DNA of 64,000 nt, from positions 1 through 64,000 of the forward strand of contig JANSYS010000012.1 of assembly GCA_024742275.1 (NCBI GenBank). Direction: 5' to 3'. Each line of letters starts with the position of its first letter. Position 1 is the stretch's first letter. The DNA comes from Alphaproteobacteria bacterium. Lineage in GTDB: Bacteria > Pseudomonadota > Alphaproteobacteria > Thalassobaculales > Thalassobaculaceae. Below the pieces are notes generated by a model. The model saw nothing but the letters and a program-made list of their open reading frames with translations, was not told the DNA's origin and searched no databases. Position numbers and translations under genes: made by a program. This document shows, one piece after another, positions 1 to 64,000 of the stretch.

Positions 1-47
1 AGCTTGCCCTGGCGGAGAATGATCTTCTGTTGTGGGCTGGTATCCAT
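1..47 (-). CDS. 5' end of an unidentified protein, cut by the window edge
   Basis: An ATG on the minus strand opens a frame that stays open to the window edge for 15 codons (begins MDTSPQQKIILRQGK). A GAGG sequence lies about 8 bases upstream, a reasonable ribosome binding site. The fragment is too short to assign to a family. If real, it is divergent from the VOC gene and the 48-256 interval would carry both promoters. A chance open frame of this length is possible. Confidence 0.3.
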   Translation of the reverse strand, partial: MDTSPQQKIILRQGK

Positions 48-256
48 GATCGGTGCCTCGGCTCTGCTGAGAATCTGCAAAGCCTGAGGTTCAAAAGCGA
101 TCAGGGATATTGGGGGTAAACCCTAATCAGCGGCGTGGCGCATATGGTGCCTTAAACGCCTGTCTTTGAACTATTCGGACTGAAATCTGAAGGTATTGCT
201 GATCCTTCGGTGAGCGTGCTTGTCTGTCTGAACAAAGAGAACGGGGAGAATCAATT

Positions 257-1066
257 ATGACGGTGGCCGAAGATCAGTCCTGGGAAATTGCCCAAGTCGG
301 ACTGTGTGTGAATGATGTGTCGGAAGCGAGTGACTACTACGCGACCATCGTTGGGCTGACTCCCAGCAGTGTGGGCGGCTTTTCAAAGGGCACGCAGGGG
401 CTTTCACTGTACCGGCCGGATCCGAATTTCGCCAAAGAGCGAGGCCTTATCCATAACCCGTTGACGACCAAATTCGCCGCTATCGGTGTCGATGACCTGG
501 ATGGGGTGCAGAAGAATCTCGAACGGCACCAAATTGTCTATTCTGATATTGATGATGCGGTTCCCGCTCTTGGTCGCTCGCTGTTTTGTTATGATCCGTC
601 GATGAATTTGGTGGCGTTTACCGCTCGCACAGGAGTAACGCCGGCCAACGCCGATTGGATCTTGCACCACGTCAATCTTCAGGCCCATGACGTTAGAGAG
701 ACGATTGCCTTTTTCGTCGATATCGCGGGTATGACGGAGGGCAAATGGATCGCGCCACCGGACATGGGCGACTTCAGCATCGATCCGAATGAGTTGGCGG
801 TCCTCACGCTTGGCGGGGATAACCGAGGTCTGCACATCATCCGACCTGATGCTGGATTCGGCTATCGGAATGGCTTCGCCCACAACCCGTCGATCGGCGG
901 CCATCCAGCTTTCCGCGTGCCGGATATTCATGCTGTGATGTCGCGATTGGACGATGCGGGCACGGTGTATTCAGATGCCGGCACCTATGCCATGACCGGC
1001 TACCACCAAGTTTATGTCTTTGATCCGGCCTACAACCTCATTGAAATCAATCAGCGAATTGTCTGA
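257..1066 (+). CDS. Two-domain VOC (glyoxalase/extradiol-dioxygenase fold) protein
   Basis: A 269-residue protein made of two vicinal-oxygen-chelate domains, about residues 9-125 and 135-267, the usual architecture of catechol-2,3-dioxygenase-like proteins. The second domain keeps a plausible metal triad: His138 (LHHVNLQ), His216 (GGHPAF) and Glu263 (NLIEIN). The first domain lacks these ligands, as in type I extradiol enzymes where only one half is catalytic. The start is well supported by GGGGAGA 8-14 bases upstream. A ring-cleavage or glyoxalase-type reaction is inferred from the fold only; no aromatic-degradation genes are adjacent. An IS1380 remnant begins 15 bases after its stop codon, so the gene sits at the edge of a rearranged segment. 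Confidence 0.85.
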   Translation: MTVAEDQSWEIAQVGLCVNDVSEASDYYATIVGLTPSSVGGFSKGTQGLSLYRPDPNFAKERGLIHNPLTTKFAAIGVDDLDGVQKNLERHQIVYSDIDDAVPALGRSLFCYDPSMNLVAFTARTGVTPANADWILHHVNLQAHDVRETIAFFVDIAGMTEGKWIAPPDMGDFSIDPNELAVLTLGGDNRGLHIIRPDAGFGYRNGFAHNPSIGGHPAFRVPDIHAVMSRLDDAGTVYSDAGTYAMTGYHQVYVFDPAYNLIEINQRIV

Positions 1067-1081
1067 AGAAGGACGCGTTTA

Positions 1082-1453
1082 ACCTGCTGGCGAGTGGTCG
1101 CCTTTTACAACCAGCGCGGCACAGCGGAGCAGTACATCATGGAGGGCAATAACGCGGCGAAGTGGACCCAACTGTCCTGCGGGACGATGAAGGCCAACGC
1201 GGTGCGCCTTTAGCTTCACTCCCTGACCTACAAACTCGCCAACTTCCTGCGCACACTGGCCCTGCCAGAGGAAATGGAAGGCTGGTCGCTCACTACCATC
1301 CGCGAGAAGGTGGTGAAGATCGGCGCGAAGGTCATCACACACGCCCGCTATGCCGTTTTCCAGATGGCCGAGGTCGCGGTGCCGCGTGATCTGTTACGGC
1401 GCATCCTCGACATGATCGACGATCTACGACCACGAGAGCCTGAGCCATGCTGA
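1082..1453 (+). pseudogene. IS1380-family transposase, 3' remnant
   Basis: The forward frame from 1082 reads VVAFYNQRGTAEQYI, then KWTQLSCGTMKANAVRL, then an in-frame TAG at 1211, then LHSLTYKLANFLRTLALPEE and KIGAKVITHARYAVFQMAEV, ending at TGA 1451-1453. This is the C-terminal third of an IS1380-type DDE transposase (YNQRGTAEQ and AxFQMAEVA segments). The N-terminal catalytic part is missing: the frame begins directly after the VOC stop codon. With 5' truncation and an internal stop it cannot code for an active transposase. No inverted repeat or target duplication was recognised. Confidence 0.85.
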
Positions 1454-1849
1454 CGGCTGAAGTCGTCGCTACGGCGCGAACGGCAGGCGACGTGCGCATA
1501 TCACGCAACAAAACGGGTTGGAATCACGACGCAAGAAACCACAAAGCCGATCGGGGCGGTGTTCATGCTTCGAGGGCGTCTGTCATCGCGCGACTCCGCC
1601 TTCCGGTTAGGCCGGAATTTAACTACTGTGCCGCTGGCCATGGGCGGACGTGCTGCTTAAATGGGAAACGTCGGTTCGAAGAAACAGGGTAGGCCCAGTC
1701 TCGTTTAGAATCCGGTCTTGACGATGGTGAATGGCCGCCCACCTTTGCCTGGGCCATCCTGTCCAGGTCAGCAGGTGCAGATTCGCCTAGGGCCGCCCAA
1801 TCGGAGGCGGGGTCCATCGACAGAATTGCGCGATGATCATGGAGATGGA
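1454..1849. other. Intergenic, probable insertion debris
   Basis: About 400 bases between the transposase remnant and the pentapeptide gene. Open frames here are short, overlap on both strands and show no recognisable family. It probably contains the downstream end of the degraded insertion sequence and the promoter of the pentapeptide gene. No clear sigma70 box or inverted repeat was seen. Confidence 0.4.
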
Positions 1850-2893
1850 ATGGTAAACAGCGGCGCGGCAAGCATCGTTCATAACGCCCTGTTCGCGGAG
1901 ATGCATCGCAAGCACGAACGTTTCCTGGCCAACCCACGGACCGGAACGCAAATAGTCTTGACGAACACCACCGTGCGTAAAGTGCATACGACGGAAACAG
2001 ATCTGCGCGCCGCCTGCTTCATCGGCGTGTCGTTTCACGAGTGTGCCTTCATCCGCTCCAACCTGGACGATTCGAACTTCGAACTGTCCAAGGTCTTCGC
2101 CTCCAACCTCGAAGGCTCCAGCTTCCGCAAGGCTCGCCTGAAGGGAATTTGTCTGCGCGGCACAAGCATGAAGAACGTCGACCTTTCGGACGCCGATCTC
2201 GGTCCGGCGACGCTGACGCTGGCCGGCGGCACCCTCAACTCCGACCTCAGCGACGTCGATCTGGAGCGCTCCAACATGAAGCGCGCCGATCTGCAGGGCG
2301 CCGATCTGCGCCGCTCGAACCTGTTCGAGTGTGACCTTGAGGGCGCGAAGTTGCGTGGCGCCCGGCTCCAGGACGCCAATCTCTCGGGGGCGAATCTCGC
2401 GCGCGCCGACATGCGCGGCGCCGACCTGACGAACTGCCATTTGCGCAACGCCCGCATACACGGCGCCGATCTGACCGGGGCGACACTCGAAGGCGCCAAG
2501 ATCTTCCTGGGGTTGTCGAGCTTCGATAAGGCGACTCAAAAGGCGCTTATGCTGCACGTCGAATGGGTGATGAGCGAAGGTCGCAAGGGCCGCCGGGCGG
2601 TGCTGCAGAACGCCAAGTTCTTCAAATCCAACTTCGCCCACGCCGAACTCAGTTGTGCCGACCTGTCAGGTTCGGACCTGCGGCACGCGGACCTGACCGA
2701 GGCGTTCCTTGCCGGCACCGATCTGCGAAACGCCGATTTGAGCGGCGCGGCGGTCGCAGGCGCGGATCTGCGCGGCGCCGATCTGACCGGCGCCAAGCTC
2801 GACGATGTCGATCTCGACTCGGCCCAGACCGGCGCCCTCACGATCGCTTCGCGCGCCGGCACGACCAAGCTGGATACCAAAATCAGCGATTGA
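1850..2893 (+). CDS. Pentapeptide-repeat protein (paralogue 1)
   Basis: A 347-residue protein in which most of residues 45-330 follow the A(D/N)Lxx pentapeptide pattern, expected to fold as a right-handed quadrilateral beta-helix. Two repeat blocks are separated by a non-repeat helix-like segment, roughly residues 218-252, with HVEWVMSEGRKGRRAVL at 236-252. A second gene (27288-28328, minus) has the same layout, the same length (346 residues) and the same 17 residues in the linker. The open frame extends upstream to 1718, but the start used here has GGAG five bases before it and matches the paralogue's length. Some pentapeptide proteins mimic DNA and inhibit gyrase (Qnr, MfpA); nothing here proves that role. 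No signal peptide. Confidence 0.85.
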   Translation: MVNSGAASIVHNALFAEMHRKHERFLANPRTGTQIVLTNTTVRKVHTTETDLRAACFIGVSFHECAFIRSNLDDSNFELSKVFASNLEGSSFRKARLKGICLRGTSMKNVDLSDADLGPATLTLAGGTLNSDLSDVDLERSNMKRADLQGADLRRSNLFECDLEGAKLRGARLQDANLSGANLARADMRGADLTNCHLRNARIHGADLTGATLEGAKIFLGLSSFDKATQKALMLHVEWVMSEGRKGRRAVLQNAKFFKSNFAHAELSCADLSGSDLRHADLTEAFLAGTDLRNADLSGAAVAGADLRGADLTGAKLDDVDLDSAQTGALTIASRAGTTKLDTKISD

Positions 2894-3731
2894 GCGATTG
2901 GCTGACTACCCGCCGGCAATCCGCTCGAGCCACCCCTTCAGCGCTCCGGCGAACGGGAACGAGCTCTTATAGTCGCGCATGGCTTCCGGCATGCCGGACG
3001 AGTCTCCTACGGCTCGCCGTCCGTCGACATGTCCAACTCGAGCACGCCGCCGACGGTGCCGGTGACCTTGCCGGCGGCTCTTCCTATCGTGCGGATCCGG
3101 GGCACCTCTTGGCCAAAGACGGTCGCCGTCACCAGCCGGTAGATGTCCGTTCAAATGTCTTGGGGTTAAGGCTGATGCAGTAGCAGTCTCAGAATGGAGA
3201 AGTGACGCTAACTAATATCAGTCAGCTTTTGCCGATGAATTTATAGTTTATCTATATTATTGAGTCACTTAACATCATAAAGTTTTGATCTGAAGCCCTT
3301 GCTGGGCGTTCATTTGCGATCGCTATTTCAAGCGGAATATCAAGAACAGATTTAACAAAATTGATATAATCAGAAATTATGGAATAATTACGGCAAAAAG
3401 CAAAATATTGATATTTTTTATATTGTAGTGAAAAATATATTATTCAATTGACGATAAAATGAACGGATCAAAGACTGTTTCTACCCAAGTGATCCTGCTA
3501 TTTTCCATTTTTACCAAATCGTCTGAGTTTTTCGCATTATGATTTTATGAGAATCAGGTCTCTTTATGGTCTATGAATCTTATTTCTGCCCACAATCTGC
3601 ATAGATCACATTGAAAATCACGTAAGGAACAAACTGAGAACACTGAGTGCGAAGCCAGTGCCAACACGCAAAATCGCCAGCCCACACGAGCGGCGATGTT
3701 GTAAGTTATTGATTTTATTGGGTTCGGATGG
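2894..3731. other. Non-coding accessory segment with AT-rich core
   Basis: About 840 bases with no convincing gene. The first 290 bases are GC-rich and may hold a decayed minus-strand coding remnant, since readable protein-like stretches occur in two different frames. From about 3180 to 3720 the sequence becomes strikingly AT-rich (for example runs around 3355-3450), unlike the rest of the window. The segment abuts the 3' end of tRNA-Lys, a common integration site. No integrase or attachment duplicate was found. Confidence 0.6.
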
Positions 3732-3804
<73 letters not shown>

Positions 3805-3852
3805 ATCCGCGCGGCGCCAGCCCAGAAGCCCGGGAGCCGCGAAAGAGGCGGC

Positions 3853-3881
3853 CTTATAGCGGGTGGATTTCCGTTTGTCGA
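3853..3881 (-). promoter_or_regulatory. Sigma70-type promoter of tRNA-Lys
   Basis: On the minus strand, TCGACA (3881-3876) and TATAAG (3858-3853) are separated by 17 bases. Each hexamer matches the consensus at five of six positions. The -10 box is about 48 bases upstream of the mature tRNA 5' end, a normal distance for a processed tRNA transcript. Confidence 0.6.
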
Positions 3882-3903
3882 GACCATGCTGGCCGTCCCG
3901 CGT

Positions 3904-3931
3904 CGCCCCGGACCGTTCGCCCCGGACCGTT
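3904..3931. repeat. 14-bp unit, two perfect tandem copies
   Basis: CGCCCCGGACCGTT occurs twice head to tail in the gap between tRNA-Lys and the enoyl-CoA hydratase gene. Its function is unknown. Slippage during replication is the simplest origin. Confidence 0.75.
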
Positions 3932-3960
3932 CGCCATCGAAAACGCGGCTCGGACCTCCG

Positions 3961-3996
3961 CTCCGCCCTCTGCCCCGCCCTCTGGCCCGCCCTCTG
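3961..3996. repeat. 12-bp unit, three near-perfect tandem copies
   Basis: Three copies of nnCCGCCCTCTG (CTCCGCCCTCTG, CCCCGCCCTCTG, GCCCGCCCTCTG) follow each other directly. With the 14-bp repeat just upstream they fill part of the 314-base gap between tRNA-Lys and the next gene. Nothing else was recognised in that gap apart from the tRNA promoter. Confidence 0.75.
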
Positions 3997-4118
3997 AACC
4001 GACCTCGCCCGCGCTCGCATCCGGGCCGCGCAGCACGCGCTCCGTAGACGGACCGCCCGCCTCGGCGCCATGATGCGGCCTCGCCACGGGAACGGACAGA
4101 CCGGAAGGAACGAGGGGC

Positions 4119-4922
4119 ATGAGCGTCGATGGAATGAAGTTCGAGACAGTGAGCCTGGAGCGGGCCGACGACCATGTGCTGCTCGCCACCCTCGACCGCG
4201 CCGAGGTCCGCAACGCGCTCAACACCCAGATGGGGTTCGACCTGCGCGACCTGTGGACCGAGCTGTATCGCGACGCCGGGGACGTGCGCTGCGTCGTCCT
4301 GACCGGTCGCGGCGACAAGGCGTTCTGCGCCGGCGGCGACCTGAAGGAGCGGAACGGCATGAGCGACGCCGCCTGGCGTGCCCAGCACGCGCTGTTCGAG
4401 CAGATGGTCAAGGCGCAGCTCGATTGCCCGATTCCGATCATCGCCGCGGTCAACGGTGCCGCCTTCGCCGGCGGGCTGGAGATCGTGCTCGGCTGCGATT
4501 TCGCCTATGCCGCTCCACAGGCGCGCTTCGCGTTGACCGAGGTGACGCTCGGCATCATTCCGGGCGCGGCGGGGACCCAGAATCTGCCCCGCGCGGTGGG
4601 GCTGCGCCGGGCCAAGGAGATCATTCTGACGGGCAGGCCGTTCACCGCCGAGGAGGCGCTGGCCTGGGGCGCGGTCAACCGGGTCTGCGCCGAGGGCGCG
4701 CTGCTCGCCGAGGCCCTGGAAACCGCGCGCGCGATCGCCGGGAACGCGCCGATCTCCGTCCGCCAGGCGAAGAAATCGATCAACGCGTCGGAGATGATGG
4801 ACCTTAAGAACGGCTACGACTTCGAGATCGAGGCCTATAACCGCACGGTGCCGACCGAGGATCGGCTGGAAGGGGTGCGCGCCTTCAACGAGAAGCGCAA
4901 GCCGGTCTACAAGGGGCGCTGA
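4119..4922 (+). CDS. Enoyl-CoA hydratase/isomerase
   Basis: A 267-residue crotonase-fold protein. The oxyanion-hole segment KAFCAGGDLKE (68-77) and the two catalytic glutamates expected of a hydratase are present: Glu121 in GGLEIVLGCD and Glu141 in ALTEVTLGIIPGAAGTQ. Having both supports real hydration of a 2-enoyl-CoA rather than an isomerase-only role. The start has GAGGGG just upstream. The next gene follows after 6 bases but encodes an unrelated membrane protein, so the operon does not reveal the substrate. It may act in fatty-acid or branched-chain acyl-CoA breakdown. Confidence 0.88.
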   Translation: MSVDGMKFETVSLERADDHVLLATLDRAEVRNALNTQMGFDLRDLWTELYRDAGDVRCVVLTGRGDKAFCAGGDLKERNGMSDAAWRAQHALFEQMVKAQLDCPIPIIAAVNGAAFAGGLEIVLGCDFAYAAPQARFALTEVTLGIIPGAAGTQNLPRAVGLRRAKEIILTGRPFTAEEALAWGAVNRVCAEGALLAEALETARAIAGNAPISVRQAKKSINASEMMDLKNGYDFEIEAYNRTVPTEDRLEGVRAFNEKRKPVYKGR

Positions 4923-4928
4923 GCGGAC

Positions 4929-6185
4929 ATGCCTTCGGACAAGCCGGACGGCGCCCTGGCGGTGGCGCGGGCGATGATCGCCGACGGGCGCGCCGCAACC
5001 GGGCTCGCGGCGGCGATCCTCCTTGCTTTCCCGACGGTCGGCCTGCTCGCCAAGCACGGGATGAGCGCGATGGCGATCGCGCTGTCGCTGCTGCTGACGG
5101 CGCTCGCCCTGGCCGCCCGGCGTGCGCCGTGGCCCGGCTGGACACTGGTCGCGCCCGCTCTCGGGTTGCTTGGGCTGCATCTGCTTGCGCTTTTGGTGGC
5201 GCCGGCTTGTCCGCCCTGCGCGGAGCGGTGGCCGCAGGCGGCGGGTGCCGTGGTCGTTCTGTTGCCGCTGGCCGCCGGCGGTTTGGCCGTGTGCGCCGGC
5301 GTCGATCGGGGGCGCGTCGGCCGGTTTCTGGCGGCGGGCGTGCTGATCGCCATCGCGGTCGCGGCGATCGAACTCGGTTTCGACGCGCCGATCTACCGGT
5401 TCCTGGACGGGCGGGACCCGGAGGAGTTCGTTTCCCTGTCCCGATTCAACCGGGGGCTGGTGGCGCTGGTGCTGTTGGCCGTCGTCGCCGCCGGCTGGCT
5501 GTGGTGCCGCCGGCACAGGGCGGCTGGCGCCGGGGTGATCGTCGCAGCGGGCGCGGCCGCCGCCATGGGCGACTCCCTGACCGCACAGCTCTGCGTGCTG
5601 CTCGCGGCGCTGGCGCTGGCGGTGTCGGTGGTGTCCGAACGGCTGGTCCGGGTCGCGTTGATCGCGGCTGTCGGGGTGCAGTTGGCGGCCGCGCCCTGGG
5701 TGGCGCCGGTCGCCTATGACTGGGTCGAGGCGCGCGGCCTGCAGCTCGAGCCGGCGATCCGCCATCGCCTGGAGCTGTGGGACCATGGGGCCGCGCTCGC
5801 GCGGGAGCGGCCGTGGACGGGGTGGGGGATCGACGCTTTCGAACACAGGCCGATCGCTCCGGAGCGGCTGGCGCGGGCGCAGTTCATGACGAAGCCGGAA
5901 CCGCATCCCCACAATGCCGGCCTGCAGCTCTGGATCGAGACCGGCATCATCGGCGTGCTGCTGGCCATCGGGTTTCTGATCGCAACCGCTTGGCGGATCG
6001 GGCGTATGCCGCCTGAACGGAGGCCCTGGGCGACGGCGCTCGCTGCCGCGGCCCTGGCACCGGGGCTGGTCTCTTTCGGGATCTGGCAGACGACCTACCT
6101 GGCGATGGTTGCGGTGGCGGCTTTCGCGATCGCGCTGCTGTCGGCGCGCCGCTCAGGCGAGGACGAAGGGAAGGACCCGGCATGA
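4929..6185 (+). CDS. O-antigen ligase/polymerase-like membrane protein
   Basis: A 418-residue protein composed mainly of hydrophobic helices, about ten to twelve, with a large periplasmic loop near residues 255-330. That loop carries WTGWGIDAF and PHPHNAGLQLWIETGIIG, the His-x-Asn motif characteristic of the Wzy_C/WaaL O-antigen ligase superfamily. Such proteins sit in the inner membrane and transfer or polymerise glycans on the periplasmic side. No other polysaccharide genes lie nearby, so the acceptor is unknown. The stop overlaps the start of the next gene by four bases (ATGA), suggesting translational coupling. Confidence 0.8.
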   Translation: MPSDKPDGALAVARAMIADGRAATGLAAAILLAFPTVGLLAKHGMSAMAIALSLLLTALALAARRAPWPGWTLVAPALGLLGLHLLALLVAPACPPCAERWPQAAGAVVVLLPLAAGGLAVCAGVDRGRVGRFLAAGVLIAIAVAAIELGFDAPIYRFLDGRDPEEFVSLSRFNRGLVALVLLAVVAAGWLWCRRHRAAGAGVIVAAGAAAAMGDSLTAQLCVLLAALALAVSVVSERLVRVALIAAVGVQLAAAPWVAPVAYDWVEARGLQLEPAIRHRLELWDHGAALARERPWTGWGIDAFEHRPIAPERLARAQFMTKPEPHPHNAGLQLWIETGIIGVLLAIGFLIATAWRIGRMPPERRPWATALAAAALAPGLVSFGIWQTTYLAMVAVAAFAIALLSARRSGEDEGKDPA

Positions 6186-6907
6186 CCGCAACACGCCTGC
6201 GCCTCGGCATGATCACCCCTTCCTCCAACACCGTTCTCGAGCCGATGACCGCGCGCCTGCTCGCGCAAGTACCGCAGATCACCGCCCACGCGGCGCGCAT
6301 CCGGGTGACCGAGATATCGCTGGCCGCCGGGTCGGTCGGTCAGTTCGATACCGCGCCAATGGCGGAGGCGGCGGCGCTGCTGGCTGAGGCGCGGGTCGGC
6401 TCGGTGTGCTGGAATGGGACCTCGGCCGGGTGGCTCGGTCCCGACCGCGACCGGACGCTGTGCGCGGCGATAACGGCGCAGACCGGGGTACCGGCGACCT
6501 CCGCCGTGCTGGCAACCCTGGACGCGCTCGCCGCCTTGCCGGGCAGGAAGCTCGGGCTGGTCACTCCGTATGTGGCCGAGGTGCAGGATCGGGTCCGCGC
6601 CAATTTCGCTGCGGAGGGCTTCCCGATCGCCGCCGACCGCCGGCTCGACATCACCGAGAACTTCGCCTTCGCCGAGGTGAGCGAGCCCCGGATTGAGCGC
6701 ATGATCCGCGAGGTGGCCGTGGAAGGCGCCGAGGCCGTCGTCGTGCTCTGCACCAACCTGCGCGGCGCGGCGCTCGCCGAACGCCTGGAAGCCGAACTCG
6801 GCATTACCCTGTTCGACAGCGTTTCAGTCGCGTTGTGGGGCGCGATCCGCGCGGCGGACGGCGATACGGCGGCGGTCAAGGGATGGGGGCGGCTGTTCGA
6901 GATTTGA
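6182..6907 (+). CDS. Asp/Glu racemase superfamily protein, arylmalonate-decarboxylase/maleate-isomerase-like
   Basis: A 241-residue protein with the N-terminal GMITPSSNTVLEP segment and the C-terminal VVVLCTNLRGAAL segment of the maleate isomerase/arylmalonate decarboxylase branch. Racemases and maleate isomerases use two cysteines. Here the first position (WNGTSAG, Gly79) is glycine and only Cys190 remains, the pattern known for arylmalonate decarboxylase. The reaction could therefore be a decarboxylation, or a cis-trans isomerisation by another mechanism; this is inference. It overlaps the upstream membrane-protein gene by four bases, although the two functions have no obvious link. Confidence 0.8.
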   Translation: MTATRLRLGMITPSSNTVLEPMTARLLAQVPQITAHAARIRVTEISLAAGSVGQFDTAPMAEAAALLAEARVGSVCWNGTSAGWLGPDRDRTLCAAITAQTGVPATSAVLATLDALAALPGRKLGLVTPYVAEVQDRVRANFAAEGFPIAADRRLDITENFAFAEVSEPRIERMIREVAVEGAEAVVVLCTNLRGAALAERLEAELGITLFDSVSVALWGAIRAADGDTAAVKGWGRLFEI

Positions 6908-6977
6908 GAAGCCGGATTCCGGCGCAAGGCCGAGGGTTGCGGAGAGGCGAGGCGGGAGTGTGCGCGGACGCCGTCCC

Positions 6978-7721
6978 TCACCCCGTCGCCGCGTCGACCG
7001 CGTCCCACAACGCCCGGTATGCGCCCGCCACCGCCGTGCGCGGGGCGAAGGCGGTCAGCGGTTGCCGCTCGACCCCCATGCGCTCGACCGCGCTGGCATA
7101 GGGGATCGGCACGCCCAGCGTGTTCGTGTGGCTCTTCGGGAAGGTTTCGAGGATCTCGCGGTGTAGGGCTTTCCGTCGGTCGACCATGGAGAAGAACGGC
7201 AGCAGCTTCAGCTTCTTGATCTTCTGTTCCATGCGGAACTCCTCGAGCTGCTCGTAGGTGCGCAGCGATAGGGTGGTCGGGATCAGCGGGATCACCAGCG
7301 CGTCGGCGGCCTCGAATACCGCCTCGGAGACGAGGGAGACACTGGGCGGACAGTCGAGGATGACGACGTCGTAGTCGGCGGAAAGCGGTCTCAGCAGCTT
7401 ACGCAGACGGCTGGTCGACTTCTTCTCGGCTTCCAGCATCAGGTCGAGGTTGCGATAGCGGAAATCGGCCGGAATCAGGTCCAGACTCTCGTAGTCCGTC
7501 TCCTTGATCAGGTCGTCCAGATCGCGCTTGCCGCCGACAAGTCCTTTGCCGCCGCCCTTCACCTTCGGCTTGACCCGGAAATAGAAGCTTGCCGCGCCCT
7601 GGGGGTCGAGATCGATCACCAGAACCCGATGGCCGCGGTCCGCCGCCACGTGGGCGAGATTGACGGCCGCCGCCGTCTTTCCGACGCCGCCCTTGATGTT
7701 GTAGCTCGCCAGGATCCGCAT
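6978..7721 (-). CDS. ParA/MinD-family positioning ATPase
   Basis: A 247-residue protein with the deviant Walker A motif KGGVGKT (10-16), a Walker A' segment VLVIDLDPQGAAS and a Walker B segment DVVILDCPP. This is the full ParA/Soj/McdA core without an N-terminal DNA-binding domain. ParA-type ATPases dimerise on ATP, bind nucleoid DNA and move plasmids, chromosome origins or protein cargo. No parB or parS-like gene lies nearby. Instead the start codon overlaps the stop of the CHAD gene (TGATG), so the CHAD protein is the likely partner. A basic insertion around residues 48-66 (VKPKVKGGGKGLVGGKR) is unusual and could contact DNA or polyanions. Confidence 0.88.
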   Translation of the reverse strand: MRILASYNIKGGVGKTAAAVNLAHVAADRGHRVLVIDLDPQGAASFYFRVKPKVKGGGKGLVGGKRDLDDLIKETDYESLDLIPADFRYRNLDLMLEAEKKSTSRLRKLLRPLSADYDVVILDCPPSVSLVSEAVFEAADALVIPLIPTTLSLRTYEQLEEFRMEQKIKKLKLLPFFSMVDRRKALHREILETFPKSHTNTLGVPIPYASAVERMGVERQPLTAFAPRTAVAGAYRALWDAVDAATG

Positions 7722-9301
7722 CAGTCCTCCTTCCGACGCCGCAGTTGGCGCTTTCCGCCGAAGATGTCATGGAACAGGGCCTGGGTCTGCTCGGCGGCGA
7801 AGACCTCGAAAGCATCGGCGAACTCGGCACGGGCCGCTTGCCGGTCGCTGTCCAGTTCCTCGGTCCAGGCGCCGATCGCCATGAGGGTCTCGGCGTCGCC
7901 GTCTCCACCCTCGGAAAGAACCCGGCCATAGCCGTGGAGCGCCTCGACCTGGATCTCGCGGTCTTGCACCCGTCCAAGCACGTCCTGCAAACCCTTGAGG
8001 GCCTTGATCGCCGGCTTGCTGCGGTCTCGGGGCAGGACTTCGGCGAGGAACTCGGTGACGTATCGCAGCTTCTTCATGCGTTTTCGCAGGTCGTGCAACT
8101 TCTCGGCATCGGTCTCGGGGCCGATTTTCCGACCATCCCGCAGGACCTTGCGCAACAGCTTCGCCGCCCTGGCCGAAACGATCTCGGCGAATGGCGCGCG
8201 TAGGGTCTCGGTTGCCGTCCAGTTGGCACTGGATGGGCTGAGAGTATCGCGCCAGCGCAGGACCAGGCTCCGAAACCGACTGCCGGACAGGTCGAGTACC
8301 AGATCGCGGTGCGCCGTCGTCTTCAGCTCGGCAAGGTGTCGTTCCAAGGCGTCAAGGGCGTGGGGATCGCCCTCCATGCGTTTGCGGCGCCCGGCGAGAT
8401 CCATCATCTGAACATCCAGGTCGCGCACCGGGCTGGTAATCCGTCCGAGCCAACGGAAACCGTCGATCGCCTCGGTGCGCCCTTCGAGGGCGATCGCGTC
8501 GCCGAGTTGGGAGAGAGCGGACCGTGTGCGGCGGATGGCGACCCTAAACTGGTGGAGATAGTCCGGATGACGGTCGGCGAGAACGCCGGGAAGCCGGTCC
8601 TCCATCACGTCGAGCTGCGCCGACAGGATCTCGCGCATCGCCGGACCGGCCGGATCGTCAGGGCGTATATCGTTTTCAGCGGCGGGTGCGGTTCGAGACC
8701 CGTCACCGACGGCGGCAAGCAGCCGGTCGACAGCCGGGGTCTCCGTGACCGCCCAACCGAGCGCGTCGGCAAGGCGTTCTTGCACCCGTTGGGTATCGCG
8801 CTCGTAGCCTTTGAGCGGCTTGACCGTCAGATCGCTCTCCGTCGCACCGTCGTCGGTGGTCGCGGTCGTGAAGACAAGCCGGCTGCGTATTTTGCCGTCC
8901 CTGTCGCGAAGCGCGACGGTGCGTTCGGTCAGGCCGATCTGGATGATCGATTGCAGCGCCCGTCCCTTGGTCAACTCCTCCAGATGCGCCCGCAGCGGTC
9001 CCGTAGGCAGGTCGTCGCCGAAGGCTGCCGGGTGACGCGACAGGGTCTCGGTGGCCAGGACGCCGCCATCCGTCCGGTGGAGCGTCCAGACGTCGCGGTC
9101 GGAGCCGGTCGAGAGACTGGAAAGCCTGCAGCCGCGGCGGGCGAGGCGTCGCGCGACGGTGTCACGAATGATCAAAACGCTCGTTCGGGTCGCTGGACGG
9201 TCCGCCGAGAGATCGCCGCGCGCGGCGTGTATTGCCGCAGCAACACTCCGCTCGTCGGCGGTCCAGGCTGGGGGCGGCACGAAGAAGAGGGGAGAGGTCA
9301 T
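7721..9301 (-). CDS. CHAD-domain protein
   Basis: A 526-residue protein. The C-terminal half (about 222-510) is a CHAD helical domain with its two conserved histidine regions, LHQFRVAIRRTRSAL (His250) and KLHDLRKRMKKLRYV (His403), rich in Arg and Lys. CHAD domains bind inorganic polyphosphate and decorate polyphosphate granules. The N-terminal half (about 35-200) is predicted alpha/beta and may be a divergent CYTH-like (triphosphate tunnel) domain: it has the ESDLTVKPLKGYERD segment but no clear N-terminal ExExK. The gene is immediately upstream of, and translationally coupled to, a ParA ATPase. A role in placing polyphosphate bodies is an inference. Confidence 0.82.
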   Translation of the reverse strand: MTSPLFFVPPPAWTADERSVAAAIHAARGDLSADRPATRTSVLIIRDTVARRLARRGCRLSSLSTGSDRDVWTLHRTDGGVLATETLSRHPAAFGDDLPTGPLRAHLEELTKGRALQSIIQIGLTERTVALRDRDGKIRSRLVFTTATTDDGATESDLTVKPLKGYERDTQRVQERLADALGWAVTETPAVDRLLAAVGDGSRTAPAAENDIRPDDPAGPAMREILSAQLDVMEDRLPGVLADRHPDYLHQFRVAIRRTRSALSQLGDAIALEGRTEAIDGFRWLGRITSPVRDLDVQMMDLAGRRKRMEGDPHALDALERHLAELKTTAHRDLVLDLSGSRFRSLVLRWRDTLSPSSANWTATETLRAPFAEIVSARAAKLLRKVLRDGRKIGPETDAEKLHDLRKRMKKLRYVTEFLAEVLPRDRSKPAIKALKGLQDVLGRVQDREIQVEALHGYGRVLSEGGDGDAETLMAIGAWTEELDSDRQAARAEFADAFEVFAAEQTQALFHDIFGGKRQLRRRKED

Positions 9302-9392
9302 CGTCCGAGTAGCGCCGTCTCTGGAAACCGACTCGCTTGAGGAAGTGCCGCGTCGCGATCTCTAGGATGATCGCCCGGTTCTGCTTTCCGTT

Positions 9393-9872
9393 CTAGCTTC
9401 TCCGTTCGGTCTTGTCCTGCTTGCGCTGCCGCATTTCCTGGCGCCGCATGGGCATCGCGTCGACGATCTCGAAGAGACGGTCGGCGGTCTGCGGCTCGTC
9501 GCTTCTGAGTTTCACCCCGCCGTCCTTACCGATCAGCAGGATTCCGAATTCGACGATCGAGGGGCCGAACTCCCGGCGGAGCGCCTCGCCATTGATCTCC
9601 AGCGTCGGCCGGCCGTCCACGGAGACAGAGTTATTGACCACTTCCACGACCGTCATGTCCCGATCCGATAGCCCTTGGGATACGTCCTTTAGCCATCCGC
9701 GTTGAACGACCAGGTGCGGATGCAGCTTCAACGGCGCGAAAAGAAGGACCAGGCGGCGCTCCCAGCGGTACTTGTCCAGCGGATCGGCTTGGGCGGGCGA
9801 CGCGATCCCGCCGATCGCCGCGGTGGTCAGCGCGCCGGAGGCGGCCAGTGCCAAAAGCTCCCGTCGTCGCAT
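9393..9872 (-). CDS. Secreted DUF4174 protein
   Basis: A 159-residue protein with a probable signal peptide: MRRRELLALAASGALTTAA, then a small-residue site near ASPAQA-DP (27-31). The mature part starts LDKYRWERRLVLLFAP and resembles the DUF4174 family, thioredoxin-like small exported proteins with no catalytic Cys pair here. The frame is open far upstream, but that extension is antisense to the next gene; the start chosen gives the signal peptide and has an AAAGGGA sequence about 8 bases upstream. Its function is unknown. Confidence 0.75.
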   Translation of the reverse strand: MRRRELLALAASGALTTAAIGGIASPAQADPLDKYRWERRLVLLFAPLKLHPHLVVQRGWLKDVSQGLSDRDMTVVEVVNNSVSVDGRPTLEINGEALRREFGPSIVEFGILLIGKDGGVKLRSDEPQTADRLFEIVDAMPMRRQEMRQRKQDKTERRS

Positions 9873-9944
9873 CGCCGCATTCCCTTTCCGCGTCGCCGAT
9901 GCTGATATGGGCCGTCGCACAATGGATTGCCAGGGAGGATCACT

Positions 9945-10892
9945 ATGGCCGTCTACAAGCCGTTCGCCGAGGTCAAGCGGATCGCGGTTCTCGGTACCGG
10001 AACGATCGGCGCGAGCTGGACGGCGTATTTCCTGGCGCGCGGCTACGACGTGACCGCCTGGGATCCGGGCGACGGCTGGAAGGAGAGGCTGCAGGCCTTC
10101 GTCGACAACGCCCGGCCGCAGCTCAAGGCGATCGGCACGGCAGTCGGAAGCGAAGGCGCGCTCACCATGGTCGACGATGCGTCGGCCGCGGTCGCCGGCG
10201 CCGACTTCGTGCAGGAGAACGCGCCGGAACGGGCGCCGATCAAGATCGAGCTGTACAAGAGCATCGACGGGTCGGTGCCGGAGCACTGCATCGTTGCCAC
10301 CTCGACCTCGGGCCTGATCCTGTCCGACCTGCAGGACGGGCTGAGCTATGCGCCGCGTCTGGTGGTCGGCCATCCCTTCAACCCGCCGCATCTGATCCCG
10401 CTGGTCGAGATCGTGCTGGGCAAGCTGACGGACCGGGCGGCGGCGGACTGGGCCCACGGCTTCTACAACCATATGGGCAAGCACGCGATCTACGTGAACA
10501 AGGAAGTTCCCGGCCACCTCGCCAACCGCCTGCAGGCTGCTCTGTGGCGCGAAGCGGTGAACGCGGTGGAGGATGGGCTGGCCAGCGTCGAGGACGTCAA
10601 CGCCGCCGTGTCCCAGGGACCGGGGCTACGCTGGGCTTTGATGGGGCCGCACATGGTGATGAACCTGACCGCCGGACGGGAGGGTCTGGCGACGACCCTG
10701 GAACGCTTCGGTCCGCCGATGGAAAGCTGGTGGGCGGACATGCAGAAGACTCCAACCTTCACGCCTGAGCTGAAACGAAAGCTTATCGACGGAATCGCCG
10801 ACGAGATGGGCGACCGTACGATGGAAACCCTTGAACGGAAGCGCGACGACCGCCTGGTCAAGCTGCTGCAGATGCTGAAAGCGACGGAGTAG
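9945..10892 (+). CDS. 3-hydroxyacyl-CoA dehydrogenase family, L-carnitine dehydrogenase-like
   Basis: A 315-residue NAD-dependent dehydrogenase. The Rossmann motif VLGTGTIGASW spans residues 15-25, and the catalytic region VVGHPFNPPHLIPLVE is typical of the HAD family. The helical C-terminal domain contains GPGLRWALMGP, which is characteristic of the carnitine 3-dehydrogenase branch. The open frame extends six codons upstream, but GGGAGG with 6-7 bases spacing selects this ATG. A DadA-like FAD oxidoreductase starts 5 bases downstream and a SnoaL-like gene after that, so an operon for a small hydroxy or amino substrate is likely. The exact substrate (carnitine or a similar beta-hydroxy acid) is inference. 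Confidence 0.85.
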   Translation: MAVYKPFAEVKRIAVLGTGTIGASWTAYFLARGYDVTAWDPGDGWKERLQAFVDNARPQLKAIGTAVGSEGALTMVDDASAAVAGADFVQENAPERAPIKIELYKSIDGSVPEHCIVATSTSGLILSDLQDGLSYAPRLVVGHPFNPPHLIPLVEIVLGKLTDRAAADWAHGFYNHMGKHAIYVNKEVPGHLANRLQAALWREAVNAVEDGLASVEDVNAAVSQGPGLRWALMGPHMVMNLTAGREGLATTLERFGPPMESWWADMQKTPTFTPELKRKLIDGIADEMGDRTMETLERKRDDRLVKLLQMLKATE

Positions 10893-10897
10893 TCAGC

Positions 10898-12154
10898 GTG
10901 ACCGCACCGCAAACACCCAAGCGCATCTACGTTGTCGGCGCCGGTATCGTCGGCGTCGCCACGGGCCTGATCCTGCAGCGGGAAGGGCACTCCGTGACGC
11001 TGGTGGACCCGGCCTCGCCGGGGACAGGCACGTCCTTCGGCAATGCCGGTTCCATCGCCATCGGCAGCGTCTACCCGACCGGCAGCCCCGGCAACTGGAA
11101 GCAGGTGCCGAAGATGCTCACCGATCCGGCCTCGCCGCTGAATATCCGGCCATCCTACCTGCCGAAGATGGTGCCTTGGCTGTTGCGGTTCCTCGCCGCC
11201 AGCACGCCGGGCCGGGTCGAGGAAATCTCCCACCATCTCCGTGCGCTGTCGAAAGACGGGTTGGTCGCGCATAAGAAGCTCATCGCGCTGGCCGGCGCCC
11301 ACGACGTCGTGCGTCCGGTCGGCTGGCTCAAGGTGTATTCGAGCCAGAAGAACTACGACAAGACGAAGGACGAACGCGCCGTCATGGCACGGCGCGGCGT
11401 CAAGTTCGACGAACTGAACGCCGACGAGATCCGTCAGCTGGAGCCGGGTCTGAACCGCAAGTTCACCCACGGTTACAACCAGCCGGAGAACGCCTTCGTC
11501 AGCCAGTCGATAAAGCTGACGGAAGCCTATTTTGCGAAGTTCAAGGAACTCGGCGGAACCTGGATCGCCGAGAAGGTGCGGCGCTTCGAAACAGGGCCGA
11601 GCGGTGTTGAGAAGGTGGTCACCGACCGGGGCATGTATCCCTGCGACGCGGTGGTGATCGCCGCCGGCGCCCGCAGTCACGAGCTTTGCGCGATGCTCGG
11701 GCGCAAGGTGCCGCTGGACACCGAGCGAGGCTATCACCTGAATCTGAACGTGACCGAGGGCCCGGAACTGCGCCGGCCCACGGTGATCGGCGACCACGGT
11801 TTCGTGCTGGCGCCGATGCAGGACGGGCTACGGCTGACCACGGGGGCGGAGTTCGCCGGGGTGGACGCGCCGCCGGACTTCCGTCGGGTCTACCGCATGC
11901 TGCCCATGGCCGAGGACGCGCTGCCGGGCCTGAAATACGAGGTCACCCGGGAGTGGCTTGGTTTCCGTCCGTCAACACCGGACAGCGTGCCGGTAATCGG
12001 CCGGTCCCCCGACCACGCGAACGTCTTCCACGGCTTCGGCCACAGCCATATCGGCCTGACCCTGGCGGCGCGGACGGGCGAACTGATCGCCGATCAGATC
12101 GCCGGCCGCGACTCCGGGATCGACATGACGCCTTACAGGATCGACCGGTTTTGA
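10898..12154 (+). CDS. FAD-dependent D-amino-acid dehydrogenase/DAO family oxidoreductase
   Basis: A 418-residue protein with an N-terminal FAD-binding motif VVGAGIVGVATGLIL and the C-terminal GFGHSHIGLTLAARTGELI of DadA-like enzymes. The length matches D-amino acid dehydrogenases (about 410-430). It begins with GTG, with GGAG about 7 bases upstream. It should oxidise the C-N bond of an amino acid or N-methyl compound to an imine and pass electrons to the respiratory chain. The upstream dehydrogenase and downstream SnoaL-like gene are co-directional and nearly touching. Confidence 0.85.
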   Translation: MTAPQTPKRIYVVGAGIVGVATGLILQREGHSVTLVDPASPGTGTSFGNAGSIAIGSVYPTGSPGNWKQVPKMLTDPASPLNIRPSYLPKMVPWLLRFLAASTPGRVEEISHHLRALSKDGLVAHKKLIALAGAHDVVRPVGWLKVYSSQKNYDKTKDERAVMARRGVKFDELNADEIRQLEPGLNRKFTHGYNQPENAFVSQSIKLTEAYFAKFKELGGTWIAEKVRRFETGPSGVEKVVTDRGMYPCDAVVIAAGARSHELCAMLGRKVPLDTERGYHLNLNVTEGPELRRPTVIGDHGFVLAPMQDGLRLTTGAEFAGVDAPPDFRRVYRMLPMAEDALPGLKYEVTREWLGFRPSTPDSVPVIGRSPDHANVFHGFGHSHIGLTLAARTGELIADQIAGRDSGIDMTPYRIDRF

Positions 12155-12504
12155 CGCGCGCGGAACTCGAAGCCGAGATCCGGCGCCTGGAGGAGCGGCT
12201 GCTCGATCCGAAGGTCAGAGCCGACCCGGAAGCGGTGGATGCGTTGCTCGATCCTGAGTTCACCGAGATCGGGCAATACGGACGCGTCTGGACCCGCGCG
12301 GCGATCCTGGCGGCTCTGGCGGCGGAACCCGAGCTGACCGGAGCGTCGACGATCGAGGATTTCACCGTGCGGCGGGTCGCGCCGGGCGTGGTGCTGGCAA
12401 CCTATACCTTGCCGGAAGGCGGGAGCCGCCGCAGCTCGCTCTGGCGCAAGGGCGACGCCGGCTGGCAGATGCTGTTCCATCAGGGGACTCACTTCGACGC
12501 CTAG
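12151..12504 (+). CDS. SnoaL/NTF2-like protein (DUF4440 type)
   Basis: A 117-residue protein beginning with TTG that overlaps the previous stop (TTGA). It contains LLDPEFTEIGQYGRVWTRAA, then VLATYTLPEGG and SSLWRKGDAGWQMLFHQGT, the pattern of DUF4440/SnoaL-like proteins with an alpha+beta barrel. Such proteins are often small hydrolases, isomerases or binding proteins. No ATG exists near the N-terminus; the overlap with the upstream stop and the family-typical length justify the TTG. It is probably the third gene of the dehydrogenase-oxidoreductase operon. Confidence 0.8.
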   Translation: MTRAELEAEIRRLEERLLDPKVRADPEAVDALLDPEFTEIGQYGRVWTRAAILAALAAEPELTGASTIEDFTVRRVAPGVVLATYTLPEGGSRRSSLWRKGDAGWQMLFHQGTHFDA

Positions 12505-12712
12505 ACGAGATCCAGCCATGCTGACGCAGTCCCGCAGGGGTCCCGTCGTCACCGGATAGTCTCTTGGTGGCTGAGGTCCCATGCAGTCGGCCGCCGGCCT
12601 TGCCGCATGGCCGTTGCGTCTTCGGCGCCCTTGTCGACCGAGTGGGTGCCGCGACCCGGCTGTTGTTCTAGGGGTTCGGGAACGTCGAACGTCAGAGACA
12701 GGATTCGAAAAG

Positions 12713-13564
12713 CTAAACCCTGGCGAAGGCCTCTAGGTCCTCGATCATCCGGGTGATGGCGGCTTTGGTGCCGGCGAAGCGTTCGTTGCGGGTGATGGCG
12801 GCTTCGTCCATGTAGATGCCGCGATTGACCTCGATCTGCAGGGACTGGCGCCCCGCCGCCGGGTCGGAATAGCGCCTGATCAGTTCGACGCCCTTGAACT
12901 TATCGTTCACGCCCACCGAGTAGCCGGACGCGCGCAGGCTCTCGACCACCAGTTCGGTGAAAGCGGAACCGGCGGTGGTGCCGTCGCGGGTGCCGACGAT
13001 GAAATCGGCCCGCCGCTCTCCCTGGTCGCCCCATCGCGCATCGCCCCATTCCGGCATGGAGTGGCAGTCGACGTGGTAGACCCGGCCGAAGCGCTCGAAG
13101 GTCTCGTCCAGGGCCTGTCGCAGGGTCTGGTGGTAGGGGCGCCAATAGGTCTCGATCCGATGGCGCACCAGATCGGCCGGCAGCTTTCCGGGATAGATCG
13201 CGGTCTCCCCGTCGATCACCTTCCAGATCAGCGAGGCCCCACGCTTGGTCTTTTCGGTAACGGCGACCGGGTCCGGCCAGTCGCCAGCGACCATGGACAG
13301 ATCAAGGTCGGCTGTGTCCCGGTTCGGGTCGATATAGGCGCGGCGGAACAGGGCCTCGACCAGGATCGCGCCGTGCCGCGTACAGGCGCCGAACAACTCC
13401 TCCACGAACCAATCGGAAACGCGCTCGCAGATGTCGAGCGGTATGGCCGGTTTGAAGTCGTCCGGGAAAAGCAGGCCGGTATGCGGGCTGTCGAACACCA
13501 GTGGGGCGGCGTCGCCGGTCGGATCTGTGCGCCGGACAACGCCCGGAATCTCGGTGTTCGCCAT
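12713..13564 (-). CDS. N-formylglutamate amidohydrolase family protein
   Basis: A 283-residue protein with LVFDSPHTG near the N-terminus, then DIDPNR-like AYIDPNRDTADLDLS, and VYHVDCHSMP with metal-site His/Asp residues, as in the FGase (HutG-like) family of zinc-dependent amidohydrolases. It would hydrolyse N-formyl-L-glutamate or a related N-acyl amino acid. A TTG seven codons upstream is possible, but this ATG has CGGAGA at good distance. No hut genes are near, so a role outside histidine degradation is possible. The gene downstream on the same strand is a DUF2817 protein upstream in transcription order. Confidence 0.85.
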   Translation of the reverse strand: MANTEIPGVVRRTDPTGDAAPLVFDSPHTGLLFPDDFKPAIPLDICERVSDWFVEELFGACTRHGAILVEALFRRAYIDPNRDTADLDLSMVAGDWPDPVAVTEKTKRGASLIWKVIDGETAIYPGKLPADLVRHRIETYWRPYHQTLRQALDETFERFGRVYHVDCHSMPEWGDARWGDQGERRADFIVGTRDGTTAGSAFTELVVESLRASGYSVGVNDKFKGVELIRRYSDPAAGRQSLQIEVNRGIYMDEAAITRNERFAGTKAAITRMIEDLEAFARV

Positions 13565-13660
13565 CGCCGTTCTCCGCCCGATCAACTTGACGCCCGTTTG
13601 TAACCCGCTGCCGTTCGAGGCGACAACCGTCGCCTCCGCCGCACTGCGTTGGAGCCGCGT

Positions 13661-14767
13661 TCAGCCGAACCGCGTCAGTCCGTCCAGGGTCTGGCGCAGG
13701 ACCTGGCGGCCGCGCCAGAGAACCATCTCCTTCCAGTCGTCCGTCGCCGGATAGTACTGGGTGCGCAAATCCATCTTGATCTCGCGGGTTCTCGGATCGT
13801 CCCAATCGACATCGCCTTGATTGTGCAGCCAGTGGTCGGCCCGCAGTGTCCGACGTCCTCGGTCGGTATCGAAGGTACCGAATTCCAGCGCAACGTATGT
13901 GTATCGATCCTCGAGCCGCGGCTGCCAGAACGCCCGCTGAGTGCCATGCAACGGGATCGAGAACGATTGCCCTTCGGCCGGGAGCCCCGTCGAGTGTCCA
14001 TACATCGACAGCACCCGATCAAGCCCGACCGAGCCGCGCTTGTGACCGCAGATCGGCTCGCCGTAGCCGAACGGACCGAGACCGGTATGGACGTCGACCA
14101 CGCTCACCGTCGTCCGGTCGCCGAGCCGGTAGTCGTCGAAAATTCGGGCCAGCGTCCGGCGCGACCAGGTTTCCTCGAAGCCGCCGAAGAAAACAGAGTG
14201 GGCGTGGCGGTATTGGCCCGCCTTGCGCGCGGATTGGAAGGCCAACTCACCATGGGCCTTGCGGAACTTGGCGATCTGGCGCTCCCCGGCCTCGATGGTG
14301 GCCTCGTCCAGGGAGGCGGGGACGAAGGCGTCTACCAACTCGTCATGGCCGGGATTGTCCGGAACCGGTTGTGTGAAATCGATGAAGTTGCGGTTGAGGT
14401 CGCAACCTTCTTCGGTGACCCGCCGCCACCAGGCGAAACCGTGGCAGTTCAATGCATGCACCATGAGGACCGCCACACCGTGGGGCAGCCGGGCCGGACC
14501 GTCATCGGTCAGCCAGTCGACCTGGATCCCGCTGCCACAGAATCCCTCGACACCATGGGTGGCGCTGATCACGACCAGAACCTTCGCCGCGTCCTCCGAT
14601 CCGATCCAGGCGGTCTCGCAGGCGAGGTCGCCGCCGTCCGGCCCCTTGTTCGGGTTGGCGTAGACGCGCGGGTCGGTGCTGGCGGCGGCGAGGGCGGCGA
14701 GAAACTTCTCGCGGGCCTCGGCGTATGTCTCGGCGAAACTGCCGGCGACGGAGGTGAGCAGATCCAT
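13661..14767 (-). CDS. DUF2817 protein (M14 carboxypeptidase-like)
   Basis: A 368-residue protein. It shows VISATHGVEGFCGSGIQ (zinc-site-like His-Gly-x-Glu), then VHALNCHGFAW and CDLNRNFIDF, as in DUF2817, a family related to M14 zinc carboxypeptidases. The later VVDVHTGLGPFG could supply another metal-ligand His. The family's enzymatic role is not well defined; hydrolysis of an amide or peptide is likely. The open frame reaches a TTG 12 codons further upstream, but the ATG used begins MDLLTSVAGSFAETYAEAR, typical for the family. It precedes the N-formylglutamate amidohydrolase gene on the same strand by about 100 bases. Confidence 0.8.
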   Translation of the reverse strand: MDLLTSVAGSFAETYAEAREKFLAALAAASTDPRVYANPNKGPDGGDLACETAWIGSEDAAKVLVVISATHGVEGFCGSGIQVDWLTDDGPARLPHGVAVLMVHALNCHGFAWWRRVTEEGCDLNRNFIDFTQPVPDNPGHDELVDAFVPASLDEATIEAGERQIAKFRKAHGELAFQSARKAGQYRHAHSVFFGGFEETWSRRTLARIFDDYRLGDRTTVSVVDVHTGLGPFGYGEPICGHKRGSVGLDRVLSMYGHSTGLPAEGQSFSIPLHGTQRAFWQPRLEDRYTYVALEFGTFDTDRGRRTLRADHWLHNQGDVDWDDPRTREIKMDLRTQYYPATDDWKEMVLWRGRQVLRQTLDGLTRFG

Positions 14768-14931
14768 ACCCAAGCCGTTAGCACCGGGACGCGTGGTCGG
14801 CAATCCTCGCCGATCCGTGCGCCGCCGACCGATACGGGTATCGCCAGCCCGGATCGGGATGAGAGCGGCTGTTGCGCGGTACCGCGCCGCCCGGCATGGT
14901 TTGTGTCCCGCTTCGACACTCCGGCCGGACG

Positions 14932-16509
14932 ATGACCCTGCGCCCCAATGTCCTGCTGATCACCCTCGACCAGTTCCGGGGCGACTGCCTCTCCGCGCTG
15001 GGGCATCCAAGCGTCCGCACCCCGCATCTCGACGCCTTGGCCGGCGACGGTGTGCTTTTCTCCGACCATTGGGCGCAGTGCGCCCCTTGCTCGCCCGGCC
15101 GCGCCTCGCTGCTCACCGGCCTCTACCAGATGAACCACCGGGTCCTGCGAAACGGGACGCCGCTGGACCGCCGCCACCCCACCGTCGCCACCGAAGCGCG
15201 GAAAGCCGGCTACGACCCGCTGCTGTTCGGCTATACGGACCAGAGCGCCGATCCCCGTAAGGTTGCGGCAGGAAACCCGCGAATGCGAACCTACGAGGGG
15301 ATCGCGCCGGACTTCGCCGTCCACACCCGGTTGGGCGAGGACGGGGCACTCTGGCGGCGGTGGCTTGCCGGGCAAGGTCTCGACCCGACCACCGTTTCCG
15401 GAGACGAGCGGCAGCGGATCTGGCGACCGGCCGGCGGCGATCTGCCGCCGACGGGGCCCCATGCCGATCCGCCGGCATTCGGCGCCGAGCAAACCGAAAC
15501 CGCCTTCCTGACCGAGCGGGTGATCGATTATCTGCGGGACCGCGATAGCGCAAACGCGGCGGGCGGGCATCCCTGGTTCCTGCATGTGAGCCACTTGCGG
15601 CCGCATCCACCCTTCGTCGTGCCAGCGCCGTACAACACGATGATCGCGCCGGGCGACGTCGCTCTGCCGGTTCGCGCGGCGAGTCCACAGGCTCAAGCGG
15701 AGGTGCATCCCTTTCAGCGCTACGCCATGGGCCGGGTGGCGCTGTCGAACTTCGTCTACGAGGCGCCGGGGTTGGTGGCGGATCTGGACGACGAGGCGAT
15801 ACGGACCATCCGGGCGGTGTATTTCGGCATGATCGCGGAGGTCGATGCCCAGGTCGGCCGGCTCATGGCTTTTCTGACGGAACGAGGCGACTACGACGAC
15901 ACTCTCATCGTGGTCACCAGCGACCATGGCGAGTTGCTTGGCGACCACTATCTCTTCGGCAAGCTCGGCTGGTACGACGGCGCCTATCGGATACCGCTGA
16001 TCGTGAAACCGCCGCAGCCTCCGGTTTTCGGCCGTATCGACGTTATGACCGAAGCGGTGGACGTCGCGCCGACCATCCTTCAGGCGATCGGGGTGGCCCG
16101 GCCGCCGGCAATGAACGGCCGCTCTCTCTTGCCGTTCCTGTATGGCGAAATCCCGGACATCTGGCGGAACGCCGTCCATTGGGAGTTCGATTTCCGCGAA
16201 ACCGACAGCGGCGACGCGGAACGGGCTCTCAACCTGCCGCTGGACGCCTGCCAACTCACCGTGTTGCGGGACGATCGCTACAAATACGTCCACTTCTCCG
16301 GCCTGCCGCCCCTGCTGTTCGATCTCGGGCGCGATCCGCACGAGCTCGACAATAGGGTCGACGACGAGGACTATCGGGATATCCGCGCGGTCTATGCCGA
16401 GCGTATGCTGTCCTGGCGCGCGGTCCATCAGGACCGCACCCTGACCGGCTGGGACCTGACGGCCTCCGGAGGGCCGCTGCACCGTTCCCCCGACCGGGGC
16501 CAGTGGTAG
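14932..16509 (+). CDS. Phosphonate monoester hydrolase-like sulfatase
   Basis: A 525-residue alkaline-phosphatase-superfamily enzyme. QCAPCSPGRASLLTGLYQMN carries the C-x-P-x-R signature (Cys53, Pro55, Arg57), in which cysteine is converted to formylglycine. Metal ligands include Asp13 (LITLDQ) and the TSDHGELLGDH segment. The QCAPCxPGRASLLTGLY context and NHR are those of phosphonate monoester hydrolase/PehA enzymes, which also act on phosphodiesters and sulfate esters. Frame extensions upstream lack a good ribosome site; the protein is expected to start MTLRPNVLLITLDQ. There is no signal peptide, so it should be cytoplasmic. An esterase and a hydratase follow in the same direction. Confidence 0.85.
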   Translation: MTLRPNVLLITLDQFRGDCLSALGHPSVRTPHLDALAGDGVLFSDHWAQCAPCSPGRASLLTGLYQMNHRVLRNGTPLDRRHPTVATEARKAGYDPLLFGYTDQSADPRKVAAGNPRMRTYEGIAPDFAVHTRLGEDGALWRRWLAGQGLDPTTVSGDERQRIWRPAGGDLPPTGPHADPPAFGAEQTETAFLTERVIDYLRDRDSANAAGGHPWFLHVSHLRPHPPFVVPAPYNTMIAPGDVALPVRAASPQAQAEVHPFQRYAMGRVALSNFVYEAPGLVADLDDEAIRTIRAVYFGMIAEVDAQVGRLMAFLTERGDYDDTLIVVTSDHGELLGDHYLFGKLGWYDGAYRIPLIVKPPQPPVFGRIDVMTEAVDVAPTILQAIGVARPPAMNGRSLLPFLYGEIPDIWRNAVHWEFDFRETDSGDAERALNLPLDACQLTVLRDDRYKYVHFSGLPPLLFDLGRDPHELDNRVDDEDYRDIRAVYAERMLSWRAVHQDRTLTGWDLTASGGPLHRSPDRGQW

Positions 16510-16530
16510 AGACACACCAAGGAGACAAAG

Positions 16531-17496
16531 TTGGCCGAAGACGAGATCTGGGTCGATCCGGACATGAGACAGGCGATGGCTCGGTCGGCTGAGATCGCCA
16601 AGGAGTACGGCCTTGCGGCCGACCGGTCGACGCTGACGCCCGAGCAGGCGCGCGAGCGGATGGAACTGGACCGCAAATGGTGGAACCAGGAGCGCCCGGC
16701 GATGGCGCGGATTGTCGACACCCATGTCCCGGGGCCGCAGCGCGACATTCCTGTCCGCCTTCTGTACCCGCAGGACGCGGAGACCCTTCCGGTCCTCGTC
16801 TATCTGCATGGCGGCGGCTGGGTCGTCGGATCGCTGGAGACCCACGCCCGATCCATGCATCTCCTTGCCCACGCGTCCGGCTGCGTCGTCGCGGCGGTCG
16901 ACTACGCGCTGGCGCCGGAGGCGAAATTTCCGGGCGCTATCGACGAGACGGTCGCGGTGGTTGATTTCATCACGGCGTCCGGCGCCGAGTGGTCCGTCGA
17001 TCCCGCCCGTCTCGCGCTCGGCGGCGACAGTGCCGGCGCAAACCTCGCCGTCGGAGCCGAACTCGCCCTGCAGCAGCGCGGCCGCTCGCCGGTCAAGGCG
17101 CTCGGCCTGGTGTACGGGGTGTTCGGCGACGATTTCGACACTGCCAGCTACCGGACCTTCGGCGGCGGCGCCTGGGGTCTGACCACGGCCGACATGAAGG
17201 CGTATTTCGATCACTATCTCGGTGTGCCGGCCGACTGGGACGACCCGCGGGCCGTGCCGATGAAGGCGGATGTCGGCGGCTTCCCGACCTGCTTTCTGCA
17301 TGCCGCGGGGGTAGATGTGCTGCGCGACGACTCCCGCCTGTTCTACGAGAAACTCAAGGCGGCCGGCGTGCCCACCGAACATACCGAGCACGCGGGCATC
17401 ATCCACGGGTCCATGGGTCAGACCCGGATGGTCGCCAAGGCGCGCGATCTGATTTCTGGCCTCGGCGCACAACTTGCCGGCGCGCTCGGAAGGTAG
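16531..17496 (+). CDS. Alpha/beta hydrolase, HSL-type esterase
   Basis: A 321-residue enzyme of the hormone-sensitive-lipase group. It has the oxyanion motif HGGG (93-96) and nucleophile motif GDSAG (165-169, Ser167), with Asp in GVDVLRDDS and His in HAGIIHG completing the triad. It hydrolyses short-chain carboxyl esters or lactones. The start is TTG, supported by AAGGAG five to six bases upstream; the next ATG is 11 codons in. It lies 21 bases after the sulfatase gene and five bases before an enoyl-CoA hydratase, so the three are probably one transcript. Confidence 0.87.
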   Translation: MAEDEIWVDPDMRQAMARSAEIAKEYGLAADRSTLTPEQARERMELDRKWWNQERPAMARIVDTHVPGPQRDIPVRLLYPQDAETLPVLVYLHGGGWVVGSLETHARSMHLLAHASGCVVAAVDYALAPEAKFPGAIDETVAVVDFITASGAEWSVDPARLALGGDSAGANLAVGAELALQQRGRSPVKALGLVYGVFGDDFDTASYRTFGGGAWGLTTADMKAYFDHYLGVPADWDDPRAVPMKADVGGFPTCFLHAAGVDVLRDDSRLFYEKLKAAGVPTEHTEHAGIIHGSMGQTRMVAKARDLISGLGAQLAGALGR

Positions 17497-17501
17497 GCGA
17501 C

Positions 17502-18296
17502 ATGGGTGACGTGGTTCTCTGTTCGGTGGACAGGCGCGGGGTGGCCACGGTCACCCTGAACCGACCGGAGCGTAACAACGCCTATAACGGCGACGTCATC
17601 GAGGCGCTGAATTCCGGTGTCGAGGCGTTGGCGGCCGATCCCGCGGTGCGGGTCGTCGTGATCCGCGGAAACGGGAAGCATTTCCAGGCGGGCGCCGACC
17701 TGTCCTGGCTCAAGGAGATGGGCCAGCTCAGCCCGCTGGAGAACGTCGAGGTTTCCCGGCGCACGGCGAGCGCGATCCAGGGGCTGACGGAAATACCGAA
17801 ACCGACCGTCGCCCTGATCCATGGCGGCTGCTTCGGCGGCGGAACGGGAATCGCGGCCGCGGCCGACGTGGTCATCGCCAGCGAAGACGCGGTCTTCTCG
17901 ATTACCGAAGCGCGCTGGGGCGTCATGGCGGGGATCATCGTGCCGCACCTGAACGCCGCCATCGGTGCGCGCAACGTGCGCCGCTACGCGCTGACTTGCG
18001 AGCGGTTCGGGGCGGCAACGGCGCGGGAAATCGGGCTGGTGCATCAGGTCTGTCCGGAAGGAGGCCTCGACGAGGCGGCGGCGCCGGTCCTCGACGGACT
18101 GCTGATGAGCGCACCCGAGGCGTTGGCCCAAACGAAGCGCCGGGCGCTGGTCGAGGCCGGGCTGGTGCTGTCGGGCGCGCATTTCAGCGAACTGGTCGAG
18201 GAGCACGCCCTCAAGCGTCAAAGCGACGAGGCGAAGGAGGGTTTGGCGAGCTTCCTGGAGAAGCGCCCGCCAAGCTGGTATCCGGGCGAGGCTTAG
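17502..18296 (+). CDS. Enoyl-CoA hydratase family, methylglutaconyl-CoA-hydratase-like
   Basis: A 264-residue crotonase-fold protein. GKHFQAGADLSWLKEM forms the oxyanion region. GCFGGGTGIAAAADV has glycine (Gly116) where classical hydratases have the first catalytic Glu, while the second is kept (Glu136 in SITEARWG). This pattern and the C-terminal EEHALKRQSDEAKEG are close to LiuC/AUH methylglutaconyl-CoA hydratases of leucine breakdown. No other leucine genes are near. Its last four bases overlap the end of the convergent MFS gene. The start follows GGAAGG about nine bases upstream. Confidence 0.83.
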   Translation: MGDVVLCSVDRRGVATVTLNRPERNNAYNGDVIEALNSGVEALAADPAVRVVVIRGNGKHFQAGADLSWLKEMGQLSPLENVEVSRRTASAIQGLTEIPKPTVALIHGGCFGGGTGIAAAADVVIASEDAVFSITEARWGVMAGIIVPHLNAAIGARNVRRYALTCERFGAATAREIGLVHQVCPEGGLDEAAAPVLDGLLMSAPEALAQTKRRALVEAGLVLSGAHFSELVEEHALKRQSDEAKEGLASFLEKRPPSWYPGEA

Positions 18297-19507
18297 GGTG
18301 CCGGTTTCGTGTTCGGCAGGCGCCACGCGAGAAGGTTGGTGATCAGCATCGTGCCGGCCAGCGCGTAGAACGTGGCAACGAGGCCGTAGGTGTCGGCAAT
18401 CATGCCGCCGACCACGGGGGCCAGGATCGACAGTCCGGTCTGCGCGCCGAACATGAGGCTGGTCGCGGATCCGCCGAGCCTGGACGGGGTCAGATCCATC
18501 ATCCAGGAATGCACAACCGGGCGGATGGCGAAGAGCGCAAAGCCGAGCACCGAAACACCCGCGATGAACGACACCTCGCCGCCGAGCAGTGTGAGAACGA
18601 CGATGGCGACGGTGGAAACGCCAAGGCCGGCCAGAACGATCTGTCGGCGCCCGACCCGATCCGAGAGGCGTCCAGCAATCGGCGTGGCAATGAGGCCGCC
18701 TCCCTGAAGCGCGGCGAGCGCGATCCCCATGACGAGCGGCGAGACGGCCATTTCGTGGGCGAGATAAAGCGGCAGGAACACCATCAACCCGTTTTGGGTC
18801 ATGGATCGGAACGCCGACATCAGGCAGAGCCCCAGCACCGCCTTGTCCTTCACCACCGCGGCGAGGCCGGAGAGATACTGGGCGAAATCGACGCCTTTGC
18901 CGCCCTCCCCGTGGCTGGAACCGGGCGCACGCCCGAGGCCGATGGCAATGACAGCCGCGACGGCCAGAACCGGCAGGGACGCATAGAGCGCGACGCCCTG
19001 CCAGGTCAGCGCGGCCAGAAGCGCGCCGGCGGCGAGAGGGGCGATGGCGTCACCGAGGCCGGCCCCGAGCGCATGGACTGACAGGGCCCAGCCGCGCTGA
19101 CCGGGGAACCGGGCGGAGAGATAACTGATCGCCGGGGGATGCCAGAGATTGTTCGACACGCCGATCACGGCCACCAGCCCCACCACCGCCAGAAGCCCGC
19201 CTACCAGACCCAGGGTCGCGAGCGCCGCCGCCCCCAGCAGGAGCGAGATCACCTGCAACGCGACCCGTCTTCCGGTCACGTCGGTCAGCGGCCCCGACCC
19301 GAGATTGGCGAGGAAGGCGCTGACGTGCAGGATCGACACAAGCAGGCCAGTCGCGGCGTAGTCGAGGCCCAGCGTGGTCGAGAGGCTTGGCAACAGCAGA
19401 TAGAATGTGGCCGCGACCCAATGAGTCGCCCCATGACCGAGGCCGACAAGGGCGATGGGCACGTTGTCTCGGGCATTGAGGCCGGTCAGGCGTTCGGCGA
19501 TTGACAT
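18293..19507 (-). CDS. Major facilitator superfamily transporter
   Basis: A 404-residue polytopic protein with about twelve hydrophobic helices. Intracellular loop motifs typical of MFS are visible: GPLTDVTGRRVALQ between helices 2 and 3, and the duplicate GRLSDRVGRRQIVLAG in the second half. It probably exports a drug or metabolite (DHA1-like). The frame is open 64 codons upstream, but that region is proline/arginine-rich and unlike an MFS N-terminus; the ATG used gives MSIAERLTGLNARDN. It converges on the hydratase gene with a four-base overlap of coding ends. Confidence 0.85.
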   Translation of the reverse strand: MSIAERLTGLNARDNVPIALVGLGHGATHWVAATFYLLLPSLSTTLGLDYAATGLLVSILHVSAFLANLGSGPLTDVTGRRVALQVISLLLGAAALATLGLVGGLLAVVGLVAVIGVSNNLWHPPAISYLSARFPGQRGWALSVHALGAGLGDAIAPLAAGALLAALTWQGVALYASLPVLAVAAVIAIGLGRAPGSSHGEGGKGVDFAQYLSGLAAVVKDKAVLGLCLMSAFRSMTQNGLMVFLPLYLAHEMAVSPLVMGIALAALQGGGLIATPIAGRLSDRVGRRQIVLAGLGVSTVAIVVLTLLGGEVSFIAGVSVLGFALFAIRPVVHSWMMDLTPSRLGGSATSLMFGAQTGLSILAPVVGGMIADTYGLVATFYALAGTMLITNLLAWRLPNTKPAP

Positions 19508-19673
19508 GGTGAAGCCGAGGTTGCGTCGGGAATGCGAGAGTACCATGTTCGCCGAGGGCGTCAGTCGGTAAACACTCTCCGCTCCTCTCGGCGGTCGACA
19601 TGTCGGTTCCCGCCGACTAGAAGGCCCCGGCGGTCTTGGAACAAGCCGGACCGGGCGAATGGGGAGCGGCGGC

Positions 19674-20258
19674 GTGTCCGACTGGCTCGACGGCATCATC
19701 GGAGAAGCGACGGTTTCGCCTTTCGAAACGATCCTTCTTGTCGTGCTGCTTTCCGGCGCGTTGATGATCGTCTTCTACGCGATCCGAACAGGCGTGCCGC
19801 CGCAATCCTCCGGCAGGGCGGCACGTCAGGCATTGCTTCACCTTCTGCCGGACACGATCGACGGGCCGATCGTCGATCTTGGCTCCGGTTGGGGCGCGTT
19901 GGTCGAGGACATTGGCGAGCGATACCCGGAGAATCTGGTCGTCGGGTACGAACTATCGCCCATCCCCTATTGGATCTCGTGCCTGCGCCTGAAGTTGAAG
20001 ACTCGTCCCAACGTGGAATATCGGCGGGCCGATTTTCTAAAGGCGGACCTTTCCGAGTTCCGGGCCGCCACCTGCTACCTGATGATCGGCGCGATGAAGC
20101 CGCTCGCCTCCAAGCTGCTCGAACTGCCGGACGGCGCGGTCGTCGTCTCAAACGCCTTCTCTCTCCACGGATGGGAGGCGGACGAAACGATCACGCTCTC
20201 CGTCACCGGAGCGACGAACTACTACCGCTACATCGTCCGCCGCGACCCCGGTGCATGA
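19674..20258 (+). CDS. Membrane-anchored class I SAM-dependent methyltransferase-like protein
   Basis: A 194-residue protein. Residues 12-38 form one hydrophobic helix (FETILLVVLLSGALMIVFYA), followed by a short Rossmann methyltransferase domain with SAM motif I IVDLGSGWGALV, acidic motif II VVGYELSP and a motif near VEYRRADFLKAD. Its C-terminal part is short for a typical class I enzyme. GTG is preferred because GGGGAG lies five bases before it; an ATG five codons upstream is the alternative. The target is unknown. It may be co-expressed with the downstream M20 gene, though about 70 bases separate them. Confidence 0.75.
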   Translation: MSDWLDGIIGEATVSPFETILLVVLLSGALMIVFYAIRTGVPPQSSGRAARQALLHLLPDTIDGPIVDLGSGWGALVEDIGERYPENLVVGYELSPIPYWISCLRLKLKTRPNVEYRRADFLKADLSEFRAATCYLMIGAMKPLASKLLELPDGAVVVSNAFSLHGWEADETITLSVTGATNYYRYIVRRDPGA

Positions 20259-20331
20259 TACCCGGTCTTCGGGATGGTGACGGGCGGCAGGAGGGCGCGA
20301 TAGGCTGCGCTTTACCCACCTGGAGGACCCG

Positions 20332-21567
20332 ATGCCGAAGATAAATGCCGAGCGCCTGCTTGCCGACCTGGACCATCTGCGCACCATCGGCGGTGTGGAG
20401 ACCGGCGTGGTTCGCACCGCGCTGAGCGAGAAGGACATGGAGGCCCGGCGCTGGCTGAAGACCCGCTTCGAGGAGGCGGGGCTGGAGACTACGATCGACG
20501 GCGTCGGCAATGTCTTCGGCCGCACCTCTAAGCCGGGACCGGTTCTGCTGATCGGGAGCCACTCCGACACCCAGCCGCGGGGCGGCTGGCTCGACGGAGC
20601 GCTCGGCGTGATCTACGGGTTGGAGATCGCCCGGTGCCTTGCCGAAGACCCGGAGACGGCGGATTTGGCGGTGGATGTCGTTTCCTGGCAGGACGAGGAG
20701 GGCTCTTTCCTGGGGTGCCTCGGAAGCCGGTCCTGGGCTGGCGTGCTCGATCCCGAGGCGGAGCGGGCGGCCGTGGGCCGGGACGGAACCAAGCTAACGG
20801 ATGCCATAGCCGCTGCCGGGCTAACCGACGTTCCCCGGCTACTGATCGAGGAGAACCGCTATCTCGGCTATCTCGAGGCGCATATAGAGCAGGGTGCCTA
20901 TCTCGAGGAGGCCCGGCAGCATGTGGGCGTGGTGACCGCCATCGTCGGTATCCGTGCTATGCGCTTCACGTTCCACGGCGAGCAGAACCACGCGGGCACG
21001 ACCACCATGGCCCGGCGCAAGGACGCGGCGACCGCGCTCTACGAACTGGCCTATCGGGTCAATCAGGAGTTCCCGAAGGTCGCCGGAGAGCGCACGGTCT
21101 GGACCATGGGCCGAGCCTCGGTCCAACCGGGAGCCGCATCGATCGTGCCGGGCTATGCCGAACTGGATCTTCAGTTCCGGGACCAGGACGAGAGCATTCT
21201 CGATCGGTTCGAGGAAATCGCCGCCGCCATCGCCGACGACATCAACAGCCGTGGCAAGGCGAGGGTCGACTACACCCGCTCGCGCCAGCCGGTCCGCCCC
21301 TCCTTCATGGACACGGGCTTTCAGCGGCATATCGCCGCCGCCGCCGAGGCGACCGTTCCTGGCAAGTGGCAGTCGATGCCCTCGGCTGCGGGGCACGACC
21401 CGATGGTCCTGGTGGCGAAGTTGCCGTGCGCGATGCTGTTCATCCCCTCGATCGGCGGCATCAGCCACGATTTCGCCGAGGATAGCGATCGCGGGGATAT
21501 CGCCATCGGGTGCCAGGTATTGGCGGATGCGGCCGCCACGATCCTTCAGGAGCGACGCAACGCATGA
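20332..21567 (+). CDS. M20-family Zn-dependent amidohydrolase (allantoate amidohydrolase/N-carbamoyl amino-acid hydrolase)
   Basis: A 411-residue enzyme. GSHSDTQPRGGWLDGALGV (His77, Asp88), the DEEGSFLGCLGSRSW segment (Glu122/123) and YLEAHIEQG give the bimetal ligands and acid/base of the allantoate amidohydrolase/N-carbamoyl-L-amino-acid hydrolase/beta-ureidopropionase group. It would cleave an N-carbamoyl or ureido group to release ammonia and CO2. CTGGAGGA eight bases upstream supports the start. The stop overlaps the next start (ATGA), so it is coupled to a 2-keto-4-pentenoate-hydratase-like gene. Confidence 0.87.
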   Translation: MPKINAERLLADLDHLRTIGGVETGVVRTALSEKDMEARRWLKTRFEEAGLETTIDGVGNVFGRTSKPGPVLLIGSHSDTQPRGGWLDGALGVIYGLEIARCLAEDPETADLAVDVVSWQDEEGSFLGCLGSRSWAGVLDPEAERAAVGRDGTKLTDAIAAAGLTDVPRLLIEENRYLGYLEAHIEQGAYLEEARQHVGVVTAIVGIRAMRFTFHGEQNHAGTTTMARRKDAATALYELAYRVNQEFPKVAGERTVWTMGRASVQPGAASIVPGYAELDLQFRDQDESILDRFEEIAAAIADDINSRGKARVDYTRSRQPVRPSFMDTGFQRHIAAAAEATVPGKWQSMPSAAGHDPMVLVAKLPCAMLFIPSIGGISHDFAEDSDRGDIAIGCQVLADAAATILQERRNA

Positions 21568-22358
21568 CGCCGGATTCTCGAAACGACCTTGCGGACCTGC
21601 TGGTCAAGGCTCGGACGGGCGGAGCGCCGACGCCGCAGCCGCCGGTCGAACTGGAACCGGACGGCGTCGCGGAGGGCTATGCCGTTCAGGCGCTGGTCCA
21701 TGAGAGATTGGAGGCGGCGGGTTTCGGACCCCGCATCGGGCACAAGATCGGGTGCACCACGCCGGTCATGCAGTCTTACCTGCGGATCGATCATCCCTGC
21801 GCCGGCGAGGTCTTCGCCTCCACGGTCTACGAGCATATGGCCGACCTACCGCTGGCTCGTTTTCATCGCGTCGGCGTCGAGTGCGAGATCGCATGCCGCC
21901 TCGGTGCCGACCTGCCGCAGACGGGAGTGCCCTACGACCGGGGAAACGTGAAACGGGCGGTGGCGGCATTGATGCCCGGCATTGAGATCGTCGACGACCG
22001 GTACGCCCACTTTCCGTCTCTCTCCGCCCCGGTTCTGATCGCGGACGACTTCTTCAACGCCGGTGTGGTGCTGGGCGAAGCGTTCGAGAACTGGCGGGAT
22101 CTCGACCTCGACGCGATCGAGGGGGAGATGTATGTCGACAAGGTCCGGGCGGGATCCGGTCGAGGGCGCGATATCCTCGGGCACCCGATGGAGGCATTGG
22201 CCTGGCTCGCCAACCATAGGATCTCTCTAGGCCGGCCACTTAAGGCTGGAGAGTTCGTGATGCTCGGAAGCGTTGTGAAGACGATCCATTTCACCCGGCC
22301 GGCCGAAGTCCTGATCCGCTTCGAGCATCTTGGCGAGGCGCGGGTGCATTTCGCCTGA
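21564..22358 (+). CDS. 2-keto-4-pentenoate hydratase/FAH-superfamily protein
   Basis: A 264-residue protein. GHKIGCTTPVMQ, VGVECEIACRLGADL and GIEIVDDRYAHF are the expected segments of the MhpD/2-oxopent-4-enoate hydratase and 4-oxalocrotonate decarboxylase branch, with acidic metal ligands in ECEIA. It would hydrate or decarboxylate a short unsaturated 2-keto acid, normally in aromatic meta-cleavage. Here the partner is an amidohydrolase, so the substrate may be a keto acid from a cleaved N-carbamoyl compound; this is inference. The four-base overlap decides the start over an in-frame ATG upstream. Confidence 0.83.
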   Translation: MTPDSRNDLADLLVKARTGGAPTPQPPVELEPDGVAEGYAVQALVHERLEAAGFGPRIGHKIGCTTPVMQSYLRIDHPCAGEVFASTVYEHMADLPLARFHRVGVECEIACRLGADLPQTGVPYDRGNVKRAVAALMPGIEIVDDRYAHFPSLSAPVLIADDFFNAGVVLGEAFENWRDLDLDAIEGEMYVDKVRAGSGRGRDILGHPMEALAWLANHRISLGRPLKAGEFVMLGSVVKTIHFTRPAEVLIRFEHLGEARVHFA

Positions 22359-22528
22359 AGAAAAGCAATTCCGGCGTTTCGAGCTGGTGCGGGCCTGGGC
22401 CATGCTCCGTGCGCTGCGTTCTGCGGCGCAGGTGAGATGCTATCTTTAGTTAATTATTATACTTTTAACGGATTGTTTATCGATTGGATTTTTAATCGCC
22501 CCAACGTTGCTTGTTAGTGGAGTTCGCC

Positions 22529-24250
22529 ATGGGCGCTCATTTGATTCGCCGGCTGAGCCTGACGGCCAAAGCCTGCCTCGTCACCGTCATGCTTCTGGTT
22601 TTCCTAGCCGTCGCCCTGTCCTATGCAGCGGTCAGTGCGGTTGAGGAGTCGATCAACCGGGAAGCCATCAACCGCCAGAATTCCAGCCTGCGCATCGCGG
22701 CAATGGAGTTCTCCAATCAGTATCCCCAGATCGACGTTGCTTTCGATGGCAACGGGCTGGTCAGCAAGATCGTTGCGCCCGAGTTGCCGAGTTTCGAGAG
22801 CCACGACATGATCGACCGGATCGGCAAAATGACCGGAGAGACGGCCACAGTCTTCGCCTGGGAGGCGGAGAGCAAAGACTTCTGGCGCAAGACGACGAAC
22901 ATCATCAAGCCGGATGGGAATCGTGCCGTCGGCACCCCGCTCGGCCAGAACGGCGCAGTCTACAAGATCGTCAGGGACGGCAATACATTCCTTGGCCAGG
23001 CTGTGATCCTCGGTACGCCCTACTACACCGTCTACCAGCCGATCTTCTCCACGGGTGGAGATGTCATCGGCATCCTTTACGCGGGCGTTCAGAAGGAGCG
23101 GATCGAGGCGGTTCTCTATGACATCAAGTGGTCGCTCGGTATCGCCGCGGCCATCGCTGCGGCCATCGGGATTGCCCTGGCGTTGCTCGTGTTCCGCGCC
23201 ATGATGCGGCCGATTCCGGCGATTTGCGACGTGATGGGTCGGCTGGCGCGGGACGAGGTCGATGTCCAGGTTCCTTACCGTGAGCGCGGCGATGAGATCG
23301 GTCAGATCGCCCAGGCGGTCGAAGTCTTCCGGGCCAACGCCAAGGAGAAAATCGAGCTCAAGGCCCGCGAGGAAGAATCCGCGCGCCGGTCCGAGGAAGA
23401 GAAGCGCGCTGCGATGAGCCGGTTCATGGATGACTTCGAGTCCGGTGTGGGCGATGTCGTCCGCCAGGTCTCGACCAAGGCGGCTGCCATGCGCGACACC
23501 GCTCAGTCGATGACGGCCTCCAGCCAGCAGGCGAGTTCGGAGGCCGCGACCGTGGTCGCAACGGCCCAGAGCGCTTCGACGAACGTGGAAACTGTCGCAG
23601 CGGCGGCGGACGAACTCCGAAGCTCGATCACCGAGATCAGCCAGCAGATGGGACACCAGACCCAGGCGGCTGCGGAAGCGGTCGACGCGGCGGATGCCAG
23701 CGATCGGGAGATCAAGGGTCTGGCTGCGAAGGTGGAGGCCATCGGAGAAGTGGTGAACCTGATCACCAGCATCGCCGAGCAGACCAACCTCCTGGCCCTC
23801 AACGCGACGATCGAAGCGGCTCGGGCCGGCGATGCCGGCAAGGGGTTCGCCGTCGTTGCTTCCGAGGTGAAGTCCCTGGCAACCCAGACGGCGAAGGCCA
23901 CCGAAGAGATCGCCGCCCAGATCCAGGGCGTTCAGGAGCAGACCGGCAGCGCCGTGACCGCCATCGGCGATATCAGTCAGCGCATCGACAAGATCCGGGA
24001 AATCTCTTCGACCATCGCCTCGGCGATCGAGGAGCAGAACGCCGCAGCTTCCGAAATCGGCCGCAATACCCAGGAGGCCGCGTCGGGAACCCAGCAGGTG
24101 TCCAGTGCCATCGGCAACGTCACCGAGGCCACCGGTCTCGTCGGGTCGGCGGCGGCCGAGGTGCTTGATGCCGCCGACGACCTGTCCTTGCAGGCGCGGC
24201 AACTCACGACCAAGGTGACGGAGTTCGTCGACCGCGTCCGCGCGGCCTGA
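22529..24250 (+). CDS. Methyl-accepting chemotaxis protein 1 (Cache sensor)
   Basis: A 573-residue chemoreceptor. Helix 1 is at about 11-38, an extracytoplasmic Cache-type ligand domain follows (about 40-195, ending [20 protein letters not shown]), then helix 2 (202-224), a HAMP domain (225-280) and a long signalling domain. The hairpin tip reads [20 protein letters not shown], the invariant CheA/CheW contact. The start is chosen from GGAG about six bases upstream. The C-terminus ends without the NWETF-type CheR tether. An AT-rich 90-base stretch precedes the gene, and a strong hairpin follows its stop. Confidence 0.9.
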
Positions 24251-24274
24251 TCTTCGGCAGCCGGCCGCTAACGG

Positions 24275-24308
24275 ACGGGCCCGGCGCCTTGCGGCGTCGG
24301 GCCCGTGT
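24275..24308 (+). terminator. Strong hairpin after chemoreceptor 1
   Basis: ACGGGCCCGGCGCC pairs over 14 positions (one G-U) with GGCGTCGGGCCCGT across a TTGC loop. Only a short TCCTTT follows, so it may stop transcription as a weak intrinsic or Rho-assisted terminator. The remaining 210 bases before the exonuclease gene show no other feature. Confidence 0.5.
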
Positions 24309-24519
24309 CCTTTGGCGAAAACCGTCGCACTCCTCTCTCCCCGAAGGCGCAGAGCCTGTCCCTGTTTCCGAACTGGCGCAGCGCTGATCCTGATCTCGAT
24401 GCGCCTATGCGCGGTGCCTCCCGACGACGTGCAGCGCGGCTGCTTGGTCGCCGCGTCCAAGGTTCCGCAGATGCGCGACAGCCGTTGACGGAAGATGGGG
24501 GCGGCCTACCCTTGGGGCC

Positions 24520-25557
24520 ATGCGTCCGCCCGCCCCCGCGCCCCATCCCGAGACCTGGATCGAGATTCGTCCCGCCGGCATGTACTGCGTGCCGGGCAGG
24601 TTCTATGTGGATCCGGTGAGGCCGGTAGACCGCGCCGTCATTACCCATGGCCATGCCGACCATGCCCGCGCCGGCCATGGCGCCGTCGCGGCGACGCCCG
24701 AGACCCTCGCCATCATGACGGCGCGATACGGCGCCGAGCCGGAGCAGAACCGGCAGCCGTTGCGTTACGGCGAGTCGCTGAGGATCGGCGAGGTGACGGT
24801 GTCCATGCATCCCGCGGGACATGTGCTCGGCAGTGCGCAGATCTGTTTGGAGTACAGAGGAGCGCGGATCGTGGCATCGGGCGACTACAAGCGCCGTGCC
24901 GATCCGACCTGTGCCGCGTTTGAGCCGGTACCCTGCGATGTCTTCGTCACGGAAGCGACCTTCGGTTTGCCCGTGTTCCGACACCCGGACGATCGCGCCG
25001 AGGTCGCAAAGCTGCTCGATAGCGTGGCGCTGTTCCCGGAACGCTGTCATGTCATCGGCGCATACGCCCTCGGAAAGGCGCAGCGGATCATAGCGCTGCT
25101 GCGCCAAGCGGGGTGGGAACGGCCGATCTACGTACACGGAGCCCTCCAGACGCTCTGCGACCTGTACCGGGACCACGGCATCGATCTCGGCGATCTTCAG
25201 CCGGCGACGGCGGGCCGCAAGGGCGTCGCGCGGGACGAGTTCAAGGGCGAGATCGTGATCGCCCCCCCTTCCGCCATCGCCGATCGTTGGGGGCGGCGCC
25301 TGCCGGACCCGGTCGTCTGCATGGCGTCGGGCTGGATGAGGGTGCGCCAGCGCGCCCGCCAGCGTGGGGTGGAGTTGCCGCTGATCATCTCGGATCACGC
25401 TGACTGGGACGAATTGCTGGCGACCTTTGACGATGTCGGCGCACCGGAGATCTGGATCACCCACGGCAGCGAGGAAGCGCTGATGCATGCGGCTGCGGCC
25501 AGGGGGTATCGCGCCCGCGCCCTCGCCTTGGTCGGGTACGAGGAGGAAGAGCAGTGA
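24520..25557 (+). CDS. Ligase-associated MBL-fold DNA exonuclease
   Basis: A 345-residue metallo-beta-lactamase-fold nuclease. ITHGHADHAR (42-50) is the metal-binding HxHxDH motif. GRFYVDPVRPVDRAV before it, VSMHPAGHVLGSAQI after it, and SDHADWDELL near the C-terminus are the signature of the exonuclease encoded next to bacterial ATP-dependent DNA ligases. It should trim DNA ends before joining. The ATP-dependent ligase begins 13 bases downstream. The helicase and phosphoesterase (Lhr-like, PdeM) often found in this cluster are missing here. Confidence 0.9.
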   Translation: MRPPAPAPHPETWIEIRPAGMYCVPGRFYVDPVRPVDRAVITHGHADHARAGHGAVAATPETLAIMTARYGAEPEQNRQPLRYGESLRIGEVTVSMHPAGHVLGSAQICLEYRGARIVASGDYKRRADPTCAAFEPVPCDVFVTEATFGLPVFRHPDDRAEVAKLLDSVALFPERCHVIGAYALGKAQRIIALLRQAGWERPIYVHGALQTLCDLYRDHGIDLGDLQPATAGRKGVARDEFKGEIVIAPPSAIADRWGRRLPDPVVCMASGWMRVRQRARQRGVELPLIISDHADWDELLATFDDVGAPEIWITHGSEEALMHAAAARGYRARALALVGYEEEEQ

Positions 25558-25570
25558 TGGGGGGATCGGC

Positions 25571-27154
25571 GTGAAACCGTTCTCCGAATTGCTCGACCGT
25601 CTGATCTACACGCCGTCGCGCAATGCCAAGCTGGCCCGTCTGGTCGCCTATTTTCGGAGCGCGCCCGATCCGGATCGGGGATGGGCTCTGGCAGCATTGA
25701 CGGGTGCGCTGACCTTCAAGGGCGTAAAGGCCGGTGCTGTCCGCGAACTTGCCATGCGCCGGGCCGACCCTGTCCTGTTCCAATGGTCCTACGACTATGT
25801 CGGCGACCTCGCCGAGACAACGGCGCTGATCTGGCCGGAGCGAGCCACGAACCGGGATTGGCCGTCCTTGACCGAAGTCGTCGAGCGCCTGCGGACGGCG
25901 AACCGGGCAGAGGCAGCGGACGTCATCGAGGAATGGCTCGATCCGCTGGACGCCACCGGTCGCTGGGCGCTGCTCAAGCTGATCACGGGTGGCCTGCGCG
26001 TCGGTGTCTCGGCCCGCCTCGCGAAGGTCGCGCTGGCCGAGTATGGGGGCGTCGATCCCGCCGAAATCGAGGAACTCTGGCACGGGATCGACCCGCCCTA
26101 CGGGGAACTGTTCGCATGGCTGGACGGGACGGCGGAGCGCCCCGACTTGGAAGACCGCCCGATCTTCCGTCCTCCCATGCTGGCCCACCCTTTGGAGGAA
26201 AACGAGGTTCAGGGCCTGGATCTGAGCGGGTTTCGGGCCGAATGGAAATGGGACGGAATCCGTGTGCAGATCGCGTCGCGCGGTGGCGAGTCGCGGCTCT
26301 ATTCGCGGACCGGCGATGATATCGGCGGCGCGTTCCCCGACGTGCTCGATCATGTCACCTTCGAGGGCGTGCTGGACGGCGAACTCCTGGTGCTCAAGGA
26401 CGGAGAGGTCCGCCCCTTCAACGAACTTCAGCAGCGCCTCAACCGAAAGACCGTGTCCGCGGCGATGTTGAAGAAATACCCCGCCTTCGTGCGGCTCTAC
26501 GACATCCTGTTCGACGGCGGCGACGACCTGCGCCCACTTCCGTTCGACGACAGGCGGCGGCGGTTGGAGAGCTTTCTTCTCCGGGAAGCGCCGCTGCGCA
26601 TGGATCTCTCGGATCTTGTACCGTTCAATGGGCCCGCGGACCTGGACGCCCTCAGGGCCTCGGCCCGCGGCACATCGACCGAAGGGTTGATGCTGAAACG
26701 CGGCGACGCACCCTACATCGCGGGACGGCCGAAGGGGCTCTGGTACAAATGGAAGCGCGGGCCGCTGACCGTGGATACCGTGCTGATGTACGCCCAGCGT
26801 GGTCACGGCAAGCGGTCATCTTACTATTCCGACTATACCTTCGGGGCCTGGCGGGCGAATCCGGATACGGGAAACGTAGAACTGGTGCCGGTCGGAAAAG
26901 CATATTTCGGCTTCACGGACGAGGAGCTCAAGCATCTCGACAAGTGGGTGCGCGACCACACGGTCAAGCGCTACGGCCCGGTACGGGAAGTGAGCCAGGG
27001 GCTGGTGTTGGAGGTGGCGTTCGATAGTGTCCACCGGTCCCCCCGCCACAAGTCCGGGGTGGCCATGCGTTTTCCACGGGTTTCGCGGATCCGCTGGGAC
27101 AAGCCCGCGGCGGATGCGGATCGGTTGGAGACCTTGGAAGGAATGATCGAATAG
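25571..27154 (+). CDS. ATP-dependent DNA ligase (exonuclease-associated type)
   Basis: A 527-residue ligase. An N-terminal helical DNA-binding domain (about 1-190) is followed by the adenylation domain with nucleotidyltransferase motif EWKWDGIRVQ (Lys226 is the AMP acceptor), motif EGVLDGELLVL, and EGLMLKR with WYKWKRG (motifs IV and V). A C-terminal OB domain contains GKAYFGFTDEEL. It seals nicks using ATP, in addition to the housekeeping NAD-dependent ligase. The GTG start is supported by GGGGGGA five bases upstream. It follows the exonuclease gene closely and certainly shares its transcript. Confidence 0.9.
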   Translation: MKPFSELLDRLIYTPSRNAKLARLVAYFRSAPDPDRGWALAALTGALTFKGVKAGAVRELAMRRADPVLFQWSYDYVGDLAETTALIWPERATNRDWPSLTEVVERLRTANRAEAADVIEEWLDPLDATGRWALLKLITGGLRVGVSARLAKVALAEYGGVDPAEIEELWHGIDPPYGELFAWLDGTAERPDLEDRPIFRPPMLAHPLEENEVQGLDLSGFRAEWKWDGIRVQIASRGGESRLYSRTGDDIGGAFPDVLDHVTFEGVLDGELLVLKDGEVRPFNELQQRLNRKTVSAAMLKKYPAFVRLYDILFDGGDDLRPLPFDDRRRRLESFLLREAPLRMDLSDLVPFNGPADLDALRASARGTSTEGLMLKRGDAPYIAGRPKGLWYKWKRGPLTVDTVLMYAQRGHGKRSSYYSDYTFGAWRANPDTGNVELVPVGKAYFGFTDEELKHLDKWVRDHTVKRYGPVREVSQGLVLEVAFDSVHRSPRHKSGVAMRFPRVSRIRWDKPAADADRLETLEGMIE

Positions 27155-27287
27155 ACCGAGCGTTTCCCCGGTCGCCCCGCCGATGTTCTGGAGATGCCCA
27201 GTTTAGACAGGGGCTATCCGATCGATGCACCGAGGTTCGTATCGAGTTGGTTGAGCGGTGAAGTGCGGCAATTGGATCGGGCCGGGT

Positions 27288-28328
27288 CTAGCCCATGTCG
27301 ATCCGTGTCTTCAGCTTCGTCGTGCCGTTCCGGGACTTGACGATGAGTTCCTTCGTTTGGGCGACGCTCAGGTCGACACCCTCCATGACGGCGCCGGTCA
27401 AGTCCGCGCCGCGTAGGTCGGCTTCCGTCATGATCGCCCCCGTCAGGTCGGCACCGTGCAGATCGGCCCCCGCGAGATAAGCGCCGGTCAGGTTGCACTT
27501 TCGCAGATCGGCGCCGGACAGATCGGCACAGGTCAATTCGATGTAGGACAGGTTCTTCCCGCCGAGCTTCACGCCCTTCAGCACCGCCCTCCGTCCCTTG
27601 CGGCCCTCGCTCATGACCCATTCGACATGGTCGCCGAGTTTCTCCTGTAGCGCCTTGTCGAGGTCTTTCTGGCCGAAGAAACCCTTGGCCCCTTCGAGAT
27701 CGGCGCCTTTGAGGTTGGCGCCTTCGAGTCTGGCGTTGCGCAGGTGTGCGCCCTTGAGTTTCGCCCCGCTAAGATCGGCCCCGTTTAGGTTGGCACCGGA
27801 CAGATTCGCGTCCTCAAGGCTTACGTCCTTCAGGATGGCGCCTTCCAGGTTGCACTCGAACAGATTGGCCCGACGCATGTTGGCCCCGGCCAGAACGGCC
27901 TTGCGCAACTCGGCCCTTTCGAGATCGGCGTCGCTCAGATCTGCGGCGGCCTGCTGGTCGGACATGCCGGTGGTGGCGGGTCCGAGGTCGGCGCCCGTGA
28001 GGTCGACCTTCTTCATGTTCGATCCCTTCATGCGCACGCCGCGCAATCCGGCATTGCGAAGGTTCGATCCCTCGAAGGTGCAGACGCTCATGTCGCACAG
28101 CTCGAAATCGGACTCCTGGAAGTTCACGCGCCAGAACGAGCAGTTGATGAAAACGGCTCCGGTAAACGCCGAATTGTGGACATCGATGTCGGTCGCCTGG
28201 ATGCCGGTGAGGGTGGCATCGGTCAGGGAGATCCGCTGGCCCGATTTCGGGTCGGCCAGGTAGGCCTCGTGCTTCTTGACCAGATCCGAGAAGGTCGAGC
28301 GATCGATCCTGAGGTTCTTCGATGCCAT
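27288..28328 (-). CDS. Pentapeptide-repeat protein (paralogue 2)
   Basis: A 346-residue protein with pentapeptide repeats at about 80-215 and 250-325, interrupted by a linker (216-250) containing HVEWVMSEGRKGRRAVL (234-250), identical to paralogue 1. Both share a short N-terminal KHExxLA(D/N)P(K/R)xG segment and a C-terminal (S/R)xGTTKL tail. They therefore descend from one duplication or are kept by the same selection. Expected fold: two beta-helix rods joined by a helical hinge. No signal peptide. It converges on the DNA ligase gene with 133 bases between stops; nothing was found in that gap. Confidence 0.88.
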   Translation of the reverse strand: MASKNLRIDRSTFSDLVKKHEAYLADPKSGQRISLTDATLTGIQATDIDVHNSAFTGAVFINCSFWRVNFQESDFELCDMSVCTFEGSNLRNAGLRGVRMKGSNMKKVDLTGADLGPATTGMSDQQAAADLSDADLERAELRKAVLAGANMRRANLFECNLEGAILKDVSLEDANLSGANLNGADLSGAKLKGAHLRNARLEGANLKGADLEGAKGFFGQKDLDKALQEKLGDHVEWVMSEGRKGRRAVLKGVKLGGKNLSYIELTCADLSGADLRKCNLTGAYLAGADLHGADLTGAIMTEADLRGADLTGAVMEGVDLSVAQTKELIVKSRNGTTKLKTRIDMG

Positions 28329-28378
28329 CGCCTGCGGGCTATCCTATTCAAACGGTTGCCGTTCTACGGTCCACCGAG

Positions 28379-29254
28379 TCAGGCCGGCTTGACGGATTCC
28401 CGCCTGAGCGGCTGAGAGAGACACCTCGGCCCGCCGCCGGCGAGCGTGAACATCGTCAGGGGTGGATCGTATACTTTTATGCCGAGACTACGCAATTGCG
28501 CGTTGGCCTGAACGGCTTCTGCTGAAGAAATCACGCGGTCATCTCCAAGGGAAAGGCAGTTTCCGGCAAGGCGCATCGCCTCTACATACGTGGTCGGGAC
28601 TGCTTGGATGCCCAGTTCCTTCAGCCAATTCACGATTTCCGGTTCGACGACATCCGTGCAAACCAATGCGAGTTTTTCGGTAACCATCGAAATGAGCAGA
28701 TCGAGGTGCAGGAAGTGCTCGGCGATCGGGATGATCCGACACTCCCAACCCTCCGCCTCGAACCAGACTTTTGCTTGCTCGGCGGCTTCCGGCGTCGTCC
28801 GGTTTCCGGAAACGCCGATCGCGGCGACGCCCGGACGGAGCAGGTGTACGTCGCCGCCTTCCAGCGAGCCTGCCGTCACCCAGTTCCAGATCGGAATCCC
28901 GATCTTCTGGTGAAAGCGTACCGTCGGTGCCACTTCGCCCCGGCGCTGCTCGCGCTGCATTTGTCCTATCAGAACGCCCCAGGGAGTCACGATCGCCGGA
29001 TCCCGCGTGTAGACGTGGTAGCGCAGGGCCGGATCGGCATCGACCATGTGGACTCTGACGCCGGCATCTTCGAACGCTGCAACGAAGGCGGCGTGCTGGT
29101 CGGCCGCCAGCTCGGCATCGAAGGTGACGCCCTTGCGCAGGGTTTCCTTGGCCACCGCGTTGGCGCCGAACCAGCCGAAGTGTTCCGGCGAGCGAAGCGC
29201 AACGTCGCGCAGCACTCCGTAGTCGCTGTCGCAGCCCCAGGGCGTATTGTCCAT
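28379..29254 (-). CDS. DDAH/amidinotransferase superfamily enzyme
   Basis: A 291-residue enzyme of the guanidino-group-modifying superfamily. Catalytic residues can be assigned as Glu132 and Asp135 (GSLEGGDVHLL), His183 (HFLHLDLLI) and Cys278 (GGGPRCLSQPL). This matches dimethylarginine dimethylaminohydrolase-like hydrolases more than glycine amidinotransferases. It would convert an arginine derivative to citrulline plus an amine, or a related guanidino compound. It lies 16 bases after the stop of the acyl-CoA ligase gene on the same strand, so the two may be co-transcribed. Confidence 0.87.
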   Translation of the reverse strand: MDNTPWGCDSDYGVLRDVALRSPEHFGWFGANAVAKETLRKGVTFDAELAADQHAAFVAAFEDAGVRVHMVDADPALRYHVYTRDPAIVTPWGVLIGQMQREQRRGEVAPTVRFHQKIGIPIWNWVTAGSLEGGDVHLLRPGVAAIGVSGNRTTPEAAEQAKVWFEAEGWECRIIPIAEHFLHLDLLISMVTEKLALVCTDVVEPEIVNWLKELGIQAVPTTYVEAMRLAGNCLSLGDDRVISSAEAVQANAQLRSLGIKVYDPPLTMFTLAGGGPRCLSQPLRRESVKPA

Positions 29255-29270
29255 TCGGATATCCGTTCGG

Positions 29271-30803
29271 TTAATCGGCCGCGGGCACGGCCAGTTTGCG
29301 AAGCTCAGTCTTCAGGATCTTGCCGTAGTTGTTTTTCGGCAGATCGTCCACCAGGAGATACGCCTTGGGTCGCTTGAACCGGGCGATGTTGTCGAGACAC
29401 AGGGAGTCCAACTCCTCCGGTCCCACGGCCTGTCCCGGATGCGGCCTGACGAAAGCGACGACCTCCTCGCCCCAGTCCGCATGGGGACGCCCGATGACCG
29501 CCGCCTCCAACACAGCCGGGTGTCGCAGCAGGACCTCCTCGACCTCGCGGGGGTATATGTTGGTGCCGCCGGAGATGATGACGTCCTTGGAGCGGTCCTT
29601 GAGAGTGAGAAAACCCTCCGTATCGAAGGCGCCGACATCGCCGGTCCAAAGCCAGCCGTCGCGCAGGGACGAGTTGGTGGCGTCGGCGTTGTTCCAGTAG
29701 CCCTCCATGACCACGTCGCCCCGACAGATGACCTCGCCGGGCACTCCCACCGGAACCTGATTTCCCTGGTCGTCGACCACCCGCACCTCGACATCGGTGC
29801 GTGGGAACCCGGTCGAGCCGATCCGGGCTTCGTAACGGGGGTGATCGGTGGCGGTGAAGACATGCTTCGGCAGGCCGGTGATGGTCATCGGCGCCTCGCC
29901 CTGGCCGTAGATTTGGACAAGCTTCGGACCCAGCAGCGCCAACGCCCGTTTCACGTCCTCGAGATACATCGGCGCACCGCCATAGACGATGGTCTTCAGG
30001 TTGCTCAGGTCAGCCTTGTCGATGTTGGGCGCAGTGATCAGGCGGGTGACCATGGTCGGAGCGAAGAAGAAGGTCGCCCCCGGCCAGCGCTCGATCAATT
30101 CCAGGGTTTCGGCGACATCGAAGCCGCCCGAGCGTGGCACAACGGTGTTGGCGGCTTTGGCAACGTGCGGAAGGCCGTACAGGCCGGATCCGTGGCTCAT
30201 CGGAGCGGCGTGGATCATGCTGTCGCCGGGCAGAATGGTGTCCACGTCGCCAAAATAGTTCATCACCATCGAATTCAGGTTTCGGTGACTGAGCATTGCG
30301 CCCTTCGGCCGGCCGGTTGTGCCCGATGTGTAGAACAGCCAGGCGAGATCTGTGGCGCGTGTCTCCACGATCGGAATCGGCTTGCCGTCGCCGAGGGCAG
30401 CGTATTCCAGCCCGTCGGTGGCGATGAGGTGTTCGAGTGCTGGAACGTCGTCGTCGATGGTTGCCAAATCTGCAGCCAAGTCCGGGGTGGCGAGGCAGGC
30501 CCGGCTGCCGGAATTCTGGAGAATGAAGGCGTGTTCCTTCGGATGCAGCTTGGCGTTCACCGGGACCGCCGCCAAGCCGGCGTGCCAGACGGCGTAGAGC
30601 GTTTCCCAGAACGCCGGACAGTTTTTCATGACCAGGGCGACCCGGTCTCCGTCCTGTAGACCAAGCGCGCGCAGCCCGCCTGCCAGCCGGGCAACCCGTT
30701 CGGCAAACCCGGCATAGTCGAACAGACTGTCGGTGCCGAGCGAAAGGGCGGGGCGGTTGGCGAAGCTTCGCGCCACCTGCGCCAGCACGGTTGCCTGGTT
30801 CAT
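29271..30803 (-). CDS. AMP-forming acyl-CoA synthetase
   Basis: A 510-residue ANL-superfamily enzyme. The AMP-binding P-loop FYTSGTTGRPKGAMLSHRN, the motif VQIYGQGEAPM, the hinge region LKDRSKDVIISGGTNIYP and the C-terminal PKNNYGKILKTEL with the catalytic lysine are all present. It activates a carboxylic acid to acyl-CoA. The start is decided by AGGAGGTGG just upstream of the ATG; the longer frame upstream is antisense to the next gene. The substrate is not evident; medium-chain or aryl acids are possible. The DDAH-like gene follows on the same strand. Confidence 0.88.
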   Translation of the reverse strand: MNQATVLAQVARSFANRPALSLGTDSLFDYAGFAERVARLAGGLRALGLQDGDRVALVMKNCPAFWETLYAVWHAGLAAVPVNAKLHPKEHAFILQNSGSRACLATPDLAADLATIDDDVPALEHLIATDGLEYAALGDGKPIPIVETRATDLAWLFYTSGTTGRPKGAMLSHRNLNSMVMNYFGDVDTILPGDSMIHAAPMSHGSGLYGLPHVAKAANTVVPRSGGFDVAETLELIERWPGATFFFAPTMVTRLITAPNIDKADLSNLKTIVYGGAPMYLEDVKRALALLGPKLVQIYGQGEAPMTITGLPKHVFTATDHPRYEARIGSTGFPRTDVEVRVVDDQGNQVPVGVPGEVICRGDVVMEGYWNNADATNSSLRDGWLWTGDVGAFDTEGFLTLKDRSKDVIISGGTNIYPREVEEVLLRHPAVLEAAVIGRPHADWGEEVVAFVRPHPGQAVGPEELDSLCLDNIARFKRPKAYLLVDDLPKNNYGKILKTELRKLAVPAAD

Positions 30804-30956
30804 CACTCCACCTCCTGACCCGCCCGTTTCGAACGTGTCCTTTCGCCGATATCTCCGATCGGTCGGGGACGGTAGCAGCGGGAATCCAGCGGGGGTAGAG
30901 GCCGCGCGTCGCCCGGGCCTATTCTGGGCGGAAAAGATCGCGAGGGAGGAAGACCG

Positions 30957-32084
30957 ATGGCAATCACGAAGTCGTCCGATACCACAATGCCGGGCGCGGA
31001 ACGGCGGATTGCCGATATCCGCGTTCTCAAGCTCCGTGCGCCCTGGGTCGACGCGCCGCGTTGGTCGCCAAACTACGACCGGCCGCGCGAGTTGATCGTG
31101 GTCGAGGTGGAGACCGCCGGTGGTGTCGTCGGCATGGGCTACCTGCAGATCTTGAGCGGCGGGATCGATACCATCGCCACCTGCATCGAGGAACTGATCC
31201 GGCCGCATGCGCTGGGCCGAGACGTCACCGAAGTCGAGGCGCTATGGGAAGAACTCTGGCGGGCCAACTACTGGATCGGCCGGATGGGAGTGACGGTGCT
31301 CGCCCAGTCCGCGCTCGACATCGCGCTGTGGGACGCTGTTGCGAAGGGGGCGGGGCTTCCGCTTTTCCGACTTTGGGGCGGCGCGTCCCGGCAGATCGCC
31401 GCCTACGGTTCGGGTTGCTGGCGCGGCCTCGGCGGAGACGGCATGGTCGAGAAGGCGAAGCGGTATGTGGCGCGGGGCTTCGGGGCGATCAAGATGCAGG
31501 CGGGCCATCTCTATGACGATCGCACCGACATCGCGCATGTGGCGGCCATGCGTGCGGCGTTGGGCGAGACTGTTGAGATCTGCGTTGACGTGAATATGGG
31601 GTGGAGCGCCGATCAGGCGATCGCCGTCGGTCGCAAGTTCCAGGACCATGGAGTGTATTGGCTGGAGGAACCTGTCGACTGCGAGGATATGGGCGGTTAC
31701 TTCCGCATCGCGGACGCGCTCGACCTGCGAGTCGTCGGCGGCGAGACCCATTTCACCCGATACGACCTGCGCCCGTTCTTCGCCCATCCGAAGGTACCGA
31801 TCCTGCAACCGGACGTTATGCGGGGCGGGTTCACCGAACTCCGCCGGATCGCCGCGATGGCGGAAAGCGCCGGTATGCGAGTGGCGCCGCATCTTTTTCC
31901 GGAACTCATGGTCCAACTGATGGCATCGATCCCGAATCCGCATTGGATCGAGTATGTGGACTGGATGGAAGATGCCTGGCTTGAGCCGATCCTTCCGGAC
32001 TGCGGGACGTACGTCCCTCCGGAGCGCCCGGGCCATGGCCTCGTCTTCAGGCCGGAGTTCCTGGCGGAGTACCGGATCCCATAG
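30957..32084 (+). CDS. Mandelate racemase/muconate lactonizing enzyme family (enolase superfamily)
   Basis: A 375-residue enolase-superfamily protein. Metal ligands are Asp211 (EICVDVN), Glu237 (YWLEEPV) and Glu263 (VVGGETH). Base candidates are Lys179 in AIKMQAG and the His312/Asp286 dyad (APHLFPEL, QPDVMRGG). In the usual K-x-K motif the second lysine is glutamine here (KMQ). That favours a mandelate-racemase-like dehydratase or racemase using the His-Asp dyad. A GGGAGGAAG sequence supports the start. It is divergent from the acyl-CoA ligase gene; the 150 bases between them should hold both promoters. Confidence 0.85.
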   Translation: MAITKSSDTTMPGAERRIADIRVLKLRAPWVDAPRWSPNYDRPRELIVVEVETAGGVVGMGYLQILSGGIDTIATCIEELIRPHALGRDVTEVEALWEELWRANYWIGRMGVTVLAQSALDIALWDAVAKGAGLPLFRLWGGASRQIAAYGSGCWRGLGGDGMVEKAKRYVARGFGAIKMQAGHLYDDRTDIAHVAAMRAALGETVEICVDVNMGWSADQAIAVGRKFQDHGVYWLEEPVDCEDMGGYFRIADALDLRVVGGETHFTRYDLRPFFAHPKVPILQPDVMRGGFTELRRIAAMAESAGMRVAPHLFPELMVQLMASIPNPHWIEYVDWMEDAWLEPILPDCGTYVPPERPGHGLVFRPEFLAEYRIP

Positions 32085-32186
32085 GCGCTTGGCCTTGGTC
32101 GCTCCATCCAAAGCAGCGGCGGTGCTTTGACGTCCCTCATCGCGATGGTAGCGTCGCCGGGATGTCAGTGGATGGAAGGGCCGGAC

Positions 32187-33878
32187 GTGAGCTTCGGAGA
32201 GGGCGATCAGCGCGGCAGAAGGCCGTGGAGGGAGTCGCCGGCCTGGCGAATTTACGCTCCGGTCGGTGCCCTTGTTCTTTTCACCTTGGGTCTCGCCGCC
32301 GGGTCTCTCTGGTATGCGGTGGTGGAAATCGACCGGTCTGCGGCCAGGTCGTCCAGTCGGCTCGCAATCACCGCTGTCGAGGACTTGACCCAGGACATGG
32401 CGTTGCTGGCCAAGGACTACGCCTACTGGGACACGATGAGCGAACGGGTTCTCGACGACCGAGACCGCGACTGGGCGAACAGAAATCTCGGCATTTATCT
32501 TGCGGCGAACTACGGAACGGCGGCCACCATCGTCATAGATAGCGACGATAACCCCGTCTTTGATTGGAATGATCTGGATGGTCCGGCTCTATCCGAAGGC
32601 ACGGCGGACAAGGTGGTGGCCGACCTGTCCCACGTCATCGGGCTGACGCGCGCTTCGCCCATGGGTGACCCGGTCGGTCTGCCTTGCCTCGTTCGAACGG
32701 ATCGCGGTCTTGCGGTGGTTGGCGTCGCGGCGGTGACATCCGAAGACCCGACGCCCGAAGAAATGGTTCCGCGTGTGCGCCCCGTGCTGATCGTTCTGAG
32801 GCTTATCGATGACGAGTGGCTCGCGCGGACCGCGGACCGGTTCGGCCTCTCCGACCTCCGTGTCGTGTATGACGTCGGGGCGGTCTCGGACCATGCGGTG
32901 ACACTCTATCGCTCCGACGGGTCTGTCATAGCGGCACTGGACTGGAAGGCGCCCATGGCTGGACTGGCTGCCCTTCGCAAGCTGGCGATCCCTGCGGTCA
33001 TCCTGTTGGTCCTGGCTCTGGGCGCCGGTGGCGTGGTGATCAGCCGGGCTATTCAAGCCCAGGAAACTTTGCTTTCCCGGGCAAAAGACCTCGCGGACGC
33101 CAATTCCGATCTCGTCCACCGCGACCAGCAGGTTCGTTCCGCCTTGCAGCGGGCGGAGCATGCGACGCGGGCCAAGAGCGCATTTCTCGCCCGCATCAGC
33201 CACGAGATCCGGACGCCGCTGACCGCAATCATCGGCTTCTCTCAGATTCTCAAGCTCCAGCACCGACCCAACCGGGAAAAGACCCGCGAACAGGAATACG
33301 CGGGGATCATCCATGAGAGCAGCCAACACCTTCTGGCGCTGGTCAACGACCTGTTGGATTTGTCGAAGATCGAGAGCGGTGGGTTCCAGATCAACGAAAG
33401 CTGGGTCGACGTGGGCCGCGAAATCTCCTCGATCAAGGCGGTGCTGGCAGTGGAGGCGGAGCGCAAGGGCGTGGCGCTTGGCATCGACGTTCCTGATGAA
33501 GTACCGGCTCTCTACGCCGATCCGAAGGCGATCCGGCAGATCCTGACCAACCTGGTATCGAATGCGCTGAAGTTTACGCCGTCGGGCGGACGAACAACGG
33601 TGCGCCTGTCGCCTGGGGAGGACGGCGCTCTGGTGCTCGCGGTGGCGGACACGGGTGCGGGTATTTCGGCGGAGGACAAGGAGACCATTTGGGAGCCGTT
33701 CACCCGATCGCAGAACCCGGCACTCGCCCAGGCGGAAGGGACAGGCCTGGGATTGTACTTGGTGAAGATGCTGGCCGAATTGCACGGGGCCGAGGTCGGC
33801 CTGGAAAGCACGCTGGGAGAGGGGACCATCGTCAGCGTCGTTTTCGGAGCCGAGCGGATCCGTCCCGTTACCGCCTGA
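32187..33878 (+). CDS. Membrane sensor histidine kinase with CHASE4-like domain
   Basis: A 563-residue kinase. Helix 1 (about 22-45) is followed by a periplasmic domain starting LTQDMALLAKDYAYWDTM, a CHASE4 hallmark. Helix 2 lies near residues 260-285. The cytoplasmic part has HisKA with SHEIRTPLTAIIGFSQ (His339) and HATPase_c with the N box, DTGAGIS and GTGLGLYLVKML. No receiver domain or response regulator gene is adjacent, so it is an orphan kinase. The GTG start with GAAGGG upstream is preferred; ATG five codons earlier is also possible. Confidence 0.87.
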   Translation: MSFGEGDQRGRRPWRESPAWRIYAPVGALVLFTLGLAAGSLWYAVVEIDRSAARSSSRLAITAVEDLTQDMALLAKDYAYWDTMSERVLDDRDRDWANRNLGIYLAANYGTAATIVIDSDDNPVFDWNDLDGPALSEGTADKVVADLSHVIGLTRASPMGDPVGLPCLVRTDRGLAVVGVAAVTSEDPTPEEMVPRVRPVLIVLRLIDDEWLARTADRFGLSDLRVVYDVGAVSDHAVTLYRSDGSVIAALDWKAPMAGLAALRKLAIPAVILLVLALGAGGVVISRAIQAQETLLSRAKDLADANSDLVHRDQQVRSALQRAEHATRAKSAFLARISHEIRTPLTAIIGFSQILKLQHRPNREKTREQEYAGIIHESSQHLLALVNDLLDLSKIESGGFQINESWVDVGREISSIKAVLAVEAERKGVALGIDVPDEVPALYADPKAIRQILTNLVSNALKFTPSGGRTTVRLSPGEDGALVLAVADTGAGISAEDKETIWEPFTRSQNPALAQAEGTGLGLYLVKMLAELHGAEVGLESTLGEGTIVSVVFGAERIRPVTA

Positions 33879-33898
33879 CCGACCGGATTGGCTCTCTC

Positions 33899-35593
33899 TC
33901 AGATCAGCCCGAACGGGTCGCTGGACGGCGCCCCATCGGCCAGCAGGGCGACTTGGACTTCCTGAAACGTGGTGGCCTCTCGATCCAATGGATCCTGGCC
34001 AGCCAGCAGACCGTCGAGAGCTCTCGGAGAAGCTGCTGCGACAGAGAGGTTATACGTCCCGGTATGCTCGCCATAGCCGTCGACTTCGACGTAGTAGGTG
34101 TCTGAAGCTGTCGCTGTGAACGCCAGATACGCGTCCGTTCCGATCCCGCTGTCGAAGTCGAACGTCACCAGCGATCCGTTGCTGTCGTAAACGTAGAGCT
34201 CGGGATCGTAGAGCGTCCCCCCACCGCCGGAGACGCCTTGGGCCTCGATCACCACGGTCTCTCCGGCGCTCAGATCCACCGCGAACCAGTCCCGGTCGCC
34301 GGCTTGACCGATCGTCCCGGTGGCCGACTGGTTGCCGCTCAGGCCGCCGGTCGTCGATGGGTCGCGCGCCAGGTCCGCGCCGACTTCCGAACGCGCTGGC
34401 AGCGCCGCCGAAGCGGCGTGCGAACTCAGCGTTGCTCTCCCCTCGGCGGCCCCTGTCGTGATGTAGTGCATGGTCGCGCGATCGGGGTCGCCGCCGAAGG
34501 CGGCCGCGACGTCGGGATTGGCCGTCATGTAGGCCTCGGCGTCGAAGCTGGCGCGCCGCCCTTCTCCGCGGCCGGCGTCCAGGAAGTGACTAGCGGCGGC
34601 GGCACGATCTGTTCCGAACACGGCCCGAAGGTCGCCGTAGCTGGCGATGTACTCGAGCCCGTCGAAATCGACCGATCGTCCTTCCCACGCGCCGGTATTG
34701 ATGAAATGGGAGCGTGCCGCTGCCGCGTCGCGGCCGAACGCGGCTTCGAGATCCGAGTATGAGGCGATGTACTCGAGCCCGGAGAAATTGGGGTCGACAT
34801 GTCGCGCGAGGGCGTATTCGACCGATCCGTTGTGGTCGTGGAGGAAGTAGGTCGTCCGGTTATCGGCGGGGTCGGGTGCCGAACGCGGACCGCTCCCGCC
34901 CTGCTGCAAGGCGTCGATGACCTCCGAAAAGCTCAGACGATCGCCGGTGACCCCTTCGACCAGGGCCTGCATGGTCGTGACGGTCGCCGCAACCTGCGGG
35001 GCCGCGAAGCTCGTGCCGGTGATCCCGTTGCCGGTCACATCCTCTCCATCCGCCAGCAGATGGACGCCCCAGGAAGAATTTCTGGAGAAATAGGACGGAT
35101 TGCCCTCGCCATCGTGGCTGCCGACGGAGATTACGTTAGATAGGCGTGCCGGATAGATCGGCGATTCCAGAAATCTGGACGTCCCGCCATTGCCGGCGGC
35201 GGCGACGGAAAAGACATCCTGGCTATGCAGCAGTGAGATCGCGCTGCGGAACGGACTGGGCCAGAAAAAAGACGTGCTCCCGAAGCTCATATTCACGGCG
35301 CCGATGTTCCAGCCGCTGTCGGCTAGGTTGGCGACATCGCGTAGAGCCGTGTTGACGGAATAGCTGGAAAGAGCCCGCTCGTTGTCGCTCGATACCTGCA
35401 GGTCCAACCGTTCGAGGTTTCCATTTGTCAGTTCGACGGCCTCGGCGACTTGCGAGCCGTGGGAGGTCGCGCGGCCGCCGTCGGTATCCGTATCACGACG
35501 GTAGTAGTCGTATGCGAAAAGGCTCGCTCCGAACCGGGCCTCTGTCTCGTCCGTAACGCCGCTATCGACGATCGCCACCGACCACCTGCTCAT
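33899..35593 (-). CDS. S8-family subtilase with Asp-rich repeats and PPC-type C-terminal domain
   Basis: A 564-residue subtilisin-like serine protease. The triad is Asp10 (VAIVDSGV), His45 (SHGSQVAEAV) and Ser195 (GTSFAAPQVA), with Asn135 as oxyanion residue (AAAGNGG). The catalytic domain starts at the very N-terminus: no signal peptide and no propeptide. Residues 271-390 hold three repeats of about 40 residues with GLEYIASYxDL and HF(I/L)xxG..EGR. Residues 425-520 resemble a pre-peptidase C-terminal (PPC) beta-domain (DRDWFAVDLSAGETV, YYVEVDGYG). Lack of an N-terminal signal suggests type I-like secretion or a cytoplasmic role. GGAGG is four bases before the chosen ATG; the preceding ATG is adjacent. 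Confidence 0.87.
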   Translation of the reverse strand: MSRWSVAIVDSGVTDETEARFGASLFAYDYYRRDTDTDGGRATSHGSQVAEAVELTNGNLERLDLQVSSDNERALSSYSVNTALRDVANLADSGWNIGAVNMSFGSTSFFWPSPFRSAISLLHSQDVFSVAAAGNGGTSRFLESPIYPARLSNVISVGSHDGEGNPSYFSRNSSWGVHLLADGEDVTGNGITGTSFAAPQVAATVTTMQALVEGVTGDRLSFSEVIDALQQGGSGPRSAPDPADNRTTYFLHDHNGSVEYALARHVDPNFSGLEYIASYSDLEAAFGRDAAAARSHFINTGAWEGRSVDFDGLEYIASYGDLRAVFGTDRAAAASHFLDAGRGEGRRASFDAEAYMTANPDVAAAFGGDPDRATMHYITTGAAEGRATLSSHAASAALPARSEVGADLARDPSTTGGLSGNQSATGTIGQAGDRDWFAVDLSAGETVVIEAQGVSGGGGTLYDPELYVYDSNGSLVTFDFDSGIGTDAYLAFTATASDTYYVEVDGYGEHTGTYNLSVAAASPRALDGLLAGQDPLDREATTFQEVQVALLADGAPSSDPFGLI

Positions 35594-35950
35594 CATGCCT
35601 CCGTCGCTATTCACGCACTCACGTGGATGATCGACCCATGCGCCATGGGGGCAGACCGACGGCCGGTTGGCTATGGAAGGCTCCAAGCCGGCTGCGTCTT
35701 TATCTGAAACCCAGGGTCGTATGGTCCGACGGTTCTTCCATCTGAGGATAGAAGTATTCAGTCAAGGTGTCGACCGGTTGCGCCGCCGAGTTTGCAGATA
35801 TTTAGGCCCCGTGAGCGTGCGGCGGAGCGCGTCCGGGGTTTCTCCGACCCAGCGCGTTGGCGGGTAACGTATCGTTAAGTCTCTCGCCTTAGTGTAGCGT
35901 GGCGTCGGGTTTATAGCCGATCGCGGTTTCGACCGGTGGCCGGGGAACAG
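35594..35950. other. Divergent promoter region
   Basis: About 360 bases between the start of the subtilase gene and the start of the PAS_5 gene. Open frames in it are short and lack recognisable domains. The 35865-35950 part is the likely promoter/leader for the PAS_5 gene. No clear sigma70 pair or operator was identified. Confidence 0.5.
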
Positions 35951-36496
35951 ATGTATTCGTCAAGATTCTCCAATCCCGCGAGCCCTTTCAGCGCGCTCCA
36001 CGACAATGACGTCGTCGGCGGCAGCGACCACCGCATGGTTTCGGCTTTCGCCGATCAATGGCACGGCAAGCGCGGGTCGGCGCCGATTCCCGACCGTGGA
36101 GACTTCTCGATAGAGGATATGGCGCCCTTTTTCGGGCACGTGATCATCATGGACGTGCTCGAGGGCGGCAGCGACTTCCGCTACCGCCTCATCGGCACCG
36201 CGATCACCCAGTTCCTCAACCGCGACTATACCGGCCGGACGGTGATGCACAGCAACTACAGCGGTGCCGAGGAAAAGGTGTTGGATACCTTCCGCCGCCC
36301 TGTCGCCGGCGGCAATCCCGTGTTCCGCAAAGGACATGTGGTCTGGGCGCAGGACCGGACATGGCGGACGTACCAGAGCGTCCATTGCCCCGTGACCGCC
36401 GGCGGGTCAGAAATTGCGATGACCATGGGCGTACTCTACTTCGGGCTCGCTCCGGTCACCGGTCCGAACGGGTCGCGCTGGAGCAGCGAAAACTGA
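35951..36496 (+). CDS. PAS_5-type PAS domain protein
   Basis: A 181-residue protein. A PAS fold of the PAS_5 kind can be traced: FADQWHGKRGSAPIPDRGDF, then APFFGHVIIMDVLEGGSDFRYRLIGTAI and a C-terminal VTAGGSEIAMTMGVLYFGL. Such single-domain proteins are common in Rhodospirillales and are thought to bind a small ligand or cofactor. There is no output domain. The start is chosen for GGGGA four bases upstream; the open frame begins five codons earlier with GTG. Function unknown. Confidence 0.78.
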   Translation: MYSSRFSNPASPFSALHDNDVVGGSDHRMVSAFADQWHGKRGSAPIPDRGDFSIEDMAPFFGHVIIMDVLEGGSDFRYRLIGTAITQFLNRDYTGRTVMHSNYSGAEEKVLDTFRRPVAGGNPVFRKGHVVWAQDRTWRTYQSVHCPVTAGGSEIAMTMGVLYFGLAPVTGPNGSRWSSEN

Positions 36497-36618
36497 AACC
36501 GTCGCGGCGTTCGAACGGACGGACGACGGTGCGTCTTGCGGTGGCGGCGCCCTTGGATCAGGCTGGTTTCAACCAATGACGGAGCTCCCGAAGAGGAGTC
36601 CGCGAGGGAGGATCTGCC

Positions 36619-37506
36619 ATGACCGCTTTCACCATCACTCCGCTGCATAGCGAACTCGGCGCCAGCCTGACGGGCGTCGATCTCAAGGGATCGCTGGACG
36701 CGTCGCGCGTCGCTGAGATCCGCGACGCCATCGACGCCTATTCGTTCCTGGTTTTCCCGGACCAGCACCTCCAGGACGACCAGCAAATCGCTCTGACCCG
36801 CGCGTTGGGAAAACCGGAGGCGAACCATGTCACGCTGGGCACGAGCGGCCAGGTCGACCACTTCCACACCATCGGAAATGTGCTGGAGGATGGGACGAAG
36901 CTCGGGAACGCGCATCAGCGCACGGTGTTCCAAACGGGAAATAATCTTTGGCACTCCGACTCGTCGTTCCGCGCAGTCCCGACATACGTTTCGATCATGT
37001 CGGCTCACGAAGTGCCGGCGGAGGGCGGTGAGACCGAGTTCGTGAGCGGCCGCGCCGCCTACGGTCGGTTGCCGGTGGAAGAGCAGGCCCGGCTCGATCC
37101 ATTGATTTGTATCCACGACTACGTCTTCTCTCGGTCCAAGGTGGCGCCGGTGTCGGAGTCGCACGCCGCCTCGCTGCCGCCGGTGCGCCAGCGGCTGGTC
37201 CGCGCCAATCCCCGCACCGGTGCGCGTAACATCTATATCGGCTCACACGCCAAGGAGATCGAAGGCTGGCGCCATGACGAGAGCCGTGTGCTGCTGGATG
37301 CGCTGCTCGCCGAGGCGACCCGGCCGGCATCGATCTACCGTCATCGATGGCAGGCGGGTGATCTGGTGATCTGGGACAACCGCTGCCTGCTGCATCGCGG
37401 GACCGGCTACGATGCCGACGCCTACCGACGCCGCATGCGCCAGACGCGGGTCACCGGCGCCTGCAACACGCTGGCCGAGGCCGTGCCCCCGCTCGCCGCC
37501 GAGTAA
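36619..37506 (+). CDS. TauD/TfdA-family 2-oxoglutarate-dependent dioxygenase
   Basis: A 295-residue Fe(II)/2-oxoglutarate enzyme. The iron facial triad is His112 and Asp114 (LWHSDSSF) plus His259 (CLLHRGTGYD); Arg270 or Arg274 would bind 2-oxoglutarate. Length and motifs match TfdA (2,4-D dioxygenase) and taurine dioxygenase relatives. It oxidises a substrate next to a heteroatom, often splitting a C-O or C-S bond. GGGAGGATC upstream supports the start. A NIPSNAP gene follows in the same direction after 130 bases. Confidence 0.88.
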   Translation: MTAFTITPLHSELGASLTGVDLKGSLDASRVAEIRDAIDAYSFLVFPDQHLQDDQQIALTRALGKPEANHVTLGTSGQVDHFHTIGNVLEDGTKLGNAHQRTVFQTGNNLWHSDSSFRAVPTYVSIMSAHEVPAEGGETEFVSGRAAYGRLPVEEQARLDPLICIHDYVFSRSKVAPVSESHAASLPPVRQRLVRANPRTGARNIYIGSHAKEIEGWRHDESRVLLDALLAEATRPASIYRHRWQAGDLVIWDNRCLLHRGTGYDADAYRRRMRQTRVTGACNTLAEAVPPLAAE

Positions 37507-37637
37507 GGGCCGCTAGAGCCGTGCCGGATCGCAGCACCCATGCCGATTTGGACGGTTCGCACAGTCCTGCCAGTACCCGATAATCTACACCGATGCCGCC
37601 GGCGTGAGCGCATGGCGGAACCAGAAGGGAGACCCGA

Positions 37638-38273
37638 ATGATCTACGAATTGCGCACCTACACGACGCCGGCCGGCAAGGCGCCGGAACTGGCCCGGCTG
37701 TCCGGCGAGGTGGGTCGCCCGATCCGCGGCAACGACTACGGGACGCTGGAAGGCTACTGGCTGACCGAGATCGGCGCGCTCAACCAGGTGCATCATCTTT
37801 GGTCCTACGACGATCTGAACCACCGGGCCGAACGGCGTGCGGCGTTGGCCGGGAACGCCGACTGGAAGAACGAGTATTTGAGCCAGGCCGGTCCGCTGAT
37901 CCTGCGTCAGGATATTCGCCTGCTGAACCCCATGAAACCGCTGACCCCGCCCGAGGGCGACGGCCACATCTACGAGTACCGCTACTACCGCTGCAAGGTC
38001 GGCAAGGCGAAGCCGTGGTTGGAGCACTTCCTCGCCGTGCAGCCCGCGCGCGAGAAGTACTCCAAGAATGTCGGCATCTTCCTGACTGAGGCCGGGCAGC
38101 CGAACGAGGTCTCCCACCTCTGGGTCTATGACAGTTTCGAACATCGCATGGCGGCCCGCACCGCCTGCGCGCAGGACCCGGAGTGGCAGAGCTTTTTGAA
38201 GCAGGCGGGCGGCTTCCTCGATGAGATGCATTCGATGCTGATGTTCCCCTCGGCCCATTCGCCGATGAAGTGA
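37638..38273 (+). CDS. NIPSNAP-family protein
   Basis: A 211-residue protein with two tandem NIPSNAP (alpha-beta barrel) halves: one starting MIYELRTYTTPAGKAP and ending HHLWSYDDLNHRAERRA, the second starting HIYEYRYYRCKVGKAKPW and ending VSHLWVYDSFEHRMAARTA. These small proteins often occur with catabolic enzymes; their activity is not established. AGGGAG lies eight bases before the start. A clear intrinsic terminator follows the gene. The dioxygenase upstream may be a functional partner. Confidence 0.87.
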   Translation: MIYELRTYTTPAGKAPELARLSGEVGRPIRGNDYGTLEGYWLTEIGALNQVHHLWSYDDLNHRAERRAALAGNADWKNEYLSQAGPLILRQDIRLLNPMKPLTPPEGDGHIYEYRYYRCKVGKAKPWLEHFLAVQPAREKYSKNVGIFLTEAGQPNEVSHLWVYDSFEHRMAARTACAQDPEWQSFLKQAGGFLDEMHSMLMFPSAHSPMK

Positions 38274-38300
38274 CTGGGGCGAACAGCCGCCGACATGTCG

Positions 38301-38336
38301 AACGCCCCCGGTCCGACCCCCGGGGGTGTTTCGTTT
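38301..38336 (+). terminator. Rho-independent terminator after the NIPSNAP gene
   Basis: AACGCCCCCGG pairs over 11 positions with CCGGGGGTGTT around an eight-base loop, then TCGTTT follows. The stem, short tail and position 28 bases after the stop make it a good intrinsic terminator. The remaining 165 bases before the TRAP permease stop show nothing else. Confidence 0.7.
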
Positions 38337-38502
38337 GCGGGAGGCGATATCGAGAAACCTCGCCCCTTTTCGATCACGCCCCGGATGTGTTCGGCGGCCC
38401 GCCCGTCCGCGCCTGCGGGTCGGGTGTGCCGCGTCGCCCTACCGAAGGCCCCGGAACACATCCAGGGAGACGGAACAGGGGGGTAGGATAGGGCGTCCTC
38501 CC

Positions 38503-39141
38503 TCAGTTGAACGCGGAAAAGTCCCGGTCGGCGATCGCCTCGGTCCGGGTCTCGGACGCCAGATCCGGTGGGCCGAACAGCCGCACGGCAAGGCGGATCA
38601 CTGACGACAGTCCGGCCAGGAACAGCAGGCCCGGCCCCAGCACCATGAAGAACTTGATGATCCAGCGATTGCCGATGCCGTTGGTCTCGCCCGCCGTCTC
38701 GTCATGCACCCAGGCGATCCAGAAGAAATCGAAACCGTCAGCGGTGAAGATGGCCACGAAGGGCAGCAGCAGAAACAGACCGCCCAGCAGTTCGACCCAA
38801 AGCCGGCCCCGCGCGCCCAGACGCCCGCGCAGCATGTCGAGCCGCACATGGGCATTGCAGGCACACGCATAGCCCAGCGCGCAAAGCATGATAATGGCGT
38901 GCAGGTGCCACTCGGCGTCCTGCATCGCCGGCGAGTTCAGATAGAAATGCAGATCGCTCTCCATCACGAACTCGAACTTGCGCAGGTAGCGGCGCGCGAG
39001 CGCGTCGAAGAGGATGATGGCGATCAGCGGTAGGAACAACCACGAGACCGCTTGCCCCGCCCAGACCGCGGGACGTTCCAGCGCATCCGCAAGCCGGATC
39101 AGGAGGCGCCAGGAAGCGGGGCGATCGAAGCCGTGTGTCAC
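38503..39141 (-). CDS. TRAP transporter small permease (DctQ-type)
   Basis: A 212-residue membrane protein with four predicted helices (about 30-50, 72-100, 118-140, 175-200) and the cytoplasmic HVRLDMLRGRLGARGR loop typical of TRAP DctQ subunits. It pairs with the large permease to move an organic acid with sodium. It starts with GTG, with GAGGAG ahead. The large subunit precedes it in transcription with a ten-base gap; most TRAP operons have the reverse order. No periplasmic binding protein gene lies nearby. Confidence 0.85.
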   Translation of the reverse strand: MTHGFDRPASWRLLIRLADALERPAVWAGQAVSWLFLPLIAIILFDALARRYLRKFEFVMESDLHFYLNSPAMQDAEWHLHAIIMLCALGYACACNAHVRLDMLRGRLGARGRLWVELLGGLFLLLPFVAIFTADGFDFFWIAWVHDETAGETNGIGNRWIIKFFMVLGPGLLFLAGLSSVIRLAVRLFGPPDLASETRTEAIADRDFSAFN

Positions 39142-39151
39142 GTGCCACTCC

Positions 39152-40522
39152 TCATCCGACGAAAAGCCAGCGGGGTAGGGCGGTCACCAGACCCGGTTCG
39201 GCCATGACGATGGCGACGCAGACCAGCTGCAGGATGACGAACGGAACGATGCCGACATAGATCTGGCGCATGGTGACCGATGGGGGGGCCACCCCCTTGA
39301 TGTAGAAGAGCGACAGGCCCATCGGCGGGGTCAGGAACGAGGTCTGCAGCGTGATCGCCACGAGGACCGCGAACCAGTACAGCACGTCGCTTTGGGCGAT
39401 ATGCGGTCCGAAATCCAGGGGGGCGACGATCGGCCCGAAGATCGGAATGGCGATCAGCATGATTTCGAGCACGTCGAAGAAGAAGCCCATCACAAAGATG
39501 AGCGCCACCACCATGATCAGGATCCCCCAGGCGCCCAGGTCCGCGGCGTCGATCAGCAGGTAGACGATCTCGTCGCCGCCGAGGACGCGGAACACGAAGG
39601 CGAAGCTGGTGGCACCGATGAACAGGACGAAGATCATGCCGACCGTCATGGCGGAGCGGTGCAGGCTTTCGCGTAGCTTCTCCCGTCCCAGATTGCCGCG
39701 CAGCCAGGCCAGCAGCAGCGCGCCGCCGGCGCCCACCGCCGCCGACTCCGTGATCGTCGCTAGGCCCGAGAGCACCGATCCCATCACCAGAAAGACCAGG
39801 ACCGTCGGCGGTACGATCCCGCGCGCCAGGATGGCCCAGAAATCCCGAGGGTCACGGTCGGTCGGCGGTGGCGGCAGGCGCGGCGCCGCCCCCTTCACCA
39901 GGAAGGCGTAGCCGGCGATGTAGATCAGGTAGAGGCCCGACAGCAGCAACCCCGGCCAGATGACCGCTGCGAACAGGTAGCCGAAGGAGATCTGCATCAT
40001 CTCGCTTAGGAAGACGATGAGGATGCTGGGCGGAATCAGGATGCCCAGGGTGGACGAGGCGGCGATGGTGCCGAGCGCGAGCGATGGCCGGTAGCCGGCC
40101 TTCAGCATGGTCGGCAGGGCGATCAGGGTCAGGATGATCACCGAGGCGCCGACCACGCCCGTGATGGCGGCGAAGATCACCCCCATCAGGGTTACCGCCA
40201 GGGCCATGCCGCCCGGCACGGGCCGCAGCAGCATCTGCAGCGCCTCCAGCAGGTCCTGGGCGATCCGCGACCTCTCCAGCATCACGCCCATGAACACGAA
40301 CAACGGCACGGCGATGATCTGCAGATTCTCGGCGATGCTCCAGACCCGCGGCACGAAGACGAAGAACTCGCGGAATGAGAACACCTCGAGCGCCATGCCG
40401 ACGAAGCCGAACAGGATGGCCGTGCCGCCCAGCGCGAACCCGATCGGATAGCTGGTGAAGACCAGCCCCATGAGCGTCAGGAACATGAAGAGCGGCAGGA
40501 GGTCGATCAGAAGGTCGGTCAA
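39152..40522 (-). CDS. TRAP transporter large permease (DctM-type)
   Basis: A 456-residue polytopic protein with a dozen helices. It has the family patterns YPIGFALGGTAILFG, FVFMGVMLERSRIAQDLLEA, GVIFAAITGVVGASVIILTLIALP and, near the C-terminus, FLTPPMGLSLFYIKGVAPP. These match DctM subunits of tripartite ATP-independent transporters. TTG is used as start because the only nearby ATG would cut the first helix; AGGG is eight bases upstream. The substrate is unknown, since the DctP-like binding protein is absent from this locus. Confidence 0.85.
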   Translation of the reverse strand: MTDLLIDLLPLFMFLTLMGLVFTSYPIGFALGGTAILFGFVGMALEVFSFREFFVFVPRVWSIAENLQIIAVPLFVFMGVMLERSRIAQDLLEALQMLLRPVPGGMALAVTLMGVIFAAITGVVGASVIILTLIALPTMLKAGYRPSLALGTIAASSTLGILIPPSILIVFLSEMMQISFGYLFAAVIWPGLLLSGLYLIYIAGYAFLVKGAAPRLPPPPTDRDPRDFWAILARGIVPPTVLVFLVMGSVLSGLATITESAAVGAGGALLLAWLRGNLGREKLRESLHRSAMTVGMIFVLFIGATSFAFVFRVLGGDEIVYLLIDAADLGAWGILIMVVALIFVMGFFFDVLEIMLIAIPIFGPIVAPLDFGPHIAQSDVLYWFAVLVAITLQTSFLTPPMGLSLFYIKGVAPPSVTMRQIYVGIVPFVILQLVCVAIVMAEPGLVTALPRWLFVG

Positions 40523-40651
40523 GCGGAGGACCCTGTGCAGAGGCGCGGTTCTCCGATTAGGCCCGCCTCCGCGCCCGCCTACAAGCGGGCACGGGCGCAC
40601 GCGGTCCGCAGGGCGGAATTCGGAAGGATCGGGACTGATCGAAAGTGATGG

Positions 40652-40723
40652 TGCTGCCGGAGAGATTTGAACTCTCGGCCTCTCCCTTACCAAGGGAGTG
40701 CTCTACCCCTGAGCTACGGCAGC
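40652..40723 (-). tRNA. tRNA-Thr (anticodon GGT)
   Basis: A complete cloverleaf on the minus strand from GCTGCCG to CGGCAGC plus discriminator A. The D-arm AGCTCAGGGGTAGAGC, an anticodon stem CTCCC/GGGAG with loop TTGGTAA, and T-arm GGTTC-type GAGTTCAAATCTC are present. The anticodon GGT reads ACC/ACT threonine codons. Confidence 0.95.
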
Positions 40724-40891
40724 GTCTTGCGGCGGGCAAAAGGGCGACGAAGCGGTCGCCGACCCGCGAGGCGGCGCATACATGCCAGAGACGCCCCCAG
40801 GGTGCAAGTGCGGTTTTCGTGCGGTAGGCGTTCTGGCGTGATAGGGAGGGGAACCGGATTCCGGTGCGGTTTTCGAGAGAGGGGGACAGCG

Positions 40892-41107
40892 ATGGCACAG
40901 GATGGCCGCCGTAGCGCGAGCCCGAACGGTCCGTCCGGCGACGGGAGCGGCAAAGCGCCCGGCGTGGCGGATGGGGGCGGCGAGAAGGACGACCGCACCG
41001 CCCGTCTTGAACAGGCATTGCGGGCGAATCTGCGCCGCCGCAAGGCGCAATCGCGGGCCAGGGCCGAGACGGCGCCGCCGGCGGAACCGACCGACGAACG
41101 GAAATAA
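40892..41107 (+). CDS. Small K/R-rich protein upstream of murA
   Basis: A 71-residue protein. The N-terminal half is Gly/Ser/Pro-rich and probably disordered; the C-terminal half, RLEQALRANLRRRKAQSRAR, is a charged helix. Short proteins with the LRxNLRRRKxQxRxR segment are common just upstream of murA in Alphaproteobacteria, and I recognise it from there; the function is unknown. GAGGGGGA nine bases upstream supports the start. Confidence 0.75.
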   Translation: MAQDGRRSASPNGPSGDGSGKAPGVADGGGEKDDRTARLEQALRANLRRRKAQSRARAETAPPAEPTDERK

Positions 41108-41219
41108 CCATCTTGGTGCCACGGTTTAGCCGAATTGCCGGGGCAGCCTGTCCCCGTCGTGCTTGAGCCTCCGCCATCCGGTCGGGTAGAACCGACGAAA
41201 CAGCATATTGTGTGATGCA

Positions 41220-42503
41220 ATGGACCAGATTCGTGTTCGAGGCGGACGCCCGCTTCACGGGACCATCCCCATCAGCGGCGCCAAGAACGCGGCGCTGCCG
41301 CTGATGGCCGCCAGCCTATTGACCGGTGCGCCCGTAAACCTGACCAACGTGCCGGACCTGGCCGACATCGCGTCGATGACCAGCCTGCTGCGTCAGCATG
41401 GCGTGCGGATCGACCGCCACGGCACCGACATGGCCATGGACGCGAGTCGGATCGACAGCACGACCGCGCCGTACGATCTGGTGCGGAAGATGCGCGCCTC
41501 CGTTCTCGTGCTCGGCCCGCTGGTCGCTCGGTTCGGACAGGCCCAGGTCTCGCTTCCGGGCGGATGCGCCATCGGCAATCGACCGGTCGACCTGCATCTC
41601 AAGGGGCTGGCCGATCTCGGCGCCGAGGTCAGCATCGAGGCGGGCTATATCGATGCGAAAGCGCCCAACGGCCGGCTCCGGGGCGGTCGGGTCACCTTCC
41701 CGTTCGTTTCGGTGGGCGCCACCGAAAACCTGCTGATGGCGGCCGCCCTGGCCGAGGGCGAGTCCGTTTTGATCAACGCCGCGCGCGAGCCGGAGATCGC
41801 CGATCTGGCCAAGCTTCTGACAGCGATGGGCGCGGAGATCGAGGGCGCGGGCAGCGACACCATTCATATCCAGGGCAGGCCCGATCTCGGCGGTGCCGAG
41901 CATCGGGTGGTCGCCGACCGGATCGAGACCGGCACTTACGCCATGGCGGCGGCGATCGCCGGCGGGGACGTGCTGCTCGCGGACACCGATCTGGCGCTGA
42001 TCGACGCGGCGGCCGAGACGCTGCGCGACGCGGGCGTCGCCATCGAGACGGTTGACGGAGGGATCCGCGTATCGCGCGGCGAGGATCGCGTGCTTGGCGT
42101 CGACATGATGACCGAGCCCTATCCGGGGTTCCCGACCGATCTGCAGGCGCAGTTCATGTCGCTGATGACGGTGTCGCGCGGCGCCTCGATGATCACCGAG
42201 ACGATCTTCGAGAACCGGTTCATGCATGTGCCGGAGCTTTCCCGCATGGGCGCGAACATCACCGTCCATCACGCCTCCGCGATGGTTCGGGGCGTCGAGA
42301 CACTGAAGGGCGCCCAGGTCATGGCGACCGATCTCCGCGCCTCGGTTTCCCTGGTGCTGGCCGGTCTGGCGGCCGAAGGAGAGACGGTGATCAACCGCAT
42401 CTACCACCTTGATCGCGGCTATCAGGATCTGGTCGGAAAGCTTTCGGCGTGTGGCGCCGATGTCGCCCGGGTCGGTTCCGAACGGGTCGCGGCGGAGGAA
42501 TAG
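41220..42503 (+). CDS. murA: UDP-N-acetylglucosamine 1-carboxyvinyltransferase
   Basis: A 427-residue enzyme that transfers enolpyruvate from phosphoenolpyruvate to UDP-GlcNAc, the first committed step of peptidoglycan synthesis, in the cytoplasm. [20 protein letters not shown] and [12 protein letters not shown] give the substrate-binding N-terminus; Cys116 ([13 protein letters not shown]) is the catalytic residue blocked by fosfomycin, and it is present. The length is standard (about 420). A TTG four codons earlier is possible, but the family starts at this ATG. It opens the murA-hisG-hisD-infA cluster. Confidence 0.97.
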
Positions 42504-42507
42504 GGAC

Positions 42508-43020
42508 GTGGCCCGCCGCCCCGCACTCTCCATTCCCGGCAAGGGACGTGACCGTCCGCTCCGGGTGCGCGCCGAGGACGGCGAGGATCTGGCGGTCGTC
42601 TCCGCCTACCTTCAGGATGCGATCGTGCCGGTTTCCGAGATGGCCTACGAGGCGGACGAGCGCCGCTTCGCCCTGGTCGCCGGACGCTTTCGCTGGGAGA
42701 TCGCCCCCGATGGTCGAACCGCCGGAAAGCGGTCTGAAGACGGCGATGCTCCCTTCGAGCGGGTGCATACCGGACTCCGGTTCGAGGGGGTCAGATCCGT
42801 GCGCAGCAAGGGGCTCGACCGCAGCGATCGGAGCCTGTTTCTGAACCTTCTGTCGATCGCCTATGCGGACAATGCCGTCGACCTGATCTTCGCCGGCGAC
42901 TCGACCATCCGGCTTGACGTGGACGGCCTGTCCTGTCACGTGGAGGACCTTGGCACCCCCTGGCCTACGGTGTTTCGCCCGTCCCATGACGACGACGGGA
43001 ACACGCACGGAGCCGACTAG
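42508..43020 (+). CDS. DUF2948 family protein
   Basis: A 170-residue protein. Segments RPLRVRAEDGEDLAVVSAYLQDA, AYEADERRFALVAGRFRWE and CHVEDLGTPWPT are the familiar pattern of DUF2948, always encoded between murA and hisG/hisD in Alphaproteobacteria. Its function is unknown. It begins with GTG behind GGAGGA, nine bases away and five bases after the murA stop, so it is co-transcribed with murA. Confidence 0.85.
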   Translation: MARRPALSIPGKGRDRPLRVRAEDGEDLAVVSAYLQDAIVPVSEMAYEADERRFALVAGRFRWEIAPDGRTAGKRSEDGDAPFERVHTGLRFEGVRSVRSKGLDRSDRSLFLNLLSIAYADNAVDLIFAGDSTIRLDVDGLSCHVEDLGTPWPTVFRPSHDDDGNTHGAD

Positions 43021-43083
43021 GCTGTTCGGGTGCCGGAGCCGCGAGGTTCTCTGCCGCAAGATCATCTACGGGACGACATCGTC

Positions 43084-43746
43084 GTGAACGCGAACGACAA
43101 GCTTGTATTGGCCGTGCCCAAGGGCCGGATTCTCAAGGCCATCGCGCCGCTGATGGCGCGGGCTGGGATCGAGCCGGAAGACGCCTTCTTCGATGAGGAC
43201 GCGCGTCAGCTCCAGTTCGCCACAGCCGATCCGAATTTGGACATCATCCGGGTGCGTAGCTTCGACACTGCGACTTTCCTTGCCTTCGGCGCCGCCCATC
43301 TGGCCGTCTCCGGCTCGGATGTGCTGATGGAGTTCGACCATTCCGAAATCTACGCACCGGTGAATCTGGATGTGGGCCACTGCCACCTGGCGGTGGCGGC
43401 TCCGGCCGAACTGGCGGCGAACGAGGATCCGCAACGCTGGTCGCACCTGCGCGTGGCCACGAAGTATCCGAACGTCACTCGCCGGTACTTTGCCCGCCGC
43501 GGCGTGCAGGCCGAGTGCATCAAGCTGAACGGCGCGCTGGAACTGGCTCCGAATTTGGGACTGTGCCGTCGCATCGTCGACCTGGTGCAGACGGGCTCGA
43601 CCCTGAAGGCCAACGGTCTGGTGGAGATCGACAGGATTGCCGATGTCAGCGCCCGCCTCGCGGTGAACCGTACGGCCTTGAAGACCCGGCCGGACCCGAT
43701 GAACGATCTGATCGCCCGCTTCCGGGAGGCCGCCCGTGCCGCGTAG
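43084..43746 (+). CDS. hisG: ATP phosphoribosyltransferase, short form
   Basis: A 220-residue enzyme of the short HisG type that starts histidine synthesis by joining ATP and PRPP. LVLAVPKGRILKAIAP is at the N-terminus, SGSDVLMEF follows, and ...VDLVQTGSTLKANGLVE forms the PRPP-binding loop region. Short HisG lacks the regulatory domain and normally needs HisZ, which is not in this window. A GTG at 43030 would give 18 extra residues; the start used gives VNANDKLVLAVPKG, closer to relatives. It overlaps hisD by 11 bases. Confidence 0.93.
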   Translation: MNANDKLVLAVPKGRILKAIAPLMARAGIEPEDAFFDEDARQLQFATADPNLDIIRVRSFDTATFLAFGAAHLAVSGSDVLMEFDHSEIYAPVNLDVGHCHLAVAAPAELAANEDPQRWSHLRVATKYPNVTRRYFARRGVQAECIKLNGALELAPNLGLCRRIVDLVQTGSTLKANGLVEIDRIADVSARLAVNRTALKTRPDPMNDLIARFREAARAA

Positions 43747-45031
43747 GTTGGTGACGGGAGAGGCCGGGTTCGAGGAGGCGTTCGAGGAACTGGCCAATTC
43801 CAAGCGCGAGACCGAGGCTGAGGTCGGCGAGACCGTCTCGGCGATCATCGCCGCCATCATCGATGGCGGGGATGCGGCCCTGTTCGACTACACGCGACGG
43901 TTCGACCGGTTCGATCCTTCGGAAACCGGGCTGTCGATCAGCGTCGCGGAGGTGGAGGCGGCGGTCAATCGGATCGACCCGGAGACCCGTGCCGCGCTCG
44001 AGTTGGCGGCGGAGCGGATAGAAAGTTTCCATGCCCGCCAACTGCCGACCGATTTCGAGGTCAACGATCCGGCGGGAATCCGTCTTGGGCTGCGGTGGAC
44101 GTCGATCGATGCCGTCGGGCTCTACGTTCCCGGCGGGACGGCAGCGTACCCGTCTTCGGTTCTGATGAACGCTCTGCCGGCCAAGGTCGCCGGCGTCTCG
44201 CGCCGGGTAATGGTGGTGCCGACGCCCGACGGCGTCGTCAGCGACATGGTGCTGGCGGCCGCGCACATCGCCGGGATCACCGAGATCTGGCGTATCGGCG
44301 GCGCCCAGGCTGTGGCGGCTCTGGCATACGGGACCGAGAGCATTGCCGCGGTCGATAAGATCGTCGGACCGGGGAACGCGTACGTGGCCGCGGCCAAGCG
44401 CCAGGTCTTCGGAAAAGTGGGGATCGACAGCATAGCCGGCCCCTCGGAGATCCTCGTCGTGGCCGACGCCGAGAACGATCCGTCCTGGATCGCCATAGAC
44501 CTGTTGAGCCAGGCGGAGCATGACACCGCTGCGCAGGCCATTCTGATCACCGACGACGGGACATTCGCCGATGCAGTGGTCGCGGCGGTGGACGATCATC
44601 TGGGCACCCTGCCGCGCACCGAAATCGCCGCCGAGAGCTGGCGGGTCCACGGGGCGGTGATCGTCGCCGGGTCCATGGACGAGGTCCCGCCGCTGGTCGA
44701 CCGTCTGGCGCCGGAGCATCTCGAACTGGCTGTCGCCGATCCGGACGCCATGGCGGCTCGGGTGCGCCATGCCGGCGCGATCTTCCTCGGTCGGTTCACG
44801 CCGGAAGCGCTTGGCGACTATGTGGCCGGTCCGAACCACGTGCTACCCACCGCCCGGACGGCCCGGTTCTCTTCCGGTCTCGGTGTGCTGGACTTCATGA
44901 AGCGAACCACGACGGTGGCGGCGGATATAGACGGGCTTGGCGCGATCGGCCCCGCCGCGATTACACTGGCGGAGGCGGAAGGCTTGGACGCGCACGCGCG
45001 GTCTATCGCGGTTCGTCTGAACCGGCGCTGA
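43736..45031 (+). CDS. hisD: Histidinol dehydrogenase
   Basis: A 431-residue zinc enzyme that oxidises histidinol to histidine with two NAD, the last step of histidine synthesis. [42 protein letters not shown] and SEILVVAD are conserved blocks; the metal site lies in DLLSQAEHD and later EHLEL. It starts with GTG inside the 3' end of hisG, an 11-base overlap that implies coupling. The length is standard. Confidence 0.96.
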
Positions 45032-45048
45032 ACAACTGAGGAGGGCGC

Positions 45049-45561
45049 ATGTCGGGCGATGACGCCGACACCGCGCCGCTGGACCCCACCGGCGACGACG
45101 CGCGCATTGTTCACATCTCGCTCGACGAACGGACGGTGATCCGTCGCAGCGCGGAGGTGGAGCAGGAGCGCGCGATCGCCGTCTACGATCTGCTGGAGGA
45201 CAACCGCTTCCGTCCGCGGGACGGCGGTCAGGGCCCCTATCATCTGCGGCTCTCCATCGAGGAGAACCGACTGATCTTCGACGTGCGCGATACGGCCGAC
45301 GCGCCACGCACGCAGGTCTCGCTGCATCTGGCGCCGTTCCGCCGGGTGGTTAAGGACTACTTCCAGATCTGCGAGAGCTACTACGACGCGATCAAAAGGC
45401 TGACACCGTCGCAGATCGAGGCGATCGACATGGGGCGCCGGGGTCTGCACAACGAGGGCTCCCAGATGCTGCGCGACCGGCTGGAAGGCCGGATCGCGCT
45501 CGACCACGCGACATCCCGGCGGCTGTTCACGCTGCTCTGCGTGCTGCATATCCGGGGATGA
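45049..45561 (+). CDS. UPF0262 family protein
   Basis: A 170-residue protein. The blocks [41 protein letters not shown] and [14 protein letters not shown] are those of UPF0262, found next to hisD in Alphaproteobacteria. Function is unknown; it has no membrane segment or signal. GAGGAGGGC immediately upstream supports the start. It sits 17 bases after hisD and five before the phosphatase gene, so the cluster is one transcript. Confidence 0.87.
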
Positions 45562-45565
45562 GACG

Positions 45566-46021
45566 GTGGCGGTGACCGATCCCTTCGCGACCATACAACA
45601 GCCGAGCGCGGTGCTGTTCGCCTGCAGCATGAACGCCGTGCGCTCGCCCATGGCCGAGGGGATCCTGAAGACCATGGCCGGGACGCGGATCTACGTGGAC
45701 TCCTGCGGGGTCGGTACCGGCGACTTGGACCCGTTCGTCATAGAGGTCATGGGCGAGATCGGCATCGACATGGGGCGGCACCGGCCGAAGAGCTTCGACA
45801 TGCTGGAGGACGGGTTTTTCGACGTCATCATCTCGCTGTCCCCGGAGGCGCAGCACCGGGCGATCGAACTGACCCGAACCATGGCCTGTGATATCGAGTA
45901 CTGGCCGACCCTCGACGTGACGATGATCGAAGGCAACCGGGAAACCCGGCTCGATGCCTACCGGGCCGTCCGGGATTCCCTCGTCCAGCGCATTCGTCAG
46001 CGCTTCGCCTATCTGGATTGA
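45566..46021 (+). CDS. Low-molecular-weight protein-tyrosine phosphatase/arsenate-reductase-like protein
   Basis: A 151-residue protein. FACSMNAVRSPMAEGILK gives the P-loop Cys-x5-Arg of LMW phosphatases and ArsC-type arsenate reductases. It lacks the usual DP general-acid loop in its normal form; WPTLDVT sits near that position. It also has GHRP-like RHRPKSFDML, typical of the family. It would dephosphorylate a protein or act on a small molecule. GTG codons occur at 45566 and 45572; the first is used. It stands between UPF0262 and infA. Confidence 0.82.
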   Translation: MAVTDPFATIQQPSAVLFACSMNAVRSPMAEGILKTMAGTRIYVDSCGVGTGDLDPFVIEVMGEIGIDMGRHRPKSFDMLEDGFFDVIISLSPEAQHRAIELTRTMACDIEYWPTLDVTMIEGNRETRLDAYRAVRDSLVQRIRQRFAYLD

Positions 46022-46140
46022 CCGATGCCCTCCGCGCCGCCCGATCTGGCAGGTCCGTGGCGGCGTTTCGCTGCCCGTCATCGGAGCGATCCTGGGGCGT
46101 TGGCCATGTCGTTCGGGCGGTTGGTCCACCGGAAAACAAC

Positions 46141-46170
46141 TTGACCTTTTACCCGGGCACACGCACTTAA
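46141..46170 (+). promoter_or_regulatory. Possible promoter of infA
   Basis: TTGACC lies 61 bases upstream of infA, followed after about 18 bases by ACTTAA, a weak -10 match. A 180-base gap separates the phosphatase stop from infA, the only sizeable gap in this cluster, so a dedicated promoter is plausible. The -10 match is poor. Confidence 0.35.
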
Positions 46171-46201
46171 GGCACGCCCCAGACCGCAACAAGGAGCGAT
46201 A

Positions 46202-46420
46202 ATGGCAAAAGAAGACATGATTGAGTTTTCCGGCACTGTCGCCGAACTGCTGCCGAACGCGATGTTCCGCGTGAAGCTGGATAACGACCACGAAGTACTC
46301 GCCCATACCAGCGGCAAGATGCGCAAGAACCGCATCCGGGTCCTGGCCGGCGACCGGGTCAATGTCGAAATGACCCCGTACGACCTGACCAAAGGTCGGA
46401 TCACGTTCCGGTTCAAGTAA
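46202..46420 (+). CDS. infA: Translation initiation factor IF-1
   Basis: A 72-residue OB-fold protein that binds the 30S ribosomal A site with IF-2 and IF-3. It starts [19 protein letters not shown] and ends GRITFRFK, with [20 protein letters not shown] in the middle, at the standard length. AAGGAG is seven bases upstream. It has a 180-base upstream gap that may carry its own promoter; maf follows after 22 bases. Confidence 0.98.
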
Positions 46421-46442
46421 CCGCGCAGGGCTGCTCCCCGCG

Positions 46443-47075
46443 ATGACAGCCCCCATCGTACTGCGCCCGCCGACGGGCGCTTCATTCATTCTCGCCTCCG
46501 CCTCGCCACGCCGCAGCGCTTTGCTGGCGCAGATCGGGCTGTATCCGGACGCTATCGATCCGGCCGAAGCGGACGAAACCCCGGTGCCTGCCGAGAAACC
46601 TCGCCCCTACGCCGTGCGTATGGCGAGAATCAAGGCCGAAGCCGTCGCCCCGCGCCATCCCGATGCCTTCGTGCTCGCCGCCGATACGGTGGTGGCCTGT
46701 GGTCGGCGCATCCTGCCCAAGGTCGAGACTCCCGACGACGCCCGGCGGTGCCTCATGCTGCTGTCCGGCCGCCGCCATCGGGTCATCGGCGGCATCTGCC
46801 TGGTCGATCCCGCAGGCATGTTCCATCAGCGCGTGGTCGAGACCCGCGTCGGCTTCAAGCGCCTGTCCGACGCCGAAATCCACGCCTATCTGGCGTCGGG
46901 TGACTGGTCGGGCAAGGCCGGCGGCTACGCGGTGCAGGGGCTCGCGGCGGCCTATGTGGACTTTCTCAACGGGTCCTATTCCAATGTGGTCGGCCTCGCT
47001 CTGGCCGAGACCTACGCGCTGTTGACGGGGCTCGGCTTTGCCCATGCTGCGGCTACCGGCGAGGCGCCTGCATGA
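46443..47075 (+). CDS. maf: Maf-family nucleoside triphosphate pyrophosphatase
   Basis: A 210-residue enzyme of the Maf/HAM1-like fold. FILASASPRRSALLAQIGL at the N-terminus is the diagnostic P-loop-like motif; AADTVVACGRRILPKV and GDWSGKAGGYAVQGLA are the other conserved blocks. It hydrolyses non-canonical or modified NTPs (for example dTTP, UTP or m7GTP). The stop overlaps the RNase E/G gene start by four bases (ATGA). It follows infA as in many alphaproteobacteria. Confidence 0.92.
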   Translation: MTAPIVLRPPTGASFILASASPRRSALLAQIGLYPDAIDPAEADETPVPAEKPRPYAVRMARIKAEAVAPRHPDAFVLAADTVVACGRRILPKVETPDDARRCLMLLSGRRHRVIGGICLVDPAGMFHQRVVETRVGFKRLSDAEIHAYLASGDWSGKAGGYAVQGLAAAYVDFLNGSYSNVVGLALAETYALLTGLGFAHAAATGEAPA

Positions 47076-48340
47076 CCGCGGTCGACCGCGTGGTGATCCA
47101 TGCAGCGCCGGGAGTTTCCCGCGTCCTGTTTCTGCGACAGGGCCGGGTCGTCGAGATCTGGGTCGACGGTGACGACATGCCGAGCCTGATCGGCGGCATC
47201 GCACTGGTCACCGCCCGCACGGCCGGCGGCGCGGCCATCGCCGACCTGCCGAGCGGGTCGGGCTACATCCGCGACGGGCGAGCCAATGACGGCGAACGTC
47301 TTCTGGTCGAGGTTCTCCGCGACTCCATGGCCGACAAGCGTTCGGTGCTCCGGCGCCGCGTGGAACTGGCCGGCGACGGCATCGTGCTCACGCCGTTTCT
47401 GGCGGAACTGGGGATCGCGTCCTCTATCAAGGCGAAGGGGCGGCGCACCGCGATCCGAACGGCGGTGCAGGCGGAACTGCCCGCGGGTGTCGGCGCCATG
47501 GTTCTGGATGCTGCGCGCGATCTGCCGGCGGCCGATATCGCAAAGGAGGCGTCTCGCTTGGTCGGGCTGTGGCGGCAGATCGCTGAACGGTCCGAGGTCA
47601 GGTCGCCGCCTTGCTGGCTCCTGTCGCCGCCTGCACTGGAGGATCGGGTCCGCGCGCACGCGCCGTTGGCCGAGATTGTAACCGATCGCGATGGGCGTCT
47701 GTTCCGCGCCGCCGGCGGCGACGAGGCGCTCGACCGGGCCCTGGCCCGGGACGTCGCCGTGGCAGACGGTGTGGCTCTGGTGATCGAGGAGGCGGAAACG
47801 GCCACGCTGATAGACGTCAACCTCGCCCGCTCGCCGCGTGGCGATGCCCTGGTTCGGGCCAATACCGTTGCCGTCGCCGGGGTGGCCGCCATGGCGCGGC
47901 TGCGGGGGCTGCGCGGCACCCTGCTGATCGACCTACCCCGCATGCGCGGGGCCGGCGACAGAGGACAGGTGAAGACAGTGTTGGAGGAAGCGGTTTCGGA
48001 CGACTCCGCATCATGGCGGATTCTCGGGTGGACGCCCGGGGGCATGCTCGAATGCCTGCGGGAATCGCCTCGCCGACCGTTGTCGATGGAGATGCTGGCG
48101 CCGCTTGGGGTCCGCCGGCTGTCGGTGCGGGCGAGGGCCTGGGCGGCATTGGACCGCCTGCGCCTGGACGTTGGGGGGATCGCGCGGCCACGCCTACGGG
48201 TCCCCGTGGACGTCGCCGATTGGCTCGGCGCTACGGGTGCGCCTATGTTGCAGGCGGAGCGTCAGCGGCTCGGCGCTTTGACTGTCGTCGCCGATCCCGA
48301 ACTCGGGGCCGAAGACGCTGTGGTAGAGAGCGACGCATAA
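47072..48340 (+). CDS. Short ribonuclease E/G family protein
   Basis: A 422-residue relative of RNase E/G. The two catalytic aspartates can be placed: Asp248 (VIEEAETATLIDVN) and Asp287 (RGTLLIDLPRM). The S1 RNA-binding part (about 35-70) is reduced to GGIALVTARTAGGAAIADLP, and the CPxC zinc link needed for RNase E tetramers is absent. It is much shorter than RNase E and a little shorter than RNase G. It is encoded between maf and yacG, the usual place for this small alphaproteobacterial form; it may cleave rRNA or mRNA precursors. Confidence 0.85.
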   Translation: MTAVDRVVIHAAPGVSRVLFLRQGRVVEIWVDGDDMPSLIGGIALVTARTAGGAAIADLPSGSGYIRDGRANDGERLLVEVLRDSMADKRSVLRRRVELAGDGIVLTPFLAELGIASSIKAKGRRTAIRTAVQAELPAGVGAMVLDAARDLPAADIAKEASRLVGLWRQIAERSEVRSPPCWLLSPPALEDRVRAHAPLAEIVTDRDGRLFRAAGGDEALDRALARDVAVADGVALVIEEAETATLIDVNLARSPRGDALVRANTVAVAGVAAMARLRGLRGTLLIDLPRMRGAGDRGQVKTVLEEAVSDDSASWRILGWTPGGMLECLRESPRRPLSMEMLAPLGVRRLSVRARAWAALDRLRLDVGGIARPRLRVPVDVADWLGATGAPMLQAERQRLGALTVVADPELGAEDAVVESDA

Positions 48341-48352
48341 GGGCGGGAACCG

Positions 48353-48574
48353 ATGGGTGAGATCCATCCGATTGGCAAGGCACGCAAAATGAAATGTCCG
48401 ATCTGCGGCAAACAAAGCGATGCCAAGGTGCGGCCGTTCTGTTCGGCGCGCTGCAAGCAGGTCGATCTGGGACGCTGGCTTGGCGAGACGTACCGCATTC
48501 CGAGCGAAGAGGTCCCGGACGAGACGGAAATCGACGCCATCGTCGCGCGGATGGAGCGCGGCGAAGAGCAATGA
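48353..48574 (+). CDS. yacG: DNA gyrase inhibitor YacG
   Basis: A 73-residue zinc-ribbon protein. CPIC and FCSARC give four zinc cysteines (15, 18, 30, 34), followed by the [16 protein letters not shown] segment that is typical of YacG. In Escherichia coli YacG binds GyrB and blocks DNA binding by gyrase. An internal ATG at residue 13 is an alternative start. It ends the conserved infA-maf-rng-yacG block. Confidence 0.93.
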
Positions 48575-48620
48575 CGGGGGGCTGCGGTGGAGGAACGCCG
48601 CTGTAGGGGCGATAGATGCT

Positions 48621-50537
48621 TTATCCGTCGGCCTGCACCCAGAACTGATACATGCCGAGAAACACGTCCGGATAGTCGGCCTCGAATGAGTCCCAGGTGT
48701 TGAGATCGAGGCCGCTTGGGTCGCCGGGGTTGCGCCGTCGGTATTCCGTCAGGATCGCCGGATCTGGGAGTTCGAAGCCCAGGAAGTTCAGGCGGAGATC
48801 CTCGATCGCTTGACGCAGCCAGAGCGGATCGACCGTATGCTCCTGGGTGTGCAGCAGAGCGTCGCGCACCCCGGATGCCGCATAGAAATCGGCAGACCGA
48901 AGCAGAGCCCGGGCGGCGTGACCGTTCGGTAGGTCGTAGACGGCGCGGCGCGCGGCGCGGATCCGTCCCATCATATCGCCCCGCTCCGGGATCTGTCGTC
49001 GGATCTCGTCGAAGGGCTCCCGCGCCCGACGGCTGTAGAAGGCGAGGCGCATGAGTCCGCGCGGCGCCATGAGCCGCCGCAGCACGCGCCAGCCACGCAT
49101 GGGCTCGTCCATGTGGTGTAGAACGCCCGAACTCTCGATCAGATCGAAGCGCTCTGGATAGGTTCCGATCTCCAGTATGTCGGCTTGCGCGAACCGGATG
49201 TTCCGCACCCCGAGGTCCCGTGCCATCCGCCGGCCGTAGGCGAGGGAGGCTCTCGACAGGTCGATCGCCACGACATCCGCGTTCTCGTAGCGCAGCGCCG
49301 TCTGCAGTGCGTGCCGTCCCGTGCCGCAACCGGCGATCAGAATTCTTGGCTGCGCGTCTTCCACGCGGGGCGGTTCCGGGAGCGACAGAGCTTGGCTGAG
49401 GTAGCGGCCGGGTGTCGTGCGCGGGCGCCGCGACAGGCTCAACCAGCGCGGATAGGGATTGTCCTCGTATTGGTTCTGGACGGCACGCGACACGGTATCG
49501 TGGACCTGTCCGGGCGCCAGTTCCTCGGCTAGGCGCCATTCCTCGCGGGGCTCGATCAGCGAGCGGCGCAGAAGCAGGGCGCGCGGCGAATTGTCGTCGC
49601 TGGTAAGCGTCCCGGCCTCGCGGTAGAGGGAATCGATCTCCGGGTCCGTCTCAAGCGGCATGTACATCGCTCGGATCAGCTCTCGGTGCGGGAGGGCGAC
49701 GCCGCTGGTCTGCAGGTCCGCCAGCCGGATCTGCAAATCCTGCTCCTCTTCGGTTTCGAACCACACCCACTCGGCCGCCCTGGCCTGAACCGCAATGGCG
49801 GCGAGCCAATCGGGATCGATCCGGCCTAGGCTCCCCGCTACGGCGCTGTCGAGCAGCCAATGCCGGGTCCGCGTGAGCCATGCTTCCATATCCGGGTGGG
49901 CGATGATCGACCAGCAGAGCGCGCCAAGGACGAGGCCGTCGGCCAGGAACGCGGTGATCGGCTTGAAACCGGCCGTCGCCCGCCGCTCAGGGAAGCCGTG
50001 CCGCGCGGACTCCAATCCTCTCCGGATCGCGGGATGGCTCGCCCATAGCCGGATCGCAGGATCAGACAGCGCTTGCTGATCGACATCGGGGTCCGCCTGG
50101 AGGGCGGCAAGCGCGGTCCGCGCGGGGGGATGGGGTTTCTGGTAGGGACATCGTCGGAGCGCTCGGATCAGCGCGTCGCGCGGCTCGTGCGCCGACGGCT
50201 CCAGGCGCCAGGCGTCGATGCGATGCTCCAGTCCGCCCCGCAGGTCGCCCTTCGCTTCCAGCGCCGCCGCGAGACCGACATGGGCGGCTACATAGTCCGG
50301 CTTCAGGCGAACCGCCCGGCGGAAGCAGGCGATGGCGTCGGCGAGACGTCCGGCCGCCTTCAGCGCCACGCCCTGGTTGTGATGGGCGTCCGGAAGCTTC
50401 GGACGCAGCCGGACGACCTCTCCATAGGCTTGTGCCGCCTCCTGGTAGCGTCGGGCGCGGAACAGCGCTCCGGCACGCTGCAGCGCGCCAACGACCGCGG
50501 TCTCCCCATGCGTGCCTGCGGGAACCGGCGGTCTCAT
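48621..50537 (-). CDS. TPR-containing class I SAM-dependent methyltransferase
   Basis: A 638-residue protein. TPR units cover about residues 16-120 (RRYQEAAQAYGEVVRLRPKLPDA-type helices). A central region (about 130-345) has no recognised domain. The C-terminal methyltransferase begins at NQYEDNPYPRW and has SAM motif I ILIAGCGTGRH (399-408), VVAIDLS and a SGVLHHMDEP segment. The NPYPRW-plus-TPR layout belongs to a widespread but uncharacterised group. It overlaps the stop of the 2OG oxygenase gene by four bases (ATGA), so the two proteins are made together. Confidence 0.85.
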   Translation of the reverse strand: MRPPVPAGTHGETAVVGALQRAGALFRARRYQEAAQAYGEVVRLRPKLPDAHHNQGVALKAAGRLADAIACFRRAVRLKPDYVAAHVGLAAALEAKGDLRGGLEHRIDAWRLEPSAHEPRDALIRALRRCPYQKPHPPARTALAALQADPDVDQQALSDPAIRLWASHPAIRRGLESARHGFPERRATAGFKPITAFLADGLVLGALCWSIIAHPDMEAWLTRTRHWLLDSAVAGSLGRIDPDWLAAIAVQARAAEWVWFETEEEQDLQIRLADLQTSGVALPHRELIRAMYMPLETDPEIDSLYREAGTLTSDDNSPRALLLRRSLIEPREEWRLAEELAPGQVHDTVSRAVQNQYEDNPYPRWLSLSRRPRTTPGRYLSQALSLPEPPRVEDAQPRILIAGCGTGRHALQTALRYENADVVAIDLSRASLAYGRRMARDLGVRNIRFAQADILEIGTYPERFDLIESSGVLHHMDEPMRGWRVLRRLMAPRGLMRLAFYSRRAREPFDEIRRQIPERGDMMGRIRAARRAVYDLPNGHAARALLRSADFYAASGVRDALLHTQEHTVDPLWLRQAIEDLRLNFLGFELPDPAILTEYRRRNPGDPSGLDLNTWDSFEADYPDVFLGMYQFWVQADG

Positions 50538-51745
50538 CGCGGATGCAGATCGAAAGCGACGGAGATGCGGTCGCCCTCGCCGTCGAACGGGACGGTGCGG
50601 TGCCAGACGTAGGATGGAAACAGAACGATCATACCGGGTCTGGGGCAGACGCGGTGCGTGGTCGCCGTCCCCCGATCGGGGATGCCGTAGCCCGGATGGT
50701 TGAACTCGATCCAGCCCTGATGGCCCGCGTCTTCTTCGCTGAGCACCTCGGGCATCTCGACATAGTAAACTCCGGACAGCCAGCCCAGATTGTGAATGTG
50801 GCCGTCCTGATGCCCTTGCGCTCGTAGGATGTTTCCCCAGACGTCCAGGGCGTAGCCGCTCGGTCGTCCGTCGATATGCGGATGTCCGGGCAGGGTCGGC
50901 AGGGCCTCGCCGTAGGCGGCGACGGCCTCGTCCAGGGCGGTGTGGAAACCCCGGATCGCGGGATGGTCGTGCTGTAGCAGGTCGGTCACCAGCGAACCGC
51001 CCCGGATCGCCCGCTTCGCCGGATCGTAGTCGTCGCGGCGGTTCGGGTGGGCGCGGATCGCCGCGGCGAAATCGGCGTTGAACGCGTCTATCGTCTCGTA
51101 GCCCTCAGGAACGGGCAGCATCATCGGCCGGGTCAGGCTGCCGAAACCCGTCAATGCATCGGCCGGATCCGGTCGGCCGAGGTCGTAGAGGGCGGTCGAT
51201 TTCAGGGCCAGCGCCCGGATATGGGTCGGCCGGAGGGCCAGCGCGGTTTCGCAAAGTTCCAGTGCCGCTTCCGGCTGTTCGAGTTTGAGGAGGGCTGTCG
51301 CCAGATTCATGGCGACCGGGATGTCGTGCGGTGTAATCGCCAATGACCGCCGGTACAGCGGTACCGAGCCGTGGGTCTCATCGAACGCCCCTTGCCGAAG
51401 GTTGCCGTAGGCGAACCAGAGGCTGCCCGAGGCGGGGCTTGCCGTCAGGGCGCGGCGGTAGGCGAGGGCGACCGATTCTCGGTCCGCGCACTCGAACTCG
51501 TCGAGCAACTGCGCGTCGAGTTCGAGTGCGGGTGCGTAGTCCGGCGCCGCCCGGATCGCGCGGTCGACCAGCATCCGTGCCGCTTCCGGCTTGCGATCCC
51601 GCAGTCGGGCGCGGGCCAGGAGGCAGTTGGCGACGGGGTTGTCCGGCTGGGAGTCGAGGATGGCGTCGCACAAGGCGCTCCCCTCGGCCGTCTGGCCGGC
51701 GTTGAAGTGACGGATGGCGAGGCGGAGGGCGTCGACGATCTGCAT
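50534..51745 (-). CDS. TPR-containing 2OG-Fe(II) oxygenase-like protein
   Basis: A 403-residue protein. Its N-terminal 190 residues are TPR-like helical pairs. The C-terminal domain (about 270-403) resembles putative 2OG-Fe(II) oxygenases: QGHQDGHIHNLGWLSGVYYVEMP supplies candidate His ligands, FPSYVWHRTVPF the distal His, and DRISVAFDLHPR the 2-oxoglutarate Arg. It may hydroxylate a protein or glycopeptide. GTG eleven codons earlier is the alternative start. It is translated just before, and overlapping, the TPR methyltransferase. Confidence 0.8.
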   Translation of the reverse strand: MQIVDALRLAIRHFNAGQTAEGSALCDAILDSQPDNPVANCLLARARLRDRKPEAARMLVDRAIRAAPDYAPALELDAQLLDEFECADRESVALAYRRALTASPASGSLWFAYGNLRQGAFDETHGSVPLYRRSLAITPHDIPVAMNLATALLKLEQPEAALELCETALALRPTHIRALALKSTALYDLGRPDPADALTGFGSLTRPMMLPVPEGYETIDAFNADFAAAIRAHPNRRDDYDPAKRAIRGGSLVTDLLQHDHPAIRGFHTALDEAVAAYGEALPTLPGHPHIDGRPSGYALDVWGNILRAQGHQDGHIHNLGWLSGVYYVEMPEVLSEEDAGHQGWIEFNHPGYGIPDRGTATTHRVCPRPGMIVLFPSYVWHRTVPFDGEGDRISVAFDLHPR

Positions 51746-51821
51746 GGCGCCGACAATGTACGGTCCGGGCGGTGTCACTTCAACGCCCCGAGAGGCGTCG
51801 CGATTCAGCGTCGAGACGTGC

Positions 51822-51850
51822 TGGACAGGCTCGATCCCGGCGGCTATATA
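51822..51850 (+). promoter_or_regulatory. Promoter of tRNA-Phe
   Basis: TGGACA (51822-51827) and TATATA (51845-51850) are separated by 17 bases; the -35 box matches five of six positions. The tRNA 5' end lies 20 bases after the -10 box, as expected for a tRNA gene. Confidence 0.55.
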
Positions 51851-51869
51851 CCCCTCGCGCTTCGGCGCC

Positions 51870-51945
51870 GCCCAGGTAGCTCAGTTGGTAGAGCAGCGGA
51901 TTGAAAATCCGCGTGTCGGTGGTTCGAATCCGCCCCTGGGCACCA
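51870..51945 (+). tRNA. tRNA-Phe (anticodon GAA), CCA encoded
   Basis: A complete cloverleaf from GCCCAGG to CCTGGGC, discriminator A and an encoded CCA. D-arm TAGCTCAGTTGGTAGAGCA, anticodon stem GCGGA/TCCGC with loop TTGAAAA, and T-arm GGTTCGAATCC. Anticodon GAA reads TTC/TTT. It follows the conserved core block, as seen in other Alphaproteobacteria. Confidence 0.96.
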
Positions 51946-52130
51946 TCTCCTCCTTATTTTCGGTCGGTCGCAGCATGTTTTTTTGCGCGACTATTGTCGG
52001 CGCGCCGCAACCGGGCTGCCCCGATTCCAGAAATGCACCGCCTGGACGGTTCATCGGAACGGGCGAACGATTGCGTCGGGGCCGCTGGGACTCGGAAGGA
52101 AAATGGCGGGGAGAGGCGCGCTCCGCAGTC

Positions 52131-52199
52131 CTACTCCGTGCGCTTGGCGATTACCCAGACGCCGTGAACGATTCCGGGAATGTATCCCAGGATCGTCAT
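52131..52199 (-). pseudogene. C-terminal fragment of a Pmp3/YqaE-type membrane peptide
   Basis: The minus-strand frame reads [20 protein letters not shown] and two more residues before a stop: 22 residues. This is the second half of the small stress-related proteolipid family Pmp3/YqaE (about 50 residues), whose C-terminal helix reads LLTxLGYIPGIxHAxYV. The first hydrophobic helix is missing: the upstream frame reads polar residues. It is most likely a truncated copy; translation is possible from its own ATG, but a ribosome site is not evident. Confidence 0.6.
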
Positions 52200-52501
52200 G
52201 GAAGTATCCTGGCGAGGGTTGTTTCGTCGTCTCGATGTCAGTGCTGGACGACTGCGCTCGATCTCTGTGTTCGGATGGGTGCGCGTCAGTCGCCTGTCGT
52301 CGACAGAGTGGCAGTATTTTTTTGCTGCTGCCAGCGTCTGACGGCTTCCCCGGCGAAGCCGTCAGCAAGGGCCTCGCTGACCTATCTATATGGTATTCAA
52401 TATTTTTTTTATTTGATAACGCATTAACCTTTTTTCAAGTCGTTCGATTTAGAAGATGCTTGCCAAAAGATGAATGCCCGCGAGTGTTTTGGGGGTACAG
52501 C
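52200..52501. other. AT-rich region upstream of chemoreceptor 2
   Basis: About 300 bases between the Pmp3 fragment and the chemoreceptor start. The first part is mixed sequence; from about 52378 to 52445 it becomes AT-rich (CTATCTATATGG..., then T-runs), probably a promoter. No gene is seen. Similar AT-rich leaders precede the other two chemoreceptors in this window. Confidence 0.55.
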
Positions 52502-54676
52502 ATGGATCAAGGATATCGGAATAGGCCTCAGGTACTGACCGACGAAGGTCGACCCGCTTCCGAGGAGCGTCGGGACACGGCCTCGGGGATGATGACCATC
52601 AAACGCGGCGTTGCCGGAATTGTCGTCGTCCTGGCGTTGATCGTGGGTGCTGCCGCGACCTATGCGATCAGCGATGCGTGGAGCAACAGCAAGAAACTGA
52701 GGGCTGCCGCCCAGGCGATCGGTGCGCTGACACTTCTTTCCGAAGCCACCATCGAACTGTCGCTGGAGCGCTCGCTCACCCAGGTCGCCCTGAACCTGGA
52801 CCCGCCGGTCTCCGACCAGATCAAAGGCATGATGGACCGGCAGCGAACGCTGTCCACCAAGCTGTTTTCGGACACCCGCGATCGGCTGATGACGGCTGAG
52901 GGAGTGGAAAACCGCAGCGCGCTGGTCGACCGTCTGGACGACTACCTTGAGCAAATGGCAATGCTCCGCGTTGAAGCCGATCGGGAATTGTCGGTCGGCA
53001 TCGCGGATCGCAACCCCGCCGCCATCGAAGACCTGCCGACCCAGATCAAGGACATCGTCTCGCGGCTGGACGGGCTCGGTGGGACGATGCGCGAGCTCGT
53101 CAGCGATGCGCCGACCAACATGATCGCAACCGACCGGGTCATCCAGAACGCCTGGGCGATCCGCGAGTTCGGCGGACGGGAGCGCACGCTGTTCGCGATC
53201 ACGACGGCTCGGCGGGATCCGATCGGGCGCGACGGTATCGCCTATATGAATGAGAATCATGGTCTGGCGTTGGCGGCCTGGCAGCGGCTGGCCGCGATGC
53301 GGTCGTCGACTTTGTTGGCCGCGGAGGTCCGCGATCAGATCGGACAACTCGAAGCGGACTACTTCGAAGACTACGACGCTCTTCGCAAAGACTTGTTCAG
53401 GGATTCCGAGACTGGCCAGTATCCGATCGAATTCGCGGAGCTCTTCGAGAGGTCGGAGCACGCTCTGCAATCGGCGATCAAGCTCTTGAAGGTCGCAGCC
53501 GCGAGCAACGCCGCAAACGTCGACGAGGCCGTCGGCGCGGCCAGGACGTTGCTGTGGATCGAAATCGTCATCTCGGCGATCTGCATGGCGATACTGGCTT
53601 TTGCCGGTTGGTACTTGATCCTGGGGGTGGTGCGGCCGTTGTCCCGTGTGACCAACTCGATGGAGCGACTATCCGCCGGCGATCTGGACGTCTCTATCCC
53701 TGGTGGGACACGCAAGGACGAGATCGGAGCGATCGCTCGGACGGTTCAGGTGTTCAAGGACAACGCCATCAGGACCAGGGAACTCGAAGCCGAGGCCGAA
53801 GCGCAGAAGCGGCAGGCGGAAGAGGAGAAGCGCCGGACGATGCGCGCTCTGGCGGATACCTTCGAGGCGAGTATCGGCCAAATCGTTGCGGGGGTCTCCA
53901 CAGCCTCGACCCAACTGCAGTCGACGGCGCAGAGCATGACGTCGGTCTCCGAACAGGTCAGCGTGCGCGCGACGACGGTCGCCTCGGCGGCCGACGATGC
54001 GAGTTCCAATGTTCAGACCGTCGCAGCGGCGGCCGACGAACTCGGCGGCTCCATCAACAGTATCAGCCGTCAGGTTACGGACTCCTCCCAGATGGCGCGC
54101 GCCGCGGTCGAACAGGCGGAGACCACGCAGAAGGGTGTCGAAAACCTGGTGGCTGCCGCCCAGAGTATCGGCGAGGTGGTCGCCCTGATCACCAGCATCG
54201 CCGAACAGACCAACCTGCTGGCCTTGAACGCGACGATCGAAGCGGCTCGGGCCGGGGATGCCGGCAAGGGCTTTGCCGTGGTCGCGACGGAAGTGAAGAA
54301 CCTCGCAGACCAGACCAGCAAAGCCACCGAGGAGGTCTCGGCGCAGATCGCGAACGTGCAGAAGCAGACCGCCGACTCTGCTGCGGCGATCCAGGAAATC
54401 GCCAAGTTGATCGCCGAGATGAATGGCACGGCGACGGCGATCTCGGGCGCGATCGAGCAACAGACCTCGGCGACCCGGCAGATCGTTCGGAACGTCGAGC
54501 AGGCGTCCCAAGCCACCGGCGAGGTCACCACCAATATCGCCACTGTGAGCGAAGCGGCGAGTGAGGCGGGGTCGGCCGCGAGCAAGGTGCTGTCGGCATC
54601 CAGCGAGCTGTCGCAGAACTCGGCGATGCTGCAGGATGAAGTGCAGCTATTCCTCACGACGATCCGAAGCGCCTGA
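52502..54676 (+). CDS. Methyl-accepting chemotaxis protein 2
   Basis: A 724-residue chemoreceptor. Helix 1 (about 35-58), a long all-helical periplasmic domain (about 60-350, four-helix-bundle-like, possibly a HBM-type pair), helix 2 (353-375), HAMP (376-430) and the signalling domain with [18 protein letters not shown]. The open frame runs far upstream, but a GGGGGTA sequence and the following AT-rich promoter support this ATG. An ATG at residue 30 is an alternative that would remove a polar leader. It converges on the ABC transporter genes after 52 bases. Confidence 0.87.
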
Positions 54677-54728
54677 CGGAGGGCCCCGTCTCGAAGACGC
54701 TGATCCGTCGCCGGGGGCAGAAACGCCC

Positions 54729-56378
54729 CTAGCCCGCCGCCAGCGTGAGGCCGCCTCCGAAGTCGAAGCCGCGACCGGGCGCCGCCGCGAATAGGGCGCG
54801 GGTATAGTCGTGCTGGGGATTGCCGAAGACCTCCGCCGCCTCGCCATACTCGACCACCTGACCCCGGTGCATGACCGCGACCGTGTCGCAAACCTGAGCG
54901 GCTACGCGGAGATCGTGGGTGATGAACAGCATGGCCAGATCCAACCGCCGACGGATGTCGTCCAGCAGTTCGAGCACCTGGGCCTGGACCGACACGTCGA
55001 GGGCGGAGACCGCCTCGTCGGCGATGAGAAGGTCGGGTCCCATGGCGAGGGCGCGGGCGATGCAGATCCGTTGTCGCTGACCGCCGGAGAATTGGTGCGG
55101 AAAGCGATCCAGCGCGTTCGGGTCGAGCCGGACGAGAGACATGAGCTCGCGGGCCCGGTCATAGGCCTCCTTGTGGCCCATACCATAGTTCATTGGCCCT
55201 TCGACGATCGATGCGCCGACGGTTCGGCGCGGATTGAGCGAGCGGTACGGGTCCTGAAATACGATCTGAACCCGTCGGCGCAGATGTCGCAGCCGCGACT
55301 GCGAGGCTTTGGCGATGTCGTCGTCGTCCAGATAGATGTGCCCGGCGCTCGGGTCGATCAGCCGGGCGATACATCGTGCGACCGTGGATTTGCCGGACCC
55401 GGACTCGCCGACGATGCCCAGCGTCTCGCCGCGCCGGATCTCCAGATTGACGTTCTGTGCGGCATGTACCTCGCGCGCTCTCTGGAAGAAACCGCCGCCG
55501 CCGTAGATCTTGGAGAGTCCATCGGTCGTCAGGACCACCGGCGCCTTGGAATCGCGCGGGCGTCCGTGCGGGGTGAAGCTCGGGACCGCGCCGATCAGCA
55601 TCTTGGTGTAGGTTTCCCGCGGGCGCTTCAGGACGGCCTCGGCCGGACCCTCCTCGACCACCTTGCCCCATTGCATCACCGCGACGCGGTCGGCGATCTC
55701 GGCGACGACGCCGAAATCGTGAGTGATGAAGAGCACTGCGGTCTCGTGGGTACGCTGGATTTCTTTGATCAGCTTGAGGATCTGCTCCTGGGTCGTCACG
55801 TCGAGCGCCGTCGTCGGCTCGTCCGCGATCAGCAGCACCGGCTCCAACACCAGCGCCATGGCGATCATGATCCGCTGCCGCTGCCCGCCCGATAGCTGAT
55901 GTGGATAGGAGGCCGCCATGCGGGGTGGGTCCGGCAGTTGCACCTGCTCGAGAATGTCGATGATCTTCGCCTGACGGGTTGCCTGATCGTCGTCGGTGTG
56001 GGTCTTCAGCACCTCCTCGATCTGGTCGCCGCAGGTCATGGTCGGGTTCAAGGCCGTCATCGGCTCCTGGAAGATCATGGACATGCGGGCGCCGCGCAGT
56101 TCGCGCAGGCGTTCGTCGCTGGCCGTCAGCACGTTCTCGCCCATAAGCCTGATCTCGCCGCCGCTCGGCGTGAGCTGGCCCTTCGGCAGCAGGCCCATGA
56201 CACTGAACGCAGTGACCGATTTCCCCGACCCGGACTCTCCGACCAGGCACACGATCTCGCGCGGGCCCACGGTGATGGAGACGCCGTCGACGGCATGGCG
56301 GCGGTCATTGCCGTCCGGCAGGTCGACCGTGAGGTTATCGATCTCGAGGATCGGCTTGATGTCGGTCGCGTCGGTCAT
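54729..56378 (-). CDS. Dipeptide ABC transporter, fused ATP-binding protein (DppD-DppF type)
   Basis: A 549-residue protein with two complete ABC modules. Module 1 has Walker [17 protein letters not shown] and signature [15 protein letters not shown]; module 2 has [15 protein letters not shown] and [15 protein letters not shown]. Such fusions (GsiA-like) power peptide or nickel importers. It is the last gene of a four-gene operon: binding protein, two permeases and this ATPase. It starts three bases after the second permease stop. Confidence 0.93.
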
Positions 56379-56381
56379 CGT

Positions 56382-57317
56382 CTACAGCCGTTTGCGCATG
56401 CGGGGATCGAGCGTGTCGCGCAGTCCGTCGCCGAGCATGTTCACCGCCAGGACGGTGATCGCCAGGAAGATGCCCGGGAACAGGATGTTGTGTGGAAACA
56501 CGCGGAACAGGATCCGGCCCTCGGCCATGATGTTGCCCCAGGTCGGCGTTTCCGGCGGTATGCCGACGCCCAGGAAGCTGAGGATCGCCTCCACCAGGAT
56601 CGCGGAGGCGCAGATATAGGTCCCCTGGACGATAAGCGGAGCGATGGTGTTCGGCAGAACATGGCGGATCAGGATGAGCGGAACACGGGTGCCGACCGAG
56701 ATCGCCGCCTCCACGTATGGTTCCTCGCGGATCGACAGGACGATGGAGCGCACCAGTCGCACCACGCGGGGGATTTCGGGAATCGTGATCGCCAGGATCA
56801 CGGTGACCAGGCCGGCGTCGGCAAGAGAAACCAGGGCGATTGCGAGCAGGATTCCCGGGATCGCCATGAGCCCGTCCATGACACGCATCACAATCGAGTC
56901 GAGCCAGCGGATATAGCCGGAGACCAGCCCGACGACGAGGCCGATCGCGAGCGAAAGCATGGCCACCACGAGACCCACGGCCAGCGAAACCTGGGCGCCG
57001 TAGATCACGCGGCTGTAGGTGTCGCGGCCGAGCGTGTCGGTGCCCATGAGATAGGTCCAGGTGCTCTGCGTGCCGTCGTCGGCGGTGATGACCCGTTCGG
57101 TCCCGGGCTTCTTGTTCCGCCAGGCGGGGTCGATGTCGCTTGGATCCATGGTGCCGAGGAACGGTGCGCAGACCGCGATCAGAACCATGATCCCGAGCAC
57201 GATTCCGCCGAACATGACGCTCGGGTTCCGGACCACCTGCTCCCAGAGCGTGGCTTTGCGGGATGCGGCGTCGGCGGAGGCGGCGCCGTCTACGAGATGT
57301 TCGGTGCCCTCGGTCAA
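56382..57317 (-). CDS. Dipeptide-type ABC transporter permease 2 (DppC-like)
   Basis: A 311-residue inner-membrane permease. An N-terminal helix (about 34-54), a long periplasmic loop, then five helices with the EAA motif region EPYVEAAISVGTRVPLILIRHVLPN. The DPSDIDPAW and YLMGTDTLGRDTYSRVIYGA segments are typical of OppC/DppC. Its start overlaps the stop of the first permease gene by four bases. Confidence 0.92.
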   Translation of the reverse strand: MTEGTEHLVDGAASADAASRKATLWEQVVRNPSVMFGGIVLGIMVLIAVCAPFLGTMDPSDIDPAWRNKKPGTERVITADDGTQSTWTYLMGTDTLGRDTYSRVIYGAQVSLAVGLVVAMLSLAIGLVVGLVSGYIRWLDSIVMRVMDGLMAIPGILLAIALVSLADAGLVTVILAITIPEIPRVVRLVRSIVLSIREEPYVEAAISVGTRVPLILIRHVLPNTIAPLIVQGTYICASAILVEAILSFLGVGIPPETPTWGNIMAEGRILFRVFPHNILFPGIFLAITVLAVNMLGDGLRDTLDPRMRKRL

Positions 57318-58255
57318 TATCGGATCCTCGGGTCGAGAAGGCTGTAGCTGAGGTCGATCAGCAGGTTGATCACCACGTAGACGAAGGAGAACACGATGAT
57401 GATGGCCTGGATCGTCGGGTAGTCGCGCCCGAGAACGGCGTCCACAGTCAGGCGGCCCAGTCCGGGAATGTTGTAGACGCTTTCGGTTACCACCACGCCG
57501 CCGATCAGCAGCGCGATCCCGATACCGATCACGGTGACGATCGGCACCGCCGCGTTGCGCAGCGCGTGCTTCAGGAGAACCGTGTTCGGTTTCAGTCCCT
57601 TCGCATAGGCGGTGCGGATGTAATCCTCACCCAAGACCTCAAGCACGCTGGCCCGGGTGATGCGGGCGATCAGGGCGATGTAGATCACGCTGAGCGTAAT
57701 GCTGGGCAGCACCAGCCGATGAATGAAGGGCCAGAACCCGTCCGAGATGGGTTTGTATCCCTGGACCGGGAACAGGTCGATCTCCATCGCGAACAGATAG
57801 ATCAGGATGTAGCCGAGTACGAAGACCGGGACCGAGAATCCGGCGACGGAGAACGCCATGACCGACCGGTCGATCCAGGTGCCGTGCCTGTAGGCAGCGA
57901 GCACGCCGATCGGGACGGCGACGACGATGGTCAGGATCAACGTCGTCGTGGCAAGCGCCAATGTCGGCTCGACCCGCAGAAGGATGAGTTCCGAGACGTC
58001 TTTCTTGAAGAAGTAGGACTGGCCGAAATCGCCTTGAAGGATGTTCCCGAGCCAGATTCCCAACTGCACCAGGAGCGGTTCGTTGAGGCCCAATGACTCG
58101 CGAATCTGGGCGATCTGATCCGGTGTTCCATTGTCGCCGGCGAGCACGGCCGCCGGGTCGCCCGGCGTGAGCCGGAGCATCAGAAACACGAAGACCGCCA
58201 CCATCCCGAGGACCGGGATGGTGGCGAGCAAACGTTGGACGATGAATCCAAACAT
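57314..58255 (-). CDS. Dipeptide-type ABC transporter permease 1 (DppB-like)
   Basis: A 313-residue inner-membrane permease. MFGFIVQRLLATIPVLGMVAVFVFLMLRL starts helix 1; the GDPAAVLAG and LGLNEPLLVQLGIWLGN segments follow, as in OppB/DppB. The EAA region DYIRTAYAKGLKPNTVLLKHALRN is present. It is encoded between the binding protein and DppC-like genes in one transcript. Confidence 0.92.
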   Translation of the reverse strand: MFGFIVQRLLATIPVLGMVAVFVFLMLRLTPGDPAAVLAGDNGTPDQIAQIRESLGLNEPLLVQLGIWLGNILQGDFGQSYFFKKDVSELILLRVEPTLALATTTLILTIVVAVPIGVLAAYRHGTWIDRSVMAFSVAGFSVPVFVLGYILIYLFAMEIDLFPVQGYKPISDGFWPFIHRLVLPSITLSVIYIALIARITRASVLEVLGEDYIRTAYAKGLKPNTVLLKHALRNAAVPIVTVIGIGIALLIGGVVVTESVYNIPGLGRLTVDAVLGRDYPTIQAIIIVFSFVYVVINLLIDLSYSLLDPRIRY

Positions 58256-58298
58256 GTGCGCTTATGGCTCCAGCGTCAGGAGTTGAGTCGTCATGTCC

Positions 58299-59906
58299 TC
58301 ACTCGGACTTGGCGATGTTCCAGAAGATCGGGAACGGCCCGCCGAGCACGCCGCTCAGCTTGTCGCTCCGCCACGCCGGAACCTGGTACCACTGCCCCGC
58401 ATGGGCGTGGGTAACCACCTCCATGGCCCGCTTCTGGATCTCGACTGCCAGCGTCTTCTGCTTGTCGGCGTCGGTCTCCGTGGCAAAAGCTTCGCGAAGT
58501 TCCTCCATCTTGGCGTCGCACGGCCAGCCGAACCACGCCTTGTCGCATCCGGCGTTGTAGCCGGCGGCGGAGATCGGGTTCAGAATGTCGGCCGCTGTCC
58601 AGGACGTCATGAAGACGTTCCAGCCACCGTCGGACGGTGCCTCTTTCTTCGCACGGCGCGCGACCAGCGTCTGCCAGTCCATCGCCTGCAGGTCGACGTT
58701 GAAGCCGGCCTGCTTAAGCTTGTCGGCGGCGACCGGGCCGAGGTTGTTCAGCACGTCGACGTCTGTCGACTGCATGACCACAACGGGGGTACCGTCATAG
58801 CCGGCCTCTTCGAGCATCTTCTTGGCGCCGGCGATGTCCGACTTCATGACGATCTCGGTTCCTTCGTCGCTGGCGAAGGACGTCCCGCAGATGAACATCG
58901 CGGGGCATTCCTTGTAGTACTCCGGATTGCCGATCGTGGCCTGGACGAAGTCGATCTGATTGATCGCCATGAGCGCCGCCCGGCGCATCTTCACGTTGTC
59001 GAACGGCGGATGCAGCCAGTTCAGCCGGAACATGTACTGGTTGCCGAGCGGGTTCAGGATCTGGGCAGTGATGTCGTCATTGCCCTCGAAGAGCGGCAGC
59101 AGATCGGTCGGCGGTGACTCCAGGTAGTCGACCTCGCCTTCGAGCAGCGCGTTCACGGCGGTCTGGTGGTCCTTGATGGAGACCCACTCGACCCGGTCGA
59201 CCTTGACGACCTTGCCGCCGGCGGCCCAACTCGGCTCCTCGGAGCGCGGGACGTAGTCGTCGAACTTCTCGAAGACCGCGACATCGCCGGGCTTCCACTC
59301 GTCGACCTTGAAGACGAACGGACCGGAGCCGGTGTAGTCGGAGATTTGCTCGCTCGACGGCGTTTCCGCGACGCGTTTCGGCATCATGAACGGGACGTTC
59401 GAGCTCGGTTTGGCGAGCGAGGCGATCACCAGACCATAGGGCTTGTTGAGGACGATCTGGAAGGTCTTGTCGTCCACGGCCTTGAACTCGGAGACGAACT
59501 CCAGAAGCTTCTGGCCCATCGAGTCCTTGGAGCCCCAGCGCTTGATCGAGGCGATGCAGTCTTCCGACGTGACGGGCGCCCCGTCATGCCACTTAAGCCC
59601 ATCGCGCAGGGTCATGGTGTAGGTCAGCTTGTCGTCGCTGACCGTGTACGAGTCCACCATCTGCGGATGAACGTTGGTCTCGGCATCCATCGCAAAGAGG
59701 GTGTCGTAGACCATGTACCCGTAGTTCCGGGACATATAGGCGGTCGTCCAGATTGGATCGACGATCTTGAGGTCGGAATGCATGACCACGCGCAGCGTGG
59801 TTTCGGCGGATGCCGTGGCGGTCATCCCCAGTGTCATGGGTAGAGCGACGGCTGCCGCGAGCGCGGTCTTCGCCGCACTCTTCGCGAATGTGCGTCCCCA
59901 GTTCAT
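58299..59906 (-). CDS. Periplasmic dipeptide-binding protein (DppA/SBP_bac_5 type)
   Basis: A 535-residue solute-binding protein. A signal peptide is visible: MNWGRTFAKSAAKTALAAAV, ending near ASA-ET (residue 34). The mature protein has TLRVVMHSDLKIVDPIWTTA, DGLKWHDGAPVTSEDC and SGPFVFKVDEWKPG, the family hallmarks of SBP_bac_5. It would bind a peptide or glutathione-like ligand. GGAGGGG lies before the ATG. It is the first gene of a complete importer operon. Confidence 0.92.
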   Translation of the reverse strand: MNWGRTFAKSAAKTALAAAVALPMTLGMTATASAETTLRVVMHSDLKIVDPIWTTAYMSRNYGYMVYDTLFAMDAETNVHPQMVDSYTVSDDKLTYTMTLRDGLKWHDGAPVTSEDCIASIKRWGSKDSMGQKLLEFVSEFKAVDDKTFQIVLNKPYGLVIASLAKPSSNVPFMMPKRVAETPSSEQISDYTGSGPFVFKVDEWKPGDVAVFEKFDDYVPRSEEPSWAAGGKVVKVDRVEWVSIKDHQTAVNALLEGEVDYLESPPTDLLPLFEGNDDITAQILNPLGNQYMFRLNWLHPPFDNVKMRRAALMAINQIDFVQATIGNPEYYKECPAMFICGTSFASDEGTEIVMKSDIAGAKKMLEEAGYDGTPVVVMQSTDVDVLNNLGPVAADKLKQAGFNVDLQAMDWQTLVARRAKKEAPSDGGWNVFMTSWTAADILNPISAAGYNAGCDKAWFGWPCDAKMEELREAFATETDADKQKTLAVEIQKRAMEVVTHAHAGQWYQVPAWRSDKLSGVLGGPFPIFWNIAKSE

Positions 59907-60079
59907 TGGCCCCTCCGTTGTTTGGAGTTTCTTGGAGGGGGGAAGCGTGAGGGCAATCGTAGTGCGAGTCCAGATGGGTTTTCGCTCCTGCGGGATGGAG
60001 GGCGGCGGGCGTCGGCGGCGCGAAACGAAACGGTGGCCCCGGAGGACCACCGCTCTTGGTCACTCTGATGTCGACGCGT

Positions 60080-62125
60080 TTACGCCGCCTTTACGTCGTC
60101 GAGGAAGCGGGCAATGCAGGATTTCAGATCCACCGCCTGATGCGCGACCTCACTGCTCGCTGCGGAAACCTGGGTGGCGGCCGAGGAACTTTCCTGAGCT
60201 CCCGTATTCACGATCTCAATGTTCTCGGAGACCATCTGGGTTCCCTGGGCCGCTTCCTGGATGCTGCGGCCGATTTCCTTGGTCGCCGAGGACTGCTCCT
60301 CGACCGCTGCGGCGATGGCGGAAGAAATTTCGTTCAGTCGCATCACCGTCTCGGAAATCTCTCGGATCGCTCCTGCGGCCCGGCTCGTCTCGCTCTGGAT
60401 CAGCGAAATCTTGCCGGAGATTTCCACCGTCGCTTTGCCGGTCTGGTCCGCCAAGCCCTTGACCTCGGTGGCGACCACCGCGAAGCCCTTGCCTGCTTCA
60501 CCGGCGCGCGCCGCCTCGATGGTGGCATTGAGGGCCAGCAGATTGGTCTGTTCGGCGATCTCGCTGATGAGACTGATGATGTTCCCGACCTCGGAAGAGG
60601 CCGTCTCCAGATTGCCGACGCGATCGCTGGTCGTCTGTGCCTGACTGGAGGCTTCGTTTGCCATCCGAGAGGCTTCGGTGATTTGCGAGTTGATTTCGTC
60701 GATCGAGGCGGAGAGTTCCTCGGTGGCGGCTGCCACCGTCTGGACGTTGCTGCTGGCCTCTTGCGACGCGCCGGAAACGGTGTGGGAGGTGTCCATTGTC
60801 CGTTCGGCGATCTGCGTCATGGATTGAGCGGCCGTGTTCAGTTCTTCCGTGGCGCCGGCCACCGTACCGAGCATGTCGCGGACGCTCCGGTCGAAGCTGG
60901 CGGCGAGGTCCTCCACCCGTTTGGCGCGGGCTTCGCGGGCTTTCTGCTCCGCCTTCTGGGAGGCGATCAGGGCGTCGTTCTCGATCATGCTCGTCTTGAA
61001 GACCTCGACGGCGCGGGCCATCAGTCCGAACTCGTCGCGGCGATCGACACCGGGGATCTCGACGGACGTGTCGTGATTGGCGAGGCCGCCCATCGCAGCC
61101 GTGAGGGTCACCGCCGGCTTCGACAGCTTTCCGCCGAGTGACAATGCGATGGCGACGCCGAGAACGAAACTCACCAGGCTGGCGACGGCGACCTCGATCT
61201 CGGTCAGCAGGACTCCCGCGAGCACCTCCTCCTCGATCTCCGCCTCAAGGGCCGCGGAATCGGCAACGAAGGCCTCGGCGGCGTAGACGATTTTGTCCGC
61301 GTTGGATTTCAAGGAGCCGTCGACGATCTCCCGGATCGTGACATCGTCCTTGTGGGCTTTCTCCAACGCGTGACGGTATTCGGCGAAGAGCGCCTTCACT
61401 TCGGTCAGCAACGCGGCGGTTTTCGGCGTCTGAGGCGCTTGCTCGAGCTTGGCGATCAGGTTTGCCGACTTGGAGATCTCCTCGTCCACGAGAGACCCCA
61501 CGGTCGTATCCTTGTGACCGAGCAGGGTGTTGGAGTGGATCTGCAGTTGCAGCAGATGCTGGCGCACGGTGCCGGCCAGTAGAGACGCTTCCATATTGCC
61601 CGTTTCGACAAAGGCGTCCTGGATTTTGTCCATGTCCTCGACCAGCAGCTTCCCGTCGGGAAGCATGACGTCGTTGATGAGGGACTTGAACTCGCGTTCG
61701 AGCACGGCGGCTTTGTTGAACTCGGCTTCGTAGGCGGCGATGGCGGTTTCGATTTCGGAGATCCGGCCGGCGACTTCCTCGGGGATGTCATGGCTGCGGA
61801 GCTCTTCGATCTCCGCCTTGACGGCCATGCCGATCGTCTGGACCTTCTCGGCGTCGCTCTCGTCGCCGCCGGCGGCGTATTCCCGCGCATGGGCGTTCAT
61901 CTTCATGAACTGGACTTCGATATGGGCCGCAATGCCCGCTTCTTTGGCGATCTCCGCGAAATGGTGAACGTTCTTCGAGACATTCGTCAGGTTGTAGAAG
62001 GTCAGTCCGGCGCCTAGAACGAAGACTCCGATAACGGCGCCGAAACCGGCCAGGATTCTAAATTTCACGGAGTCACGCGTCCGGATCTGAGCATCGGAGC
62101 TGGGCATGCGGTCTTGTCGTAGCAT
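60080..62125 (-). CDS. Methyl-accepting chemotaxis protein 3
   Basis: A 681-residue chemoreceptor. Helix 1 (about 22-46), an all-helical periplasmic domain (about 47-305, HBM-like, with many charged heptads), helix 2 (about 306-332), HAMP and the signalling domain with [20 protein letters not shown]. It ends [14 protein letters not shown] without a CheR tether. GAGGAA is eight bases upstream. It lies downstream of an AT-rich intergenic region and is tail-to-head with the ABC binding-protein gene; 170 bases between them hold nothing recognised. Confidence 0.87.
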
Positions 62126-62511
62126 TGCGGCATTCCTCGTCGGTGTTGTCCTTCTGAACCAGCTGCCCGGTCGATGTCCGTGCCGGTGTGCATGGAATAG
62201 AAAGTTTTTTTGTCATTGAGTGATCCAAAGGCTCCCTCGGCACGTACGATGGCGTCGAAACGTAAACAGAAAATTTACGCGTTTTTTTGTAAAGTTTGCT
62301 TTAATCAACCTAAGGTAACGATATTGTTTCTGATTTCTGGATGTGTTAGAAAATTTCCATATGTGTTCGAACATTAATATAATGAATTTGAGGTAATTAT
62401 CCCTCGAACCTCTGTATTCGACGTTTTGAGCCGACCCATTTTGCATGAACAAAAAATCGTTTTGCAGAAATGCGGGAGCTCCCCATCGCCCCAACGCCGC
62501 GCTTCGCAGAG
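62126..62511. other. AT-rich divergent intergenic region
   Basis: About 390 bases between the start of chemoreceptor 3 and the serC promoter. From 62205 to 62460 it is AT-rich, with T-runs at 62280-62290. No reading frame of interest. It probably carries the chemoreceptor promoter on the minus strand. Confidence 0.5.
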
Positions 62512-62539
62512 TTGACAGGCCGCTTTTCGACCTTATGGT
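62512..62539 (+). promoter_or_regulatory. Sigma70-type promoter of serC
   Basis: A perfect -35 TTGACA (62512-62517) and a -10 TATGGT (62534-62539, four of six) lie 16 bases apart. Transcription should begin near 62546, which places a short structured leader before serC. Confidence 0.6.
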
Positions 62540-62545
62540 CTGCGT

Positions 62546-62590
62546 TGGGCCGCCGCTCCCCAACGAGCGGTTACATTTAAGGATGAAACC
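62546..62590 (+). ncRNA. serC leader RNA motif (candidate)
   Basis: The leader begins GGGCCGCCGCTCC, forms a CCGCT/AGCGG hairpin around CCCCAACG, then reads GGTTACATTTAAGGA directly before the serC start region. The hairpin, the ACATTTAAGGA stretch overlapping the ribosome site and the position before serC match what I recall of the alphaproteobacterial serC motif. The identification is from memory; the ligand of that motif, if any, is not established. Confidence 0.55.
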
Positions 62591-63754
62591 ATGAAGCCGC
62601 AGCAGTTGCCGCGTGTGCCATTGTTCTCGTCCGGACCGTGTGCGAAGCGACCCGGATGGGGCCCCGCTGTACTCTCCGACGCCGCCCTGGGGCGGTCTCA
62701 CCGTTCGAAGATCGGTAAAGCCAAACTGGCCGACGTGCTCGACAGGTCGCGCCGGATCCTCGGAATTCCCTACGACTACCGCATCGCCATCGTCCCCGCC
62801 TCCGATACCGGAGCCGTGGAGATGGTCATGTGGTCGGTGCTCGGCGCTCGCGGCGTCGACATGCTGGCATGGGAAAGCTTCGGCGCCGGCTGGGTCACTG
62901 ATGTGACCAAGCAGCTCAAGCTCGAGGACGTTCGCGTTTTGGAAGCGGACTACGGGGAGATCGTCGATCTCGCGCAGGTGGACTTCTCCCGCGACGTCGT
63001 TTTCACCTGGAACGGAACCACTTCCGGAGTGCGCGTCCCGGACGGCGACTGGATCCCGTCCGACCGGGACGGCCTGAGCATTTGCGACGCCACATCTGCG
63101 GCTTTTGCCATGGATCTTCCCTGGCACAAGCTCGACGCCGTCACGTGGTCCTGGCAGAAGGTGCTGGGCGGCGAGGCGGCCCACGGCATGCTCGTTCTCA
63201 GCCCGCGCGCTGTCGCGCGTCTGGAGAGCTACACGCCTCCGTGGCCGATGCCCAAGCTCTTTCGCATGACGAAGGGCGGCAAGCTCAACGAAGGCATCTT
63301 CAAGGGCGAGACCATCAACACGCCGTCCATGCTCGCGGTCGAGGATGCGCTGGACACGCTCGCCTGGGCCGAGGAGATCGGCGGCCTCGACGCGCTTAAG
63401 GCGCGCAGCGGTGCCAATCTGGCCGCCATCGAACGCTGGGTCGCGACGTCCAACTGGGTCGGTTTCCTCGCTCGGGACAAAACCATCCGGTCGAGCACGT
63501 CGATCTGTCTGTCGATCGTCGACCCGGCGTTTCGGGCTCTCTCCGAGGCCGATCAGTCCGCTGCGGCGAAGAAGCTCGCCGCGTTGGTCGAGGCCGAAGG
63601 TGCGGGATACGACATCGCCGGATACCGCGACGCACCCCCGGGCCTGCGTATTTGGGGCGGTGCGACGGTTGAGACCGCCGATGTCGAGGCCCTGCTGCCC
63701 TGGCTCGATTGGGCCTGGGGCGAGGTGAAGTCCGACCTCGCCAAGGCGGCTTAG
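62591..63754 (+). CDS. serC: Phosphoserine aminotransferase
   Basis: A 387-residue PLP enzyme that converts 3-phosphohydroxypyruvate to phosphoserine with glutamate; the step before serine. Lys190 in [11 protein letters not shown] is the PLP lysine; [19 protein letters not shown] and [15 protein letters not shown] are typical of the alphaproteobacterial SerC type. AAGGATGAAACC precedes the start. A serC-motif-like leader and a good promoter lie upstream, and serA follows after 119 bases. Confidence 0.95.
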
Positions 63755-63873
63755 GAAAGCCCCCACCTTCCCGGCTCCCGAGACCAGGTCCGGGGGCCGG
63801 GGCTCAGCTGCAATCCCCAATCCAGGCCCGGTGTCGAAAGCGGCGCCGTGGCCCCAGTCAATGGGAGCTTCCC

Positions 63874-64000
63874 ATGCCCAAGGTCCTGATTTCCGACAAG
63901 CTCAGCGAGCAGGCGGTGGAGATTTTCCGCAGCCGCGGCATCGATACCGACTTCCGCCCGGGCCTGCCGGCCGACGACCTGCTCGCCGTTATCGGCGACT
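63874..64000 (+). CDS. serA: D-3-phosphoglycerate dehydrogenase, 5' part
   Basis: The frame opens MPKVLISDKLSEQAVEIFRS and continues GIDTDFRPGLPADDLLAVI to the window edge (42 codons). These are the first residues of the N-terminal domain of SerA, which oxidises 3-phosphoglycerate to 3-phosphohydroxypyruvate, the step before SerC. GGGAGC is just upstream. The remaining 480 or so residues lie outside the window. The 119-base gap to serC has a long GC-rich hairpin (CCCGGCTCCC with GGGGGCCGGG) of unknown role. Confidence 0.9.
   Translation, partial: MPKVLISDKLSEQAVEIFRSRGIDTDFRPGLPADDLLAVIGD

Follow-up and report, generated by a model that had tools for sequence, protein, structure and literature searches.

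In the McdAB system, a nucleoid-bound ATPase forms a gradient that is shaped by a cargo-bound partner (PMC13052382, in the part available), and according to the available parts of PMC13052382 and PMC9239181, granules can also be organised via the nucleoid by AlgP/PhaM-type tethering. The accessible text of the first of these sources, a 2025 review, states that the use of energy for the localisation of PHB and polyphosphate granules remains to be seen (PMC13052382). CHAD proteins are located on polyphosphate granules and their CHAD domains bind polyphosphate, not nucleic acids, according to the available sections of PMC6537752, which give H253, R256, R260, R296 and R418/Y419 as the polyphosphate-binding residues of CtCHAD from Chlorobium tepidum. 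The adjacency of parA and CHAD genes is already published for Acidithiobacillus, where folD-ppk-parA-CHAD places parA, CHAD and ppk in one conserved group, in two papers whose accessible parts deal with copper resistance and cAMP (PMC10892726; PMC6416229). A term search of the available text of PMC10892726 returned none of the words "segregation", "positioning" and "localization".

In the window, i.e. the whole stretch of 64,000 nucleotides analysed here, a CHAD-domain gene and a ParA-type ATPase gene lie head to tail (Table 1). A sequence-only reading of the window had named both genes and placed a TGATG junction between them. The profile matches agree with these identities and coordinates, the CHAD match spanning residues 225-455 of the protein, and the junction is real: the CHAD stop codon (7721-7723) and the ParA ATG (7719-7721) overlap by one base, with AAGGAGG ahead at 7726-7732. 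The same reading had reported no parB or parS-like element nearby, in line with the absence of parS-like sites from the window (consensus search, up to three mismatches) and with the ParB_N matches of the source genome, which were on contigs C48 and C5 and none on the window contig C68. On C48, a Soj-like ParA had ParB_N beside it. The ppk1 and PPK2 genes of the source genome were also on contigs other than that of the window.

Table 1. Features of the CHAD-ParA gene pair in the window
Feature	Position	Strand	Size or evidence
ParA-type ATPase gene, CHAD-associated ParA subfamily	6978..7721	-	247 aa; AAA_31 E 2.2e-35
CHAD-domain gene (degenerate TTM + CHAD, candidate granule adaptor)	7721..9301	-	526 aa; CHAD E 6.7e-51
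Deviant Walker A KGGVGKT with signature lysine, ParA residues 10-16	7674..7694	-	translation
Basic loop, ParA residues 48-66	7524..7580	-	length and charge comparison
N-terminal TTM/CYTH fold without ExExK, CHAD-protein residues 1-208	8678..9301	-	predicted-structure comparison
Long CHAD domain, polyphosphate-binding module, residues 208-517	7751..8680	-	likeness to 6qva
Coupled junction, CHAD stop TGA / ParA start ATG, 1-base overlap	7719..7732	-	sequence

The ParA carried all three signature motifs of the ParA/MinD ATPases, namely KGGxGK[ST] (deviant Walker A), DxD (Walker A') and D..P (Walker B), and residues K10, G11, G12, G14, K15, T16, D37, D39, D123 and P126 were invariant across the 13 sequences of alignment A5. 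Its AF2 model (pLDDT 89.5) had a ParA fold, with a TM-score of 0.93 (query) to 9a6n and 8ray; the closest solved folds were Soj and ParA, with McdA ranking lower. In a quick tree with long branches, rooted on eight generic ParAs and with three of 100 rows dropped (two fragments, from G195 and G215, and a hit of G207 that looked generic), the subfamily of the window ParA was split from this outgroup at 100% SH-aLRT.

The stretch around residues 48-66, previously read as a basic insertion and an oddity of this protein, is basic, as claimed, but corresponds largely to a loop of normal length that is typical of the subfamily. Compared with five aligned Soj/ParA structures, the region differed by about one residue in length from four, Thermus Soj being five residues shorter. 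Outside the sphingomonad-type group (f13), 80 of 82 subfamily rows gave the loop a positive net charge; five rows of that group ranged from -2 to +1, and 12 of 100 rows (three f13 rows, G096 and the eight outgroup rows) gave no value. Since its length is ordinary and its positive charge common in the subfamily, the loop is a feature of the subfamily and not peculiar to the window protein. It was also ruled out as a CHAD-specific mark, being present in subfamily ParAs away from CHAD. AF2 pLDDT was 65-72 across ParA blocks 51-70. A role in defence was likewise rejected: the PADLOC hits of ParA were limited to the P-loop, the best one (6.8e-9) covering residues 4-39, and the CHAD protein had no hit.

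The AF2 model of the CHAD protein (pLDDT 85.3) had an N-terminal domain that matched TTM folds (Z about 11-13, 158-181 aligned residues); the protein gave no CYTH profile match at E ≤ 1, and no DNA-binding domain was found in it by Pfam. The catalytic motif of TTM/CYTH enzymes, ExExK, was missing from the window protein and from 22 of 23 linked proteins, i.e. CHAD proteins encoded beside a ParA of the subfamily, whereas 19 of 20 control TTM-CHADs had it (a non-random set, hand-picked by open frames of 492-572 aa irrespective of ExExK, with stand-alone CHADs outside it). Similarly, eleven charged TTM columns were kept in 18-20 of the 20 controls compared with 0-4 of 25 linked proteins, while the columns R140 and E176 were kept in seven of the 25 and D44 in all. 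The linked CHAD protein thus looks like a pseudo-enzyme in which the TTM fold is kept while ExExK and most of the tunnel charges are lost, a resemblance that appears to be new here, and this degeneration of the TTM domain lends unexpected support to the idea that the protein serves as an adaptor.

The CHAD domain, in turn, had its polyphosphate site intact. It aligned with the C. tepidum CHAD-polyphosphate complex (6qva) over 306 residues (Z 32.4, 2.4 A), and the CtCHAD residues H253, R256, R260, R296 and R418/Y419 mapped to H250, R253, R257, R293 and R413/Y414 of the window protein, all invariant in alignments of eight and nine linked proteins. In the count over 25 linked proteins, from which Y414 was left out, H250, R253, R257, R293, H403, R406, K410 and R413 were kept in every one; the polyphosphate-binding residues were also kept in 19-20 of the 20 controls. 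A quick CHAD-domain tree (long branches, midpoint root), which also took in 10 CHADs from subfamily genomes lacking the adjacency (20 loci fetched, 17 gave CHAD), contained a branch with 100% SH-aLRT that separated all 20 controls from 24 of the 25 linked proteins. The exception, L101, was a linked CHAD with ExExK that grouped with the catalytic type. A shared basic C-terminal tail was considered as a ParA-activating peptide and rejected, the tail being basic in some linked proteins and acidic or neutral in others, and no conserved ATPase-activating peptide was identified. In one control (L237, genome G417), a different, short ParA lay directly upstream of a catalytic TTM-CHAD; close relatives of this ParA occurred in 19 genomes, and among the CHAD matches listed it adjoined CHAD in G417 and lay about 3.5 kb from it in G328, so that regional synteny probably accounts for this second ParA type.

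The adjacency of the two genes, whose conservation had been proposed as a check and whose absence from other genomes would have counted against the proposal, recurs across families, classes and phyla. CHAD was directly upstream of ParA in the window and in all eight own-family orthologues, where the flanking synteny was conserved too and where one ParA frame was broken near its start (G026). Across 398 Pseudomonadota genomes, 71 had a ParA of the subfamily, with CHAD directly upstream in seven of them, belonging to six family groups, and the ParA away from CHAD in 64; 12 of the 71, including five of the eight sphingomonad-type genomes, had no CHAD match. The tie between subfamily and CHAD is therefore not exclusive. 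Nevertheless, genomes with CHAD were 59 of the 71 subfamily genomes versus 143 of the 327 others (Fisher test, uncorrected for kinship). Among the matches listed in the genome scan, which gave at least 12 subfamily loci and is no census, CHAD was present in the locus stretch of eight of 12 subfamily loci (three lacked an adjacent CHAD and one was cut by a contig end) compared with none of 68 generic ParA loci, and this contrast puts the adjacency far beyond chance. Six of these eight linked loci were on MAG contigs, and the Desulfobacterales locus was a 4.4-kb contig. The CHAD profile used was built from eight linked proteins (A3) and recovered CHAD in 20 of 20 control loci.

Among plasmids (10 of 11 records covered), CHAD adjoined ParA in all six Paracoccus records, which are not independent because they represent only three species, four being from P. 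marcusii, and three ParAs had no adjacent CHAD. The record of a Halomonas plasmid starts 100 bases before its ParA, so that the upstream gene is outside it. Carriers of the pair included Paracoccus marcusii, P. aestuarii, Rhodothalassium salexigens and Prauserella muralis. Other than in the window, 13 of 17 linked junctions overlapped by 4 nt and four had gaps of 1-17 nt, and across 18 pairs, ParA distances rose with CHAD distances (r 0.77; p 2e-4 by permutation), a value that still contains the effect of species history. On these comparisons, the coupling of CHAD and ParA is well supported, and the pair appears as a conserved module.

In some loci, the neighbours were ppk1, PPK2, CYTH, NUDIX, histidine phosphatase or pst-phoU genes. 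One locus (L091) contained genes for CYTH, PPK1, CHAD, ParA, PPK2, Na/Pi-PhoU and a histidine phosphatase, and on pCP157_03 of P. marcusii, CHAD-ParA-CYTH-NUDIX was downstream of pstA, pstB, phoU and phoB. The adjacent enzymes varied between loci, with no fixed enzyme partner. Together with the conserved polyphosphate-binding residues, these neighbours strengthen the link of the pair to polyphosphate, which is well supported.

The CHAD-ParA pair is probably a module for the positioning or segregation of polyphosphate granules, and positioning by the ParA can be inferred along the following lines. The sequence-only reading, which had cast the CHAD protein as cargo adaptor and the ATPase as the factor that spaces or segregates polyphosphate bodies, is partly supported. 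The CHAD domain would coat the granule, and ParA dimers, bound to ATP and sitting on the nucleoid, would be contacted either by the degenerate TTM domain or by the flexible stretches at residues 202-209 and 517-526. Contact with the CHAD protein would trigger ATP hydrolysis by ParA, and the resulting ParA gradient would move, space or partition the granules, as McdAB does for carboxysomes; more speculatively, the basic loop may add a contact with DNA or polyphosphate. The wider proposal, held with moderate confidence, is that such ATP-driven positioning operates in distant bacteria, where a dead tripolyphosphatase would both coat the granules as an adaptor and activate, in the manner of ParB or McdB, a dedicated subfamily of ParA.

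In a rather unlikely alternative, ParA acts as a regulatory ATPase switch in polyphosphate metabolism: together with the degenerate TTM-CHAD protein, it would sense either polyphosphate or ATP and regulate PPK, CYTH or NUDIX enzymes, leaving the granules where they are. Pseudo-enzymes often act as regulators, and the enzymes next to the pair, where present, are metabolic (PPK1, PPK2, CYTH, NUDIX, histidine phosphatase), but they differ by locus and none is fixed. ParA-fold proteins also bind enzyme or regulator partners, with BcsQ, FleN and Soj-NrdR among the structure matches, the last being an example of the non-positioning roles that exist in the ParA family; however, the window ParA model is nearest to the Soj/ParA segregation ATPases, and the reported location of CHAD proteins on polyphosphate granules also argues against a switch.

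That the pair segregates DNA, with the CHAD protein replacing ParB, possibly together with a small ribbon-helix-helix protein, or with granules carrying replicons, is very unlikely. The Paracoccus copies are plasmid-borne, and in both translated Paracoccus cases the gene directly upstream codes for a protein of 62 aa that is RHH/ParG-like, at a level below Pfam cut-offs, whereas the copies in G004 (5.5 Mb contig) and G160 (3.7 Mb contig) are clearly chromosomal, the CHAD protein has no DNA-binding domain by Pfam and CHAD domains bind polyphosphate instead of nucleic acids. It is extremely improbable that the adjacency reflects hitchhiking with no functional link: its recurrence in distant lineages, the overlapping junctions, the lack of CHAD at the 68 generic ParA loci and the single CHAD subclass holding 24 of 25 linked proteins outweigh the 64 subfamily ParAs located elsewhere and the flanking synteny that is kept within the own family.

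Granule positioning stays the preferred reading, and it suggests that some bacteria spend ATP on placing polyphosphate granules. If true, this would be a ParA system with an inorganic polymer as cargo, in which a polyphosphate enzyme fold seems to have been turned into a structural adaptor. The pair supplies two candidate genes for granule placement, in named strains. The C. tepidum CHAD-polyphosphate complex may also gain a biological context from the ParA-linked CHADs, since among three proteins compared CtCHAD was the nearest PDB sequence for both linked ones (the window protein and L071) and not for the one of catalytic type, the control L221, for which it was the Ricinus CHAD.

Compared with known systems, the window pair resembles McdA/McdB in combining a ParA-type ATPase with a partner gene, and McdA structures occur among the fold matches of its ParA, but the sequence of the latter is closer to Soj/ParA, a degenerate TTM-CHAD protein stands in place of McdB, and the proposed cargo is an inorganic polymer granule instead of a carboxysome. 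With ParABS, it has in common the ParA fold and motifs and differs in having no parS-like site in the window and no ParB_N on its contig. The papers on Acidithiobacillus cited above present its CHAD protein, in their accessible parts, as a cyclase of the CYTH type, unlike the reading given here. AlgP and PhaM are DNA-binding tethers, whereas the proposed system, which would also organise granules via the nucleoid, uses an ATPase. The YgiF-type TTM-CHAD tripolyphosphatases (5a60) share domain order and fold with the window protein, which lacks their ExExK and most of the conserved tunnel charges and whose CHAD domain is on the opposite side of the tree from the TTM-CHAD controls (YgiF itself being outside the tree). 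Finally, the window protein has the long CHAD domain of CtCHAD and of the CHAD proteins known as phosins, from which it differs in being joined to a ParA and in carrying a degenerate TTM domain.

The gene pair singled out by the sequence-only reading, a CHAD-domain gene coupled to a ParA-type ATPase gene, was confirmed by its coordinates, its Pfam matches and a single base common to the CHAD stop and the ParA start, with AAGGAGG immediately upstream of it. The genome possessed one CHAD match, one ppk1 and one PPK2, the latter two on contigs other than that of the pair (C68), and no CYTH, NUDIX, ppk, histidine phosphatase or pst-type gene adjoined the pair in the window itself. The DUF4174 gene upstream of CHAD was also found near the pair in five of eight own-family relatives (L031-L035, absent in L036-L038).

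Coordinates of the gene pair, its neighbours and related loci
Feature	Sequence	Position	Strand	Remark
ParA-type ATPase gene	window	6978-7721	-	Pfam AAA_31, 2.2e-35
CHAD-domain gene	window	7721-9301	-	Pfam CHAD, 6.7e-51
DUF4174 protein gene	window	9393-9872	-	upstream of CHAD gene, same strand
CYTH, ppk1, CHAD, parA, PPK2, Na/Pi cotransporter with PhoU domain, histidine phosphatase and two further genes	L091 (gammaproteobacterial MAG)	332-12484		compact region
RHH-like small protein	L261 (Paracoccus plasmid)	4288-4476		directly upstream of CHAD; below Pfam cut-offs
RHH-like small protein	L262 (Paracoccus plasmid)	4299-4487		directly upstream of CHAD; below Pfam cut-offs
RHH-like small protein	L073 (genome G378)	6213-6566		upstream; below Pfam cut-offs
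PhoU-APH kinase-like and ATP-grasp genes	L076 (family f80)	3381-6968		downstream of pair
Amphi-Trp match	L075 (family f80)	7090-7440		downstream of pair; weak, below cut-off
Histidine phosphatase-like gene, different short ParA (215 aa) and intact TTM-CHAD in row	L271 (genome G417)	6432-9121		
CHAD-ParA pair	L101 (Microthrixaceae)	4499-6747		CHAD protein keeps ExExK

The adjacency, whose conservation had been put forward as a check of the pairing, recurred in other genomes. A search of 61 genomes (own included) gave ParA orthologues with E < 1e-100 in nine own-family genomes, and CHAD was directly upstream of ParA on the same strand in the window and in all eight others; one of these, G026, has a ParA reading frame disrupted close to the beginning. 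With a profile of ten rows of own-family ParAs, including one 40%-identical protein (A1; E ≤ 1e-35), the subfamily was detected in 71 of 398 Pseudomonadota genomes, although the G207 match looks generic. CHAD was present in 59 of these 71 genomes and in 143 of the 327 others (202/398 overall). It was directly upstream of ParA in seven of the 71 (G000, G451, G160, G378, G198, G174 and G214), which belong to six family groups and do not all share one class, and not in the other 64. All seven possessed ppk1, compared to 24 of the 64, counts that ignore kinship.

A scan of named genomes with eight linked ParAs (A2) yielded at least 80 loci; among the matches listed, 12 were clearly in the subfamily (E ≤ 7e-58; next match 2e-31). 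Among these listed matches, CHAD was directly upstream in eight, three had no adjacent CHAD (Acidobacteria Mor1, Chitinophagales and Alcanivorax) and one was cut by a contig end; no CHAD occurred within the stretch of any of the 68 generic ParA loci listed. The eight linked loci, six of them MAGs, belonged to Pseudomonadota (a gammaproteobacterial MAG, Thiogranum and Rhodothalassium), Actinomycetota (four, including the isolate Prauserella muralis) and Desulfobacterales (a 4.4 kb MAG contig), so that the adjacency is based on isolates in two phyla and on a single MAG contig in the third. In the plasmid collection (10 of 11 matching records opened), all six Paracoccus records carried CHAD-ParA, and the Pontibacter, Marinobacter and Sphingomonas records a ParA without CHAD; the tenth, from Halomonas, starts 100 bases ahead of its ParA. 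Among the matches listed for 19 genomes with close relatives of the short ParA of L271, G417 was the one genome that showed it directly adjacent to CHAD.

Subfamily ParA without CHAD was found in five of eight genomes of family f13, termed sphingomonad-type as the ParA-aat neighbourhood of G047 is common with a Sphingomonas record; therefore, some subfamily ParAs may serve other cargo. ParA was also located away from CHAD in genomes that we presume to resemble Magnetococcia.

The N-terminal domain of the CHAD partner was degenerate. ExExK and the tunnel charges are the catalytic residues of TTM enzymes. Among 20 control CHAD proteins with an N-terminal TTM/CYTH domain, 19 had ExExK, and control L221 matched CYTH at 4.5e-19; the motif was missing in 22 of 23 ParA-linked proteins (L101 being the sole carrier), and CYTH was not matched by the window protein at E ≤ 1. 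When 25 linked and 20 control proteins were aligned (TTM numbering of L221), eleven charged columns (E4, E6, K8, R58, R60, K71, E97, E99, D157, E172 and E174) were kept in 18-20 of 20 controls versus 0-4 of 25 linked proteins, which kept R140 and E176 in 7/25 and D44 in 25/25. Judged by its sequence, the ParA-linked CHAD protein looks like a pseudo-enzyme.

In the CHAD domain itself, H250, R253, R257, R293, H403, R406, K410 and R413 were present in all 25 linked proteins and in 19-20 of 20 controls. Mutants of Chlorobium tepidum CHAD (CtCHAD; PMC6537752) place polyphosphate binding at His253, Arg256, Arg260, Arg296 and Arg418/Tyr419, which map to H250, R253, R257, R293 and R413/Y414 of the window protein. 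In an AF2 model (9-row alignment, pLDDT 85.3), residues 208-517 matched CtCHAD with polyphosphate (Z 32.4, 2.4 Å, 306 residues), and residues about 1-208 matched TTM folds (Z about 11-13). CtCHAD was also nearest by sequence for both linked proteins tried (L071, 1.3e-51; window, 9.5e-31), and Ricinus CHAD for the one control tried (6.7e-38). A branch with 100% SH-aLRT split the CHAD-domain tree into 24 of 25 linked proteins with five unlinked CHADs from subfamily genomes, and all 20 controls with five other unlinked CHADs and L101. Four of the five unlinked CHADs on the ParA-linked side (L245-L248, from f78 genomes and G371, which have subfamily ParA elsewhere) show, by eye, a SixA-like start before the CHAD domain. 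L101, whose branch is long, clusters with the catalytic type, possibly as an intermediate or through a separate origin.

The ATPase had intact Walker motifs, invariant in 13 sequences. The closest structures to its model (pLDDT 89.5) were Soj/ParA, with McdA lower in the list. The insertion claimed at about residues 48-66 proved basic, and flexible, but is for the most part a subfamily loop of usual length and not peculiar to this protein: its length is about one residue off four of five Soj/ParA structures shown (Thermus Soj is five shorter), and beyond f13 the basic character recurs in 80 of 82 subfamily rows, including ParAs away from CHAD. In a quick tree with long branches, the subfamily was separated from eight generic ParAs at 100%, and linked members were scattered across it, including deep Actinomycetota branches. 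This pattern would suit, without proving, an old CHAD-ParA linkage lost in several lineages. In 18 pairs, ParA and CHAD distances were correlated (r 0.77, p 2e-4); a common history of the species could likewise give such a correlation.

Several copies of the pair have polyphosphate-related neighbours, as in L091. CYTH and NUDIX genes adjoin it in G451 and G198, and a histidine phosphatase in G160. On P. marcusii plasmid pCP157_03 the order is RHH-like gene, CHAD, ParA, CYTH, NUDIX, CYTH, downstream of pstA, pstB, phoU and phoB; small hypothetical genes separate the two groups. The RHH-like proteins of the two Paracoccus plasmids, with ParG among their matches, and that of G378 are a possible third component or autoregulator. 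The downstream genes of family f80 resemble the 'GAK' system. In G066 and families f59, f62, f65, f70 and f81, subfamily ParA occurred with many stand-alone CHADs and no PPK1 match; most of these genomes had PPK2 (not G179, G231 and G235), in several adjoining CHAD.

The conserved coupled pair, the intact polyphosphate-binding residues and degenerate TTM of CHAD, the intact ParA motifs and the polyphosphate genes beside several copies argue for a positioning role, and we consider it rather likely that the pair spaces or partitions polyphosphate granules. The CHAD protein would coat the granule and stimulate ATP hydrolysis by ParA, which would form a gradient on the nucleoid and thereby space or partition the granules. 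A metabolic switch built from the same two proteins appears unlikely.

DNA segregation is still less probable. The reported absence of parB and parS near the pair held, with no parS-like site in the 64-kb window and ParB_N matches on contigs C48 and C5, none on C68; as a Soj-like second ParA adjoins one ParB_N match on C48, the window ParA is an additional one. PADLOC gave no convincing defence link. Adjacency without any link is the least credible explanation. Own-family adjacency alone tells little, since the flanking genes are conserved as well. The 17 junctions listed across genomes had a 4-nt overlap in 13 cases and gaps of 1-17 nt in four.

Among the open-licence matches listed, no ParA system proposed for polyphosphate granules was found, and a term search of PMC10892726 returned no positioning idea. 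A 2025 review (PMC13052382) describes DNA-binding tethers and leaves energy use open. CHAD-ParA adjacency as such is already in print for one genus: a folD, ppk, parA and CHAD group is described as highly conserved in Acidithiobacillus (PMC10892726, PMC6416229). New here are the cross-phylum CHAD-ParA module and the degenerate TTM domain of its CHAD partner.
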